A DNA stretch of 64,000 nucleotides. It comes from Arenicola marina (Eukaryota; Annelida; Polychaeta; Arenicolidae). Position numbers and translations under genes: made by a program. Of the stretch, positions 1 through 64,000 are shown one piece after another; position 1 is the stretch's first letter; each line of letters begins with the position of its first letter. The notes beneath the pieces were generated by a model. The model searched no databases. It had not been told where the DNA came from and saw only the letters and a list, made by a program, of their open reading frames with translations. Location: contig OZ025248.1 in the NCBI GenBank assembly GCA_964019135.1, forward strand, positions 34,465,670-34,529,669, given 5' to 3'.

Positions 1-659
1 TATACTATTCCTGCTATTATCACAGTTATTGGAATTAATACGTCATCATAACTGCTATCACTGCTACTGTTACTGTTACAGAAACAATTGCTTTTAATGT
101 TTTATTATTATTAATAGTACTAATGTTTAAGAAGTACAAATACTAGTAATTTGTATGAGTATAATTACTACTACCTATTTATCAGGCCAATTATAACTAC
201 TGTTTGATAAATACAAATACTAGTAATGTTTTATGAGTGTAACAACTACCTTTTTATCAACAGAATAACTACTACTTTTGCATTAGCGCACTAGTTAGAA
301 TATTACAATTAGTACTATTATAGCTACTCGTAACTCACCCAAGGATAGTTGTATAAGGGTTGTAGACTTATAATGAGCTCTAAAGGTCACACGGGGAAGG
401 CAGCGTTCCGGGGTCAAGTGACATCAGACATGGACTTCGCCTTCTCGACGCCTGAGGTGAGGACAATACCCGACTTGAGGAGCTAATCTGATGACTGCGA
501 CAGGACTGCTGACAACTGATCTGGGGCACCCCTTCCCTTAACTATTACCCCATCGCCATAGCTTCCACCCCCCCCCCCCCCCGCCGCACATCATGCACGA
601 AGCCAACCCATCTTCAATACAAACTCAAAGCTGCTTGAGCTCTTTTTGTAGGCGTACCT

Positions 660-830
660 ATTATGATGGCTGGGATGAATGGAACTGAATTAGGGTACTC
701 GAGCTAAGATGTTTGGTATCCAGTGATGGGATAATGGAGCCTGTATCAGGGTACATGAGCCAAGATGTTTGTTATCGAATGGTGGGAAGATGGAGTTTGA
801 ATCAGGGTACATGAGCCAAGATGACTCTGG
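660..830 (+). repeat. Three diverged ~60-bp tandem units (copy 1)
   Basis: Three consecutive units share the pieces GGGTACATGAGCCAAGATG and TGGTATCCAGTGATGGGA, spaced about 60 bases apart. They are diverged from each other, so this is an old tandem array. The same three units recur in the second duplication copy. Confidence 0.75.
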
Positions 831-1084
831 CGACCAAAGACATCCACTGGGGTACGAATGCAATACACTTGGGGGTGGAACCTGTCATTGAAAAGACAAA
901 TGCACTGCAGTCTTTATCTGTCAAAGGGCAAAGACACTCCTGGGACTCTTGGCTGTCACCGGATAGATACACTCAACAGGGGTTGTGTTTGTCATCTTGT
1001 CGACTAGAGAGACTCAGTAGGAGGGTTGATTCATCATCGTCCCGGTAAGCTGTCTATCGATGGGCATGACCTTTACCTTCATTC

Positions 1085-1700
1085 GTCTCTTGATTAATGA
1101 AGACATCTGCGAGTGTAGGCTTCATGTTTCATATGGATAACATCGTTTCTAGTTTGCTCTTATGGATTAAGACACCTTCGTCTATGGCGCTTTATAAGCC
1201 AGTGAGTAACTAAATCTGCTGCCAAACTGTCAGCGGTATCTACTATGGCCTTTTTGTGTGTCTGAGGCTCTGTTCCCTGTTGGCCTTTATGGGTCAGCCG
1301 GTAAAGACATCTTCTGTGGACCTCTTTCCATCGGCGGTTAAAGGCATCGTCTCTTGACATTTAGTTTATCTGAGGCTAAAGAAATATTCTCCCAGTCTTT
1401 TGTTGTCAGTCAGTAAATGTATATTCTGTGGACCTCTTTCCATTAATGGGTATCAACATCTTCTATGACCATATTTTTTTCCCGATGGTAAATGCAGTCT
1501 GTGAGGGGGCATAAGAGGCAGCTATTGCCCTTTACATGTTACCTGTTCCTATGCAAGTCTTTATCAGCGAAGAGAGAAGACCTCTTCCATGGGTTTTTGT
1601 TTGCAGGTTAAGCGGCATTGTCTTGTGCTGAGTCAAGCAACCCCCTCCAAGGAGGTTTGTTTGCCACGAGGTACATACAACCACTACAATAGAAGGCTTT
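1085..1700 (+). repeat. Very degenerate ~36-40-bp tandem repeat (copy 1)
   Basis: Successive stretches can be lined up on a core like TAAAGACATCTTCTGTGGAC followed by CTCTTTCCATnnnTGG. Clear members start near 1305, 1340, 1375, 1415, 1450 and 1490, with weaker members on both sides. The unit length drifts between about 35 and 40 bases and sequence identity is low. The stop-free stretches found here on both strands follow from this periodicity and not from a gene. Confidence 0.55.
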
Positions 1701-2409
1701 GTTTGTTTCATGAAAGTGAAAGTTATCAGCCCGCAGGATCGGCATCCTGTGACCCAATAATACTCTTGTTCGCCAGAGCAGTATTTAAATCACAATTGAC
1801 ACAGGATCGCCAACAGAGTGTCTTGGGAAAAAAAAGGATCGGGTAATGAAAGGGTTTACTCTCTGCGAACGAAAACATAGACTGTCAGACGGAAGAGAAA
1901 TGAACGACAAAGGTTGTCGTCCATATTTCGATAATGTCGGCCGGATACTGCGGAGAGGAATACAGCGAGAGGCCCCGAGAGGCCTCCCCACACTTCACTC
2001 CCCCTCAGGTTTTGCTGTCACCCTATCCCCCACAGGGCCTACACCGCTGGGGGTGTTTGCTGTATAAGCATCTACTCTCTAGGCTGAGGGAAATGATCCA
2101 TTGCAAAACCCCGAAGCGCAATATGACAAGGCAGTGCCCGGCGGAGAGGTCATTCTTCACCCTTGCTGTCAACTTAATGGAAATGCCAGCCCCAGGGGGT
2201 GGGGTTGAGGTTGAGGGATGGGGGAGGGGGGGGGCGATGAGGGTTGACAAGGGCAGGTGGGGATGGGGGGCGGGGTGGGCGGGTGGGTGGGTAGTGGTAA
2301 GAAACGGCCATTCCACGACCCAGCTCTCACTCCCTGATGTACATGCCTTTCCACGTTGTGGTTGTCCAGTGTGTGTGACACAATGGTCAGCAGCTTCCCC
2401 CCTCCCCAA

Positions 2410-2479
2410 CCCCCACCCACACCCACACCCACACCCACACCCACACCCACACCCACACCCACACCCACACCCACACCCC
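2410..2479 (+). repeat. (CCCACA)n hexamer microsatellite, copy 1
   Basis: About eleven perfect CCCACA hexamers, flanked by C-rich sequence. It is read as His-Pro or Cys-Gly repeats in translation, which is an artefact. The corresponding tract in duplication copy 2 is 12 bases shorter, so the locus changes in whole hexamers. Confidence 0.95.
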
Positions 2480-3911
2480 GACATGGCAGAATCCACATAG
2501 ACGCCCACCGCCACACCACCCCCACCCTGACATGGCAGACTACATAGACGCTCGCCCTCTATCCAACCCCCAGCGATCTACATGCCCTTCAGGACGAGTG
2601 CTGTGAGCCCGTGGATGCCCATTGGATTGGCTGGCGGATAGGAGAGCCCACCAGACTCCTGACCATCCCTCAAACAAACGACAGAATGATGGCAGGAGAA
2701 CTTTAGTGTGGTAAGGCGGAAAACATCGCCACCAGCAGTGAATAAAGAATTCGAGCTTTAGTGTTAGACAACATTGCGATCAACATTAGGATCTGGCCTG
2801 TTCTCTGTTCTGTGTGTCAAGAGGAGATGTTAGCACGAGCGCCCACTTCTATACTGGTGTCAAAAGCTCAAATCCATCGCTTTGTAATTACGGTATCAAG
2901 GAAATAAATTAACCTTGACTAAAAATAATGACACATAAAAATTACAGAAAGGATACTTCAAGCAACTTTTTCTTAAATATTTAATCCTATGTAGTTATTA
3001 AGACCATGTATTCATCCAAGGTCCGTAATATAAACAATAATAATAATGTTCATTGTCCACAAGCGATACATCGCCAGTAAATAAACAGACACGCACAACC
3101 CTTCCCCCGCCTGGATGCTCCATCAACATCTTACACCGTTATCATAGGGTTCCCCTTCCGCCGTCATCCACGTCCCCCTTCCAGCTGTTTGTTCGTCAGC
3201 CGGATAGCAGCGATCGGCCTGCATAGACCGCAGACCTATGCATAACAACTCCCAGATACACTCTGCAGGCTTCGCGTGTTTAATTTCTGTGAAGGCCGAT
3301 CCCAGCGCAACCCAAGGAGACAGAGGCAGAGACATCCATGGTCGAATGTTGTTTATTACTGGAGAATATATACCCCCGGGATATGCAGCACTAGTGGCGG
3401 GACTTGCTGATATGCTTCATATTACGGGCTGTATGGCTTGATACAATAGGGAGGAGTAGAGGCTGGGAGGGGACGGGGGCGACCAGTTTATTTAATGGAA
3501 AATATATGACGTCTTTGGCCTAAGTAGAGGCTGAACCCAGTGGTTATGAAGAAACATGAGGTTGACATTTGCAGAGAAAAGTATTTGTCTTCCCATCGGC
3601 ACGGATGCTATTGTTTCTCCGTTAAGCTGTCTCAAGCGCAACCCGCTATATCTGAGCCCAATTATTATCTGATACCTCCATATATATACAGTTATCTCGG
3701 GGCTCAGCCAATTAGATTCCTAGTCACGTGTTTTTTGCGCTTCCGACCATCAAGGCCAAAAGTCGTCTGCTCGATAAATATCATCGCGCCGCGAGATTAC
3801 CACAGAGACTGCCACGCACGAGACTGCCACGCACGAGACTGCGGTCGGTGTGTCCGATGATAAACATGCTCCCCCGTGTCCCTGTTGCTGACATACTCAC
3901 CCATCACAACC

Positions 3912-3971
3912 ATGGGTGACTGTACGCTGGACGGGCTTCGGAAGACCACCCGGAGCCAGCTTCCGGGGTAA
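3912..3971 (+). other. Possible short first coding exon or micro-ORF, copy 1
   Basis: An ATG in a good Kozak setting (ACAACCATGGG) opens a 19-codon frame beginning MGDCTLDGLRK and ending QLPG before TAA. A GT donor-like site (CCGGG/GTAAAT) lies at 3968, so it could instead be a 56-bp first coding exon. Glycine at position 2 would be compatible with N-myristoylation if translated. The block is identical in the second duplication copy, although the sequence soon after it is clearly diverged. I do not recognise the peptide, and no matching downstream exon was found. It may be chance. Confidence 0.25.
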
Positions 3972-4335
3972 ATGCCTTCGGTTGTTAACGGTGGCTCCGT
4001 AGTTTTTTCTCGTTGCCATATATCATATGATGATATGATATTGTGACATGGGGAGAATGTCCTACAATAAGGTCTGCTTTTTTGGGGGATTTAACATATA
4101 AATTACTAAATGCTCACCTGATTAAAATAATAAGCTTTCCATGAAACTGGTAATGTTACCGATGTTTCTATGTCGGTTAGATTCACATAATTCGCTCGCA
4201 TAACAGGCGAGTGGATTTTGCGGGGGTTTCTTTATGATACAACTAGACATGGCATGGGCAGGTCACAGGTTGGTATTTCGCGTCGTATTAGCTATTTGCA
4301 CAAGGAATGAAGTCGTGCTACACGATGTGACGTCA

Positions 4336-7089
4336 TGTTATGATTTTTGGTCCGTCAAACAGTAAATCCTTTATGAGTCAGCAAGCTACAGACACCAGCC
4401 AAATGTAATACAACGCTCAAGCCTTGAACTTTTGGGCGTCGGTGTGCGTGATCTGTATCGCACTCCACCCAATCGATCACATGACTTGAATTGCAACATT
4501 TCTTACGATGCTTGACAATATGCTACCATTTAATTGTTGCTATTAAACCGGCGCCAAATTCTGAACTCCTCTACCTTGGGACCAATTAAAGCATGGCCAG
4601 TGACAGTTCTATAGATTGCCATAAATGCTTCGGAATTACCTGGGCAGATGTCGCATCAATATATCTCGCTAGAATGTGATTGTATCCGAACCGAAGCAGA
4701 GTTAAAACCCATTTGTTCATTGATCTTCGGCCGTGGGACAGCATTTGTGATGACGGATAACCAACTTATCTTTAATTCTTTGCTGGTAGATTCATAACCA
4801 AGTCAGACATTAATTGCCATGAGACCTTTGGCACGAACAGAACTGATGGAATATATCAGAACCGAAACGCCAGTCCTTTATATTATCTACCGTGCCGTTG
4901 CGCAAGAAATAAATTTAATGTTTTTCTATCATGGAGACCAGCTGTGGCATAACACAGACAAAATGTGATGTCTATTATCTGTAAATAGCGTTCTGCGTTA
5001 TCTTATTCACATCAGCATTGATACATACTGATCCATGTATACCGCGCCGTTGTCAGTATTCTCCATGTATCACTCAATCAACGATTAAAAACCACTCCCA
5101 ACCCACTCTCCCACTACCTCCTCCACCCTCCTCTGTGAAAATGAAGTCTCAGATGGATCAATGTTTTGGGCCACATTACTGAGCATATAGACTGAACCCG
5201 AACAGGAAACGCATTGGGATGCTAAAATGCCCCCACCCCCCTCCTTCCACCTATATGTCTTATACATGTATTCAAATATGATCACTATACCGTCTACAAT
5301 TGGCTCGATCGACTTACAGAGTAGGGAAGGGATCGGGTTAGAAAATACTGTTACAATGCTAAAGTATAGGCCGATCGTGAGGACTAGAAAAAAACGATTG
5401 AGTTAGGAATGCGATCGGGTTATGGAGGCGGTCGGGCAGGGAGGTTTTTCTGTATTTTGATTGGACACGCCTCCAGCCCCCCCCCCCCCGTGCCCACCCG
5501 CACAGACGCAACCACCCCCTTGGTTGATGGGGTGCACCAACCACTCCGTCGAGCCACTTGTAGTGAACATCGTTTATACATTAATCTCGAGCCGAGACAT
5601 ATTGTCCTTACATATATCCTGCTTGCCGAGTGCCTCACATGCTTCAGACTTGACCTGATCACATCAACATGTACCTGACGGTGGACACCGCAAACATACA
5701 CTCCGAGGCCGCTGTGATGAGATGGGGCAGAAAGGGACCGTGTCAGAATCGGATATATTAATTAAATTATGATTAAATGAATAAATGCTAGAAAGTATTA
5801 GGTGCTTAGATGCGGTTGATTTCATGTTATATATATATTTTATATTTAAAAATAATAATATAACATTTATTGATCTTTGTAACACAGGGTATATTGTCTA
5901 AATCCAAGGGATGTCCATTTTTAACACTGCATCCATAAAGCCAAGCAAACCTGAGTGGCTAACCTTCACGCGAGCCCAATCCAGTGGCAACAACAGATCC
6001 TCCAAAATTAGTCAAATACCAACGCGACAATAAAAACAACCCCCTAAATTCACTTTCCTCTGGTATCGATTGCATTTAAACATGTTTTACATCGCGATTA
6101 GAAAACTCCGCACCTGTACTGTCGGTTATTGCCTTGCTCTTTGCGACGTCCGTGGCATAGCGACCGACACATCACCGCCCCCTGGTGGTGGCGGGAGTCA
6201 CCCTGCCTGGCCGACGAGGCCTTGTCACGTGACCGCCAGGATCCACATATCACAACTCGCTCCTCGACAGCGGCACCTTTGATATTACGAGCGCGTGCCG
6301 TTATTTTCTTTGCATCATCTCCATCGTTATTAACAAAAACCTGAAAGTCGATAATTTAATTGCCTAGTGACTAGTTTAGCCATAAACCGGATGAGCACCC
6401 GATGTGTAGCATGTTTATACACCACATCCGCGTGGCTGGGTACCTAGCAGCACGTGTTTGACGACCCCGTCTGGGCTGGGGCCCTGCAAACCGATGTATA
6501 TATATATAGCAACGGTTATGGGTATTTTACATCTGTGCGCATGTCGGAGGGGTTTCGCATTAAATGCCCGGAGGTACTGCAGGCTTTTTATAAGGGACTC
6601 GTTATCAGGTAATAAGGGGAAAAATGGTGCGTTATTGCAGCAAACGTGACGTCATAACATGGTGGCCGAGGTAGGCATCGTCACTAATAACCGGGTGACG
6701 CATTGGGTTAAAAATGGGATTTCTGTTGGCTTCGTTACTCTTTTAGTAGTATTTATCCACGGCAGTTTATCCTTCAGACCGTGGTGAGAAAGAGAAACCA
6801 TAGAGCCCCTCACTAACTGACAAAAGCAAGCTGACGAACCGTGATTACGCCGACCTCTGTTACAACCGCAAATGAGGTTAAACCGCGTAACTGGGATAAT
6901 CTAGAACCAAATGCGCAGTTAATAACTGCGTGCGATTTGTTCGGAGCTCGGGCCTAATTACTGGGAGGACGTCTTCGCTTTTGATGCACCAAGGAAATGA
7001 TGTGTACTTTTTCGTCTTTCAATAATGTTGCTACTCAGTTGATGCTGTTAAGGCTGCTATTGACAGTAAGATTGTTTTCATCCCTGAAT
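4336..7089. other. Unassigned spacer between duplication copies
   Basis: No recognisable gene, RNA or transposon. It holds scattered poly-C runs, a TGACGTCA palindrome at 6647-6654 and a CTCF-like motif at 6174-6191. Short open frames here have no recognisable content. Confidence 0.6.
6174..6191 (-). promoter_or_regulatory. CTCF-like motif
   Basis: Read on the minus strand this is CCACCACCAGGGGGCGGT. It contains CCACCAGGGGGCG, an almost ideal match to the bilaterian CTCF core (CCASYAGRKGGCRS type). It is a motif match only, and occupancy is unknown. Confidence 0.45.
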
Positions 7090-7747
7090 TATACTATTCC
7101 TGCTATTATCACAGTTATTGGAATTAATACGTCATCATAACTGCTATCACTGCTGCTGTTACTGTTACAGAAACAATTGCTTTTAATGTTTTATTATTAT
7201 TAATAGTACTAATGTTTAAGAAGTACAAATACTAGTAATTTGTATGAGTATAATTACTACTACCTATTTATCAGGCCAATTATAACTACTGTTTGATAAA
7301 TACAAATACTAGTAATGTTTTATGAGTGTAACAACTACCTTTTTATCAATAGAATAACTACTACTTTTGCATTAGCGCACTAGTTAGAATATTACAATTA
7401 GTACTATTATAGCTACTCGTAACTCACCCAAGGATAGTTGTATAAGGGTTGTAGACTTATAATGAGCTCTAAAGGTCACACGGGGAAGGCAGCGTTCCGG
7501 GGTCAAGTGACATCAGACATGGACTTCGCCTTCTCGACGCCTGAGGTGAGGACAATACCCGACTTGAGGAGCTAATCTGATGACTGCGACAGGACTGCTG
7601 ACAACTGATCTGGGGCACCCCTTCCCTTAACTATTACCCCATCGCCATAGCCCCCCCCCCCCCATCTCGCCGCATATCATCCACGAAGCCAACCCATCTT
7701 CAATACAAACTCAAAGCTGCTTGAGCTCTTTCTGTAGGCGTCCCTAT

Positions 7748-7916
7748 TATGATGGCTGGGATGAATGGAACTGAATTAGGGTACATGTGCCAAGAAGTTT
7801 GGTATCCAGTGCTAGGATAATGGAACCTGAATTAGGGTACATGAGCCAAGATGTTTGCTATCCAATGGTGGGATGATGGAGTTTGAATAAGGGTACATGA
7901 GCCAAGATGACTCTGG
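7748..7916 (+). repeat. Three diverged ~60-bp tandem units (copy 2)
   Basis: This is the counterpart of 660-830 in duplication copy 2. The same GGGTACATGAGCCAAGATG core occurs at about 60-bp spacing. Several substitutions between the copies (for example ACTCGAGC versus ACATGTGC) fall here, making it one of the more variable parts of the duplication. Confidence 0.75.
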
Positions 7917-8170
7917 CGACCAAAGACATCCACTGGGGTACGAATGCAATACACTTGGGGGTGGAACCTGTCATTGAAAAGACAAATGCACTGCAGTCTT
8001 TATCTGTCAAAGGGCAAAGACACTCCTGGGACTCTTGGCTGTCACCGGATAGATACACTCAACAGGGGTTGTGTTTGTCATCTTGTCGACTAGAGAGACT
8101 CAGTAGGAGGGTTGATTCATCATCGTCCCGGTAAGCTGTCTATCGATGGGCATGACCTTTACCTTCATTC

Positions 8171-8786
8171 GTCTCTTGATTAATGAAGACATCTGCGAGT
8201 GTAGGCTTCATGTTTCATATGGGTAACATCGTTTCTAGTTTGCTCTTATGGATTAAGACACCTTCGTCTATGGCGCTTTATAAGCCAGTGAGTAACTAAA
8301 TCTGCTGCCAAACTGTCAGCGGTATCTACTATGGCCTTTTTGTGTGTCTGAGGCTCTGTTCCCTGTTGGCCTTTATGGGTCAGCCGGTAAAGACATCTTC
8401 TGTGGACCTCTTTCCATCGGCGGTTAAAGGCATCGTCTCTTGACATTTAGTTTATCTGAGGCTAAAGAAATATTCTCCCAGTCTTTTGTTGTCAGTCAGT
8501 AAATGTATATTCTGTGGACCTCTTTCCATTAATGGGTATCAACATCTTCTATAACCATATTTTTTTCCCGATGGTAAATGCAGTCTGTGAGGGGGCATAA
8601 GAGGCAGCTATTGCCCTTTACATGTTACCTGTTCCTATGCAAGTCTTTATCAGCGAAGAGAGAAGACCGCTTCCATGGGTTTTTGTTTGCAGGTTAAGCG
8701 GCATTGTCTTGTGCTGAGTCAAGCAACCCCCTCCAAGGAGGTTTGTTTGCCATGGGGTACATACAACCACTACAATGGAAGGCTTT
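8171..8786 (+). repeat. Very degenerate ~36-40-bp tandem repeat (copy 2)
   Basis: This is the second-duplication counterpart of 1085-1700, nearly identical to it. The internal units are far more diverged from each other than the two duplication copies are, so the array is much older than the segmental duplication. Confidence 0.55.
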
Positions 8787-9496
8787 GTTTGTTTCATGAA
8801 AGTGAAAGTTATCAGCCCGCAGGATCGGCATCCTGTGACCCAATAATACTCTTGTTCGCCAGAGCAGTATTTAAATCACAATTGACACAGGATCGCCAAC
8901 AGAGTGTCTTGGGAAAAAAAAGGATCGGGTAATGAAAGGGTTTACTCTCTGCGAACGAAAACATAGACTGTCAGACGGAAGAGAAATGAACGACAAAGGT
9001 TGTCGTCCATATTTCGATAATGTCGGCCGGATACTGCGGAGAGGAATACAGCGAGAGGCCCCGAGAGGCCTCCCCACACTTCACTCCCCCTCAGGTTTTG
9101 CTGTCACCCTATCCCCCACAGGGCCTACACCGCTGGGGGTGTTTGCTGTATAAGCATCTACTCTCTAGGCTGAGGGAAATGATCCATTGCGAAACCCCGA
9201 AGCGCAATATGACAAGGCAGTGCCCGGCTGAGAGGTCATTCTTCACCCTTGCTGTCAACTTAATGGAAATGCCAGCCCCAAGGGGTGGGGTTGAGGTTGA
9301 GGGATGGGGGAGGGGGGGGGGCGATGAGGGTTGACAAGAGCAGGTGGGGATGGGAGGCGGGGTGGGCGGGTGGGTGGGTAGTGGTAAGAAACGGCCATTC
9401 CACGACCCAGCTCTCACTCCCTGATGTACATGCCTTTCCACGTTGTGGTTGTCCAGTGTGTGTGACACAATGGTCAGCAGCTTCCCCCTTCCCTAA

Positions 9497-9554
9497 CCCC
9501 CACCCACACCCACACCCACACCCACACCCACACCCACACCCACACCCACACCCC
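9497..9554 (+). repeat. (CCCACA)n hexamer microsatellite, copy 2
   Basis: About nine CCCACA hexamers, the counterpart of 2410-2479 and two hexamers shorter. Both flanks are identical between the copies. Confidence 0.95.
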
Positions 9555-10934
9555 GACATGGCAGAATCCACATAGACGCCCACCGCCACCCCACCCCCAC
9601 CCTGACATGGCAGACTACATAGACGCTCGCCCTCTATCCAACCCCCAGCGATCTACATGCCCTTCAGGACGAGTGCTGTAAGCCCGTGGATGCCCATTGG
9701 ATTGGCTGGCGGATAGGAGAGCCCACCAGACTCCTGACCATCCCTCAAACAAACGACAGAATGATGGCAGGAGAACTTTAGTGTGGTAAGGCGGAAAACA
9801 TCGCCACCAGCAGTGAATAAAGAATTCGAGCTTTAGTGTTAGACAACATTGCGATCAGCATTAGGATCTGGCCTGCTCTCTGTTCTGTTTGTCAAGAGGA
9901 GATGTTAGCACGAGCGCCCACTTCTATACTGGTGTCAAAAGCTCAAATCCATCGCTTTGTAATTACGGTATCAAGGAAATAAATTAACCTTGACTAAAAA
10001 TAATGACACATAAAAATTACAGAAAGGATACTTCAAGCAACTTTTTCTTAAATATTTAATCCTATGTAGTAATTAAGACCATGTATTCATCCAAGGTCCG
10101 TAATATAAACAATAATAATAATGTTCATTGTCCACAAGCGATACATCGCCAGTAAATAAACAGACACGCACAACCCTTCCCCCGCCTGGATGCTCCATCA
10201 ACATCTTACACCGTTATCATAGGGTTCCCCTTCCGCCGTCATCCACGTCCCCCTTCCAGCTGTTTGTTCGTCAGCCGGATAGCAGCGATCGGCCTGCATA
10301 GACCGCAGACCTATGCATAACAACTCCCAGATACACTCTGCAAGCTTCCCGTGTTTAATTTCTGTGAAGGTTGAACCCAGCGCAACCCAAGGAGACAGAG
10401 GCAGAGACATTCATGGTCGAATGTTGTTTATTACTGGAGAGTATATACCCCCCGGGATATGCAGCACTAGTGGCTGGACTTGCTGATATGCTTCATATTA
10501 CGGGCTGTATGGCTTGATACAATAGGGAGGAGTAGGGGCTGGGAGGGGACGGGGGCGACCAGTTTATTTGATGGAACATATATGACGTCTTTGGCCTAAG
10601 TAGAGGCTGAACCCACTGGTTATGAAGAAACATGAGGTTGACATTTGCAGAGAAAAATATTTGTCTTCCTATCGGCACGGATGCTATTGTTTCTCCATTA
10701 AGCTGTCTCAAGCGCAACCCGCTATATATGAGCCCAATTATTATCTGATGCCTCCATATATACATAGTTATCGCGAGGCCAAAAGTCGTCTGCTCGATAA
10801 ATACCACCGCGCCGCGAGATTACCACAGAGACTGCCACGCACGAGACTGCCACGCACGAGACTGCGGTCGGTGTGTCCGATGATAAACATGCTCCCCCGT
10901 GTCGCTGTTGCTGACATACTCACCCATCACAACC

Positions 10935-10994
10935 ATGGGTGACTGTACGCTGGACGGGCTTCGGAAGACCACCCGGAGCCAGCTTCCGGGGTAA
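10935..10994 (+). other. Possible short first coding exon or micro-ORF, copy 2
   Basis: Identical in sequence to 3912-3971, including the Kozak context, the 19 codons and the CCGGG/GTAAAT donor-like junction. Upstream sequence of about 130 bases, with a doubled ACGAGACTGCC motif, is also conserved between copies. This local conservation is the only reason to flag it. Confidence 0.25.
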
Positions 10995-11340
10995 ATGCCT
11001 TCGGTTGTTTACGGTGGCTCCGTCATTTTTTTCGTTGCCGACATGGATATTATGACATGGGGAGAGTGGCTTAAAATAACGTCTGCTATTTTGGAGGGTT
11101 TAACATATAAATTACTAAATGCTCAATAATAAGCTTTCCATGTAACTGTTAATGTCACCGATTTTTCTATGTCGGTTAGATTCATATAGACCGCTCGCCG
11201 AACAGGTGAGTGGATTTTGCGGGGGTTTCCTTAATATTTATGATACAACTTGACATGGCATGGAGAGATCACAGGTCGGTATCTGATGTAGTCTTAGCTA
11301 TTTGCCCAAGGAATTGAGTCGTACAACACGATGTTACATC

Positions 11341-13500
11341 AGCTTAAGAAACATACTCACATACATATAATCAGTAGTCTCTCATTGGTTTGCAACAAGT
11401 CCGGGTTAAGCCTTTAGAATTAGAATACCTATAGCTTCCTACTCATTTTTGCCATAGTTTATCATTACCAGGTATTAGATGAATGTTCTTAAATAATGTC
11501 CACGAATGCTTTGTGATCGATCTGCGTGTGTTTTTTTGGCGGTCGGTCGGCCGTCGATTTTTCCTTGGCTCCGAGCCCTGAGTCTGTCTCCTGTTTTTCT
11601 TGGCGGTTTCTTCGTGTCCACATGTTAATCAATGTATAGTCGGCGGGTATGGGGAGTACCGACCCCGGAGTACCCACCGCGGGGTACGCACAGAGCCCCC
11701 TGGGTGGGTGGCACGACCACGGGACCCCTCGGGGATACTGCCCGCTATAGACACCGCTACAGTGGTGGGGAGCGGTGGGTGGGGGAGGGGGGGGGTTGGA
11801 GGATGGGGGAGGGGGGTGGGCTAGTCGCCTTCACCTTGGCACACCCCCATTGTTCCTCAGCCGCCCGGATCATTAATAATATATATCCCTCTATCGACAT
11901 CCGTGGCTTTATGCCCAGGACGCGGAGGGAAATAGGACACAGGGGTTTGTCTCCTCCTATATGTCACTCAACACTTGCCATTGAATCTCCGATTAACAGA
12001 ATTTGTTGGACAGCCCGCCCCCCACCCACCCTCGGCCCACCCGCTCTCCACAACCCATCCATTCACCTCTCCACCCTCTCTCTTCAGCTAGAACACACAA
12101 ACCTAATCCCCCACCCCGATCCTTGTCTCCCAACCTCCACTAGCCTCTCCTATCTCCAGTCGAAGCACGCCTGCCCTCCACCCCCAATCCGGCTAGGTCA
12201 AACAGACATGTAAGTCATGACAACCATTTACGGCATAAAAGAACTGGTGGAAGTGTAAATCCTGTTTTTTGTCCTGCGCTACATGTATGCACCCCCCCCC
12301 CCCCCACTCCCCGGGCGCCACCCCCACCGCCCCGCCCATTAACACCCCACCCCCACCCACACCTACACACACACGAAACTATCTAATCCATAACCGCCTA
12401 AGCCATCTTAAGCGTTACCTGCAGGTGGAAATCAATGTCAGTACTTTTGTTTAAGACACCGCTATCGATCCACTGGCAAACGTTGGGAATGAAAGTGAAA
12501 CTTACGGGCCGACTACTACGGGAAGAGCGGTGGGAGAGGGGGGAGGTAGGGAGGGGGAAGGCTGAAGAGAAGGAGGAATTATCTGCATAAACGAGGGGAA
12601 CTTGTACTTGTGCGAGACGTGGATAGAAAGTCACACAGAAGGCAGTTATTTCATTGATATTATCAATATATATCCCCTGCAGTCAGGCAAATAAACGTTG
12701 TCCCGAGTTCTCTCTCGCTCTTCTTCCCTCCGTCTCTGTCTCTGTCCCTCCCTCTCTCTCCCTTCACGTCAATGGTTTCCATCGGTCGCTTTAACTGGAG
12801 GTGCTCTCGGCTGTCAGATATGAACAAACCAGCCACTACAAAAACAAAAAAACTGTGTCAGACAATTCATTAAATCTCAACAAAGGCATTGACCTAAACC
12901 GATGTATTGGGCCCAGTGAAGCGTAGGGGAATGTTTTCCGCAAACCCGCCAACCCAATCTCCACGGGTAGGGTAGCTTTACTGCTGCCTCGCCGGCGACA
13001 AGTTGCCTGCCACAATCATTTGTGACAATATTTTTTTTAAAGGGATAAGGGTTGAGCCACGGAAGCATGTACTCAATAGCAGAGAGAGAGATTTTGGTCG
13101 TCAATGTGTCTGTTTGATGGTAAAACTAACAAAACTGTGTCCTGTGCTGAGAGATTTGATTCCATCAACTAATACGACTGTTCGTCAGAGACGATATATA
13201 ACCAAGTTTAGTAAATTAAAGAAACCCCCCCCCCCACCCCCCGCCCAACAACAATAATATTGGGTAATAATATATAATAATAATAATAATAATTATAATA
13301 TAAAAAAAAAATATTAAGAATATACTCAAACAATACATTCAGTAATACGGACCACGTGACACTAATACCGGTCGTCTTGGATGATGTGCCAGATTAAGTT
13401 GACAAGGTAAGCAGAAAAGACGTACCTCTGACCACGGTCATTGTAGCCAACACTGACAGTCTTATATTCTTATATTCTTCTTATATTCTTCATCGCAAAG
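11341..13500. other. Unassigned region, no gene recognised
   Basis: Mixed unique and low-complexity sequence: a G-rich stretch near 11760-11820, C-rich stretches near 12010-12370, and AT-rich trinucleotide repeats (TAA) near 13260-13320. Open frames here are proline/glycine-rich translations of low-complexity DNA without any recognisable domain. Confidence 0.6.
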
Positions 13501-16500
13501 TGCCACTGACGTCAACAAACCATCTTTGCGTTTAATTTCCCCTCATCCTCGTCCTCATCCTCTCGTCCATTCGTCCTCTCGTCCTCTTGTCCATTCGTCC
13601 TCTCGTCCTTCCGTTCTCTTCTCCTCTCGTACGTTCAGGCAGACGTCCATCCTCCCATTCCACTCCCCTATTCACCCCCACCCCCTTCCCTCAGCACAAT
13701 CAGCACTGGGCGTAGCCGCTGTACTGCTCCAAGGCGTTGTTGCGAGACGTTTAATTCAATTAGGGAGACTTCGGTGGAGGAGGAGGAGGAGGAATCTAAA
13801 GGGATGCTGGGTCTTTGTTGTAGTGGGCAGCAGTACATCTCAGCGCAACGATAGAGACCAAACGAGACCAATCTCGCTCTCTCTCTCGCTCTCTTTCTAG
13901 CAGCCGTCACCACCACATCAGGCGTATTGAGTTCAAACCCCACTCTAGCTCTCTCAGCCTCAACAGTTCCATCAAGAGTCTTGAACTGGCCGTCCATCCC
14001 TTTTGGCGGTCCCCCAACACTTCTAAAAACGAAATGTCCCGGGTTTACCCCCCCCCCCCCGCCCCCTCCGTTCCCAGTCAGCCGAACACTGTCGTGTGCC
14101 TCATCGTATTGACTCGGGCTCCAGTCCTCCACTAATCCTCTTTCGGTTGTGGCTTTGAACACGTTATAAAACCTTCAGATTCCTCGCTAACTTGCCGAGC
14201 CACAGGCACATGGTCACCCTCCTTCCATCCCCCCATCCCCACCTCCCTTCAGGGCCCCAGCCCCATGCAACCAGGCCCTACCCGACCCCTCCATCCTCCA
14301 CCCTGCACCCTGCACCCTCCCAGTCCCCCTGCCTTACCATGCCATGCCATGCCTCACAGCTACACAAGCCAACTCTCAATCGACAATTGACGACCAATTT
14401 CTGTGAAGTCCCGGACAACCGGAAGTAGGAGGCGCGCTGGTGTTGACACCATTGACCCTGTCGGCGGCCACCAGCGGTGGAGGGGTGGGGGGGGGGAGGC
14501 GAGAGGTGAGGGGGTCGGATGGGGCCTGGTTGCATGGGGCTGGGCGGCTGAAGGGCGGGGGGTGGTGGGAGGGGTGAAGTCAATGGTCGGCTGGGCCTGA
14601 CACCCACCAGTTCTAATGAATTGGATTTCCATTAACTTCAGACTCGATTTTCCGCCAAACACATCAGCAGAAGAACAGCCGCGGAGAGCACTTCGTAGTC
14701 GCCGGCATTATTAAATCGGCCGCCATTTTACTTTGTGTTGAACTACTCCACCCCCCCCCCCCCACCCGCCACCCTCCCCGAAGTTTTTGTGTGGCGAGAA
14801 CCACCGATGGGATGGCAATTGGTTAGACGGGCGTGGTGAGGGGTGGCGGGGGATGGCGGGGGCGGCTTGAGGGTGGGGGAGGGAGGGATTCGAGAAGGAC
14901 GAGAGGGGTGATGTCCCCTGAGATTGGGCAATGGCTTGGGGTACGCGGATGGTGTTGCTTGAAACCAGAGCGTGGATGACCGACGGGGTGCCAAGGGGGT
15001 ACGGGAGGGGGTACCAAGGGTGACTTGGCGTCATGCTGATTGCTTCGGACTGATTGGTATACGCCCTGAGCGGGTCCTGTGTGAACCCCGAGACAGGCCA
15101 GCGCCCTCCCAGACAACAAGGACAGAGGGAAACGTCTTCCACAACGCCCAGAGGGGAGGGACGGGCGGAGGGGGGGGGGTATCTTGCGCAGGGAGGCCAC
15201 AGGGGAAACGCGAGAGTAAATGACAAAACGAGAGAGACATGAGGAAACAGGGTGAGGCAGATATGGGAAGGTGAAGAAAAGGGACAGAGAGGGGAGCGGT
15301 AGGGGCACCATAGTTACCCTAAACTGATAGACAAAGTGAATTTACTTTCAAAAATCGAAACAGATCTATATACCCAGAAGACTGTATGTACCTCTCTGGG
15401 TAGTGGGCACCTTAAACCTCAAATTAAAAGGTCCGAGGTTCGATTCCGGGTCCGGGCACTTAATCTTGCATCCATTCGTCATCCATCGTCCAGGAAGGTT
15501 CCTCGGCCCGATTATTTAGCCCTTTGCACGAAAGCGACCTAAAACACCATTTCATTTCATTATGGTGTCATTCATTATGGACGGCATTGGATGCTGATTT
15601 GTAACCAAGGAGTGGGCGGCCTGGTTATCCTGGTCGATGACTCGTTAAGTCCAACCTGGATACACCGGACACTAACGAGCCTATCAGCTCACATGGCCAT
15701 CAGGACGATGGGGGGAAAGGCCCAAGTCCTGTCCGCCACCCCCGCCCCCATCAGCTCACATTCCGACCCACTCCGTTTCCTTATCGACTCTAACCGCCTC
15801 CCCAACCCGCTGAAGCCGCTCGCTCCGTCGACCGGTCGAGTGGGACTCGCTTTAATCTGATCTCGCTAGCCGATTACCTCCATTCTTATGGCTGGGCGTC
15901 CTCTGACCCATGGCCACCTCCTGGCCGCCCGCCCCCCAGCCTGCCAGCCTCGGCCCTTGCACGCACCCAGTCTCCCACCCGCCCTGTCCCGTCTCCAGTA
16001 ATGACGGCGATACATTCCAGGTAATGGATTTGTAATGAAGGAGGGGGCCACTCATCGCCTCTGAGTGTATCAGAGTGTGGCCAACTCTCGCCCCCTCCCC
16101 TTGCCCCTGCCCTGCCCCGCCCCCCTCCCCTGGCCCTGCCTCACCGCCCCCGTCCTCTGGCCCTGGCCATGTCCCTGCCCCACCCTCCGTACCTGCGCCC
16201 CTCCCTCATGGTCCTAGTCTCATGCTGAATCGAAGCTCAACGTTACATCTCTATTCTCACATTACCTCCCATACCTACATCCAGCCACCACCTGACCGTC
16301 CCAACCCCATACCTCTGCCCTCCACCACCCTAAATCTCCCAAACGCTACACCCTACCTGACCCCGATTACTTCGACCAAGATCCCTACCCCACATTACCT
16401 TCTACCTGCATCGCTACCCCACAGTATCCCATACCTATATCGTTGCAGCCCCTCCCTCCCTTGTTATACCGCCCCCCACCCCCCGCTCCCCACCCCTCCA

Positions 16501-16650
16501 GCTCTACTGCACACGTCTTAGACCCATACCCTACGTTCCCTACTCCACCCATCAACCCCAGGTTCAGACGCCGCCCACCCGTCACCAATATCTCAAGGAC
16601 GACGGTAAAATGTCCTGACAAGACCCTTTCAGCCACCGTGTCAGACATCT
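13500..16650. repeat. Pyrimidine/purine-skewed low-complexity region
   Basis: Long CT- and CCC-rich stretches on the plus strand (13530-13690, 14210-14340, 16080-16560) alternate with GA/GGG-rich stretches (14480-14570, 14840-15310). This compositional skew keeps several frames open on both strands. The resulting proline- or glycine-rich translations have no domains. A tRNA-derived SINE interrupts it at about 15385. Confidence 0.6.
15385..15575 (+). mobile_element. tRNA-derived SINE
   Basis: A tRNA-like head contains a B box GGTTCGATTCC at 15437-15447 with an A-box-like segment (TAGTGGGCACC) about 40 bases upstream, the spacing expected of an RNA polymerase III internal promoter. It is followed by an unrelated body (AGGAAGGTTCCTCGGCCCGA) and a T/A-rich ATTTCATTTCATTATG tail. 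It does not fold as an intact tRNA, so a functional tRNA gene is unlikely. Its body differs from the other SINE families in this window. Confidence 0.65.
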
Positions 16651-18480
16651 GAAGGCTTCAACTTGATGCTAATCCGCAAACGACCGGAAAACGAATCGCG
16701 TGGAAACAAGAAAGCGACATGAAAATGTGTCTGCTTCCAGGCTACATCTATGTCTGTGCGTCATGTAATATATGTCATAACAAATGAAAGTAATTAAAAA
16801 AAGTAATGGCTCGCAATATAGCGGGTCCCAAATAACGACATGATATCTCAAATGTGCCATTTTTTATCTTAAAGCTTTTCATACGTTTTAAATATTTACA
16901 TCGCTGCGTCATTAGTGCATTAAATACAAATGTTTAACGTGTATATGTGAAAGAAAAAGCTGCGGACGACCTCTATGTCGGGCTGATGTATCTGGTGTGG
17001 GGTGTGGCTTTATTGCGCACTACGTCATAGAACTTAGGACATCCCTGTCACATTTAACAGGGTGTGCAGTAAACTTTACAAATAAAACATATTTCGAATG
17101 CAATTATATCGGTGTGCTGAGCCGCTTGAAACTTTTTAACTTTCCGACGTATAATACAGGCGCAATAAATGTTGCTTTAACAGCGTAAAATAATTTGCGG
17201 TCCATATCCTAAGGGGGTTACCCTCCATTTCCATGATCGTGGCGCACGTTCGTAATGCAGGGGACTCGTACGTCGTTAGAATTACATTCAGGTCGTTAGG
17301 CGGTCGTCATGCCTTTTTTGTATGAAGCACCGCGATGTATAATGCAGCGAGAAGGACGTACAGGGCGAACTAATCACACTCGCCGATGGAAACACGTCAA
17401 GAATTCATCCGCATTCCCCGATCACAATGTTTTTTTCCTCGCCTTTTCACGGACCATTGTGGGACGGAAGGATGATGAGCGGCCCGAAGATTAGCAAAAA
17501 AAATTGGTTAAATTAGTACGGTGGTTGAAAACGTACGTATGAATGCGTAGAATGCGTCGATGGGCAGACATTGGGGGCGAGGTGAAGGGAGGGAGGGGGG
17601 GTGTTGTCAGTGGGGGTGCGGGTGAGGAGGAGGGAGGGGGGGGGTGGGAAGGAGTCGCGATGGAGAGGCTCATTACAGGAGGTGTTGAAAAACAATTGGT
17701 TGCCAACTGGTGCCCATGGGAACTGGGCGGGGCAGGGTGTCATACAGGGTGTATCGAGTTGATGTTGTCTCCTGCCGTCTCACTGATTATAATGACAGCC
17801 TGCGACCCGGAATGGCGTGTCATCCATAGAGGAGACGATGAAGAGTGACGTCAGCGGGACACGACAATGGCAGTATCCACGCAGCAATATGCTGGCATTG
17901 TCACAGCATAAAAGTGCACCTGGATAAAAAAAAAAAAAAAACATGAAATGTACAATTACGCATTTGAGTGGTTCCTACGGAATGGTAATGAACATATTCG
18001 GCGCATGTCATTTGTTTCTTTCAGACCTTCATGATTGGTTTGACATGTTGCCTTGTGTGGACAAGATCTGGCGTCATTCGAGATTCTTTCTGATGCTACT
18101 TCGGACAGCATACTTAACGTGGGATTGAAACACATTTCTATAAGCAATCAGAAATCCGACAACCGCCTATACAAATTGCCTTTGCCATTCAAGTTCCTCT
18201 TTGAATGGCCAAGTTTCAGTTTTGAGTGATTTTGCTCGTGAAACTTGCAAAAACTTAAATGTTATTGTCACATTGAACACGTTTTTAAATTTCTAATGAG
18301 TCGTAACCACGGCTATACCTGGTCCGTGCATTTACCTGTCATTGTGGAACTAGACTTTGACATGGGGCAATTAAAAAATGAATGTGTTGATTACAGTACT
18401 GTTGTTGATAAATCAACGAAAACATCGTCACTTATTTATACATGTCTGGTGTTCGTTACGTTATGTTGATCCGAGGAAGG
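16650..18480. other. Unassigned region, no gene recognised
   Basis: Moderately AT-rich sequence with a G-rich patch at 17575-17645 and an A15 run near 17927. Open frames of 60-100 codons are present on both strands, but none shows a domain, and none is clearly supported by splice sites. Confidence 0.5.
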
Positions 18481-18587
18481 GTTATGAGGGAGGGGAGGGA
18501 GTATAGAGGGACGGAAGCATATAGTGTGGTGCTATGGTTACGGTGAAGTGGATCAGGTGAATTCCGGATATGGGGGATGCGGGCGGG

Positions 18588-18725
18588 GGATGCAGAGTCG
18601 GGTGTCAGAGTCGCATGTGGGAGTCGTGCGTCAGAGTTCGTGTGTCAGACTCGTGTGTCAGAGATATGTGTCAGAGTCGTCTGTCTGTCGTGTGTCAGCG
18701 TCGCGTGTCAGCGTTCGTCATCTCG
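18588..18725 (+). repeat. Degenerate GTGTCAGAGTC repeats
   Basis: The motif GTCAGAGTCGTGTGTCAG recurs imperfectly about eight times at 12-20 base spacing. A related short run (GTCGTGTGTCGGA) appears at about 19771-19830, so the two may be remnants of one family. Confidence 0.6.
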
Positions 18726-20360
18726 GACGTTGGGCATCGGATAGGGATCTAAGATTTTGATGCCTATATACCAGACAGTGCGCTGTAACATGTATCCATT
18801 GGCCTACAAAGGTCCAGAAGAAACATATGTATAACATGGGGAAACTTCTGCAACTTCCAAGATATTTAGATAAACATTTGATGACCTGGTATTGATTAAC
18901 AAGGCGGGTTACTTGGTGTCTATAACTTAAAAACCTCAGTGTAGTACATATAACTAAATAATATCCCCTCTCGGATAATTGCTCCCCCCCACCCTTCACC
19001 CCCACGAGGGTCATCATGCCCCCCCCCCCAACCACACACCCACACACCTACCCAAACACAAAAATATTCCTCCGCCATTGCCTTATCACGGTCTGCAAGC
19101 TACTTCGCCGTGGTCACGTGACCGCCGTACGTTTCCAGACATCACTTTGTTATCGAATAAGATCCTTGGGGCCTATCTCTTAGGCAAACCAAATTGCTTT
19201 CCAGTCTCCATGGCCGACTGCAAACAGAGGCCGTGGAAATGTTAGAAAATTGAAGATGGTCTTTAGTAATCAGACCCCACGCTTATTAACTTAAGCCCCG
19301 CCGCCCAAGTGGGGCGAGGGCAGCGGCATATTTGCACGGGAAATACTCTCTTTGTATACTTAGGAATCACGTTGGATTCGTTCCGATAAGAACCGGTAAA
19401 AGAAAAAAAATCTAATATTGGTCAGTTGATGCCAAGGAAGCAAAACGGTTTATGCGGAAGGACCATTAGCATATATCATATCTGATCTGAGTCGGGGAAT
19501 GTTTTTTGTTGCTGCCTTGGGCCCTGCAGAGAATATTGTTGGTGGTAATGGCACTGGTGTCTGTGGATGTCACTGGGGGAGGAATAACAGCTGTGTCATC
19601 TTACGCCGCGGCCAGACTTCAAGGCAGCCGTGATTTGAGGGCATTATTACTCCCCCTAGCGGTCGCTTCCATCTCCACTTGGGTCTCCAGGACATGTGGT
19701 CTGCGGAGCCTCGGCCAGGTTTTAATCAGCTTCTGGTGTCATATGCACCTGCGGACCAATGGGCGGTGGAGTCGTGTGTCGGAGTCGTGTGTCGGCGTCG
19801 TCTGTCTGCGTCACGGCGTCTCCGGCGAGCCGATGTCAACCGGTAGATTTCTATGTGACAATTTTTGTCTCCGTCTCTGGAGGGAGCAGGCTGGTGGCAG
19901 GTAGAGGTCTACTTGACGGGTCGCAGGTGACTGCCCGTGACGCTGGTCCCACATGGCATGTCACACGTTGCATGTCCCACGCGGCATGTCCTCATATGGG
20001 ACTTATAATTGACGATGTCGCCGTGACAGGGACATCCTCTGGGAGGGGACTCCATCCTTGTCAGAGGCTTTACTGTCATGTTCCGGTTCCCGCGCCTCTG
20101 CAATAGCGTGCGTGCTCCCCGCCCTCTCCCACACTCCCCCACCCTCCCCCCCATCTCCACTCCCATCGTGCCCTTTCTCCTGCCTTCTCTGCGCTCACGC
20201 TACCCCCACCAGCCACACGGGTAGTTCCCGTCTATACCGCCAGGGGCGCTGTCATCCCATACAAGGCTTTCATTCCAGATGGCTTGTCATCACCGATGCA
20301 CCTGCCGTATAGTGATATATCTTATCTCTCGCCGCATATTGGGGCTCAATACGGCCAGCC
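18726..20360. other. Unassigned region, no gene recognised
   Basis: Apart from the short repeat run at 19771-19830 I see no gene. A CTCF-like motif occurs at 19651-19664 (minus strand, GACCGCTAGGGGGA). The stretch after 19520 starts with a hydrophobic translation, but its apparent start is TTG and there is no supporting domain. Confidence 0.45.
19771..19830 (+). repeat. Short GTCGTGTGTCGGA repeat run
   Basis: Three to four imperfect copies of a 14-16 base unit related to the array at 18588-18725. They lie inside a 132-codon open stretch (19506-19904) that lacks a normal ATG start and any recognised domain. Confidence 0.5.
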
Positions 20361-20795
20361 TCCCCCCCCCCCCCCCACCACGACACACACACAACACCAC
20401 CACATTGACGCCCTGCCACTCAGCGCTACCCATCCCCATCCCTACCCCTACACCCTATGCCACCCCAAAGACACACCGTCACCCCACCTTGGCCACCATA
20501 CTTCCCAATCTAACCTTGGCAATACCCACTTTCTTCCTCGATCGGCCTGCCTGTACCTCCCCCGTACCGTCGCCTCCACGAGGAACTACACCTTCCCTTC
20601 TGCCCTCACCCCCTCCCTGCCCTGACCCCACAACTACCCACCGAACATACCCCCCTACCACCAGCACAACCCACCACCACCCGACACCTCCACCACCACT
20701 ACCTCCACCACCACCCCCACCTCCACCACCACCCACCTCCACCACCACCCACCTCCACCGCCACCACCACCTCGACCACCCCCTCTAACACTCAC
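20360..20795 (+). repeat. CCA/CCACCT-rich low-complexity tract
   Basis: Starts with a C13 run, then CA/CCA-rich sequence, and from about 20690 an almost uninterrupted array of CCACCACC and CCACCTCCA units. Translations are Pro/Thr/His-rich and not gene-like. Confidence 0.85.
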
Positions 20796-20994
20796 CAGAA
20801 TCCCTCACCCTACCCCCAGGAGTGTGATCCCATTACCCGAAAGATGAATGCCTGCCGTCCTATAATCATGTACAGAATGAAGTAAAACAATACCGTGGTG
20901 TAAGGGGATCTGCCGGCCCCATGTAATATATGGTGCGCCGGGTTTTGTCTCATCCATTGTCCTCCCAGCGCCATTGTCAGTCACTTTACCAATA

Positions 20995-22462
20995 AACCAC
21001 GAGCCAGCAGCGCCTTACCAGGGAGCGACTCCAGCCAGCAGCACTTACCATGCAACGACACCAGCCAGCCAGCAGCACTTACCACGCAACGACATCAGCC
21101 AGCAGCACTTACCATGCAACGACACCAGCCAACAGCACCTTACCATGCAACGACACCAGCCAGCAGCACTTACCACGCAACGACATCAGCCAGCAGCACT
21201 TACCATGCAACGACACCAGCCAGCCAGCAGCACTTACCACGCAACGACATCAGCCAGCAGCATTTACCATGCAACGACACCAGCCAACAGCACCTTAATA
21301 TGCAACGACATCAGCCAGTAGCACTTACCATGCAACGACATCAGCCAGCAGCACTTACCATGCAACGACATCAGCCAGCAGCACTTACCATGCAACGACA
21401 CCAGCCAACAGCACCTCACCATGCAACGACACCAGCCAGTAGCACTTACCATGCAACGACACCAGCCAGTAGCACTTACCATGCAACGACACCAGCCAAC
21501 CAGCAGCACTTACCATGCAACGACACCAGCCAACAGCACCTTACCATGCAACGACACCAGCCAGCCAGCAGCACTTACCATGCAACGACACCAGCCAACA
21601 GCACCTTACCATGCAACGACACCAGCCAGTAGCACTTACCATGCAACGACACCAGCCAACAGCACCTTACCATGCAACGACACCAGCCAGCCAGCAACAC
21701 TTACCATGCGACGACACCAGCCAACAGCACCTTACCATGCAACGACACCAGCCAGCCAGCAGCACTTACCATGCGACGACACCAGCCAGCTAGCAGCACT
21801 TACCATGCAACGACACCAGCCAACAGCACCTTACCATGCAACGACACCAGCCAGTAGCACATACCATGCAACGACACCAGCCAGCCAGCAGCACTTACCT
21901 TGCAACGACACCAGCCAGCAGCACTTACCATGCAACGACACCAGCCAGCCAGTAGCACTTACCATGCAACGACACCAGCCAACAGCACCTTACCATGCAA
22001 CGACATCAGCCCAAAACACATTACCATACAACGACACAAACCAGTAGCACCTTACCATACAACGACATCAGCCAGCAGCACTTACCATGCAACGACACCA
22101 ACCATCAGCACATTATCATGCAACGACACCAGCCAGCAGCCCTTACCTTGCAACGACACCAGCCAGCATCCCTTACCATGAAACGACACCAGCCAGCATC
22201 CCTTACCATGAAACGACACCATCCAGCACCATGTACCATGCAACGACACCAGCCAGCAGCACTTACCATGCAACGACACCAGCCAGCAGCACTTACCATG
22301 AAACGACACCAGCCAGCAGCACCTTACCATGCAACGACACCAGCCAGCCAGCACCTTACCATGCAACGACACCAGCCAGCCAGCACCACCTTACCATGCA
22401 ACGACACCAGCCAGGCACCTTATCATGCAACTGTGCCAGCCAACAACACCTTACCATGCAGC
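20995..22462 (+). repeat. 30-34-bp minisatellite, ~46 units
   Basis: Unit core ACTTACCATGCAACGACACC followed by AGCCAGCAGC. The unit length alternates because of an extra AGCC (34 bp) and an AACAGCACC variant (31 bp). Units near the right end are more diverged (ATACAACG, ATGAAACG, CACCATGTACC), while the centre is homogeneous. The unit contains ATG and no stop codon, so open frames of up to about 200 codons appear in all three forward frames and some reverse frames. They are not considered genes. Confidence 0.97.
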
Positions 22463-22469
22463 GTTGTGC

Positions 22470-24400
22470 TCTATTAGTCTTTAGTCTCAAGGGTCACCTT
22501 GAAAATCTTTGACCTTTGAAGTAGCGTATCTCAAGGGCAATGCCTATTTAATACCTACGCCCTTGACGTCCGCATGCCTGGGTGCTGCAACATTTATTTA
22601 CGCGATCACGTGGTAGACGTTTCCTTAAAGTACACGGATGTGTTTGTCCCCAGACTGCCACAACAATTGTTCCCGCTGTCGGGGACCTAACAAACAGCTG
22701 GTCGGCATTAAGAGTTTATTTACCGAGGGTGTCGGCTCCGCCACATTCGACCCGCGACCCCCGTTGGGCGGCGCCACTTCCCGTTCTGTTGTTGTCCGAA
22801 GGGGACAAATATTTTGAAAAAGCCGAAATTGACGACCCAAAAATATTTCCGTTCCCCGAAGATTTATGCGAATTCCAAACATGATCAAAGGGCAAGTTTC
22901 ACTTAAATTATCAAGCCGGTCAGAAGACGCCTGAAGTCTTGTCAGCGTATGACGAATTGCGGAAGGCATATATATATCTGAAATAGATTGCCTAGAAACT
23001 AGGAACCAATATACTATTGTTGAACACATGAAAGAAAAGATCAACGACGAAGGGCATTCTTCCCGAGGTTGCTGTTGTTTGTCAGCAAGATTTGCGGCCA
23101 AGCCTCAAGTATGAAGCGGTCGCTCAGCTCTGTTCTTCTATATCTCCTGTGCTTTGGGCCAGTTTATTAAAGGATCAATTCTCGCAATGTGGTGTGAAAC
23201 AGTTCACGCCTGTCTTGGTGATAGGGTGAGCTGTCAGCAAGATAAATCGTTACTTTTTGCATGATATCAAACCTTCCGTGAAAAAGATCCGTTCAGTAAT
23301 ACATGAGAAACACCTTTGATTAGTGATGATATACGATGATTTATCTGTTCCCCGTAGCATGAATACGAGTCCTTTTAAAATGTACATTGCAACTCATGCT
23401 TCCAAAGGCAATAACATAGCTAAATAAAGCCTGTCCATCTTCGATATAAGAACCAACGAAATCTATGACCTTGTATTTCAGAAAATGGTAAGCTTGACTA
23501 AAAACCATTGAATAGCACCCATGCGAGACCATGAGTGCACTCAGGAAGTTAACTGTCGCACAAGATTAATGTACTTTGAAAAAAAGTTAAATTCTTTTGT
23601 GACCCCCCCCCCTAGTATTTTCATTAAAACAAATTGCCGTCTACGTCGTGTCAAGGATGTTGGCGTTATTCGTAAGGAGATCTAACCCCCACATCTAGTC
23701 TTAACTTTGGGTGACAGCTCATCTTAATGTTAGGGAGGAGAGGCTGAAGCACACTGCGTATTTGAAGCCATTAATTCAATTGTTGCGTAATCATGATAAG
23801 AATCCCTTGATTGCTATGCAATGGTTATGTAACCAAAATAAGAATCCCTCGACTGTGATGTGAGCCGGCCGTTTATTAAGGATAGCTTTAGATTAAGAGT
23901 TAATATCTAGTTGGTTGAGGAAGACGAGAGCCTTAGCAATCATGTAAATCTTTTCATGGGGACCCCTCGCCGAGTCATCCCGCTGTAGTAGGAATGGTTT
24001 TACCCCCCCCCCCCCGCCCCCCATAGATAGCCTCTAACTGTTGCCCCAACAAATAAATATCCAAAATACAGCAAGCATGCATTTATTTCTGCTCAAGCCA
24101 TTCAAGGATTTCGCAGCCATATGTGTTGAATGTGAAGTGTATGAAGTCAAGATGATAGCAAGTGTTTTTCCATGGTACGCATGTGACCTTATTTCAATTC
24201 TGCATCATGGCCTACAGTTGAAAAAGGAACTTATTAGTGATATTATTATTATAAGTATCGTTACTTAAATGTTTCAAATTATCGTCGTTCCATAGTCATG
24301 AAGAACATTGCAGCCCCTTACGATACAGATGATTTATCCCATCGCCCTTCATTTGATAATTATAATGATTCAGCCCCTCCTCCCCCCCCTAATCAACCTG
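22470..24400. other. Unassigned region
   Basis: No recognised gene. A GC-rich patch at 22640-22885 has an open forward frame ending KIFPFPEDLCEFQT with a reasonably protein-like composition, but no domain, no clear splice acceptor, and an overlapping open frame on the other strand. Poly-C runs occur near 23605 and 24003. Confidence 0.45.
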
Positions 24401-24404
24401 GTGC

Positions 24405-24540
24405 CGTCTGAATGATTCACCCCCACCCTTCGTAAAGAGCAGGGGGTTACCCCCGTACACATGGCTTCACTCTCCCTATCCTTCTCCCATTGACGCGATA
24501 TGATCAAAGTGGTTAAAGCATCCTGAATAACCAACCAAAC
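24405..24540 (+). mobile_element. SINE family A, 3' fragment
   Basis: The stretch CTTCGTAAAGAGCAGGGGGT through CTTCTCCCATTGACGCGATA to AAGCATCCTGAATAACCAAC matches the 3' body of the SINE at 63681-64000 and, reversed, the one at 29640-29880. The tRNA-like head is missing, as in a 5'-truncated insertion. Confidence 0.7.
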
Positions 24541-26770
24541 CAATGACCCCCCCCCCCATAATCAACCTGGTGCAGACTACAAGGTTTATCTCGTGGACCC
24601 ACCACTGTAATATTACCTGAATCACACATCATCCCGTCGCCAAACCCCTCTAACGTAATTTGCAGGACTTTCCTCCGAACCGCGTCAGACCCGCATAGCC
24701 TTATAATACATAAACATCGCTTATTCACATTATATAATAATGAATGAAAGCCGTTCTATTCTAAATTATTTAAACCGTGCGTTACTAACCTCTCACCTGA
24801 CAAATGGAAATGTCACAGCATGTCAAGATGCTCAGAGTCTGTTGTGTGTCTTTATTGCATAATTGAAAGAAATAATGATGGATGAAGCTTTTTTTCACTG
24901 CATAACCGGTTTGGAGCTTGTCAGGTCGAATGTCTGTCAGACCAAATGACGGTTATTTGTGCATGCGATGTGTGTGATGGATCAAAGTTGGTCGAGATCT
25001 CTCAGTGCAGTCATCTGCCCCCCCCCCCTCCACCCCACCCCACCGCCCCCCCCCCCCCCCTCTCCCACCCACCTCTTATTGCTGTGGTGCGGTGCTTCAC
25101 CTTCCTGAGCGAGCGTTCGTCAGGGCTGAGGTACAATCTCGTGGGCTTGTGACGAAAAGTATTTGATTATTGAAGCTACTTTACACCTCGGAAGGCCAAT
25201 GGTTTGCCGCGTGCAATTCCGCTCATCAACAAATACTTATTTCTCAATAACGTCGCACGACAAAACCATCATTTAAAATTCTACACAATTATTTTGCCGA
25301 ATATGGGTATTGACATTTTCAGGTTACCTGAGCTTTCCTTAGAATGATTGGCTTGGGGATGCCTGGTGCCATCTAGTGGCTCAGATGGAAGGACCTATAT
25401 ATATCCCATCATTCTACTGCCCAAGATCCATGCTTAGCAAATTACAGACCGACAACCATACCGACGTCTACACACGTCTAGCTTCTGTTGTTAAGTCCCG
25501 TCACGCCTGTGTTATAAAGGCCTGCTTCTGGCGAAGTAATGCTGGAAATTATTACGTTACACCCATTAAAGAGTAAATATTGAACCTGGCGTTTTCTGGT
25601 TCCTGTTTAATTGTTGATCGGGATTTTATAGGCAGTTGAAGAAAGAATCAATATGATTTTTTTTCAGAAAAGAGATGAACAAAACATATGTGGAATATCT
25701 TTAATTATAGCGCACCGGGAGGTTTTGCAATGTCTACGACATACCAGGGCGTTATTTCACTAAGATCTCGTTCGTAACTTTTGCTCGTAAGATTAAAAGA
25801 TTAAATTGCCGGCCCGAAAAAAAAAGTTGAACTTATGATAAATATATGGCAAACATAGTTTTGAATAATATTTGGTGGAAAATAAAAAAAGGTGCCAGTT
25901 TAAGTTACGGTCTGTTGTTAAATTAGCATGTAAAAGATACGGTTACAAGCTTGTGACTTACTGAAACGATCCCCTGCTCTTCAAACCGGGACCGACATTT
26001 ACGTCATGAAACGTGGAATGATCGCCTCTGGTTAATTATGTCTTAACACGGCATACGGCATCATGGTAAAGATTTCTATTATTTCGCCAGAATAAAACTA
26101 CAGTTAAAACTACTATTCGAGGGCAAAATACATCGGGATTTATGTCTTGAAAGTCCCTTGTGACCCAGGGGTTGGCCTGGAGTGTTCATTATTTAAACGC
26201 ATTCAGCGAAAAAATGCATTTCAGACCAAGTATAATTGAGCGTTATGACCGTAAGTGTGCGTTAATAATGAATGGCACATAAGTGGATTTTCTTGCGAAA
26301 GTCCAAGCAAGCTCTCACGGTGCCATGAATCATTCGAGGTTACCTCGTTTTCTATTTAATGAATGGATTCAGTCGGGGATTCAGCTCGTTCTGTAAAGAG
26401 TACAGTAAGCCAAAAACAAAAGCGCGAACAGTGCTGCCATCTATGGGTTGGTAGTTCCAATGGAGTGGGCATCCCGCGTCCACCTCGATATATCATAATG
26501 GACCCGTGGAGGTGTTAGCGCCCACTTCCCGGGCTGCCCTGCAACATCTCCACAAAGGGCGCATTTCTTTGGGCCAGGACCGATAGGCCTCGAGTGTACT
26601 CGAGCTCTTCCGGACCTGCCGGTCGAGCTACGCCGAATGTCAATGAAACGTTCACCCCGGCCATGTCAGTTCATGCATACCGAATGGATGCGCGCGCACC
26701 CGACCAGGGTGAAAGAAGTGTCGGGCGGTAAACCGATGCGTAATGTGCGTATTCGGTCCACCTCGGGGAT
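24541..26770. other. Unassigned region
   Basis: No recognised gene. It contains poly-C runs near 25018 and 25047 and a CTCF-like motif at 25367-25380. AT-rich sequence dominates 25560-26300. Confidence 0.5.
25367..25380 (-). promoter_or_regulatory. CTCF-like motif
   Basis: On the minus strand this reads GCCACTAGATGGCA, a full match to the CCASYAGRKGGCR core. It is a motif match only. Confidence 0.4.
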
Positions 26771-26774
26771 AATG

Positions 26775-26895
26775 TTGAATGGGTAAAATATGCCCCAGAT
26801 TAAATGCCCGGGCCCAGATTCGAACCTTAGACCTATTGAGCTGCGGTCTAGTGCGCTGACCGTTACGTTACACCAGGGAGACTCCTACCGGGTCG
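26775..26895 (-). mobile_element. SINE family B, tRNA-like head
   Basis: Read on the minus strand it shows a tRNA-like head with B box AGGTTCGAATCTGGGC and an A-box-like segment GTAACGGTCAGCGCACT, then a body ending in TGGGGCATATTTTACCCAT. The same body piece follows the heads at 32750-32865 and 38745-38880, so this is a dispersed family. An intact tRNA is not formed. Confidence 0.65.
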
Positions 26896-26997
26896 ATACA
26901 ATGGGGTTGGGTGAAACTCTCCTCATTGAGGTGACCAATTTAACATGTAAATAAATGATGTTTACAACAACAAAAAAGGTCTCCTCATGGATAAATC

Positions 26998-27050
26998 CAT
27001 AATATATTGATCAGCAGCTCAGCCTGCTTACCAACTAAGCTGGACAGAGA
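26998..27050 (-). mobile_element. Possible tRNA-derived SINE 5' fragment
   Basis: On the minus strand, CCAGCTTAGTTGGTAAGCAG resembles a tRNA A-box region (TTAGTTGGTAAGC), but no B box follows. It is probably a fragment of another tRNA-derived element inserted close to the family-B copy. Confidence 0.35.
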
Positions 27051-29640
27051 GAAGATGTTTGGTGAAGAGCGCTGCTGCACCGCGACCACCCAGTAGCACG
27101 TTTGTTACTTCTCTCATTAAAATTGAAAAGTCAATTAGCGTATCAGGTTGTTTTGTTAAACGGTTATCCCGTCTTCCAATGCTAACTGTACGCAAGTTGT
27201 AGATGTGGACCCCCCCACCCTCCCCCCCCAACACCACCTCCCCCACCTCTCCTTTTCGGTCATTTTGCTTTGAAGATTGGTCAGTGTTGGCCAAGGCCCA
27301 AATCATATCATGCACGCGAATTCCTCGATTTTCCGCAAATGTGGATTTCTTTTTATAACGGGAAAGCTGTGCTTTTTAGTGCAACCCCGTCATGGAACCC
27401 CGTCATTATACATCCGTGTAGGTCTCTACGTACTCATCACGCAGGGAGCGGGGGTGGTGGGGGGGTGGGGGGGTCGTGAACCACTTTGTGTCTCGCAAAT
27501 ATGGTTTTCTCTTTGTGACGTGTGTCTACGCCTTTGCCGGTAATTATTCCTGCAGTTTGTTTGCTATAATCGGTTTTGTACGAGGTTATATTGATCTTTG
27601 GTTTTTATGTTTTGTGTTGTCGCTAGTTACTGTAACATTTTCTGTCTGCACGCAATCATTTTACTGCAGATTACTTTTTGGCTCGACATTTCTGATAACA
27701 TCGAGGTTTTCGCCGACAAATGCGTGCCATTTTTATTTATTCTGTGTTTATGGTTAACGTATTCGTCATTTACCTCCATCTATTGACAAAGGTTGTACGC
27801 CCGCGGTGTTATATCTTTCGAGAAATAACGATTGAACAATTTTCAAATATTGTTTTGTTCGTACGTAATATATATATGCCTCTCGCCTATATAAGGACTG
27901 CGCTGTTGGCATCTGTCGTCTTCCACGCCTGCAGCCACTTTTCCCGCCTGCGCTGTGTTTTTTTTGTTTGTTTTTTATTATTTTGTTTTTGTATTGTGTG
28001 TCGCGTGGATGTATTGGATACCTTTGCGAGTATTGTACATGGTTTCGGGGTCATTTTATCAATAAATGACGTTGCAAATGTCAGATGTTACTTATGTATT
28101 GTTTCTCGCGTAAAACCGAGCACATATAGCTGCTCTCACACTCAAATTACGAAATACGGATAAAGACTAACAGTAATCGCTTAATCTATTGTTATAGCGC
28201 TACAAAACCAAGGCTTTCAGCCTTTCAGACCAATAGGAACACACAAGCACTTGCCCCAGACATTTACACACATGCAAAACATCAAACGACACAGACATTG
28301 GTTAACCTTAGGCCACCATTTTATGTATTGGTTGTAAATTATTTACAAAAGCAGCGATCACAGACTGGTTTATGCAGGCAACAACACGCAGTAACAAGCG
28401 TTAACAACCGCCCCGTGACGGCCATGTCACTAAGGGCGCAACGAGCATGAGACATCCCTTACCTAGCAACCACTGATTAATGTCCCCGACATAGCGACAC
28501 ATACGAGTGTAAACGATGTTGTAGCGCGTGTACCTCTAGATTCCAACTGATTCGTTGCTGTTTTTAAATCATCCAGCCAGTGTTTTCTTACTCATTTTAT
28601 TAGAAAGGAAATTCTAAGGACTATCTCCCGTATCAAGTAACGATTTGTCACTTTGGATACAAATGGCTGCTAAAAATATCTAGAGGTATATGGGCTACAC
28701 CTTCCTGTACACTCGCGTATTCAACTTAAAGGAAACCATTACTTTGGCACCAAAATCAGATTACAGCGACAGTAAATCAATATTACAATACTATTGACTT
28801 TTGATGTTTTGAACGGTTTAAAGTGATGCTAAACAAGCCACACATGGTATTGTACACGGTGTTGTTATTCTAATCACGTAAAATAATGATAACGATAGAT
28901 GAGGTATGATCCGAAGTATTTATTTTATGTTAACATTTTATTTTATTGAATGATAGTGCCGCTTTACTACATGCGAAAACAATGAATCAATGAGTAACCT
29001 TCTACTAACCTGAATTTATGAAGTAAATGATAAATTCATATATATATATATATATATGTTCATACTTGATTATAGTTGGCCCAACACTACTTGGACATGG
29101 ACACCCATTTCGCCAATTTCTTACTACAATAATCATAATAAATACACCGTTGTATTTCCCTATAACCGGATTCTTGATCAACTAACAATCATTACTATAA
29201 TCCTTTATAATGATATACCCTAGTTAATATGTATCTGTCCTTTTCCAATTGTTGTGATTTATATTACGGGAAGAGGAAACTTTTCCCATCCATCTAACAG
29301 ATCCGGATATGATGAGTGGATCCAGATTGTCGGTATTATGAACGTGGCGATTACAGCTGAATCATTTTATTTCAATTCACTGCCGAATTCCGTAGGCTGT
29401 GCAGTACAATGCTGCCATCTACTGGCCGAGATATTCAAAGTCATATATTGGGCATATTGGAAAATCCTGACCATGTCCCATTAGCTTAACTGATTAACCA
29501 CAGCTATGTATCCATGCATTCGTCGTCGTTCATTAAGGCCTGATTAGGATATCTACATAAGTATAAAGGACAGGGCGTAGTTTGCCATTTCCTTTATGTA
29601 GTTTCACTGCTGTACTTTGGTTGATATGTTGGTTGGTTTA
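27051..29640. other. Unassigned region, no gene recognised
   Basis: T-rich plus-strand sequence at 27320-28160 keeps forward frames open and yields hydrophobic Phe/Val/Cys-rich translations, most easily explained by base composition. A TATA-like CCTATATAAGG lies at about 27886-27896. A (TA)n run occurs at 29036-29057. A CTCF-like motif is at 29413-29426. Confidence 0.45.
29413..29426 (-). promoter_or_regulatory. CTCF-like motif
   Basis: The minus strand reads GCCAGTAGATGGCA, again a full match to the CCASYAGRKGGCR core and in the same orientation as the 25367 site. It lies about 1 kb beyond the 3' end of the first dispanin gene. Confidence 0.4.
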
Positions 29641-29882
29641 AGTCAGACGCTATTTAAGCGGTCATATCGTGACAATGAGAAGGGTCAAGCTAGAGTGCAG
29701 CCATTTCTCAGGGAGCAACCCCCTACTTTTTGCGAAGAAAGACATGGGATCTGCATCCTGCACATACATACATATTTGCACAGGTGGGATTGAAACCACG
29801 CACCGGGTGCTTGGGCTGGCCTAGCAGGGCACCCTTGACAGTAGCCGAACCCACTATCTACTAGGCCACAAGGGTGACCCCC
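29635..29882 (-). mobile_element. SINE family A, near full length, minus strand
   Basis: Minus strand: a tRNA-like head (GTGGCCTAGTAGATAGTGGG as A-box region, TGGTTTCAATCCCACC as a weak B box), then the family body GCAGGATGCAGATCCCATGT, CTTTCTTCGCAAAAAGTAGG and CTTCTCATTGTCACGATATG. The same body occurs at 24405, 44675 and 63880. The B box is mutated (TTTCAATCC), suggesting an inactive old copy. Confidence 0.7.
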
Positions 29883-29958
29883 CCAAAAGCTGTACATACT
29901 TGTAATGGAAATCAAGGGTTAAAGGTCATCCAAGAGAGGGAATGCTTCAAGAATCGGG

Positions 29959-30155
29959 GACTCAGGGGCTAGGAGTTAGGAGTGAGGGACGTACATGGGG
30001 CTCAGGGGCTAGGAGTTAGGAGTGAGGGACGTACATGGGGCTCAGGGGCTAGGAGTTAGGAGTGAGGGACGTACATGGGGCTCAGGGGCTAGGAGTTAGG
30101 AGTGAGGGACGTATATGGGGCTCAGGGGCTAGGAGTTAGGAGTGAGGGATGTACA
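29959..30155 (+). repeat. 40-bp tandem repeat, ~5 units
   Basis: The unit contains GGGGCTCAGGGGCTAGGAGT and TAGGAGTGAGGGACGTACAT. Successive copies are nearly perfect at 40-bp spacing, so the array is young. It lies about 220 bases downstream of the stop codon of the dispanin gene on the other strand. Confidence 0.95.
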
Positions 30156-30235
30156 CAAAAATTAGGGGACGTGCATCAGGTATCAGGGATCAAATTCTGA
30201 ATGAGGGGTCGGGAATGAATGATCTATGATCAAGG

Positions 30236-30376
30236 ATTAAAATCTGGTTCAGAGATCAAAATTTGGATCAGAGATCAAAATTTGGATCATGGATCAAAAT
30301 CTGGACCAGGGGCCAGAGGTCAGGGATCAGGGATTGGGGATCAGTAATTAGGGGAGAACGGGATCAGGATCAAGGA
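30236..30376 (+). repeat. Degenerate GATCA(A)AATTTG repeats
   Basis: About eight imperfect copies of GATCAGAGATCAAAATTTG, ending directly at the stop codon of the dispanin second exon. Degenerate (G)GGATCA units continue into the TGA stop region, so the 3' UTR of that gene would contain this repeat. Confidence 0.7.
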
Positions 30377-31866
30377 TCAGGGCACGGCCTGTGGTTGCGG
30401 GTGAGCCCCGAAGCCGATGGTCAGGTAGAAGATGAGGGTGATCATTCCCACGAGGAGGGTCAGGAGGATCCCGATGATGCTCAGTACCATGGAGACGGTC
30501 TTCAGCTGGCGAACCTCGTTCTTGGACTCCGAGTTCTGTCCGACACCTGGCGGGGAGATCAGCAACCAGTTAAGTCACGTGACGTTCACACCCGTGACAC
30601 GTTTGGTGCCCAAGCCAAGCCACCTATCACAAATTTTACACATACAGACTTAACATTATTATGTATAGAGTTGGAAACCACGCGCATGATGTCACGTTTG
30701 AAGTGACCGCCTGTCGAGAAAGAGCAGCTTTCCCGGGCGCAGCCCTCTTGGTGGGCGTGGCTGGCGCTAGCCAATCAGAGAGCGAGACCCAAACCGGAAA
30801 TAACGAAACGGGCGATGTTTACCTAACTTCACTCATATTCAACACACTATAAAAAGCCGCAGTTTATAGTCTAAGCACTCCTATTAGACGGATACAATCT
30901 GTCGAATTGTTAGTTGCTAAATCGAAAGTGGTTCTCGGGCCTAATTTCTAGAGGAGATGGTGTACTGTGTGGCTTGGAATTGTAACAATTCCAGCGCGAA
31001 GTGAGGCCACGGTGTATTTTTTCACGCGTTTCCGCTCATCCCTGGACAAGCGAGACCCAAATTCAACCGCATGTTGGCGCCACATGTATGATCATCCATT
31101 ACGTCACGCTCTGTGGCAAAATGGCGCGGCGGTTGAATTTACTGTGGACACAATTGCAAGTTCATTTCTTTGAACCTGTTGTTCTCTAAGACGTGTCGTG
31201 TTTTGCAAAGTTGCTTTTAGGACCAAAACATTTCGAAGACCTCACGATCATATTAAAGTTTTTACCCGCTTCAATGCATGAGATGTTATAAATCTAGCGA
31301 TTGGCATGCTTGTGGCAGTTATTAACATCGTATGTGCATCGATGCCTTTGCATGACATCGCCATACCACTTATATAATGACTAACATTATATAACTTCAT
31401 TTTTTATGCGGATAAACTAATGTCAATAAAACAAACAATTATAATTATAACAAATAATAATAATTTTAAAAAATAATAAAAAAAATTATAATAAAAAATA
31501 AAAATAATAAAAATAATAAGAAAAATAAAATAATAATATTAAAACAAAGAGACGTCTCCTTGGTTACGTACATGCCACGATGAAGGCAGCCAGGCCCAGG
31601 ACGGGGCTGAAACACCAGAAGACCAAGCAGGACAGGAGCATGAGGCAGGTCATGCTCGGGTAGGGGTCGCGGTAGTCGTCCACGTCCATCTCATCGATCA
31701 GCGTCACGTGGTGCATGGGCGGGGCGCCCCCTTTCGGGACGCTCTGGTAGCTCGGTGACGGGGTGTACGGGGGTGGCTGTTGGGGTGGGTAGCTGACCGG
31801 TCCGTTGACCGGTGCCCCCGGCTCTCCAGGCGACCCGGCCCCGGGGGCTAGTGGGTCACTCTCCAT
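30377..31866 (-). CDS. CD225/dispanin family membrane protein (IFITM/PRRT-like), two exons
   Basis: Coding exons are 31866-31572 and 30546-30377, minus strand, 465 bp, 154 residues. The donor T/GTACGT and acceptor CGCCAG/GTGTCG rejoin a Cys codon (residue 99) in phase 1. The Pro-rich tail (residues 5-50) has a PPPY WW-binding motif at 31-34. HHVTL (52-56) and PYPSM (68-72) precede a Cys-rich hydrophobic segment (72-99, FWCFSP at 83-88), then a polar loop with ..NEVRQLKTVS.. and a transmembrane helix (about 116-144). This is the CD225 layout, with the intron inside the domain as in vertebrate IFITM genes. Family members sit in plasma or endosomal membranes, and IFITMs restrict viral membrane fusion; function here is unproven. 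The start was chosen because ACCATGGAG and the preceding CTGT(T/A) recur in the gene at 38168-39745. The PRRT1/SynDIG branch is an alternative. Confidence 0.87.
30751..30855 (+). promoter_or_regulatory. TATA/CCAAT promoter inside dispanin intron, antisense
   Basis: In order: GC/CACCC-like GTGGGCGTGGC (30751-30761), CCAATCAG (30771-30778), an ETS-like ACCGGAAAT (about 30793-30801), and TATAAAAA (30848-30855). The spacing suits a plus-strand RNA polymerase II start near 30880, upstream of the THAP-like ATG at 30957. It lies within the minus-strand dispanin intron. Confidence 0.5.
30957..31185 (+). pseudogene. Degraded THAP-type zinc-finger N-terminus
   Basis: From ATG at 30957 the frame reads MVYCVAWNCNNSSAK, an in-frame TGA, then GHGVFFHAFPL and onward to a second stop after LAPHV. 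The CxxxxC pair and the FFHxFP motif match the start of the THAP DNA-binding domain (C2CH zinc finger). The TGA could be a CGA codon changed by CpG decay. Further on the frame is lost; a later frame gives VHFFEP, resembling the C-terminal CxxHF part of the domain. THAP domains occur in host transcription factors and in P-element-like transposases. The fragment lies antisense in the intron of the dispanin gene and has a promoter-like upstream region. It is probably non-functional, although a GTGAGG donor-like site at the stop leaves room for a spliced first exon. Confidence 0.5.
31425..31545 (+). repeat. AAT/AAAAT-rich simple repeat
   Basis: Almost pure A/T sequence made of AATAATAAAAAT-type units, ending 26 bases before the donor site of the dispanin first exon. 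It therefore forms the 5' end of that intron on the minus strand, giving a T-rich tract just inside the donor. Confidence 0.9.
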
Positions 31867-32078
31867 GGTAACAGCTGGCGGTGGATCGGGACGCTACTTC
31901 TGTTCGAAATGGATGAAAAAGCGTAAGAATTTAATTAAGCGATGTTCAGTGCATTTAACTTTGATGGAATTAGGTGCATCGCGAAGGTATGTCTTCATGT
32001 CCATCTCCACAGCAATCATCTTGTCATGGTAATGATAGCAATAATGAACCGCCCCAATCACTTTTCCTTAACAGATTT

Positions 32079-32207
32079 AACACTTGAACGATCAGACCGG
32101 CCGAAGCGTACTCACTGCATGGAGTGAAGGAAACATGATATTTAACACGTTAACGATCAGTCGGTCTCCAGGGTACAGCGGGAGGAGTGAGGGAAACAAG
32201 ATATATA
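32079..32207 (+). repeat. Imperfect ~64-bp direct repeat upstream of dispanin gene
   Basis: AACGATCAGACCGG with GGAGTGAAGGAAACATGATAT at about 32086-32141 recurs as AACGATCAGTCGGT with GGAGTGAGGGAAACAAGATAT at about 32150-32207. It lies 220-340 bases upstream of the dispanin start codon at 31866, in the likely promoter/5' UTR region. The shared GAAAC-containing block is GAGTGA(A/G)GGAAACA. Confidence 0.65.
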
Positions 32208-32734
32208 GCCTATGGAAGCAGCGCGCGACAACCGCCCTTGGGTTTTGAAACGCGATTGGAGAAAGTTTGCCGTATTAAACTGCCCCCGTCTCCCCCTATC
32301 CTATATCGTTTGTCAACTTATATGCTAAATTATATGTCTTCCACTAAATTAAGTTGTCGTTTAGGACACATGAGCACTATCTGTATCGTGGTCATAATAT
32401 TTGAAACACAGCCCTTTCCTCGTCATAATATACATAAGGTTTCGTCCCATTCAAATTATTAACCATGTATTCTGTAACTAAAAACTGTCTTAATTCTGGA
32501 TTTCTTGTTGACATATGCATCCATTAAAACGTGCTTATGGTTTCGTTCTTTTGTTACAAGTGTTGATTCTTATCTACGAATCAACCCTTTTATGAGTCGA
32601 CTTTGTTCCACCCGAGGCTCGGCGTCAAATGTTGCTAACGTACTAAATGAGTAGTAAAGTACAGCTTCTCCGTCATCAACGTGTGTCAATTAAGCCAAGG
32701 CAAATAAGAAAAAATGGAACGAATTGTTTTTTTA

Positions 32735-32865
32735 GGCTGCATTCGTCCACAGGACGACAAAGGAGGAATGGATAAAACATGCCCCAGTGTTCAGGATTCG
32801 AACTTGGGGCTAGTTGTCTGCGGTATAGTGAGGTAACTACTACACCAGCCGCCCCCCCGCCTCCC
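32735..32865 (-). mobile_element. SINE family B copy, minus strand
   Basis: Minus strand: CTGGTGTAGTAGTTACCTCA as A-box region, AAGTTCGAATCCTGAACACT as B box (GTTCGAATCC), then the body TGGGGCATGTTTTATCCAT shared with the copies at 26775 and 38745. The flanking C7 run lies at the 5' end of the element. Confidence 0.65.
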
Positions 32866-33084
32866 CTTACAGCAAATAGGTCATGGGCTCAAATCGGACC
32901 CTTTAAACAACTTAAAATGAAATCATTACATTTAAAACCACGAAGGAATCCTATTCAATGCCCGCGGGGTCAGCAAGAGTTTGTCCATGTAATCTGTCAT
33001 TGACTGTGGCTGCTCTGTGTCTCCTTGTCGCGCAGAGGAATCCCACACCGAACAGGGGACGGGTGGAGATGAGGGTGACAATGA

Positions 33085-33330
33085 AAAGTGTACCAGAGTG
33101 TATCCAGCGCGAATCATTAGTGTAAGTTTATCCAGCGCGTATCGAGGGTGTATCCTGCGTACATCCATGGTCCATTCGGCGCATCTAAATGATATCATAG
33201 GAACTTAGCTTATGTCCAGGGTGTATCTGGCATGTACCCATGGTGTATTTGGCGTTTAACCAGAGTGTAACCGACATGTAACCAGGGTGTAACCGACATG
33301 TATCCATGGTGTATCCAGGATATATGGTAC
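33085..33330 (+). repeat. Degenerate ~20-25-bp repeats around GTGTATCC/GTGTAACC
   Basis: About ten imperfect units built on (C)AGnGTGTATCCAGCGCG to AGGGTGTAACCGACATGTA, with spacing drifting between 19 and 25 bases. The centre (33255-33310) is best conserved. Confidence 0.7.
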
Positions 33331-33908
33331 GGCGCGGTACGAACAACTTTGTCGTTGCTGTTTTCTAACAAGTCTGTGTATCCTCCGTGTATCGAACCCA
33401 CATGACATATTCTCCCATGAAACCGGTTAACCCACTCCATTCATAACATAATAAGAGAAATGGCAGACAAGCTCAATCGTTGGTCATATCATCACTGATT
33501 CGGGGTTGGCCTATCCAGTTATGTTCATCTGCACTCATGTCGCCAGCATGTTGACTAACAGAGACTACAGTAGTGTCATTTGCTCATCCGCAATAAAGAG
33601 CCAATGTCGACTAAGATCTGCATGACTCAAGGTGATATGTATTGACGAAATGTTTGAGCTCAAGAAATGTATTCTTATAGTAAACGTTAGGCGTGAGTAA
33701 TACGTGAGCTATGTTGAATTAATGGTTCGCCCTTACATTGAAGAACGACCGGCAAAAAGGAGCGATTCACGATAAACTCATATGGGGGACTTGGTGGCCC
33801 TATTATGACTCAGACATGTGGTCTAAAATATCCACTTTCCGACGCTAAGCCCCGCCCACGCTTGAATCCTTTTTCCTTAAGCGTGAGTATATAATTGACA
33901 ATCAGAGC

Positions 33909-34226
33909 TCATGGTACAAATAAGCTGTACTCATCGCTGAAATTGGCAAGAAAGTGACATGCTGCTTTGTTTGTCCGACATAACGCACGCGGAAGACCTT
34001 TTTTCACCACATGATTGGATAAAAGCATCAGTGACGTCAGTGAATGATGTACAGCCTGGATCGGTCTATTGGTGACATGTTTTAAGTAAGAGAAAACAGT
34101 AGAACGTTGTTGATTTCGTTGTTCAGATATCCACTCGACTGACGCCTCGTGTATTCTGAACAACGGATCAGCAATTTCTCGTGCCTTTTCCTTACCCTCA
34201 GCTTTGTTCAGCTTGGCGAAGGGATC
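33909..34226 (-). other. Unrecognised protein-like ORF, possible exon
   Basis: Minus-strand frame of 105 codons, open from just after TATATAG (a possible acceptor, whose AG is part of an in-frame TAG) to TAA at 33909. The first 50 residues (DPFAKLNKAEGKEKAREIAD onwards, then IHEASVEWISEQRNQQ) have the charged, helix-like composition of real protein, whereas the later half is less convincing. I do not recognise a domain. There is no start codon at the beginning, so it would have to be an internal or last exon, or a fossil. Confidence 0.3.
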
Positions 34227-34229
34227 CTA

Positions 34230-35380
34230 TATAACACTACGCCCCGGACCCGCATGACGACAATAAGGGCAACTTCGACTCTAACACAGAGTTGTTAGCA
34301 ATAATAGTACTAACCTTAGTAGTGTTACTCCTAATAGTAGTAGTAGTAGTGATAACAGTATTATTACCGGTAATAATAGCAGTAGTACTTGGAGCCGCAA
34401 GGCAAGGCCATGTAACTTCCTGATATAATCATAAACTGTAGTATATACGAGACTTTATGGCGCGATATTGTGGCTGAGATGTCAGTTACCTGAAGGGTAA
34501 ATCGTATAGTGTTCCATACAAGGGGAACAACAATTCAGCGCTAGGACAAACCACATGAACATTTAAGCAATTTTATACCACATAACCCATCAACGGAACT
34601 AGTCTTTGTTCAAAGTATAAACACAGTATATACCTATATATGTGTGCAATACATACATACAAATATTGTATAGATATTTACCTTTCAGTCGTTATAAATG
34701 CTACGTCTCCCACTAGGATGGCGTTAACACCGGAAACGCTACCATGTTCACGTGCAGCAACAGCAGGCTAGCTGGTATGCAACAAGGCTTGCCCTCAAAT
34801 CAATAACCTACAGCACTGCAAACACTGCACCGCAGTCGTTTCGATGAAATTTCACCGTGAGGGCTTTTTGAATAGGGCAGTTTGCTGATCGTCACGTGGC
34901 ATTGACAGGGCTGAGGGTGGGCTGCTGGGCTGCTGGGTTGCTGGGTTGCAGGGCTGCCGGCGACCGCGTCCAGATGCGCGTGGGATTATTGAAGTCCGTT
35001 CGAGGTTTGCCGGTGAAGTAATCGACCGTGGCTCGAATGTGAATCGATGGAAGCGTATCCGTCGTCAACAACCCTCTGACCCATATAGACTTGACCCAGA
35101 CCCAGACCCATAAGGCTGGGAGTCCACTGAATATTTATGTTCGTATTTATATATTGGTACATTGTACCGTCCCCCCCCCCCACCCCCACCCCTGCCCCAC
35201 CTTCTTCTTCCCCCGCCTCCCGCCCCCGCATCGACATTTCGTTATGGTATCTTATACGATTTGTCGTTTTTGCTGCTGATAAGTCGGGTTAATAAAGCTA
35301 GGATAGTTTGTTGGTCTGCTGCGGTTTGATTTTCTTTTGGTTTGAAATATTTGGTGGCAGATGTTTTCCGGGCCGACTAT
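34230..35380. other. Unassigned region
   Basis: A TAG/TAA trinucleotide-rich stretch at 34290-34390, unique AT-rich sequence, the GCTGCTGGG run and a C10 run at 35170. No gene recognised. Confidence 0.5.
34905..34968 (+). repeat. GGGCTGCTGGGTTGCTG short tandem run
   Basis: Five to six imperfect 8-9-base units (GGGCTGCTG, GGTTGCTG, GGTTGCAG) in a row. Small simple repeat. Confidence 0.75.
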
Positions 35381-35387
35381 GGGATCA

Positions 35388-35530
35388 CGCTAGAGTTCAT
35401 GTTAGGATAATGCTATGGTCCAGGCTAGAATCATGCTATGGTCCAGGCTAGAATTATGCTATGGTCCAGGCTAGAACCATGCTATAATCCATGCTAGGAC
35501 CGCTCTAGGGTCAATGCTAAGATCATTCCA
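35388..35530 (+). repeat. ~23-bp tandem repeat, 5-6 units
   Basis: Unit built on ATGCTATGGTCCAGGCTAGA. Three central copies are nearly perfect, and the outer copies (CACGCTAGAGTTCATG, ACCGCTCTAGGGTCAATGC) are decayed. Confidence 0.85.
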
Positions 35531-35608
35531 GGGTTGCTATTACGTATCTAGCTATACAAACGAAAACGTAGATTTAAAACAAGGTTACGACCGTTTTGGG
35601 ATACATAT

Positions 35609-35614
35609 TTTATT
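35609..35614 (-). terminator. Poly(A) signal AATAAA for the unpaired dispanin exon
   Basis: AATAAA on the minus strand, about 170 bases downstream of the TAG at 35786-35788. The spacing and strand suit a 3' UTR ending for the unpaired dispanin second exon, which favours that exon being a real terminal exon. Confidence 0.4.
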
Positions 35615-35785
35615 AGACCTCCATAAAATTGAAAGCGAAAAAAAAGAAACATTTCGCGCAATACGATATACACAAATGCGACAACAATGAGACAAGACCT
35701 TATTCATCCCCACAATAACTACAGAGGCGGCATATGGCACAACGCTTGGGTTTAGCTGGTTATCGCAGGACCGACAATGGACCAG

Positions 35786-35958
35786 CTACCCGTTGTCATA
35801 GTAGCGATGGTAGTTGTCACCTAGGCGACCGGTGTAGTGTAGAGCCAGGAGGACTGCGATGAGGAGGACGGTGGTCAGCACCCCAACCAGACTCAACCAG
35901 GCGGAGACGTCCCTCAGTCGGCGGGCCTCGCTGGCCTTGGCAGACCCCCGGGCCAGCC
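35786..35958 (-). CDS. Unpaired dispanin second exon (alternative 3' exon or gene relic)
   Basis: After an acceptor (C17 tract, then GACGCAG/GG) the frame reads LARGSAKASEARRLRDVS, AWLSLVGVLTTVLL and onward to YYDNG and TAG, 56 codons. It aligns with the second exon at 38168-38319 (LAKGSYSSQDAHRLRRTSIW) and has the same phase, a polar juxtamembrane loop followed by one transmembrane helix (about residues 19-42). No matching first exon is visible between 35958 and 38168. Joined to the first exon at 39478-39745 it stays in frame and would give a 146-residue protein, with TGG (Trp) at the junction where the other two genes have TGT (Cys). So it is either a mutually exclusive last exon of the upstream gene or what remains of a third tandem gene. 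An AATAAA lies downstream at 35609. Confidence 0.7.
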
Positions 35959-36017
35959 CTGCGTCGTCCACAGGGGGGGGGGGGGGGGTAGAATATACTA
36001 TAAATAACTCGAATTCT

Positions 36018-36090
36018 CGAGTACGCTGTCGTAAACGAGTACGCTGTCGTAAACGCGCACGCTGTCGTAAACGAGTACGCTGTCGTAAAC
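36018..36090 (+). repeat. 18-bp tandem repeat, 4 units
   Basis: Four copies of GAGTACGCTGTCGTAAAC (third copy GCGCACGC...), directly upstream of the unpaired dispanin exon on the minus strand. Because 18 is a multiple of three, a minus-strand frame runs through it (CLRQRTR units) and into the exon, but the acceptor argues that this is intronic. Confidence 0.93.
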
Positions 36091-36150
36091 AGGATTTGGT
36101 AGACCGGTCAATGAAATCGAACACTGTTTGGGGAACCGTTCGCCCTGGTG

Positions 36151-36291
36151 GATCGTTTCACTGAGAGCTCGTCACTGATAGCTCTTAATTTTACAATATC
36201 TTTTAAATCTAGTCTTCTTGGTTATGCCGCTGACGTGTGTTTATTGTCAGGGCTCGTATACCATGTGAGACACGCTCTCAGTGAAACGATC
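36151..36291. mobile_element. 141-bp element with perfect 18-bp terminal inverted repeats (MITE-like or foldback)
   Basis: GATCGTTTCACTGAGAGC at 36151-36168 is the exact reverse complement of GCTCTCAGTGAAACGATC at 36274-36291. The 105-base interior has no long open frame. The match stops abruptly outside both ends, and no clear target duplication is visible. It could be a miniature inverted-repeat transposon or a long-loop hairpin. It sits about 190 bases upstream of the unpaired dispanin exon. Confidence 0.6.
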
Positions 36292-36299
36292 ATAACGAT

Positions 36300-37740
36300 G
36301 GCTGAACCAGTTTCTGATACAAAATCTGTACAAACATCACTCTGCTTCATTTTACACCTCATGTAAAAGTTATAATAAAAGTCATTTTTCCCCGTCATAT
36401 GTGACACATTATAGAGGATAGCAGAATGCAAGAGCAGCTATCTTAGATAAAAGACGTTATCACTATGTACATCAAAATGTTAAAAATATTGATGACCAAT
36501 TATATTTGAATTGCTAAAAAAATGCACCCACCGTATGAGAGCAAAATAGAACTATAATTAACTGCAAAACTATAATAACTAACAACAACACCTAAGAAAC
36601 GGAAATAAAATAGTGCACCAATTTTGTATCACATCTTAGGCATATTCTTAATAACTGACATCATACACAGATACGATTTAAACATATAGGATTTTGTGTC
36701 CGGTTTTATAGGCCAAATAAAAAGGTTGGCATTTTCTTTACATCGTTTTTGTTTTCTTAAGACTCAAACATCAGTAAACAGCACATTGTGCTTCAATACA
36801 TGTCGCACTTTTGGAGGCGTGGAAACCAGTAGATGATGGTAGACATGACGAAGAAACAATTCACACGGTTTCCCAATTACAGGATATTGCGAAATACAAG
36901 CTAAAGGTCCCTGACATACCACACACCACAAGGAAGCTAAAGCCGGCTAAAGTGGTATATGAGTTGCCCTCAAAGTTTTAGGCGTCTCTTGTTGTCGGTT
37001 GGAGGATAAATATGGTTTGTAAAACCCGAAACAATCTTTTTCTTCGTAACGAAAATATTGACTTAACTCATTAGATAGACCATATGCGTGCAGGGTACAT
37101 AATTAACACTTAACTTTAAAACACCACTGTGAAGATGCCTTACTTGCAAGGATAACATAAAGACCACACAGAACGGAAAACAAAGAAAGCTTGTTATTTC
37201 CAGAGGAACATCCTTAAAGTTCCATATCGAGCTCTTTCCCGCCAAGTCTACAGAACTCCAAATACAAATACGAATCAGTCCTTAAATCATCCAAGATTTC
37301 TTTTGTCTATATTCCACGCATGGCAGACTGACAAATGGAGTCTCTCAGCCTTGCCCGTAATATCAATATACCACAGGTTTTCAACTTAGTGATAAACGTC
37401 ATCAGTTTGTGTGCTTCGAGATGCTTTGCTATAATTAGCAGTGCCGCGACAGAGTTCTGTGTTGTCCCGGGATAGATAGGTTTGCCACATCACAGCCGAA
37501 ACGGAGATGTTTATTAGGTTTCTGAATTTATAGAATGAAACAATCGAGTTTTCTGCAAATTATGATATAGATGTGGCTTGGGCTTGGTTTTGGCGGGGAA
37601 AAGCTCGATATGCAACTAATTAACGTCTGACAAAAGTGAAATAATTATATAGCAGCTGTTTTCGTTTTAATACATATTACTCCAACGGTACGCCACTCGA
37701 CAAGCCGACAATCTACTACTGCAGGTGGGTTCGTTCTCCG
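36300..37740. other. Unassigned region
   Basis: AT-rich unique sequence with no recognised gene, and no dispanin first exon on the minus strand despite a direct search for the HHVTL/PYPSM block. Confidence 0.5.
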
Positions 37741-37756
37741 TACACATGACCTCCAC

Positions 37757-37800
37757 TCCCATCCCCACCCCCACCCCCACCCCCACCCCCACCCCCATCC
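37757..37800 (+). repeat. (CCCCCA)n hexamer microsatellite
   Basis: About six to seven units of CCCCCA/CCCATC-type hexamers. It translates as poly-Gly on the minus strand, which is not a gene. Confidence 0.9.
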
Positions 37801-38167
37801 TCACCCCATCCCCTGCCAACTTCAGAAACGAGACCAGTTAAACTGGTCAAGTTGGAACTTAGAGACTTGTTGAACCTTGATGTTAAGCATAACATGCCAT
37901 GACCACTTCCGGACAAAGAGGTACATGTATCAGATACATCGTACGACTGTTATATTATTCATCTTCATCGCGATATAATTCATCTGTCTATGGTCGATTT
38001 CACCCACTGTGGATTCCATGAAGCCACTTCCGAAATCTATAGTGCCCCTCTCCTGGTTTCCTCGCTGAAGGTTTATATCAACTGGACGCCTGTGACAGTT
38101 TCTCGGCGCCGAGATTAGACTAGCTATAATAAATACTGCGGCGTGAGAGCGCCGACAACAGCGACAT

Positions 38168-39745
38168 TCAGTCGGCAGCGAAGAGTCCTATGGTGAAGTG
38201 CAGGATGACCAGAACGAGGCAGATTATGAGGGAGATGATCATGCCGACCACACTGAGCCAGATGGACGTCCGGCGCAAGCGATGGGCGTCCTGCGACGAG
38301 TAGGAGCCCTTCGCTAAACCTGAAATGTCAAGGTCAAGGTCAAGGATATGGTCAAGGATATGGTCAGGTAGTCATGGCGATGGTTATGTCCGAATGGCGG
38401 GCAAAGTCATGGTCAAAGTCATGGTTAAATTCATAAGGTCCCTGCTGAAACGGTCCGATTCGGTTCTCTCGAAGGGTTAGAGTCATGGTCATGGTCATGG
38501 TCAAGGTCATGGTCACCGTGTATGGTTACATGCTTGAGTGAACCACTTGTGGTGCTGGCCTGAGAGGAGGATTTCCCTTTCATGTAGTTGCGGTTTATCT
38601 CCTACTGGGCGGCTACAGACGACTGCTGTTCTACGTCACGGTGGTGTCATGAAGGGATCGACCCACTCTTCCACCTTCAGTACTGCGGAATGTTGCGACA
38701 AGTTGTTGGAGCTTTGCGCACATGAAGACTAAACTGGACTAAGATACCTCCCGGGACAATGACAAAGGGTTGGTTGAAATATGCACCAGCGTCAGGTGCC
38801 GTGGCTCGAACTCACGACCTGTTGATCCGCAGTTCAGCCTACTGACCTACTCAGCTAAGGGGGCTTCTCTCACATTACTCCTTATGGCAAACGTATGAAA
38901 ACGTGTCGCATAATGATGGTATGAAATCTAGGCTATTTGGACATTCAACGACATGACAACAACATCAAAAACAACAACCAATGTCCATTACCACTAAACA
39001 TGCAATGTTAAATAATGCCTTAGTTTAGATATCCTTAGATAACAGTAATACGCCACATAGAGAATGTACAATAAGAAATAATATAAATGTCGGTATAGTA
39101 CCTTAACAGCTTAGTGACTTAATATAGCGGTGGCTATGCTACTGAGTCGATGTGCATTGAGCCTTGGAAACGAATCCTGCAGCTCATTCCATGTCAAAAA
39201 ATGTGCATCTGTTTCTGAACAAGATGATCAAGTTCAGTTACGTCAATTAAACCGAAATAGTTCATTTATTTATCTTGTAACACACATAGCCTTAAGTTAT
39301 GACCCCATTAATATGGCGGGTCCAGTACCAACAGGGAGGGTCCACATCTTACATGGCGTGAAAAATATCATCCTGGCTTACAAAGGGAGCTGGAGCGTAG
39401 GGGGGGGGTCAGACCCGCAAGCGCCCCCCCCCCCCCGCTCTTTGGATCCTGTCCTGAATAGCTCAAGGGATACTCACAGCCGACGAAGAAGGCGGCTGCC
39501 CCGAAGATGGGACTGATGCACCAGAACACCCAGCAGGACAGCAGTAGGGGGCACCACATGCTAGGGTAGGGCTCCTGGGGGGCCTCCCCCTCATAGAGGG
39601 TCACGTGGTGCACGCTAGCCACGCCCCCTGGCGGCTCCTTGGTGATGGCTTGGTAGCCCCCTGGCGGCGGGCCGCTCCCGTCGTCATAGTCGGGAGGGGG
39701 TTCCTTGGAGGTGTAGGCGGCGTCCGCTAGGGGTTGCTTCTCCAT
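38168..39745 (-). CDS. CD225/dispanin family membrane protein (IFITM/PRRT-like), two exons
   Basis: Coding exons are 39745-39478 and 38319-38168, minus strand, 420 bp, 139 residues. Donor T/GTGAGT and acceptor TTTCAG/GTTTAG join in phase 1 and rebuild a Cys codon (residue 90), exactly as in the gene at 30377-31866. The N-terminal tail is acidic and Pro/Gly-rich with a PPDY motif (17-20). HHVTL (46-50) and PYPSM (59-63) lead into a Cys-rich hydrophobic segment (63-90, FWCISP at 74-79). A polar loop (LAKGSYSSQDAHRLRR) and a transmembrane helix (about 108-137) follow, ending FAAD. The start context AACCATGGAG is shared with the other gene. This domain order is that of dispanins; its membrane-proximal cysteines are candidates for palmitoylation. 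The 1158-bp intron contains GGTCA repeats and a SINE. A second possible 3' exon lies further downstream at 35786-35958. Confidence 0.87.
38328..38516 (+). repeat. GGTCAA/GGTCAT-rich repeat in dispanin intron
   Basis: Two clusters of GGTCA-based hexamers: GTCAAGGTCAAGGTCAAGG at about 38328-38347, and GGTCATGGTCATGGTCATGG at 38485-38504. TCAAGGTCA is also the extended half-site of ERR/SF-1/NR5A-type nuclear receptors, so the repeat could act as a binding cluster, but simple repeat expansion is the default reading. Confidence 0.8.
38745..38880 (-). mobile_element. SINE family B copy in dispanin intron
   Basis: Minus strand: TTAGCTGAGTAGGTCAGTAG as A-box region, GTGAGTTCGAGCCACGG as a decayed B box, then the family body piece TGGTGCATATTTCAACCA. 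Same strand as the host gene and as the other two copies of the family. Confidence 0.6.
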
Positions 39746-39949
39746 GGTTACAGACCCGGAGTCAGGGGACTCAAAGGTGCTGGTGTATATAAAGTGACAG
39801 TAAATCGAATATTTAAAGAAATAAAAGATACAAAAGAAATAGAAGAACAACGAATCAAAAAATAAGAATGGTGAAACTGTGGGACCAATTGAAATGTGCG
39901 ATACAGAAGAAATAATTCGCAAATTGTTTAACCAAATAATCCATTTAAT

Positions 39950-41620
39950 AGTTAATACCCCGAGTATTTAACATTAACATTACGGTTCGTTAAACTATAT
40001 TGGTAGATTCATCCAGTAATTGCATCACCGTTCATGTCCATCGAGTGGCAATAGACATGTTGCCATTCTTGTCCAGTAAAACGCTATAATTGGCAGCTAA
40101 TGCCTTAGACATGCACTACACCTTATTAGCATAAATCATGTTCGTCCAAAGTTATAATGGCCAATTTCGTCGACTAATTATACAGAAGTATTGAACATTA
40201 CCGATCATAACCAACGGGTCGGCTTGGTCAACAAGTTCGTCAACAAAAGTGATCAAATACGACTGAAGCCAACGAAGATAACTCCCATACCCATGTGAAG
40301 TAAAACTTATAAGTCTTAGATCAGGATATTGTTGAAGTTTTCATGTTTAATCGCATATCATCTCATGTAATCCTTGGTCAATACACAGTGCGAGAATTAT
40401 CTTCTTCCATACATTAAACCGTGACACACTTGAACAGAAGGTCATGTCGAGCACAGAGCTACAGGCAGCAATGGTCACGTGCCTGTGGATGAAGCCTCTC
40501 GCGTATGGTAATCATTTACGGCAAGATGCATACATTAAATAACGCGAAAGAGATAAACGACAATATGGCAACTTACAAACGCAAACACTTACCAACTGAT
40601 TGAATCTTATGGAGATACCAAACTGTTCTGGTCGTCGGGGACGCCAATACAAAACGTCTCTTGTTGTCAGCCAATATTTGCGGTTGGTTCCGCTTCGCGA
40701 TCGAGAGGGATTGAGAAATCAATTACAAACCGCTCGTCTCCCCGGAGAATGGCTTCAGTGACGGGTGGGTCGGTGTGGGCCTGATGAACCGAGATCAGGC
40801 GGCCGCCATTGTAACAGCGTCGCATTGATCCCAGCTCAGACTGCTGACAGTAATTGTCATGGTATTAAATACTATATATGTATATATATATATATGCGAC
40901 GTCAAACCGCAGCAGGTTGCGGTGAGGGGCTGTTGCCATGCCTACTCATGGGTGTTTTGTGGGTGACTGGTGGAGAGCCTCTCCCCGAGAGGCTGGTGTG
41001 GATAGGGTAGGGTAGTGAGGTGTGGGATTGATGGGGGTGGGGGGGGGTGACGGGGCTTGCGAGGGAGGGAGGGAGGGCAGAGGGGACTCGGGGCTGGGGT
41101 TGTAGACAGCTGTAGCTAACGGTGAGGGTTCTTCAATGCAGGGCTTCACAGTCAAGGTGTCTGTCTGTCACACCCTGCTGGGGTTAATATTAGATTGCGA
41201 GTTGAAGTGGATTGAAGACGTGGTTCAGATATCCGCATGGCAATGGGACAGATCACCTGGGAAAATGGATTCCTCAAATCATAATTTTAACTAGATATAA
41301 AGCCGGTTAGCTGGACTTTACACGCCAAAAAAACTCGTTTTACTTACATGGCTTAACTGTGGGTTTAATGTCACAATACGTTGATCGCACGGAAATTAAC
41401 ATTTGGCCTTACACAATGACATGCCTAGATACGCCTCATTCCATACTCACTGAATCGTACAATATTTGCTCATGATGAACCGGGACAAACGGAAGGAGCA
41501 GGAATATGCTTCTAATCTTACAAGTAGAGCAGCCGGAAGTTTAGTATTCAATGGAAGAGCCGGCATTACTTCGAACCTCGTGGCATTAGTAAGCACCGCA
41601 GCCAATGGTATGCGGCATTG
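39950..41620. other. Unassigned region upstream of dispanin gene
   Basis: No recognised gene. A (TA)n stretch lies at 40870-40894 and a G-rich patch at 41030-41100. A minus-strand open frame at 40946-41155 is Pro/Ser-rich (translation of CCC-rich DNA) and carries no domain. Confidence 0.5.
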
Positions 41621-41629
41621 CGATTGGCG

Positions 41630-44285
41630 TGATTAATGTCTTACCAATTTTACCTGTAGCCAGTGTCATGAATGGTTTTTCAATAGACACTTGTAGTCAG
41701 TGTAATCAATGCCATATCTATATACACATGTGGTCAGTGTAATCAATGTCATAACAATATACACCTGTGGTCAGTGTAGTCAATGCCATATCAATATACA
41801 TCTGTAGCCAGTGTAATCAATGCCATATCAATATACATCTGTAGCCAGTGTAATCAATGTCATATCAATATACACTTGTAGCCAATGTAATCAATATCAT
41901 ATACATATGCACCTGTAGCCAGTGTAATCAATGCCAAATCAGTATACATCTGTAGCCAGTGTGATCAATGTCATATCAATATACATCTCTAGCCAGTGTG
42001 ATCAATGTCATATCAATATACATCTGTAGCCAGTGTTACATTAATCAATGTCATATCTATATACACCTGCAGCCAGTGTAATCAATGCCATGTCTATATA
42101 CACCTGCAGCCAGTGTAATCAATGCCATATCTATATACACCGGTAGCCAGTGTAATCAATGTCATATCTATATACACCTGTAGCCAATGTCATCAATGTC
42201 ATATCAATATACACTTGTAGCCAGTGTAATCAATGCCATATCTATATACACCTGTAGCCAATGTCATCAATGTCATATCAATATACACCGGTAGCCAGTG
42301 TAATCAATGCCATATCAATATACACCTGTAGCCAGTGTAATCAATGTCATATCTATATACACTTGTGGCCAGTGTAATCAATGTCATATCTATATACACC
42401 TGTAGCCAATGTCATCAATGTCATATCAATATACACCGGCAGCCAGTGTAATCAATGTCATATCAATATACACTTGTAGCCAATGTAAGCAATGTCTTTT
42501 CAATATAGACCTGTAGCCAGTGTAATCAATGTCATATCAATATACACCTGTAACCAGTGCAATCAATGTCTTTTCAATATACACTGGTAGCCAGTGCAAT
42601 CAATGCCATATCTATATACACCTGCCGCCAGTGTAATCAATGCCATGTCTGTATACACCTGGAGCCAGTGTATACACTTGTAGCTAGTGTAATCAATATC
42701 ACATCAATATACATCTGTAGAGCCAGTGTGATTAATGTCATATCAATATACATCTATAGCCAGTGTGATCAATGTCATATCAATATACATCTGTAGCCAG
42801 TGTTACAGTAATTAATGTCATATCAATATACACCTGTGGCCAGTGTAATCAATGTTTTATCAACATACACCTGTAGCCAATCTAATCAATGTCATATCAA
42901 TATACATCTGTAGCTAGTGTAATTAATGCCATATCTGTATACACCTGGAGCCAGTGTAATCAACGTCAGATCAATATACATCTGTACCCAGTATGATCAA
43001 TGTCATATCAATATACACCTGTGGCCAGTGTAATCAATATCATATAAAAATACACCTGGAGCCAGTGTAATCAATGTCATATAAATATACACCTGGAGCC
43101 AGTGTGACCAATGCCATATCAATATACATCTGTAGCCAGTGTGATCAATGTCATATCAATATACATCTGTAGCCAGTGTAATCAATGTCATATCAATATA
43201 CATCTGTAGCCAGTATTACAGTAATTAATGCCATATATGTATACACCTGGAGCCAGTGTAATCAATGTCATGTCAATATACACCTGGAGCCAGTGTAATC
43301 AATGCCATGTCTATATACACCTGGAGCCAGTGTATTCAATGCCATAACTATATACACCGGTAGCCAGTGTAATCAATGTCATATCTATATACACCTGTAG
43401 CCAATGTCATCAATGTCATATCAATATACACCGGTATCCAGTGTAATCAATGCCATATCTATATACACCTGTAGCCAATGTCATCAATGTCATATCAATA
43501 TACACCGGTAGCCAGTGTAATCAATGTCATATCAACATACACCTGTGACCAGTGTAATCAATGTCTTTTCAATATACACCGGTAGCCAGTGTAATCAATG
43601 CCATATCTATATACACCTGCAGCCAGTGTAATCAATGCCATGTATATATACACCTGGAGCCAGTGTAGCCAATGCCATTTCTATAAACACCGGTAGCCAG
43701 TGTAATCAATGTCATATCTATATACACCTGTAGCCAATGTCATCAATGTCATATCAATATACACTTGTAGCCAATGTAATCAATGCCATATCTTTATACA
43801 CCTGTAGCCAATGTCATCAATGTCATGTTAATATACACCGGTAGCCAGTGTAATCAATGTCATATCAATATACACTTGTAGCCAATGTAATCAATGTCTT
43901 TTCAATATAGACCTGTAGCCAGTGTAATCAATGTCTTTTCAATATACACCTGTAACCAGTGTAATCAATGTCTTTTCAATATACACCTGTAGCCAGTGTA
44001 ATCAGTGTCATATCAATATACATCTGTAGCCAGTGTGTTCAATGCCATAGATCAATAAACATCTGTAGCCTGTGTAATCAATGTCATATCAATATACACC
44101 TGTAGCCAGTGAGTTCAATGCCATAGATCAATAAACATATGTATCCAGCGTGTTCAATGTCATATCAATAAACATCTGTAGCCAGCGTGTTCAATGCCAT
44201 AGATCAATAAACATCTGTAGCCAGTGTGTTCAATGTCATATCAATATACATCTGTAGCCAGTGTGATCAATGTCATACCAATGTC
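41630..44285 (+). repeat. 37-bp satellite array, ~71 units
   Basis: Unit built on TGTAGCCAGTGTAATCAATG then TCATATCAATATACACC. Variants include GCCATATC, CTTTTC, TCTATATAC and GGAGCC. Some adjacent-unit pairs recur (for example CCAATGTCATCAATGTCATA next to CACCGGTAGCCAGTG), a sign of higher-order duplication. The right end (after about 44030) shows a variant with GTTCAATGCCATAGATCAA. Short stop-free stretches inside are array artefacts. Confidence 0.97.
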
Positions 44286-44340
44286 ATACTAAATTGTCCT
44301 AGAGATTTTTGTGCAAGGACATAATGAACTTCATGTAATG

Positions 44341-44780
44341 GGGGTCGCCGCGTCACCTAGTTCGGCTATTGTGGAGTGTAGTCTGCTTGGCCAGCGGTCG
44401 GTGCATGGTTCGAATCCGACATAAGTAAGTATCTATGTGTTATATAATGACCTACTCATAATATTGAAGTAGTACCCCTGAGATCTTCAATAATTGTTAT
44501 CCAATGACCATCGCTCTTCATTACCACGTGGTCTCCAGATAAGCTGGTATATAAGCCTGTGTAACTCATGTGCTGTAACAACCACGCAAGACTCAAGTGT
44601 TGTATTTCGACCTGGAATTAAATAACTCTATTCAAAATAAGTCTGCGTCTTAAATCACACGACACACGACTATGTCTATGTCTATTTGCGCAGGATAAAG
44701 ATCCCATGTTTTTCTTCGCCAAGTTTACAGGGTTTTTTCGGGAGCATGGCTCCCCCTTACCTTGATCCAATATGTATGTA
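44341..44780 (+). mobile_element. SINE family A, interrupted by an LTR-like insertion
   Basis: A tRNA-like head lies at 44341-44425 (B box GGTTCGAATCC at 44408-44418), and the family body resumes at about 44675 with GCGCAGGATAAAGATCCCAT and CTTCTTCGCC-type sequence, ending near 44770. Head and body are contiguous in the other copies (29635-29882, 63681-64000), so the 232 bases between are a later insertion. Confidence 0.75.
44438..44669 (+). mobile_element. Probable solo LTR inserted in a SINE
   Basis: A 232-bp insertion flanked by the direct repeat CTATG (44433-44437 and 44670-44674), consistent with a 5-bp target site duplication. It begins TGTTATATAATG and carries a TATA box (TATATAA, 44548-44554) and a downstream ATTAAA poly(A) signal (44617-44622), in the order expected of an LTR's U3-R-U5. 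It ends ACACACGA, not the usual CA, so the exact right border or the assignment is uncertain. No internal retrotransposon genes remain. Confidence 0.6.
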
Positions 44781-44789
44781 ATGTTACTC

Positions 44790-46480
44790 TCCGGGGTATC
44801 TTACTAACAACAACATCTACGTTGAAACATTCAAACCTGCATTGCGATCTACATACTCGATCTTCACCATATGTTACTTACAGGGGATTGTAATCAATAG
44901 GTCTTTTTTGTTTTTTTCCTCTTTGTCTTTGCCTTTTCCGTTTTATATTGATATTTCTTTCCATGGAAAAGCATAAACGGCCTACATTCATTTTTAACGG
45001 CATTCGTATATCTTAAATACGGTTTGCTTACACCATAATTGTATATATATATATGGAGCCACTTTGGGCATGTATGTATAAATGTTACGAATAAAGATGA
45101 TTTTTTAAAAACATTTATTGCACAAAAATGTTCCAAATACATACAGACATCAAATAGACATAATAAAACAGATCGAAATATTACCACCATTAGCGTCTGT
45201 TATATTGATTGAATTTAAACCTCTTTGCATATCTGCTGTAATTTTGCATAGCAACTTTTAGTGGTGTCAATTGATATATTTATATAGGCATAAATAGTTC
45301 TAAAATTGTTGCTGCCTCGCCCACTCAAAATTAATTCATCGGCGGATCCACCTTGGTCCTTGGTCTTAAAATGCGACACCAAACCGTGATATTAAACCCC
45401 ATCTCTTGGTATTTTCCCATTGAAAAGTCACTCAGAAATAGTTAATAAGCGCTAAATTTCCCAAAAATGGTGTCCGAAACTTAGTTTTCGTCGAAACATA
45501 TGTTAAAATATACAGGAAATTTCCCAAAAAGTTGTGCCCAAAACTTTGTCTTGAAACTAAGATCTAGGCATTGGTTGAATTTGGGATACAAAGTTTCCAC
45601 CACATTTGTATTACAACCAATGAGTAATCGACTCACTGTCAAGTGGTAGCGAGTGGGATCATCTGACAACACCAGATTAATACGCATGCTGAACAGCACT
45701 CTGCCGGGAGAGGGAGCTTATTTCTCCCATCACCTCTGCCCCATGCAACGGTTGACCTCAACGGTGCCGGAATCACGAATGGTTCCTGATGTTTGTTTTG
45801 GTTGAATTTGGTCATTTCGATGCATAATTTAAAAAATATGGATATTCGGCAATCGTACGATCACAACGGAAGAATTACGCGAAAAAAATTTTCAAAATAA
45901 GACATGGTCAAAGTTCAAACAAACTTCACCCTTTTCTGAGACTATGTTTTTTCTTTCAATGCTAATTACTTGTACGCCATCTCAGATGTAGACCCCCCCC
46001 CCCCTCCCCACCCCCCGTACAATGGATCTTGTAATATGTTTGGGACCTCCGTCTGTTTCAGTGTCTCAGACAGAGGGCCAGTAGTAAAGACAGGTCTAAA
46101 ATACAACTCAAGCACGAGTTCCGGAAACGGAAACGTTGTGTTGCAGAAACTATTAGAAGGTTGATGTGCACGGTTTTGTTGCGGACACAAAGTTTTGGGG
46201 ACAAAGGTCCGGGTTTTTCGCAACTTGTTACATGTACACTTGGCATGTAGAATATAATAGTTCTTTAAGTGCCATATTTGTCACGGTCCGAAATAGCGAA
46301 AATGGGACATGTTCAACGTATGTGTCCAAACACAACACTTGCGACGTGATTAAGATAGCGAGCTACAGGCTCTCAATTAAGACTCTCACAATTGGTCTTC
46401 CTTTCGTCGGTGGCCACCACAGTGCGGTCGCTATGCCACACTATCTTGCCATGCTACTTCTTGGAGGAAGTCCTTTGACT
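44790..46480. other. Unassigned region
   Basis: No recognised gene. A diverged direct repeat starts AATTTCCCAAAAA at about 45457 and again at about 45520. A minus-strand frame at 45481-45672 starting MRINLVLSDDPTRYHL is protein-like in composition but unrecognised. Confidence 0.45.
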
Positions 46481-46485
46481 GTCTA

Positions 46486-47960
46486 CATGGTCAGAAAAGG
46501 CAGTATCATACATGGTCAGAATAGGCAGTATCATACATGGTCAGAATAGGCAGTATCATACATGGTCAGAATAGGCAGTATCATACATGGTCTGAATAGG
46601 CAGTATCATACATGGTCAGAATAGGCAGTATCATACATGGTCAGAATAGGCAGTATCATACATGGTCAGAATAGGCAGTATCATACATGGTCAGAATAGG
46701 CAGTATCATACATGGTCAGAATAGGCAGTATCATACATGGTCAGAATAGGCAGTATCATATATGGTCAGAATAGGCAGTATCATACATGGTCAGAATAGG
46801 CAGTATCATACATGGTCAGAATAGGCAGTATCATACATGGTCAGAATAGGCAGTATCATACATGGTCAGAATAGGCAGTATCATACATGGTCAGAAAAGG
46901 CAGTATCATACATGGTCAGAATAGGCAGTATCATACATGGTCAGAATAGGCAGTATCATACATGGTCAGAATAGGCAGTATCATACATGGTCAGAATAGG
47001 CAGTATCATACATGGTCGGAATAGGCAGTATCGTACATGGTCAGAATAGGCAGTATCATACATGGTCAGAATAGGCAGTATCATACATGGTCAGAATAGG
47101 CAGTATCATACATGGTCAGAATAGGCAGTATCATACATGGTCAGAATAGGCAGTATCATACACGGTCAGAATAGGCAGTATCATACATGGTCAGAATAGG
47201 CAGTATCATACATGGTCAGAATAGGCAGTATCATACATGGTCAGAATAGGCAGTATCATACATGGTCAGAATAGGCAGTATCATACATGGTCAGAATAGG
47301 CAGTATCATACATGGTCAGAATAGGCAGTATCATACATGGTCAGAATAGGCAGTATCATATATGGTCAGAATAGGCAGTATCATACACGGTCAGAATAGG
47401 CAGTATCATACATGGTCAGAATAGGCAGTATCATACATGGTCAGAATAGGCAGTATCATACATGGTCAGAATAGGCAGTATCATACATGGTCAGAATAGG
47501 CAGTATCATACATGGTCAGAATAGGCAGTATCATACACGGTCAGAATAGGCAGTATCATACATGGTCAGAATAGGCAGTATCATACACGGTCAGAATAGG
47601 CAGTATCATACATGGTCAGAATATGCAGTATCATACATGGTCAGAATAGGCAGTATCATACATGGTCAGAATAGGCAGTATCATACATGGTCAGAATAGG
47701 CAGTATCATACATGGTCAGAATAGGCAGTATCATACACGGTCAGAAGAGGCAGTATCATACATGGTCAGAATAGGCAGTATCATACATGGTCAGAATAGG
47801 CAGTATCATACATGGTCGGAATAGGCAGTATCATACATGGTCAGAATAGGCAGTATCATACATGGTCAGAATAGGCAGTATCATACATGGTCAGAATAGG
47901 CAGTATCATACATGGTCAGAATAGGCAGTATCATACATGGTCAGAATAGGCAGTATCATA
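46486..47960 (+). repeat. 25-bp satellite, exactly 59 units
   Basis: Unit CATGGTCAGAATAGGCAGTA plus TCATA. The span is 1475 bases, exactly 59 x 25, with phase kept throughout. Only isolated substitutions occur (for example CACGG, CGGAATAGG, ATATGCAG, CAGAAAAGG). Near-perfect homogeneity without indels points to recent expansion or strong homogenisation. Confidence 0.98.
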
Positions 47961-48600
47961 CCCCGGTTACCTAATGATGCGCACCGCGGTAACCCCATTT
48001 ATACGTCACATGTTCCTTTCGGGGTTTTTTCGAGTTTTTTTTTTAGGTAGGGGGTGGGGGGGGGGACCCGCAATTTGTTTTGGTTAGGCACGCGCCTCAT
48101 CCCTATGGATACCGTTTATCATCTCGCGCTATCTCGTCATGTTGGTGACAGCCAATCACCAACCGGGCACTGGTCCGTCATAGCGCGATCGTGTTTTTAC
48201 CAATGACCGCGCTCGCTTGCATATGACGAATTCTATCCTGCAGATGGCGCCACCGTATGGTGTTTCTTCGTGCGCACATCCAAAATACGGCATATTTGTA
48301 TATATACAGGAGAATACTTAAACACTACTCCACACTCTTCAGCACTCAGCATTGTCTATTATAAATATTTTAGCGATAAAGACGAACCGCCATGAAATAA
48401 TGTCTATAGCGAATAATAGTCAGTGGCAGACCCAGGGGGGCACAGAGGACACGTGCCCCAGCCGCACCCCACCCCCCTCCCGCCTTTACAGAAGAAGAGG
48501 GCATACATTAATAACCCAATGATGCGAAGCATTGAATGTTATTGAAAGGTTTCCTTTGGCTTGCAATAAGTTTGTTCAGCGTTTGCGGTGCCATCATATT
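47961..48600. other. Unassigned region
   Basis: Holds a G10 run near 48056, a GATGGCGCCACC block at 48244-48255, a TATA-like TGTATATATACAGG at about 48297-48310, and an AT-rich stretch. A promoter is possible at about 48240-48360, but no coding sequence follows. Confidence 0.4.
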
Positions 48601-48725
48601 TGTCAAGGTCATGGGCGCCTAGTGTCGTGATGTATGTCAAGGTGATGGACGCCACGCACTTACATGTATGTCAAGGTCAAGGAAGCCTGGTACCGCTAGG
48701 CATGTCAAGGTCAATGGTGCCAATC
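48600..48725 (+). repeat. Three diverged ~50-bp units with ATGTCAAGGTCA
   Basis: GTCAAGGTCATGGGCGCC, GTCAAGGTGATGGACGCC and GTCAAGGTCAAGGAAGCC recur at about 45-50 base spacing, with a fourth partial copy (GTCAAGGTCAATGGTGCC). Confidence 0.75.
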
Positions 48726-48891
48726 CATGTATGTTAAGCCTTATCGTAATCTCATCAATAGTGATGTTTTCGCTGGTGCATATGTATCAACCAATTGTGA
48801 ACGCGTACTTCTGAAAAGTAACATATTTTTTCAAATGTTAACTAAGCCTAATATAACAAAACCTAAAGTACTTTTCGCACACTAAAGGGTT

Positions 48892-49260
48892 GGGTCTGGA
48901 ATGAGGCTCTCACGGATGTGGACTTATACCGCGCATTGGCAAGAAAAGTTGCCGAGATCAAAGACAACTAGATAGCAGAATTTAACTATAAGGTGTTACA
49001 CAATATATTACCGTGTCACGTTAACATGAAACAATGGAAGTTATGTTCCGGTGCAAAATGCATTTATTGTGAAAAAGAACACACCATATGTTGTTTTTGT
49101 GTAACATGGTAAAGAACATATGGCATGTGGTTTCATCGTGCGTGAACAAAACTATAACATTGGAAATATTACTGTTTGGCTGTACTCGGATAAATGATAA
49201 TTTTGTAATATTCGTAATTGGTTACTTTAATATTTATGATGTGGCTTTAACATAAGCATG
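48892..49260 (+). pseudogene. Fossil non-LTR retrotransposon (LINE) ORF2 C-terminus
   Basis: The frame from 48897 reads VWNEALTDVDLYRALARKVA, a TAG, then EFNYKVLHNILPCHVN, WKLCSGAKCIYCEKEHTI. This is the conserved zinc-binding region after reverse transcriptase in L1-like LINEs (FNYKxLHNIL, CxxC...H). After a frameshift near 49095 it continues as MVKNIWHVVSSCVNKTITLE, ILLFG and VIFVIGYFNIYDVAL, the typical VKNIW / ILFG / YFIYK end. One stop and one frameshift show it is dead. 5' truncation is normal for LINE insertions. Confidence 0.75.
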
Positions 49261-49477
49261 TGAACTAAGATGAAGGACAATGGACCTCCATTCGTAAATT
49301 TTTAAGATCGTAGCTTTTATTTAATATCCAAATCTACAGACTGACAATGTTCGACAGTATATGTGGCTTGTTACAAATCTTATCAAATTGCTTATGACGC
49401 TATACCTAATGTATGTTTTTGCACATTTTGACTGATGTATTTGTCTACGATTGATGATACCCCCCCCAAAAATATTA

Positions 49478-49652
49478 CAAAAAATGGACATCCAGTGCCG
49501 CCCTGTATGTGAAGGTCATAGACGCTTAGTTGGCGGAGCTTCAATTGTTTACGAGTTTAGACGTCATAGTATCAACATTGATTCGATCATTGATGCGACC
49601 AAATATTTCGACCCGAGCGGGAGTTGGGACCCACATCTGCCGACGTGTGAAG
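49478..49652 (+). pseudogene. Possible degraded Sushi/CCP domain exon
   Basis: The frame reads MDIQCRPVCEGHRRLVGGAS, IVYEF, then DATKYFDPSGSWDPHLPTCE. The GASxxYEx and DPSGSWxxxLPTC pattern matches a complement control protein (Sushi) module, in which Y-E-C and C-D-P-S-G-S-W are usual. Both expected cysteines are Phe here (TTT and TTC, one base from TGT and TGC). No good splice sites flank it. If correct it is a dead exon; it could also be chance. Confidence 0.3.
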
Positions 49653-49704
49653 GACGGTTTTGTGTTGTTGTTTTCCACGCAGCAGCACTTCTCCGCCTGT
49701 CATA

Positions 49705-49789
49705 GTGATAATGCGCCAGCGGTGATAATGCGCCAGCGGTGATAATGCGCCAGCGGTGATAATGCGCCAGCGGTGATAATGCGCCAGCG
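49705..49789 (+). repeat. 17-bp perfect tandem repeat, 5 units
   Basis: Five perfect copies of GTGATAATGCGCCAGCG, followed by GCTAGC. Very homogeneous, so young. Confidence 0.97.
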
Positions 49790-49799
49790 CTAGCTTTGA

Positions 49800-50860
49800 T
49801 TCATGAGTTAACAGCCCCCTGATATATTGATGTATTCCTCGTTATTTATTTTCTATCCCTTCCACAGGGATGATACACATATATACGAAAATATATTCCC
49901 ACGTATAGACATTTCGATGTGACCCCGCTTTACGGCTGTTATATACTTTTATGTACCATGTTGTCGAATTGTTGATTTGAAATAAAACACAAATACCAAC
50001 AACAGGTTACTCAAGACAATAACAACTGTCGCTCAAATAAAACAAGAAGCTTTCCTGGTGAGTCTCTACCCTAATGTCAATGAGCTTAGCTGAATAACGA
50101 GTCAGGACATAGAGGCTAGAGAAGTCCAGGTCGTTTCCCATATTATCACTGCATGAACTGACCTTTCCAATCAGAATAATTTATGGTTCGCAAAACAGAA
50201 ATATACTTCATTTGCATAAATCGAAATTCAATTTGGTTGTTTCACGTGGATGTTTTTTTGCACAGCGCATCCATGTGATATGGTATGGGAGGCGTGGAAT
50301 AAGGGAAATAGGAGAAAATATATTGGCATGTAGATGTGAAACATATGCTAACATGGAAATTTTCATTATTCGTGTACTAAATGACAAGTATTTCACACGG
50401 AAAAGAGAACTGAGCGTAAGTGATATACATATATAAAATGTATATACAAAAATAAATGTATTATACACACATTTTGTTTATTTTAGTGTCAAACTAAAGC
50501 TCGTTAAGTTGGCGTAAACATTTAAGGATTTAAGCTAACTAAATAGAAGATGAATTAGTGCTCAAGCATGGGCCTGAAAATATAACCAGTATAATGTAGC
50601 TCAAACACCTACCCTTCTAATACAGCTGGTATATTATACTTAATCTAATGCATCCAATATAACTTAATGCAAATAATTTATCTTATGCTTGCATTGCTAT
50701 TATATTTAACACATATACAGTATCTAATGCTTGAAATACATATATCAGGCACATGCATATAATTAGCATATTTAATATTTGTGACAGATCAAGACCGCAT
50801 AAGAATATATTACACATAATATATATAAAATACATAAGGCAGTAAGCTGGCTGGCACCCA
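49800..50860. other. Unassigned AT-rich region
   Basis: AT-rich unique sequence with many ATATAT and TAATGC motifs and no recognisable gene. It leads directly into the 43-bp satellite. Confidence 0.55.
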
Positions 50861-50861
50861 T

Positions 50862-53800
50862 ACCGTTAGACCAGTGACGTGGCGGCGCTATCCCCGTCAG
50901 CTGTACTATTAGACCAGTGACGTGGCGGCGCTATCCCCGCCACCTGTACTATTAGACCAGTGACGTGGGGGCGCTATCCCCGTCACCTGTACCATTAGAC
51001 CGGTGACGTGGCGGCGCTATCCCCGTCACCTGTACTATTAGACCAGTGACGTGGCGGCGCTATCCCCGTCACCTGTACTATTAGACAAGTGACGTGGCGG
51101 GGCTATCCCCGTCACCTGTACCATTAGACCGGTGACGTGGCGGGGCTATTCCCGCCACCTGTACTATTAGACCAGTGACGTGGGGGCGCTATCCCCGTCA
51201 CCTGTACCATTAGACCGGTGACGTGGCGGGGCTATCTCCGTCATCTGTACCATTAGACCAGTGACGTGGGGGCGCTATCCCCGTCACCTGTACCATTAGA
51301 CCGGTGACGTGGCGGGGCTATCCCAGTCACATGTACCATTAGACCAGTGACGTGGCGGCGGTATCCCAGTTACCTGTACCATTAGACCAGTGACGTGGCG
51401 GGGCTATCCCCATCACCTGTACCATTAGACCAGTGACGTGGGGGCGCTATACCCGTCACCTGTACCAATAGACCGGTGACGTGGCGGCACTATCCCATCA
51501 CATGTACCATTAGACCAGTGAAGTGGCGGCGGTATCCCAGTCACCTGTACCATTAGACCGGTGACGTGGCGGGGCTATCTCCGTCACCTGTACCATTAGA
51601 CCAGTGACGTGGCGGCGCTATACCCGTCACCTGTACCATTATACCAGTGACGTGGCAGCGCTATCCCATTACATGTACCATTAGACCAGTGATATGGCGG
51701 CGGTATCCCCGTCACCTGTACCATTAGACCGGTGACGTGGCGCCGCTATCCCCGTCACCTGTACCATTAGACCAGTGACGTGGCGGCGCTATCCCCATCA
51801 CATGTACCATTAGACCGGTGACGTGGCGGCGCTATCCCCGTCACCTGTACCATTAGACCGGTGACGTGGCGGTGCTATCCCCGTCACCTGTACTATTAGA
51901 CCAGTGACGTGGCGGCGCTATCCCCGTCACCTGTACCATTAGCCCAGTGACGTGGCGGGGCTATATCCGTCACCTGTACCATTAGACCACTGACGTGGCG
52001 GCGCTATCCCCATCACATGTACCATTAGACAAGTGACGTGGCGGCGCTATCTCTGTCACCTGTACCATTAGACCAGTGACGTGGGGGCGCTATCACCGTC
52101 ACCTGTACCACTAGACCGGTGACGTGGCGGCGCTATCCCCGTCAGCTGTACTATTAGACCAGTGACGTGGCGGCGGTATCCCCGTCACCTGTACCATTAG
52201 ACCAGTGACGTGGCGGGGCTATCCCCGTCACCTGTACCATTTGACCGGTGACGTGGCGGCGCTATCCCCGTCACATGAACCATTAGACCAGTGACGTGGC
52301 GGCGCTATCCCCGTCGCCCGTACTATTAGACCGGTGACGTGGCGGCGCTATCCCCGTCACCTGTACTATGAGACCGGTGACGTGGCGGCGCTATCTTCGT
52401 CACCTGTACCATTAGACCGGTGACGTGGCGGCGGTATCCCCGTCACCTGTACCATTAGACCAGTGACGTGGCAGCGGTATCTCCGTCACCTGTACCATTA
52501 GACCGGTGACGTGGCGGCGCTATACCCGTCACCTGTACCATTAGACCGGTGACGTGGCGGCGCTATACCCTTCACCTGTACTATTAGACCAATGACGTGG
52601 CGGCGCTATCCCCGTCACCTGTACCATTAGACCAGTGACGCGGCGGGGCTATATCGGTCACCTGTACCATTAGACCACTGACGTGGCGGCGCTATCACCG
52701 TCACCTGTACCACTAGACCGGTGACGTGGCGGCGCTATCCCCGTCAGCTGCAACATTAGACCAGTGACGTGGCGGCGGTATCCCCGTCACCTGTACCATT
52801 AGACCAGTGACGTGGCGGCGCTATCCCCGTCACCTGTACCATTAGACCGGTGACGTGGCGGCGCTATCCCAGTCACCTGTACCATTAGACCGGTGACGTG
52901 GCGGCGGTATCCCCGTCGCCTGCACCATTAGACCAGTGACGTGGCGGGGCTATCTCATTCACATGTACCATTAGACCAGTGACGTGGCGGCGCTATCCCC
53001 GTCACCTGTACCATTAGACCAGTGACGTGGCGGCGCTATCCCAGTCACATGTACCAATAGACCAGTGACGTGGCGGCGCTATCCCAGTCACCTGTATAAT
53101 TAGACCGGTGACGTGGCGGCGCTATCCCCGTCACATGTGCCATTAGACCAGTGACGTGGCGGCGCTCTCCCCGTCACCTGTACCATTAGACCGGTGACGT
53201 GGCGGCGCCATCCCAGTCACCTGTACCATTAGACCGGTGACGTGGCGGCGGTATCCCCGTCGCCTGTACCATTAGACCAGTGACGTGGCGACGCCCTCTC
53301 CGCCACCTGTACCATTAGACCAGTGACGTTGCGGCGCTATCCCCGTCACCTGTACCATTAGACCGGTGACGTTGCGGCGCTATCCCAGTCACCTGTGCAA
53401 TTAGACCAGTGACGTGGCGGCGCTATCCCCGTCACCTGTACTATTAGACCAGTGACGTGGCGGCGCTATCCCAGTCACCTGTACTATTAGACCAGTGACG
53501 TGGCGGCGCTATCTTCGTCACCTGTACCATTAGACCGGTGATGTGGCGGCCCTATCTTCGTCACCTGTACCATTAGACCGGTGACGTGGCGGCGCTATCT
53601 CCGTCACCTGTACCATTAGACCGGTGACGTGGCGGTGCTATCCCCATCACCTGTACCATTAGACCAGTGACTTGGCGGTGCTATCCCCGTCACCTGTACC
53701 ATTAGATCAGTGACGTGGCGGCACTATCTTCGTCACCTGTACCATTTGACCGGTGACGTGGCGGCCCTATCTTCGTCACCTGTACCATTTGACCAGTGAC

Positions 53801-56800
53801 GTGGCGGCCCTATCTTCGTCACCTGCACCATTTGACCGGTGACATGGCGGCGCTATCCCAGTCACCTGCACTATTAGACCAGTGACGTGGCGGCGCTATC
53901 CCCGTCACCTGTACCATTAGATCGGTGACGTGGCGGCGCTATCCCCGTCACCTGTACTATTAGACCAGTGACGTGGCGGCGCTATCCCCGTCACCTGTAC
54001 CATTAGACCGGTGACGTGGCGGTGCTATCCCCATCACCTGTATCATTAGACCAGTGACGTGGCGGCCCTATCTTCGTCACCTGTACCATTTGACCGTTGA
54101 CGTGGCGGCACTATCCCCGTCACCTGTACTATTAGACCAGTGACGTGGCGGCCCTATCTTCGTCACCTGCACCATTTGACCAGTGACGTGGCGGCCCTAT
54201 CTTCGTCACCTGTACCATTTGACCGGTGACGTGGCGGCGCTATCTTCGTCACCTGTACCATTAGACCAGTGACGTGGCGGCACTATCCCCGTCACCTGTA
54301 CCATTAGACCGGTGACGTGGCGGCACTATCCCCGTCACCTGTACTATTAGACCAGTGACGTGGTGGCCCTATCTTCGTCACCTGTACCATTTGACCGGTG
54401 ACGTGGCGGCGCTATCCCAGTCACCTGTACCATTAGACCAGTGACGTGGCGGCACTATCCCCGTCACCTGTACCATGAGACCGGTGACGTGGCGGCACTA
54501 TCCCCGTCACCTGTACTATTAGACCAGTGACGTGGCGGCCCTATCTTCGTCACCTGTACCATTTGACCAGTGACGTGGCGGCCCTATCTTCGTCACCTGT
54601 ACCATTTGACCGGTGACGTGGCGGCCCTATCTTCGTCTCCTGTACCATTTGACCGGTGACGTTGCGGCGCTCTCCCCGTCACCTGTACTATTAGACCAGT
54701 GACGTGGCGGCCCTATCTTCGTCACCTGTACCATTTGACCGGTGACGTGGCGGCCCTATCTTCGTCACCTGCACCATTTGACCGGTAACGTTGCGGCGCT
54801 CTCCCCGTCACCTGTACTATTAGACCAGTGACGTGGCGGCCCTATCTTCGTCACCTGTACCATTTAACCGGTGACGTGGCGGACTTATCTTCGTCACCTG
54901 CACCATTTGACCGGTGACGTGGCGGCGCTATCCCAGTCACCTGTACTATTAGACCAGTGACGTGGCGGCGCTATCTTCGTCACCTGTACCATTAGACCGG
55001 TGACGTGGCGGCACTATCCCCGTCACCTGTACCATTAGACCGGTGACGTGGCGGCACTATCCCCGTCACCTGTACTATTAGACCAGTGACGTGGTGGCCC
55101 TATCTTCGTCACCTGTACCATTTGACCGGTGACGTGGCGGCGCTATCCCAGTCACCTGTACCATTAGACCAGTGACGTGGCGGCACTATCCCCGTCACCT
55201 GTACCATGAGACCGGTGACGTGGCGGCACTATCCCCGTCACCTGTACTATTAGACCAGTGACGTGGCGGCCCTATCTTCGTCACCTGTACCATTTGACCA
55301 GTGACGTGGCGGCCCTATCTTCGTCACCTGTACCATTTGACCGGTGACGTGGCGGCCCTATCTTCGTCTCCTGTACCATTTGACCGGTGACGTTGCGGCG
55401 CTCTCCCCGTCACCTGTACTATTAGACCAGTGACGTGGCGGCCCTATCTTCGTCACCTGTACCATTTGACCGGTGACGTGGCGGCCCTATCTTCGTCACC
55501 TGCACCATTTGACCGGTAACGTTGCGGCGCTCTCCCCGTCACCTGTACTATTAGACCAGTGACGTGGCGGCCCTATCTTCGTCACCTGTACCATTTAACC
55601 GGTGACGTGGCGGACTTATCTTCGTCACCTGCACCATTTGACCGGTGACGTGGCGGCGCTATCCCAGTCACCTGTACTATTAGACCAGTGACGTGGCGGC
55701 GCTATCTTCGTCACCTGTACCATTAGACCGGTGATGTGGCGGCCCTATGTTCGTCACCTGTACCATTAGACCGGTGACGTGGCGGCGCTATCTCCGTCAC
55801 CTGTACCATTAGACCGGTGACGTGGCGGTGCTATCCCCATCACCTGTACCATTAGACCAGTGACGTGGCGATGCTATCCCCGTCACCTGTACCATTAGAT
55901 CAGTGACGTGGCGGCACTATCTTCGTCACCTGTACCATTTGACCGGTGACGTGGCGGCCCTATCTTCGTCACCTGAACTATTAGACCAGTGACGTGGCGG
56001 CGCTATCCCCGTCACCTGTACCATTAGACCGGTGACGTGGCGGTGCTATCCCCATCACCTGTACCATTAGACCGGTGCCGTGGCGGCGCTATCCCCGTCA
56101 CCTGAACTATTAGACCAGTGACGTGGCGGCGCTATCCCCGTCACCTGTACCATTAGACCGGTGACGTGGCGGTGCTATCCCCATCACCTGTACCATTAGA
56201 CCGGTGACGTGGCGGCTCTATCTTCGTCACCTGTACCATTTGACCAGTGACGTGGCGGCCCTATCTTCGTCACCTGTACCATTTGACCGGTCACGTGGCG
56301 GCGCTATCCCAGTCACCTGTACCATTAGACCAGTGACGTGGCGGCACTATCCCCGTCACCTGTACCATTAGACCGGTGACGTGGCGGCACTATCCCCGTC
56401 ACCTGTACTATTAGACCAGTGACGTGGTGGCCCTATCTTCGTCACCTGTACCATTTGACAGGTGACGTGGCGGCGCTATCCTAGTCACCTGTACCATTAG
56501 ACCAGTGACGTGGCGGCACTATCCCCGTCACCTGTACCATGAGACCGGTGACGTGGCGGCACTATCCCCGTCACCTGTACTATTAGACCAGTGACGTGGC
56601 GGCCCTATCTTCGTCACCTGTACCATTTGACCAGTGACGTGGCGGCCCTATCTTCGTCACCTGTACCATTTGACCGGTGACGTGGCGGCCCTATCTTCGT
56701 CACCTGTACCATTTGACCAGTGACGTGGCGGCCCTATCTTCGTCACCTGTACCATTTGACCGGTGACGTGGCGGCCCTATCTTCGTCTCCTGTACCATTT

Positions 56801-58556
56801 GACCGGTGACGTTGCGGCGCTCTCCCCGTCACCTGTACTATTAGACCAGTGACGTGGCGGCCCTATCTTCGTCACCTGTACCATTTGACCGGTGACGTTG
56901 CGGCGCTCTCCCCGTCACCTGTACTATTAGACCAGTGACGTGGCGGCCCTATCTTCGTCACCTGTACCATTTGACCGGTGACGTGGCGGCCCTATCTTCG
57001 TCACCTGCACCATTTGACCGGTAACGTTGCGGCGCTCTCCCCGTCACCTGTACTATTAGACCAGTGACGTGGCGGCCCTATCTTCGTCACCTGTACCATT
57101 TAACCGGTGACGTGGCGGACTTATCTTCGTCACCTGCACCATTTGACCGGTGACGTGGCGGCGCTATCCCAGTCACCTGTACTATTAGACCAGTGACGTG
57201 GCGGCGCTATCTTCGTCACCTGTACCATTAGACCGGTGATGTGGCGGCCCTATGTTCGTCACCTGTACCATTAGACCGGTGACGTGGCGGCGCTATCTCC
57301 GTCACCTGTACCATTAGACCGGTGACGTGGCGGTGCTATCCCCATCACCTGTACCATTAGACCAGTGACGTGGCGATGCTATCCCCGTCACCTGTACCAT
57401 TAGATCAGTGACGTGGCGGCACTATCTTCGTCACCTGTACCATTTGACCGGTGACGTGGCGGCCCTATCTTCGTCACCTGAACTATTAGACCAGTGACGT
57501 GGCGGCGCTATCCCCGTCACCTGTACCATTAGACCGGTGACGTGGCGGTGCTATCCCCATCACCTGTACCATTAGACCGGTGACGTGGCGGCTCTATCTT
57601 CGTCACCTGTACCATTTGACCAGTGACGTGGCGGCCCTATCTTCGTCACCTGTACCATTTGACCGGTCACGTGGCGGCGCTATCCCAGTCACCTGTACCA
57701 TTAGACCAGTGACGTGGCGGCACTATCCCCGTCACCTGTACCATTAGACCGGTGACGTGGCGGCACTATCCCCGTCACCTGTACTATTAGACCAGTGACG
57801 TGGTGGCCCTATCTTCGTCACCTGTACCATTTGACCGGTGACGTGGCGGCGCTATCCTAGTCACCTGTACCATTAGACCAGTGACGTGGCGGCACTATCC
57901 CCGTCACCTGTACCATGAGACCGGTGACGTGGCGGCACTATCCCCGTCACCTGTACTATTAGACCAGTGACGTGGCGGCCCTATCTTCGTCACCTGTACC
58001 ATTTGACCAGTGACGTGGCGGCCCTATCTTCGTCACCTGTACCATTTGACCGGTGACGTGGCGGCCCTATCTTCGTCTCCTGTACCATTTGACCGGTGAC
58101 GTTGCGGCGCTCTCCCCGTCACCTGTACTATTAGACCAGTGACGTGGCGGCCCTATCTTCGTCACCTGTACCATTTGACCGGTGACGTTGCGGCGCTCTC
58201 CCCGTCACCTGTACTATTAGACCAGTGACGTGGCGGCCCTATCTTCGTCACCTGTACCATTTGACCGGTGACGTGGCGGCCCTATCTTCGTCACCTGCAC
58301 CATTTGACCGGTAACGTTGCGGCGCTCTCCCCGTCACCTGTACTATTAGACCAGTGACGTGGCGGCCCTATCTTCGTCACCTGTACCATTTAACCGGTGA
58401 CGTTGCGGCGCTGTCCCAGTCACCTGTACTATTAGACCAGTGACGTGGCGGCCCTATCTTCGTCACCTGTACCATGAGACCGGTGACGTGGCGGCACTAT
58501 CTTCGTCACCTGCACCATTTGACCGGTGACGTTGCGGCACTCTCCCCGTCACCTGT
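50862..58556 (+). repeat. 43-bp satellite array, ~179 units, with higher-order structure
   Basis: Unit built on ATTAGACC(A/G)GTGACGTGG, CGGCGCTATCCCCGTCACC and TGTACC. The left third is a simple mixture of variants. From about 53500 rightward, named variants (TATCTTCG, GTTGCGGCGCTCTCC, GGACTTATCTTCG, GTGGTGGCCC) recur in the same order, with block shifts of about 731, 1376 and 1505 bases (17, 32 and 35 units), so large blocks were duplicated. GGTGACG and CGTCACC within most units form a 7-bp inverted repeat around a 16-base loop. Every unit carries the bZIP-type motif TGACGTGG or a close variant. Confidence 0.98.
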
Positions 58557-58676
58557 GTCTGGGTCTGTGACTTTTGCACCGTTTCACACATTGGACCTTC
58601 ACGAATTGGATTCGTCACCGTCAATTAAGAGCAATTTAAAAAGAACCTTGGGTGCGCAGTAAAGAGACCGACTCGA

Positions 58677-58876
58677 NNNNNNNNNNNNNNNNNNNNNNNN
58701 NNNNNNNNNNNNNNNNNNNNNNNNNNNNNNNNNNNNNNNNNNNNNNNNNNNNNNNNNNNNNNNNNNNNNNNNNNNNNNNNNNNNNNNNNNNNNNNNNNNN
58801 NNNNNNNNNNNNNNNNNNNNNNNNNNNNNNNNNNNNNNNNNNNNNNNNNNNNNNNNNNNNNNNNNNNNNNNNNNNN
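58677..58876. other. Assembly gap (200 N)
   Basis: Exactly 200 undetermined bases, a round number that suggests an arbitrary scaffolding spacer rather than a measured distance. It sits about 120 bases after the end of the 43-bp satellite, with C-rich low-complexity sequence on the other side. Order and distance across it should not be trusted, and translated frames spanning it are meaningless. Confidence 0.99.
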
Positions 58877-59570
58877 CCTCCCCCCCCCAACCCCCAAACC
58901 CAGCCAGGTACACCCTCAACAGGTCACCCCTTCCCCTCCCTCTACCTCCCCCTCCTCTCCCCTCCCAACCGCCTCCCACACCATTCGCTCCGTCAGTCAG
59001 TCTCGGTCCCGACCCTCCTTCACATAGGGATGTCTGTATCATGAGGGAGTTCATTGTCAGCGCATCTACCGTAACCTCACCTCCCCCCCCCCCCCCCAAA
59101 AAAAAACCCTCACCTCCACCCCCACCCTCCCCGGCGCCCTCCACCACTACCCCTGTCCTCAAACATTGTCCTCCCCCGCCTGTCATCGTGTCCTGTCATC
59201 GTACCCCCCCCCCTCCCCCCCCTCCCCCCCCCACCCGTCTCCACACACATAAGGCACACATAACTCTTGCAATTTACCGACATAGCTAAAGTCAATTCAA
59301 TTGAGCAAAACGGCCTTCGCCACACTAGTTACTCCATGGCTGCTGGGGGGTTTCTAACCATATATATCCCGCCCCAAAGCGCCAACCCGGTCTTGGCACC
59401 TGTCCTGCCCCACCCTGTGCGCTCACACCATCCCCACCACAGAGCCCAACCCATCCCCATCTGTATCCCCCAAGTCATCCCCACCCGTTGCTCCTACCCA
59501 TCCCCAGTGGGTGGGGGATATGGGTGGGGATTCCACCCATATCCCCCACCCCATGTGCACCCATAGCTCT
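58877..59570 (+). repeat. C-rich low-complexity sequence
   Basis: Poly-C runs (59084-59097, 59205-59231) and CCT/CCA-rich sequence. Gly- or Pro-rich open frames on either strand are compositional. Confidence 0.85.
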
Positions 59571-60420
59571 CACTCGATCCCCACCCTTAGGTCCCACCCC
59601 ATCTTCACCCTGAGGTCCCACCCATATCCCCAAACTCACCCTCACCCATATCCCCAAACTCACCCTCACCCTGATCCCCACCCCATTCTGACCCTGATCC
59701 CCACCCCATTCTGTCCCTGATCCCCACCCCATTCTGACCCTGATCCTCGCCCTATTTTGACCCTGATTCCCACCCCATTCTGACCCTGATCCCCTCCCCA
59801 TTCTGACCTTGATCCCCACCCCATTCTGACCCTGATCCACGCCCTATTTTGACCCTGATTCCCACCCCATTCTGACCCTGATCCCCTCCCCATTCTGACC
59901 TTGATCCCTACCCCATTCCTACCCATACCCCATCCCATTCCTACCCATACCCCCACCCCATCCCCACATCTAGATCCCGCCCCTTCCCCACCCTTAGGTC
60001 ACACCCCAAGGTCCCACCTATATCCCCAAACTCATCCGCACCCTGATCCCCACCCCATTCTGACCTTGATCCCCACCCCATTATGACCCTGATCCCCACC
60101 CCATATAACCCTGATCCCCACCCCATTCTGACCCTGATCCCCACCCCATTCCAACCCCTATTCCTACCCATACCCCACCCCAATCACACCCATACCCCCA
60201 CCCCATCCACACTTCTAGATTCCACCCCTTCCCCACCCTTAGGTCCCACCCTAGCCCCACCTATAGCCCCCACCCCATCTCCACCCTTACCCCCCACCCT
60301 ATTCTCACGCATAACCCCCCCCTCATCTGCACCCATACATCACACTCATCCCAACCCTTAGGTCGCATCCCATCCCCACCCATAGCCCACACCCCATCCC
60401 TAACATCTGCCCCGACCCAT
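59571..60420 (+). repeat. ~23-bp C-rich minisatellite, degenerate at the edges
   Basis: The core region 59680-60150 is built on ACCCTGATCCCCACCCCATT plus CTG, about 20 units. The flanks carry related but more variable units (ACCCATACCCCACCCCAT, TTAGGTCCCACCC). The longer module ACCCTGATCC(A/T)CGCCCTATTTTG recurs about 90 bases apart, indicating duplication of a multi-unit block. Confidence 0.9.
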
Positions 60421-60750
60421 CCCAACTCTTATTTTCCTTAGGGAGGTGGTCTGTGGATGGAGAGAGTGGGAGTAGAGGGGCGGGGGCGGTGGGCTTGGGC
60501 GTGATGAGGACAGGCGGAACCTCCGGAAGTGTAGACAGGGAGATATATACATGAGGACGAGGGGGGGGGGGTGGTCCCACCCTCGCCTCATCCCCACTCT
60601 TAGGGTGGGACCCCCCTCCCCCCGGTGGGACCCCCCCCCCCCTCGCAATCGGGTCCCCATGCCCCACCCCTGTCGCCCAGCCACATGTAGCTATGGATAT
60701 ACACCCCTCAGGGTAATTCAATATTAACCCGCCCCGCGCCCTGCAGTCCC
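60421..60750. other. Short spacer between arrays
   Basis: G-rich then C-rich mixed sequence (G10 near 60561, C12 near 60627). The arrangement GGTGGGACCCCCCTCCCCCC repeats once. No gene. Confidence 0.6.
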
Positions 60751-60751
60751 C

Positions 60752-61651
60752 AGGGTCTGCCCGTAGACCCACAAGTCGTCAGGGTGTGGGTAAGTGTATC
60801 TGCCCGGAGACCCACAAGTCGTCAGGGTGTGGGTGGGTGTATCTGCCCGGAGACCCACAAGTCGTCAGTGTGTGGGTGGGTGTATCTGCCCGTAGACCCA
60901 CAAGTCGTCAGGGTGTGGGTGGGTGTATCTGCCCGTAGACCCACAAGTCGTCAGGGTGTGGGTAAGTGTATCTGCCCGGAGACCCACAAGTCGTCAGGGT
61001 GTGGGTGGGTGTATCTGCCCGGAGACCCACAAGTCGTCAGTGTGTGGGTGGGTGTATCTGCCCGGAGACCCACAAGTCGTCAGGGTGTGGGTGGGTGTAT
61101 CTGCCCGGAGACCCACAAGTCGTCAGTGTGTGGGTGGGTGTATCTGCCCGGAGACCCACAAGTCGTCAGTGTGTGGGTGGGTGTATCTGCCCGGAGACCC
61201 ACAAGTCGTCAGGGTGTGGGTGGGTGTATCTGCCCGAAGACCCACAAGTCGTCAGGGTGTGGGTGGGTGTATCTGCCCGGAGACCCACAAGTCGTCAATG
61301 TGTGGGTGGGTGTATCTGCCCGTAGACCCACAAGTCGTCAGGGTGTGGGTGGGTGTATCTGCCCGGAGACCCACAAGTCGTCAGTGTGTGGGTGGGTGTA
61401 TCTGCCGGAGACCCACAAGTCGTCAGTGTGTGGGTGGGTGTATCTGCCCGGAGACCCACAAGTCGTCAGGGTGTGGGTGGGTGTATCTGCCCGAAGACCC
61501 ACAAGTCGTCAGGGTGTGGGTGGGTGTATCTGCCCGGAGACCCACAAGTCGTCAATGTGTGGGTGGGTGTATCTGCCCGGAGACCCACAAGTCGTCAGGG
61601 TGTGGGTGGGTGTATCTGCCCGAAGACCCACAAGTCGTCAGGGTGTGGGTG
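60752..61651 (+). repeat. 43-bp minisatellite, ~21 units
   Basis: Unit built on GTATCTGCCCGGAGACCCAC, AAGTCGTCAGGGTGTGGGTG and GGT. Variants are CGTAGAC, CGAAGAC, CAGTGTG, CAATGTG, GGTAAGTG and one unit with a single deleted C near 61405. Because 43 is not a multiple of three and the unit has no stop in any forward frame, a forward open frame of 361 codons runs through it, cycling three frames (43-residue protein period). It is judged an artefact. Confidence 0.97.
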
Positions 61652-62390
61652 TGTGTATCTTCTTTTCACTCAGCCCTCTGAAGTATTTATTGGAGGCCCT
61701 TTCAAGTTTGACTCGTTCAGTGCATGGTGTGGCTAGGTTACCAGCACAGGTTGGCGGGGACGGGGGGGGTGGGCACATGGCCCGGTGGGGGGGGGGGTCG
61801 TGGGCACATAGCCCGAGGGGGGATGGAGAGGCGATAGGGGTGGTGGTGTATTACCTCCGTAATATATAGTGTGTGAGAAGGTGAAAAGGCGAATCTCGAG
61901 GTAGAGGAGGGTGGGGTGGGGCAGGGTAAGAGACACAGGGACGGACGGGGGGAGGGTAGCGGGTCGGGAGGGTGGAAAGCTATGTTGTACTATGATGGGC
62001 GGTGCACATACACCAACATACCTCACTGAGCAATGCAAAAAATACCCTTCTTACTTACCCCTCGAAGGCCTTGACTGAAGTGATATTGTCAGACTGAGAA
62101 GGCCTTACTTCGACTCCAGTCTGGGCTGTGAGTCCCGTCGGATGCGGTACGTGTGGAGATTGGAAACCGAAGCAACCAAATATGGAAAATGGAAGACGTA
62201 ATCCCGACACTTTCAGTGAATACACTACTTAAACCGATCCATGTGGATTGGTATCGAGGGAGTTCTCGTTGTGGTTCAGCAGTAAAACGAGCTGTTAAGG
62301 ATAGCCAGGTCAGGTAAGATATCGGCAGCAGATGTGTCCACAACCTCTGACACGGTCAGCACACAGTCAACCACCGAATCCTGCGAAAGG
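61652..62390. other. Unassigned region
   Basis: G-rich stretch 61755-61975, then ordinary unique sequence 62040-62390. No recognised gene. The boundary at 61651 is sharp. Confidence 0.5.
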
Positions 62391-62391
62391 A

Positions 62392-62890
62392 TGCCTGTCA
62401 GCGACAGATCAGGGAATGTCGACTGTCAGTGATAGATAATGGAATGTCGATCGTCACTGACAGATCAGGGGGTGTCGACTGTTAGTGATAAATAATGGAA
62501 TGTCGAGTGACAGTGACAGATCAAAGAATGACGACTGTCAGTGACAGATCAGGAAATGTCGACTGTCATTGACACATCAGGGCATGTCGACTGTCAGTGA
62601 CAAATCAGGGAATGTCTACTGTCAGTGACAAATCAGGGAATGTCGACTGTCAGTGACAAATCAGGAAATATCGATTGTAAGTGACCGACCAAGAAATGTC
62701 CACTGTAAGTGACAAATCAAGGAATGTTGAGTGTCGGTGATAGACAAGGCAATGTCGATTTTTAGTGACAGGGACTGTCGATGGTCAGTTACATATGACG
62801 AAGTTTAATTGTCGGTGACAGATCAGGGAATGTCGACGTGTAGCGACAGATCAGGATATGTCGATTGTCAGTGAGAGATGTCGGGAATGT
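62392..62890 (+). repeat. ~28-bp minisatellite, ~17 units
   Basis: Unit built on GTCAGTGACAGATCAGGGAA plus TGTCGACT. It is moderately diverged (GATAGATAATGGAATGTCG, GACCGACCAAGAAATGTCC), and unit length varies by one to three bases towards the right end. Confidence 0.92.
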
Positions 62891-62949
62891 CAACTACAAG
62901 ATATCAATGTATTGTCACTCACATCAACTACATAGAAGGTCAGTCAGTG

Positions 62950-63478
62950 TCTACCCAGCCCTATCATCCGGCCTTACCACGAGGCGGGAGTATTGTCTCT
63001 GCTGTCCCAAGATATCCCTTCTAAAACTCTTCCCGCAAGCTCTCTGTCCACCCAGCCCTATAATGCCGTCTTACCACGTGGCGGGACTATTGTCACCGCC
63101 GTTCCAAGATACCCCCTCCGAGGCTCTTCCAGCAAACTCCCTCTCTACCCAGCCCTATCATCCGGTATTATCACGAGGCGGGACTATTGTCACTGCTGTC
63201 CCAAGATATCCCTTCCAAAACTCTCCCTGCAAGCTCCCTGTCCACCCAGCCCTATAATGCCGTCTTACCACGTGGCGGGACTATTGTCACCGCCGTTCCA
63301 AGATACCCCCTCCGAGGCTCTTCCAGCAGGCTCCCTCTCTACCCAGCCCTATCATGCGGCCTTACCAGGAGGCTGGACTATTGTCACTGCCCTTCCAAGA
63401 TACCCCCTGCGAGGCTCTTCCCGCAAGCTCCCTGTCCCTCCGGCCCTATCATGCCGTCTTACCACGAGGCCGGACTGT
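62950..63478 (+). repeat. 97-bp repeat arranged as 194-bp dimers, ~5.5 monomers
   Basis: Two alternating monomer types share CAGCCCTATnATnCnGnCTTACCAC and GGACTATTGTCnCnGC but differ in the second half: CCAAGATATCCCTTC(C/T)AAAAC versus CCAAGATACCCCCTCCGAGG. The pair recurs after 194 bases (start of the same open frame at 62993 and 63187). All three forward frames stay open and give repetitive Pro/Ser/Leu-rich translations, which I regard as artefact. Confidence 0.93.
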
Positions 63479-63508
63479 AGTTACGGCGCTGACCGTTCCT
63501 TGTGACAG

Positions 63509-63545
63509 GTGGCGCCACGCAAACTCACGTACAAGGTGGCGCCAC
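63509..63545 (+). repeat. Doubled palindrome GTGGCGCCAC
   Basis: The 10-bp perfect palindrome GTGGCGCCAC occurs at 63509-63518 and 63536-63545, each preceded by (A/C)A(A/C)AG or similar. Function unknown; it marks the right edge of the 97-bp repeats. Confidence 0.6.
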
Positions 63546-63674
63546 AGCCCCTCGCTCCTTGTCACTCCCCGCCCTCATCCCCCTTCCGCCCCCCTGCTCC
63601 CCCCCCCCCTCCCCCTCCCTCCCACCTGACCCCCACAGGTGCCACCCCCAGGCACGCCTGATGAGCCTAATGCT

Positions 63675-64000
63675 AATTATTGTACCACGGTAGAGTGGTT
63701 GAGCGCTTTATCAAGGTGCAACAGCCATGGAGGGTTTTGGTACAGGGGACGGCAGCGGGGGGGGGGGTGCCCATGGGTCTGCACAACAAGACAGCACTCC
63801 CATCTTCACGTCTCTGGCCATCTGAGAGCACGTGGATCGGTGGTTCGAGCCCCGCTGTGGTCATGTCTGTGTGGTTGCAGGATAAAGATCCCATGCCCTT
63901 CTTCGCAAAGAGTGAGGGGTTACCCAGGGGACATGGCTCCACTCTGCCTTCCTTCTCCCATTGACGTGATACGACTAGAATTGGTCAAAGCGTCCTGAAT
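63675..64000 (+). mobile_element. SINE family A, longest copy, cut by window end
   Basis: Starts with a tRNA-like A-box region (ACGGTAGAGTGGTTGAGCGC). A B box GGTTCGAGCCC lies at 63842-63852, then the family body GTTGCAGGATAAAGATCCCA, CTTCTTCGCAAAGAGTGAGG, CTTCTCCCATTGACGTGATA and AAGCGTCCTGAAT. The A-B distance is about 140 bases, much more than in a tRNA. So the head carries an internal insertion (including a G10 run) or two heads are fused. Confidence 0.7.

What the first reader, a model, noticed from the sequence alone, without database searches (positions are those of the whole stretch)
35786..39745. One dispanin first exon followed by two alternative second exons
On the minus strand a CD225/dispanin first exon (39478-39745) is followed by two homologous second exons in the same phase (38168-38319 and 35786-35958). 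The second has its own acceptor with a long pyrimidine tract, an intact frame to a stop, and an AATAAA downstream. No first exon lies between them. Alternative last-exon use would give two proteins with the same N-terminal tail and reentrant segment but different transmembrane C-termini, and with Trp instead of Cys at the junction. I am not aware of this as a standard arrangement for IFITM/dispanin genes. The alternative is a third tandem gene that lost its first exon.
Basis: partly seen in the sequence, partly recalled or inferred. Interest (0 to 1): 0.82.

Follow-up and report, generated by a model that had tools for sequence, protein, structure and literature searches.

The report
One dispanin-like gene, two last exons
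An animal gene for a small membrane protein related to the antiviral IFITM family is followed by two different versions of its final exon, either of which could complete the protein, but without RNA data one cannot tell whether the second is used or is a leftover of a lost neighbouring gene.

Summary
On the minus strand a first coding exon (39745-39478) is followed by two homologous last exons in the same phase (38319-38168, 35958-35786), each open to a stop with an AATAAA downstream. The genome searches (867 Mb) and the window show two first exons of this subfamily (gene A, neighbour gene B) but three last exons. No convincing first-exon remnant lies in the 2.2 kb between A's last exons, and the extra exon's frame has no Met back to the previous stop, so it needs an upstream exon. 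It looks coding: GC3 0.79, 19 of 43 residues shared with last exon 1; a simple decay model makes long neutrality unlikely.
Against use: its acceptor scores 0.7 bits, its neighbours 6.5 and 7.3. A related cluster on contig C18 holds four truncated extra last-exon pieces, so relics form here. The selection test on its branch is not significant.
I favour alternative last exons (0.5); a recently orphaned third gene (0.35) stays open. The proteins miss Pfam CD225 and are distant dispanin relatives.

The parts
39478..39745 (-). gene A first coding exon: N-terminal tail and first hydrophobic segment, phase-1 donor GTGAGT
   Evidence: also matches gene B's first exon (E 1e-12)
38168..38319 (-). gene A last exon 1 (TM segment; ends ...GLFAAD stop)
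   Evidence: acceptor 6.5 bits
35786..35958 (-). extra last exon (TM segment; tail ...GDNYHRYYDNG stop), phase-1 compatible with gene A's donor
   Evidence: acceptor 0.7 bits; no Met in frame back to 36157
37510..37515 (-). AATAAA downstream of last exon 1
35609..35614 (-). AATAAA downstream of the extra last exon
31572..31866 (-). gene B first coding exon (paralogue of gene A)
30377..30546 (-). gene B last exon
   Evidence: acceptor 7.3 bits; only E 1.06 and 1.22 in the genome searches
39746..39779 (-). inferred 5' UTR part of gene A's first coding exon, behind an acceptor-like site (4.6 bits)
   Evidence: inference
36018..36090 (-). 18-bp tandem repeat, about 4 copies, ending 60 bases upstream of the extra exon
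36151..36291 (.). 23-nt inverted repeats enclosing 95 bases (mobile-element-like) upstream of the extra exon

Best explanation
Gene A of a tandem pair of dispanin-like genes carries two alternative last exons. The same first exon (cytosolic tail plus first hydrophobic segment) is spliced at a phase-1 donor either to 38319-38168 or, when that exon and its poly(A) site are skipped, to 35958-35786. The products would share residues 1-89 and differ in the loop, the transmembrane helix and the C-terminal tail: junction Cys with a short tail, or junction Trp with a longer, charged, Tyr-rich tail. Shown: exon anatomy, phase, homology, no recognisable other first exon nearby, coding-like composition. 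Inferred: that the second junction is used, and that the weak acceptor makes it the regulated or minor form.
For: Same phase and homologous exon border as gene A last exon 1, gene B and the related genes on contig C18. Intact 57-codon frame. GC3 0.79 while the gap is 40% GC, against GC3 0.82 and 0.86 for the other two last exons of the locus. Second codon positions best conserved against last exon 1: 29 of 43, against 19 and 19. In a neutral model with 0.26 substitutions per site, 1.35% of simulated exons keep frame and lack stops when frameshifts are counted, 40% when stops alone are counted. Two first exons but three last exons of this subfamily found. No Met in the exon's frame, so a splice partner is needed; the nearest homologous donor upstream is gene A's. 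An AATAAA behind each last exon. The Tyr-rich tail resembles by eye those of C18 proteins and of P0002 and P0005.
Against: The acceptor is the weakest of those scored at last-exon borders: 0.7 bits, against 6.5 and 7.3 in the window, 5.1-8.0 for the best AG near four C14 last exons, and 9.9 and 9.2 at the two C18 borders scored in place. Branch omega of the extra exon is 0.21, but the test against 1 gives 2dlnL 1.47, not significant with 40 codons. In the exon tree the best of four tested topologies groups A with B, not A with the extra exon, although all four stay in the confidence set. At 0.1 substitutions per site 15% of neutral simulations are still intact, so recent loss is possible. Four truncated last-exon pieces in the C18 cluster, three of them about 1 kb downstream of a gene's last exon, show that relics form in this position. 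Full last exons pair one to one with first exons in C18 (8:8) and C14 (4:4 by weak matches). The Trp junction departs from the Cys of genes A and B. No transcript was seen.
Confidence: 0.5

Rival explanations
1. Relic of a third tandem gene that lost its promoter and first exon not long ago; the remaining last exon is intact but unused.
For: Tandem gene family (A and B in the window; clusters on C18 and C14). Four truncated last-exon pieces in the C18 cluster show that the process occurs. Weak acceptor with displaced pyrimidine tract. Mobile-element-like inverted repeats at 36151-36291 and 37218-37617 in the gap. The exon tree does not tie the extra exon to last exon 1: 50% support, and the best of four tested topologies groups A with B.
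Against: The C18 pieces lack their 5' part, whereas this exon is whole. No convincing remnant of a first exon in 2.2 kb. An intact frame after deep divergence means that the loss would have to be recent.
Confidence: 0.35
2. The extra exon ends a separate transcript with its own, non-homologous first exon in the 2.2-kb gap or farther upstream.
For: One ATG-started candidate with a phase-1 donor of 7.4 bits at 37895-37805.
Against: Such candidates are common by chance: 39 of 58 segments of that size (both strands of the window) hold at least one with an exon of 30 nt or more and a donor of 5 bits or more. The product would lack the first hydrophobic segment of the family.
Confidence: 0.1
3. Assembly artefact: a third first exon was lost in assembly.
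For: Minisatellites and simple repeats nearby.
Against: No N seen in the sequence of 34500-44000. No further copy of this first exon among the 21 scored candidates of the genome search.
Confidence: 0.05

Closest known systems
Dispanin/CD225 proteins (IFITM, PRRT, SynDIG, TMEM91 and relatives; PMC3282796, passages read)
   Same: Two hydrophobic segments split between two exons by an intron in the loop between them; proline-rich N-terminus; profile-profile match to a set that includes CD225-bearing proteins
   Different: Pfam CD225 is not reached; one Cys instead of the double Cys, no G-D motif in the loop, A-X6-S instead of A-X6-A; a second complete last exon behind one first exon
IFITM genes with alternative first exons in horseshoe bats and some other mammals (PMC11801718, passages read)
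   Same: One IFITM-type gene giving two proteins by alternative splicing rather than by gene duplication
   Different: There the N-terminus changes (alternative first exon, endocytic motif); here the transmembrane C-terminal half would change (alternative last exon), and use is not shown
Dispanin-like cluster on contig C18 of the same genome (about 14.555-14.675 Mb)
   Same: Phase-1 intron at the corresponding place, similar exon 2 and Tyr-rich tail; the last 32 residues of gene A's first exon match 7 of 8 first exons there at E 3e-4 to 0.012 in the 140-kb region
   Different: One full last exon per first exon (8:8); the four additional last-exon pieces there are truncated

Membership tests
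Dispanin/CD225 | Pfam CD225 (PF04505) over its cut-off | tested here: not met
   No CD225 row for A, the A+extra-exon form, B or the extra exon with max_evalue 10; the rows shown are other families below their cut-offs, best DUF4328 at 5.8e-4 for the A+extra-exon form. Of two C18 relatives one reaches CD225 at 19.8 bits, cut-off 27.1
Dispanin/CD225 | conserved splice site in the loop between the two hydrophobic segments (PMC3282796) | tested here: met
   phase-1 border at the corresponding place in A, B, the extra exon and C18 genes
Dispanin/CD225 | double Cys in the first helix | tested here: not met
   A and B read ...FWCISP / FWCFSP, one Cys at that place
Dispanin/CD225 | G-D and A-X(6)-A motifs in the loop | tested here: not met
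   no G-D in the loop; A-X6-S in last exon 1 and in the extra exon, neither in B
Dispanin/CD225 | common descent with known members | tested here: met
   hhalign probability 99.3% over 80 columns, A1 (A, A+extra exon, B) against A3 (two C18 proteins, P0001, P0002, P0003, P0005 and the oyster PRRT1-like P0012; four of the seven bear PF04505); A1 is not independent, since one first exon counts twice, and one junction residue of a C18 row was mistyped
Alternative last exon event | two terminal exons behind one donor, each with acceptor in phase, stop and poly(A) signal | tested here: met
Alternative last exon event | acceptor of usable strength at the distal exon | tested here: inconclusive
   0.7 bits at 35958; a phase-compatible AG at 35997 scores 4.1; matrices recalled, not trained on this genome
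Alternative last exon event | transcripts with both junctions | not testable with these tools
   no RNA data for this genome

The most novel reading that the evidence does not exclude
A dispanin-like gene that swaps its whole C-terminal transmembrane half by alternative last exons, the mirror image of the alternative first exons reported for mammalian IFITM genes, with a Tyr-rich tail like that of the related C18 proteins kept only in the distal form.
Probability: 0.45. Interest if true: 0.5.

Novelty: new variant of a known kind. Interest (0 to 1): 0.38.

Why it matters
If used, one gene could make two membrane proteins that share the cytosolic tail and first hydrophobic segment but differ in the transmembrane helix and tail. 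It would show a second splicing route to diversity in a superfamily whose mammalian IFITM branch diversifies more often by gene duplication (87% against 36% of species, PMC11801718). If unused, it is a case of an orphan exon that is still intact in a tandem family.

Tried and rejected
A shared 14-mer (GACAACAAGAGACG at 36996 and at 40668, in gene A's 5' flank) looked like a relic promoter of a third gene; BLAST E 0.057 to 0.13 and no extension, so not counted. Selection on the extra exon by a home-made codon model: right direction, not significant. Tree of last exons: unresolved. A protein search with gene A found nothing at E <= 1e-3 among 60 candidates. The alignment search (3 proteins at E <= 10 among 3084 candidates) found P0010, a clear relative of gene A's first exon (E 2.7e-19) from an NCBI contig of 1645 bases; it ends where the donor would be, and it carries no last exon; the contig was not available to me. 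PDB search with gene A: two matches at E 0.19 and 1.5, unrelated molecules. NCBIfam: nothing over a cut-off. Structure prediction was not run: a spliced protein is not read letter for letter from the window. No scan of viral contigs, genome contigs or metagenome contigs was run. The organism was not identified.

Full report
What is there. The window lies in an 867-Mb assembly of 762 contigs (C1:34465670-34529669). On the minus strand, gene A has a first coding exon 39745-39478 ending at a phase-1 GTGAGT donor, and two later exons in the same phase: 38319-38168 and 35958-35786. Spliced to gene A's first exon they give proteins of 139 and 146 residues. Gene B, a complete paralogue on the same strand, has exons 31866-31572 and 30546-30377.

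Homology. The extra exon and last exon 1 share 19 of 43 residues. None of 1000 shuffles reaches the score in any of the three exon-2 pairs. The genome search with gene A's protein gave 13 matches at E <= 10 from 21 scored candidates. Those at E <= 0.001 are its own two exons, gene B's first exon (1e-12) and the extra exon (6e-4); gene B's last exon comes at 1.06. The search with the extra exon gave 9 matches: itself, last exon 1 (6e-5), six in a cluster on C18 (1.5e-3 to 1.8e-2) and gene B's last exon (1.2). So I find two first exons and three last exons of this subfamily; weak or very diverged copies could be missed, and a search with gene B's protein did not complete.

Family. Pfam CD225 does not report the window proteins, and the six CD225 places in the genome lie outside the window. 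The C18 cluster is a bridge: one of two proteins tested reaches CD225 at 19.8 bits, below the cut-off of 27.1, the other does not. A search with the former finds 9 database proteins at E <= 0.001, three with precomputed CD225. Profile comparison of the window proteins with seven relatives gives probability 99.3%. By the motifs named in the dispanin paper (PMC3282796, passages read) the splice position is met; the double Cys, G-D and A-X6-A motifs are not. I call it a distant dispanin relative and do not file it as a CD225 member.

Is the extra exon coding? Its frame is intact with no Met back to the stop before 36157, so it cannot start on its own at AUG. GC3 is 0.79 while the gap is 40% GC. 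Against last exon 1, codon positions 1, 2, 3 agree at 19, 29, 19 of 43. A home-made branch model on 40 codons of six exons (A, extra, B and three of the eight C18 last exons) gives omega 0.21 for the extra exon and 0.31 elsewhere; fixing it at 1 costs only 1.47 in 2dlnL, not significant. One of the three C18 rows (c3) belongs to a copy with a stop in its first exon. The fit with omega 1 puts 0.77 neutral substitutions per codon, about 0.26 per site, on that branch. Simulated from the extra exon itself (equilibrium GC 0.45 and indel ratio 0.1 are my assumptions), exons at that distance stay without stop in 40% and without stop or frameshift in 1.35%; at 0.1 per site the figures are 66% and 15%. 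Long neutrality is thus unlikely, recent loss of use is not excluded.

Splice signals. With recalled, approximate matrices the donors of A and B score 5.5 and 6.3 bits, the acceptors of last exon 1, extra exon and gene B 6.5, 0.7 and 7.3. In C14 the best AG near each of four last exons scores 5.1-8.0; in C18 the best near each of eight scores 9.9-10.6, but for seven of these it was a neighbouring AG, not the exon border. My two attempts to score the borders of six C18 exons were three bases off and are not used; the two borders scored in place, c4 and c8, give 9.9 and 9.2, and the other six read almost the same there. The C16 run before the extra exon ends 14 nt from the exon. A phase-compatible AG at 35997 scores 4.1 and would add 13 residues.

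Where is its first exon? tblastn of three first exons (A, B, C18) against 38167-35500 at a loose threshold gives a best E of 7e-4, to a run of prolines on the opposite strand. On the transcript strand the best is E 0.19, 24% over 25 residues of gene B's first exon at about 37611-37537, which I take for chance. One ATG candidate with a phase-1 donor lies at 37895-37805, but 39 of 58 equal segments, both strands of the window, have at least one. In the C18 cluster 8 first exons pair with 8 last exons, several of them damaged by stops or frameshifts. Four further last-exon pieces there lack their 5' part; three lie about 1 kb downstream of a gene's last exon, one stands apart. C14 has 4 to 4, found by weak matches with partly made-up queries. 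So extra last-exon relics form in this genome, even at the corresponding place; those seen are truncated, the one in the window is whole.

Mechanism and judgement. The simplest reading is alternative last-exon choice with the distal exon as the weaker option: last exon 1 is normally joined and polyadenylated, and skipping it lets the donor reach the extra exon 3.5 kb away, which has its own AATAAA at 35614. This is inferred; no transcript was available. The rival of a recently orphaned third gene fits the weak acceptor and the tandem setting. The exon tree (38 columns, nine rows, three of them shortened by hand) cannot decide: A with the extra exon has 50% support in the free search, while among four fixed topologies A with B is best by 0.5 log units, and all four stay in the confidence set.

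What is in print. Searches of open-licence papers: dispanin + alternative splicing + exon (7 papers, 6 listed); IFITM + invertebrate + CD225 (3); dispanins + novel gene family (44, 10 listed); at least three of IFITM, splice variant, second exon, isoform (582, 12 listed); IFITM + alternative last exon (1); PRRT2 splicing (1); IFITM in molluscs (16, 10 listed). The one with 'alternative last exon' uses the phrase in its methods and reports two human IFITM1 isoforms (PMC12803322, passages read). The closest is alternative first-exon use in horseshoe-bat IFITM, which also reports that alternative splicing recurs in mammals (PMC11801718, passages read). PMC3424830 (passages read) notes several transcripts for some IFITM genes. 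I saw no report of duplicated last exons in a dispanin in these listings and passages; most of the listed papers I did not open.

Noticed in passing
31866-31572 and 30546-30377 (-): Complete paralogue (gene B) of the dispanin-like gene on the same strand, with Cys at the junction like gene A.
   Followed up: yes
L029-L042 (C18:14540001-14680000): Tandem cluster of eight dispanin-like genes, several with internal stops or frameshifts, plus four truncated extra last-exon pieces, three of them about 1 kb behind a gene.
   Followed up: partly
L043-L047 (C14:13012001-13062000): Four first-exon/last-exon pairs of dispanin type in tandem, two of the first exons matching CD225 over its cut-off.
   Followed up: partly
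40593 and 39779 (-): GTAAGT donor and acceptor-like site suggest a noncoding 5' exon and a 5' UTR intron in gene A; gene B has an acceptor-like site at 31899 too.
   Followed up: partly
37218-37617 and 36151-36291: Inverted-repeat pairs (28 and 23 nt arms) that look like small mobile elements; copy number in the genome was not obtained because the search did not complete.
   Followed up: no
41652-44282: Minisatellite of 37-bp units, about 71 copies, upstream of gene A.
   Followed up: no
37749-37807 (-): G-rich 6-bp tandem repeat in the transcript strand between last exon 1 and its AATAAA; a possible splicing or polyadenylation regulator, untested.
   Followed up: no
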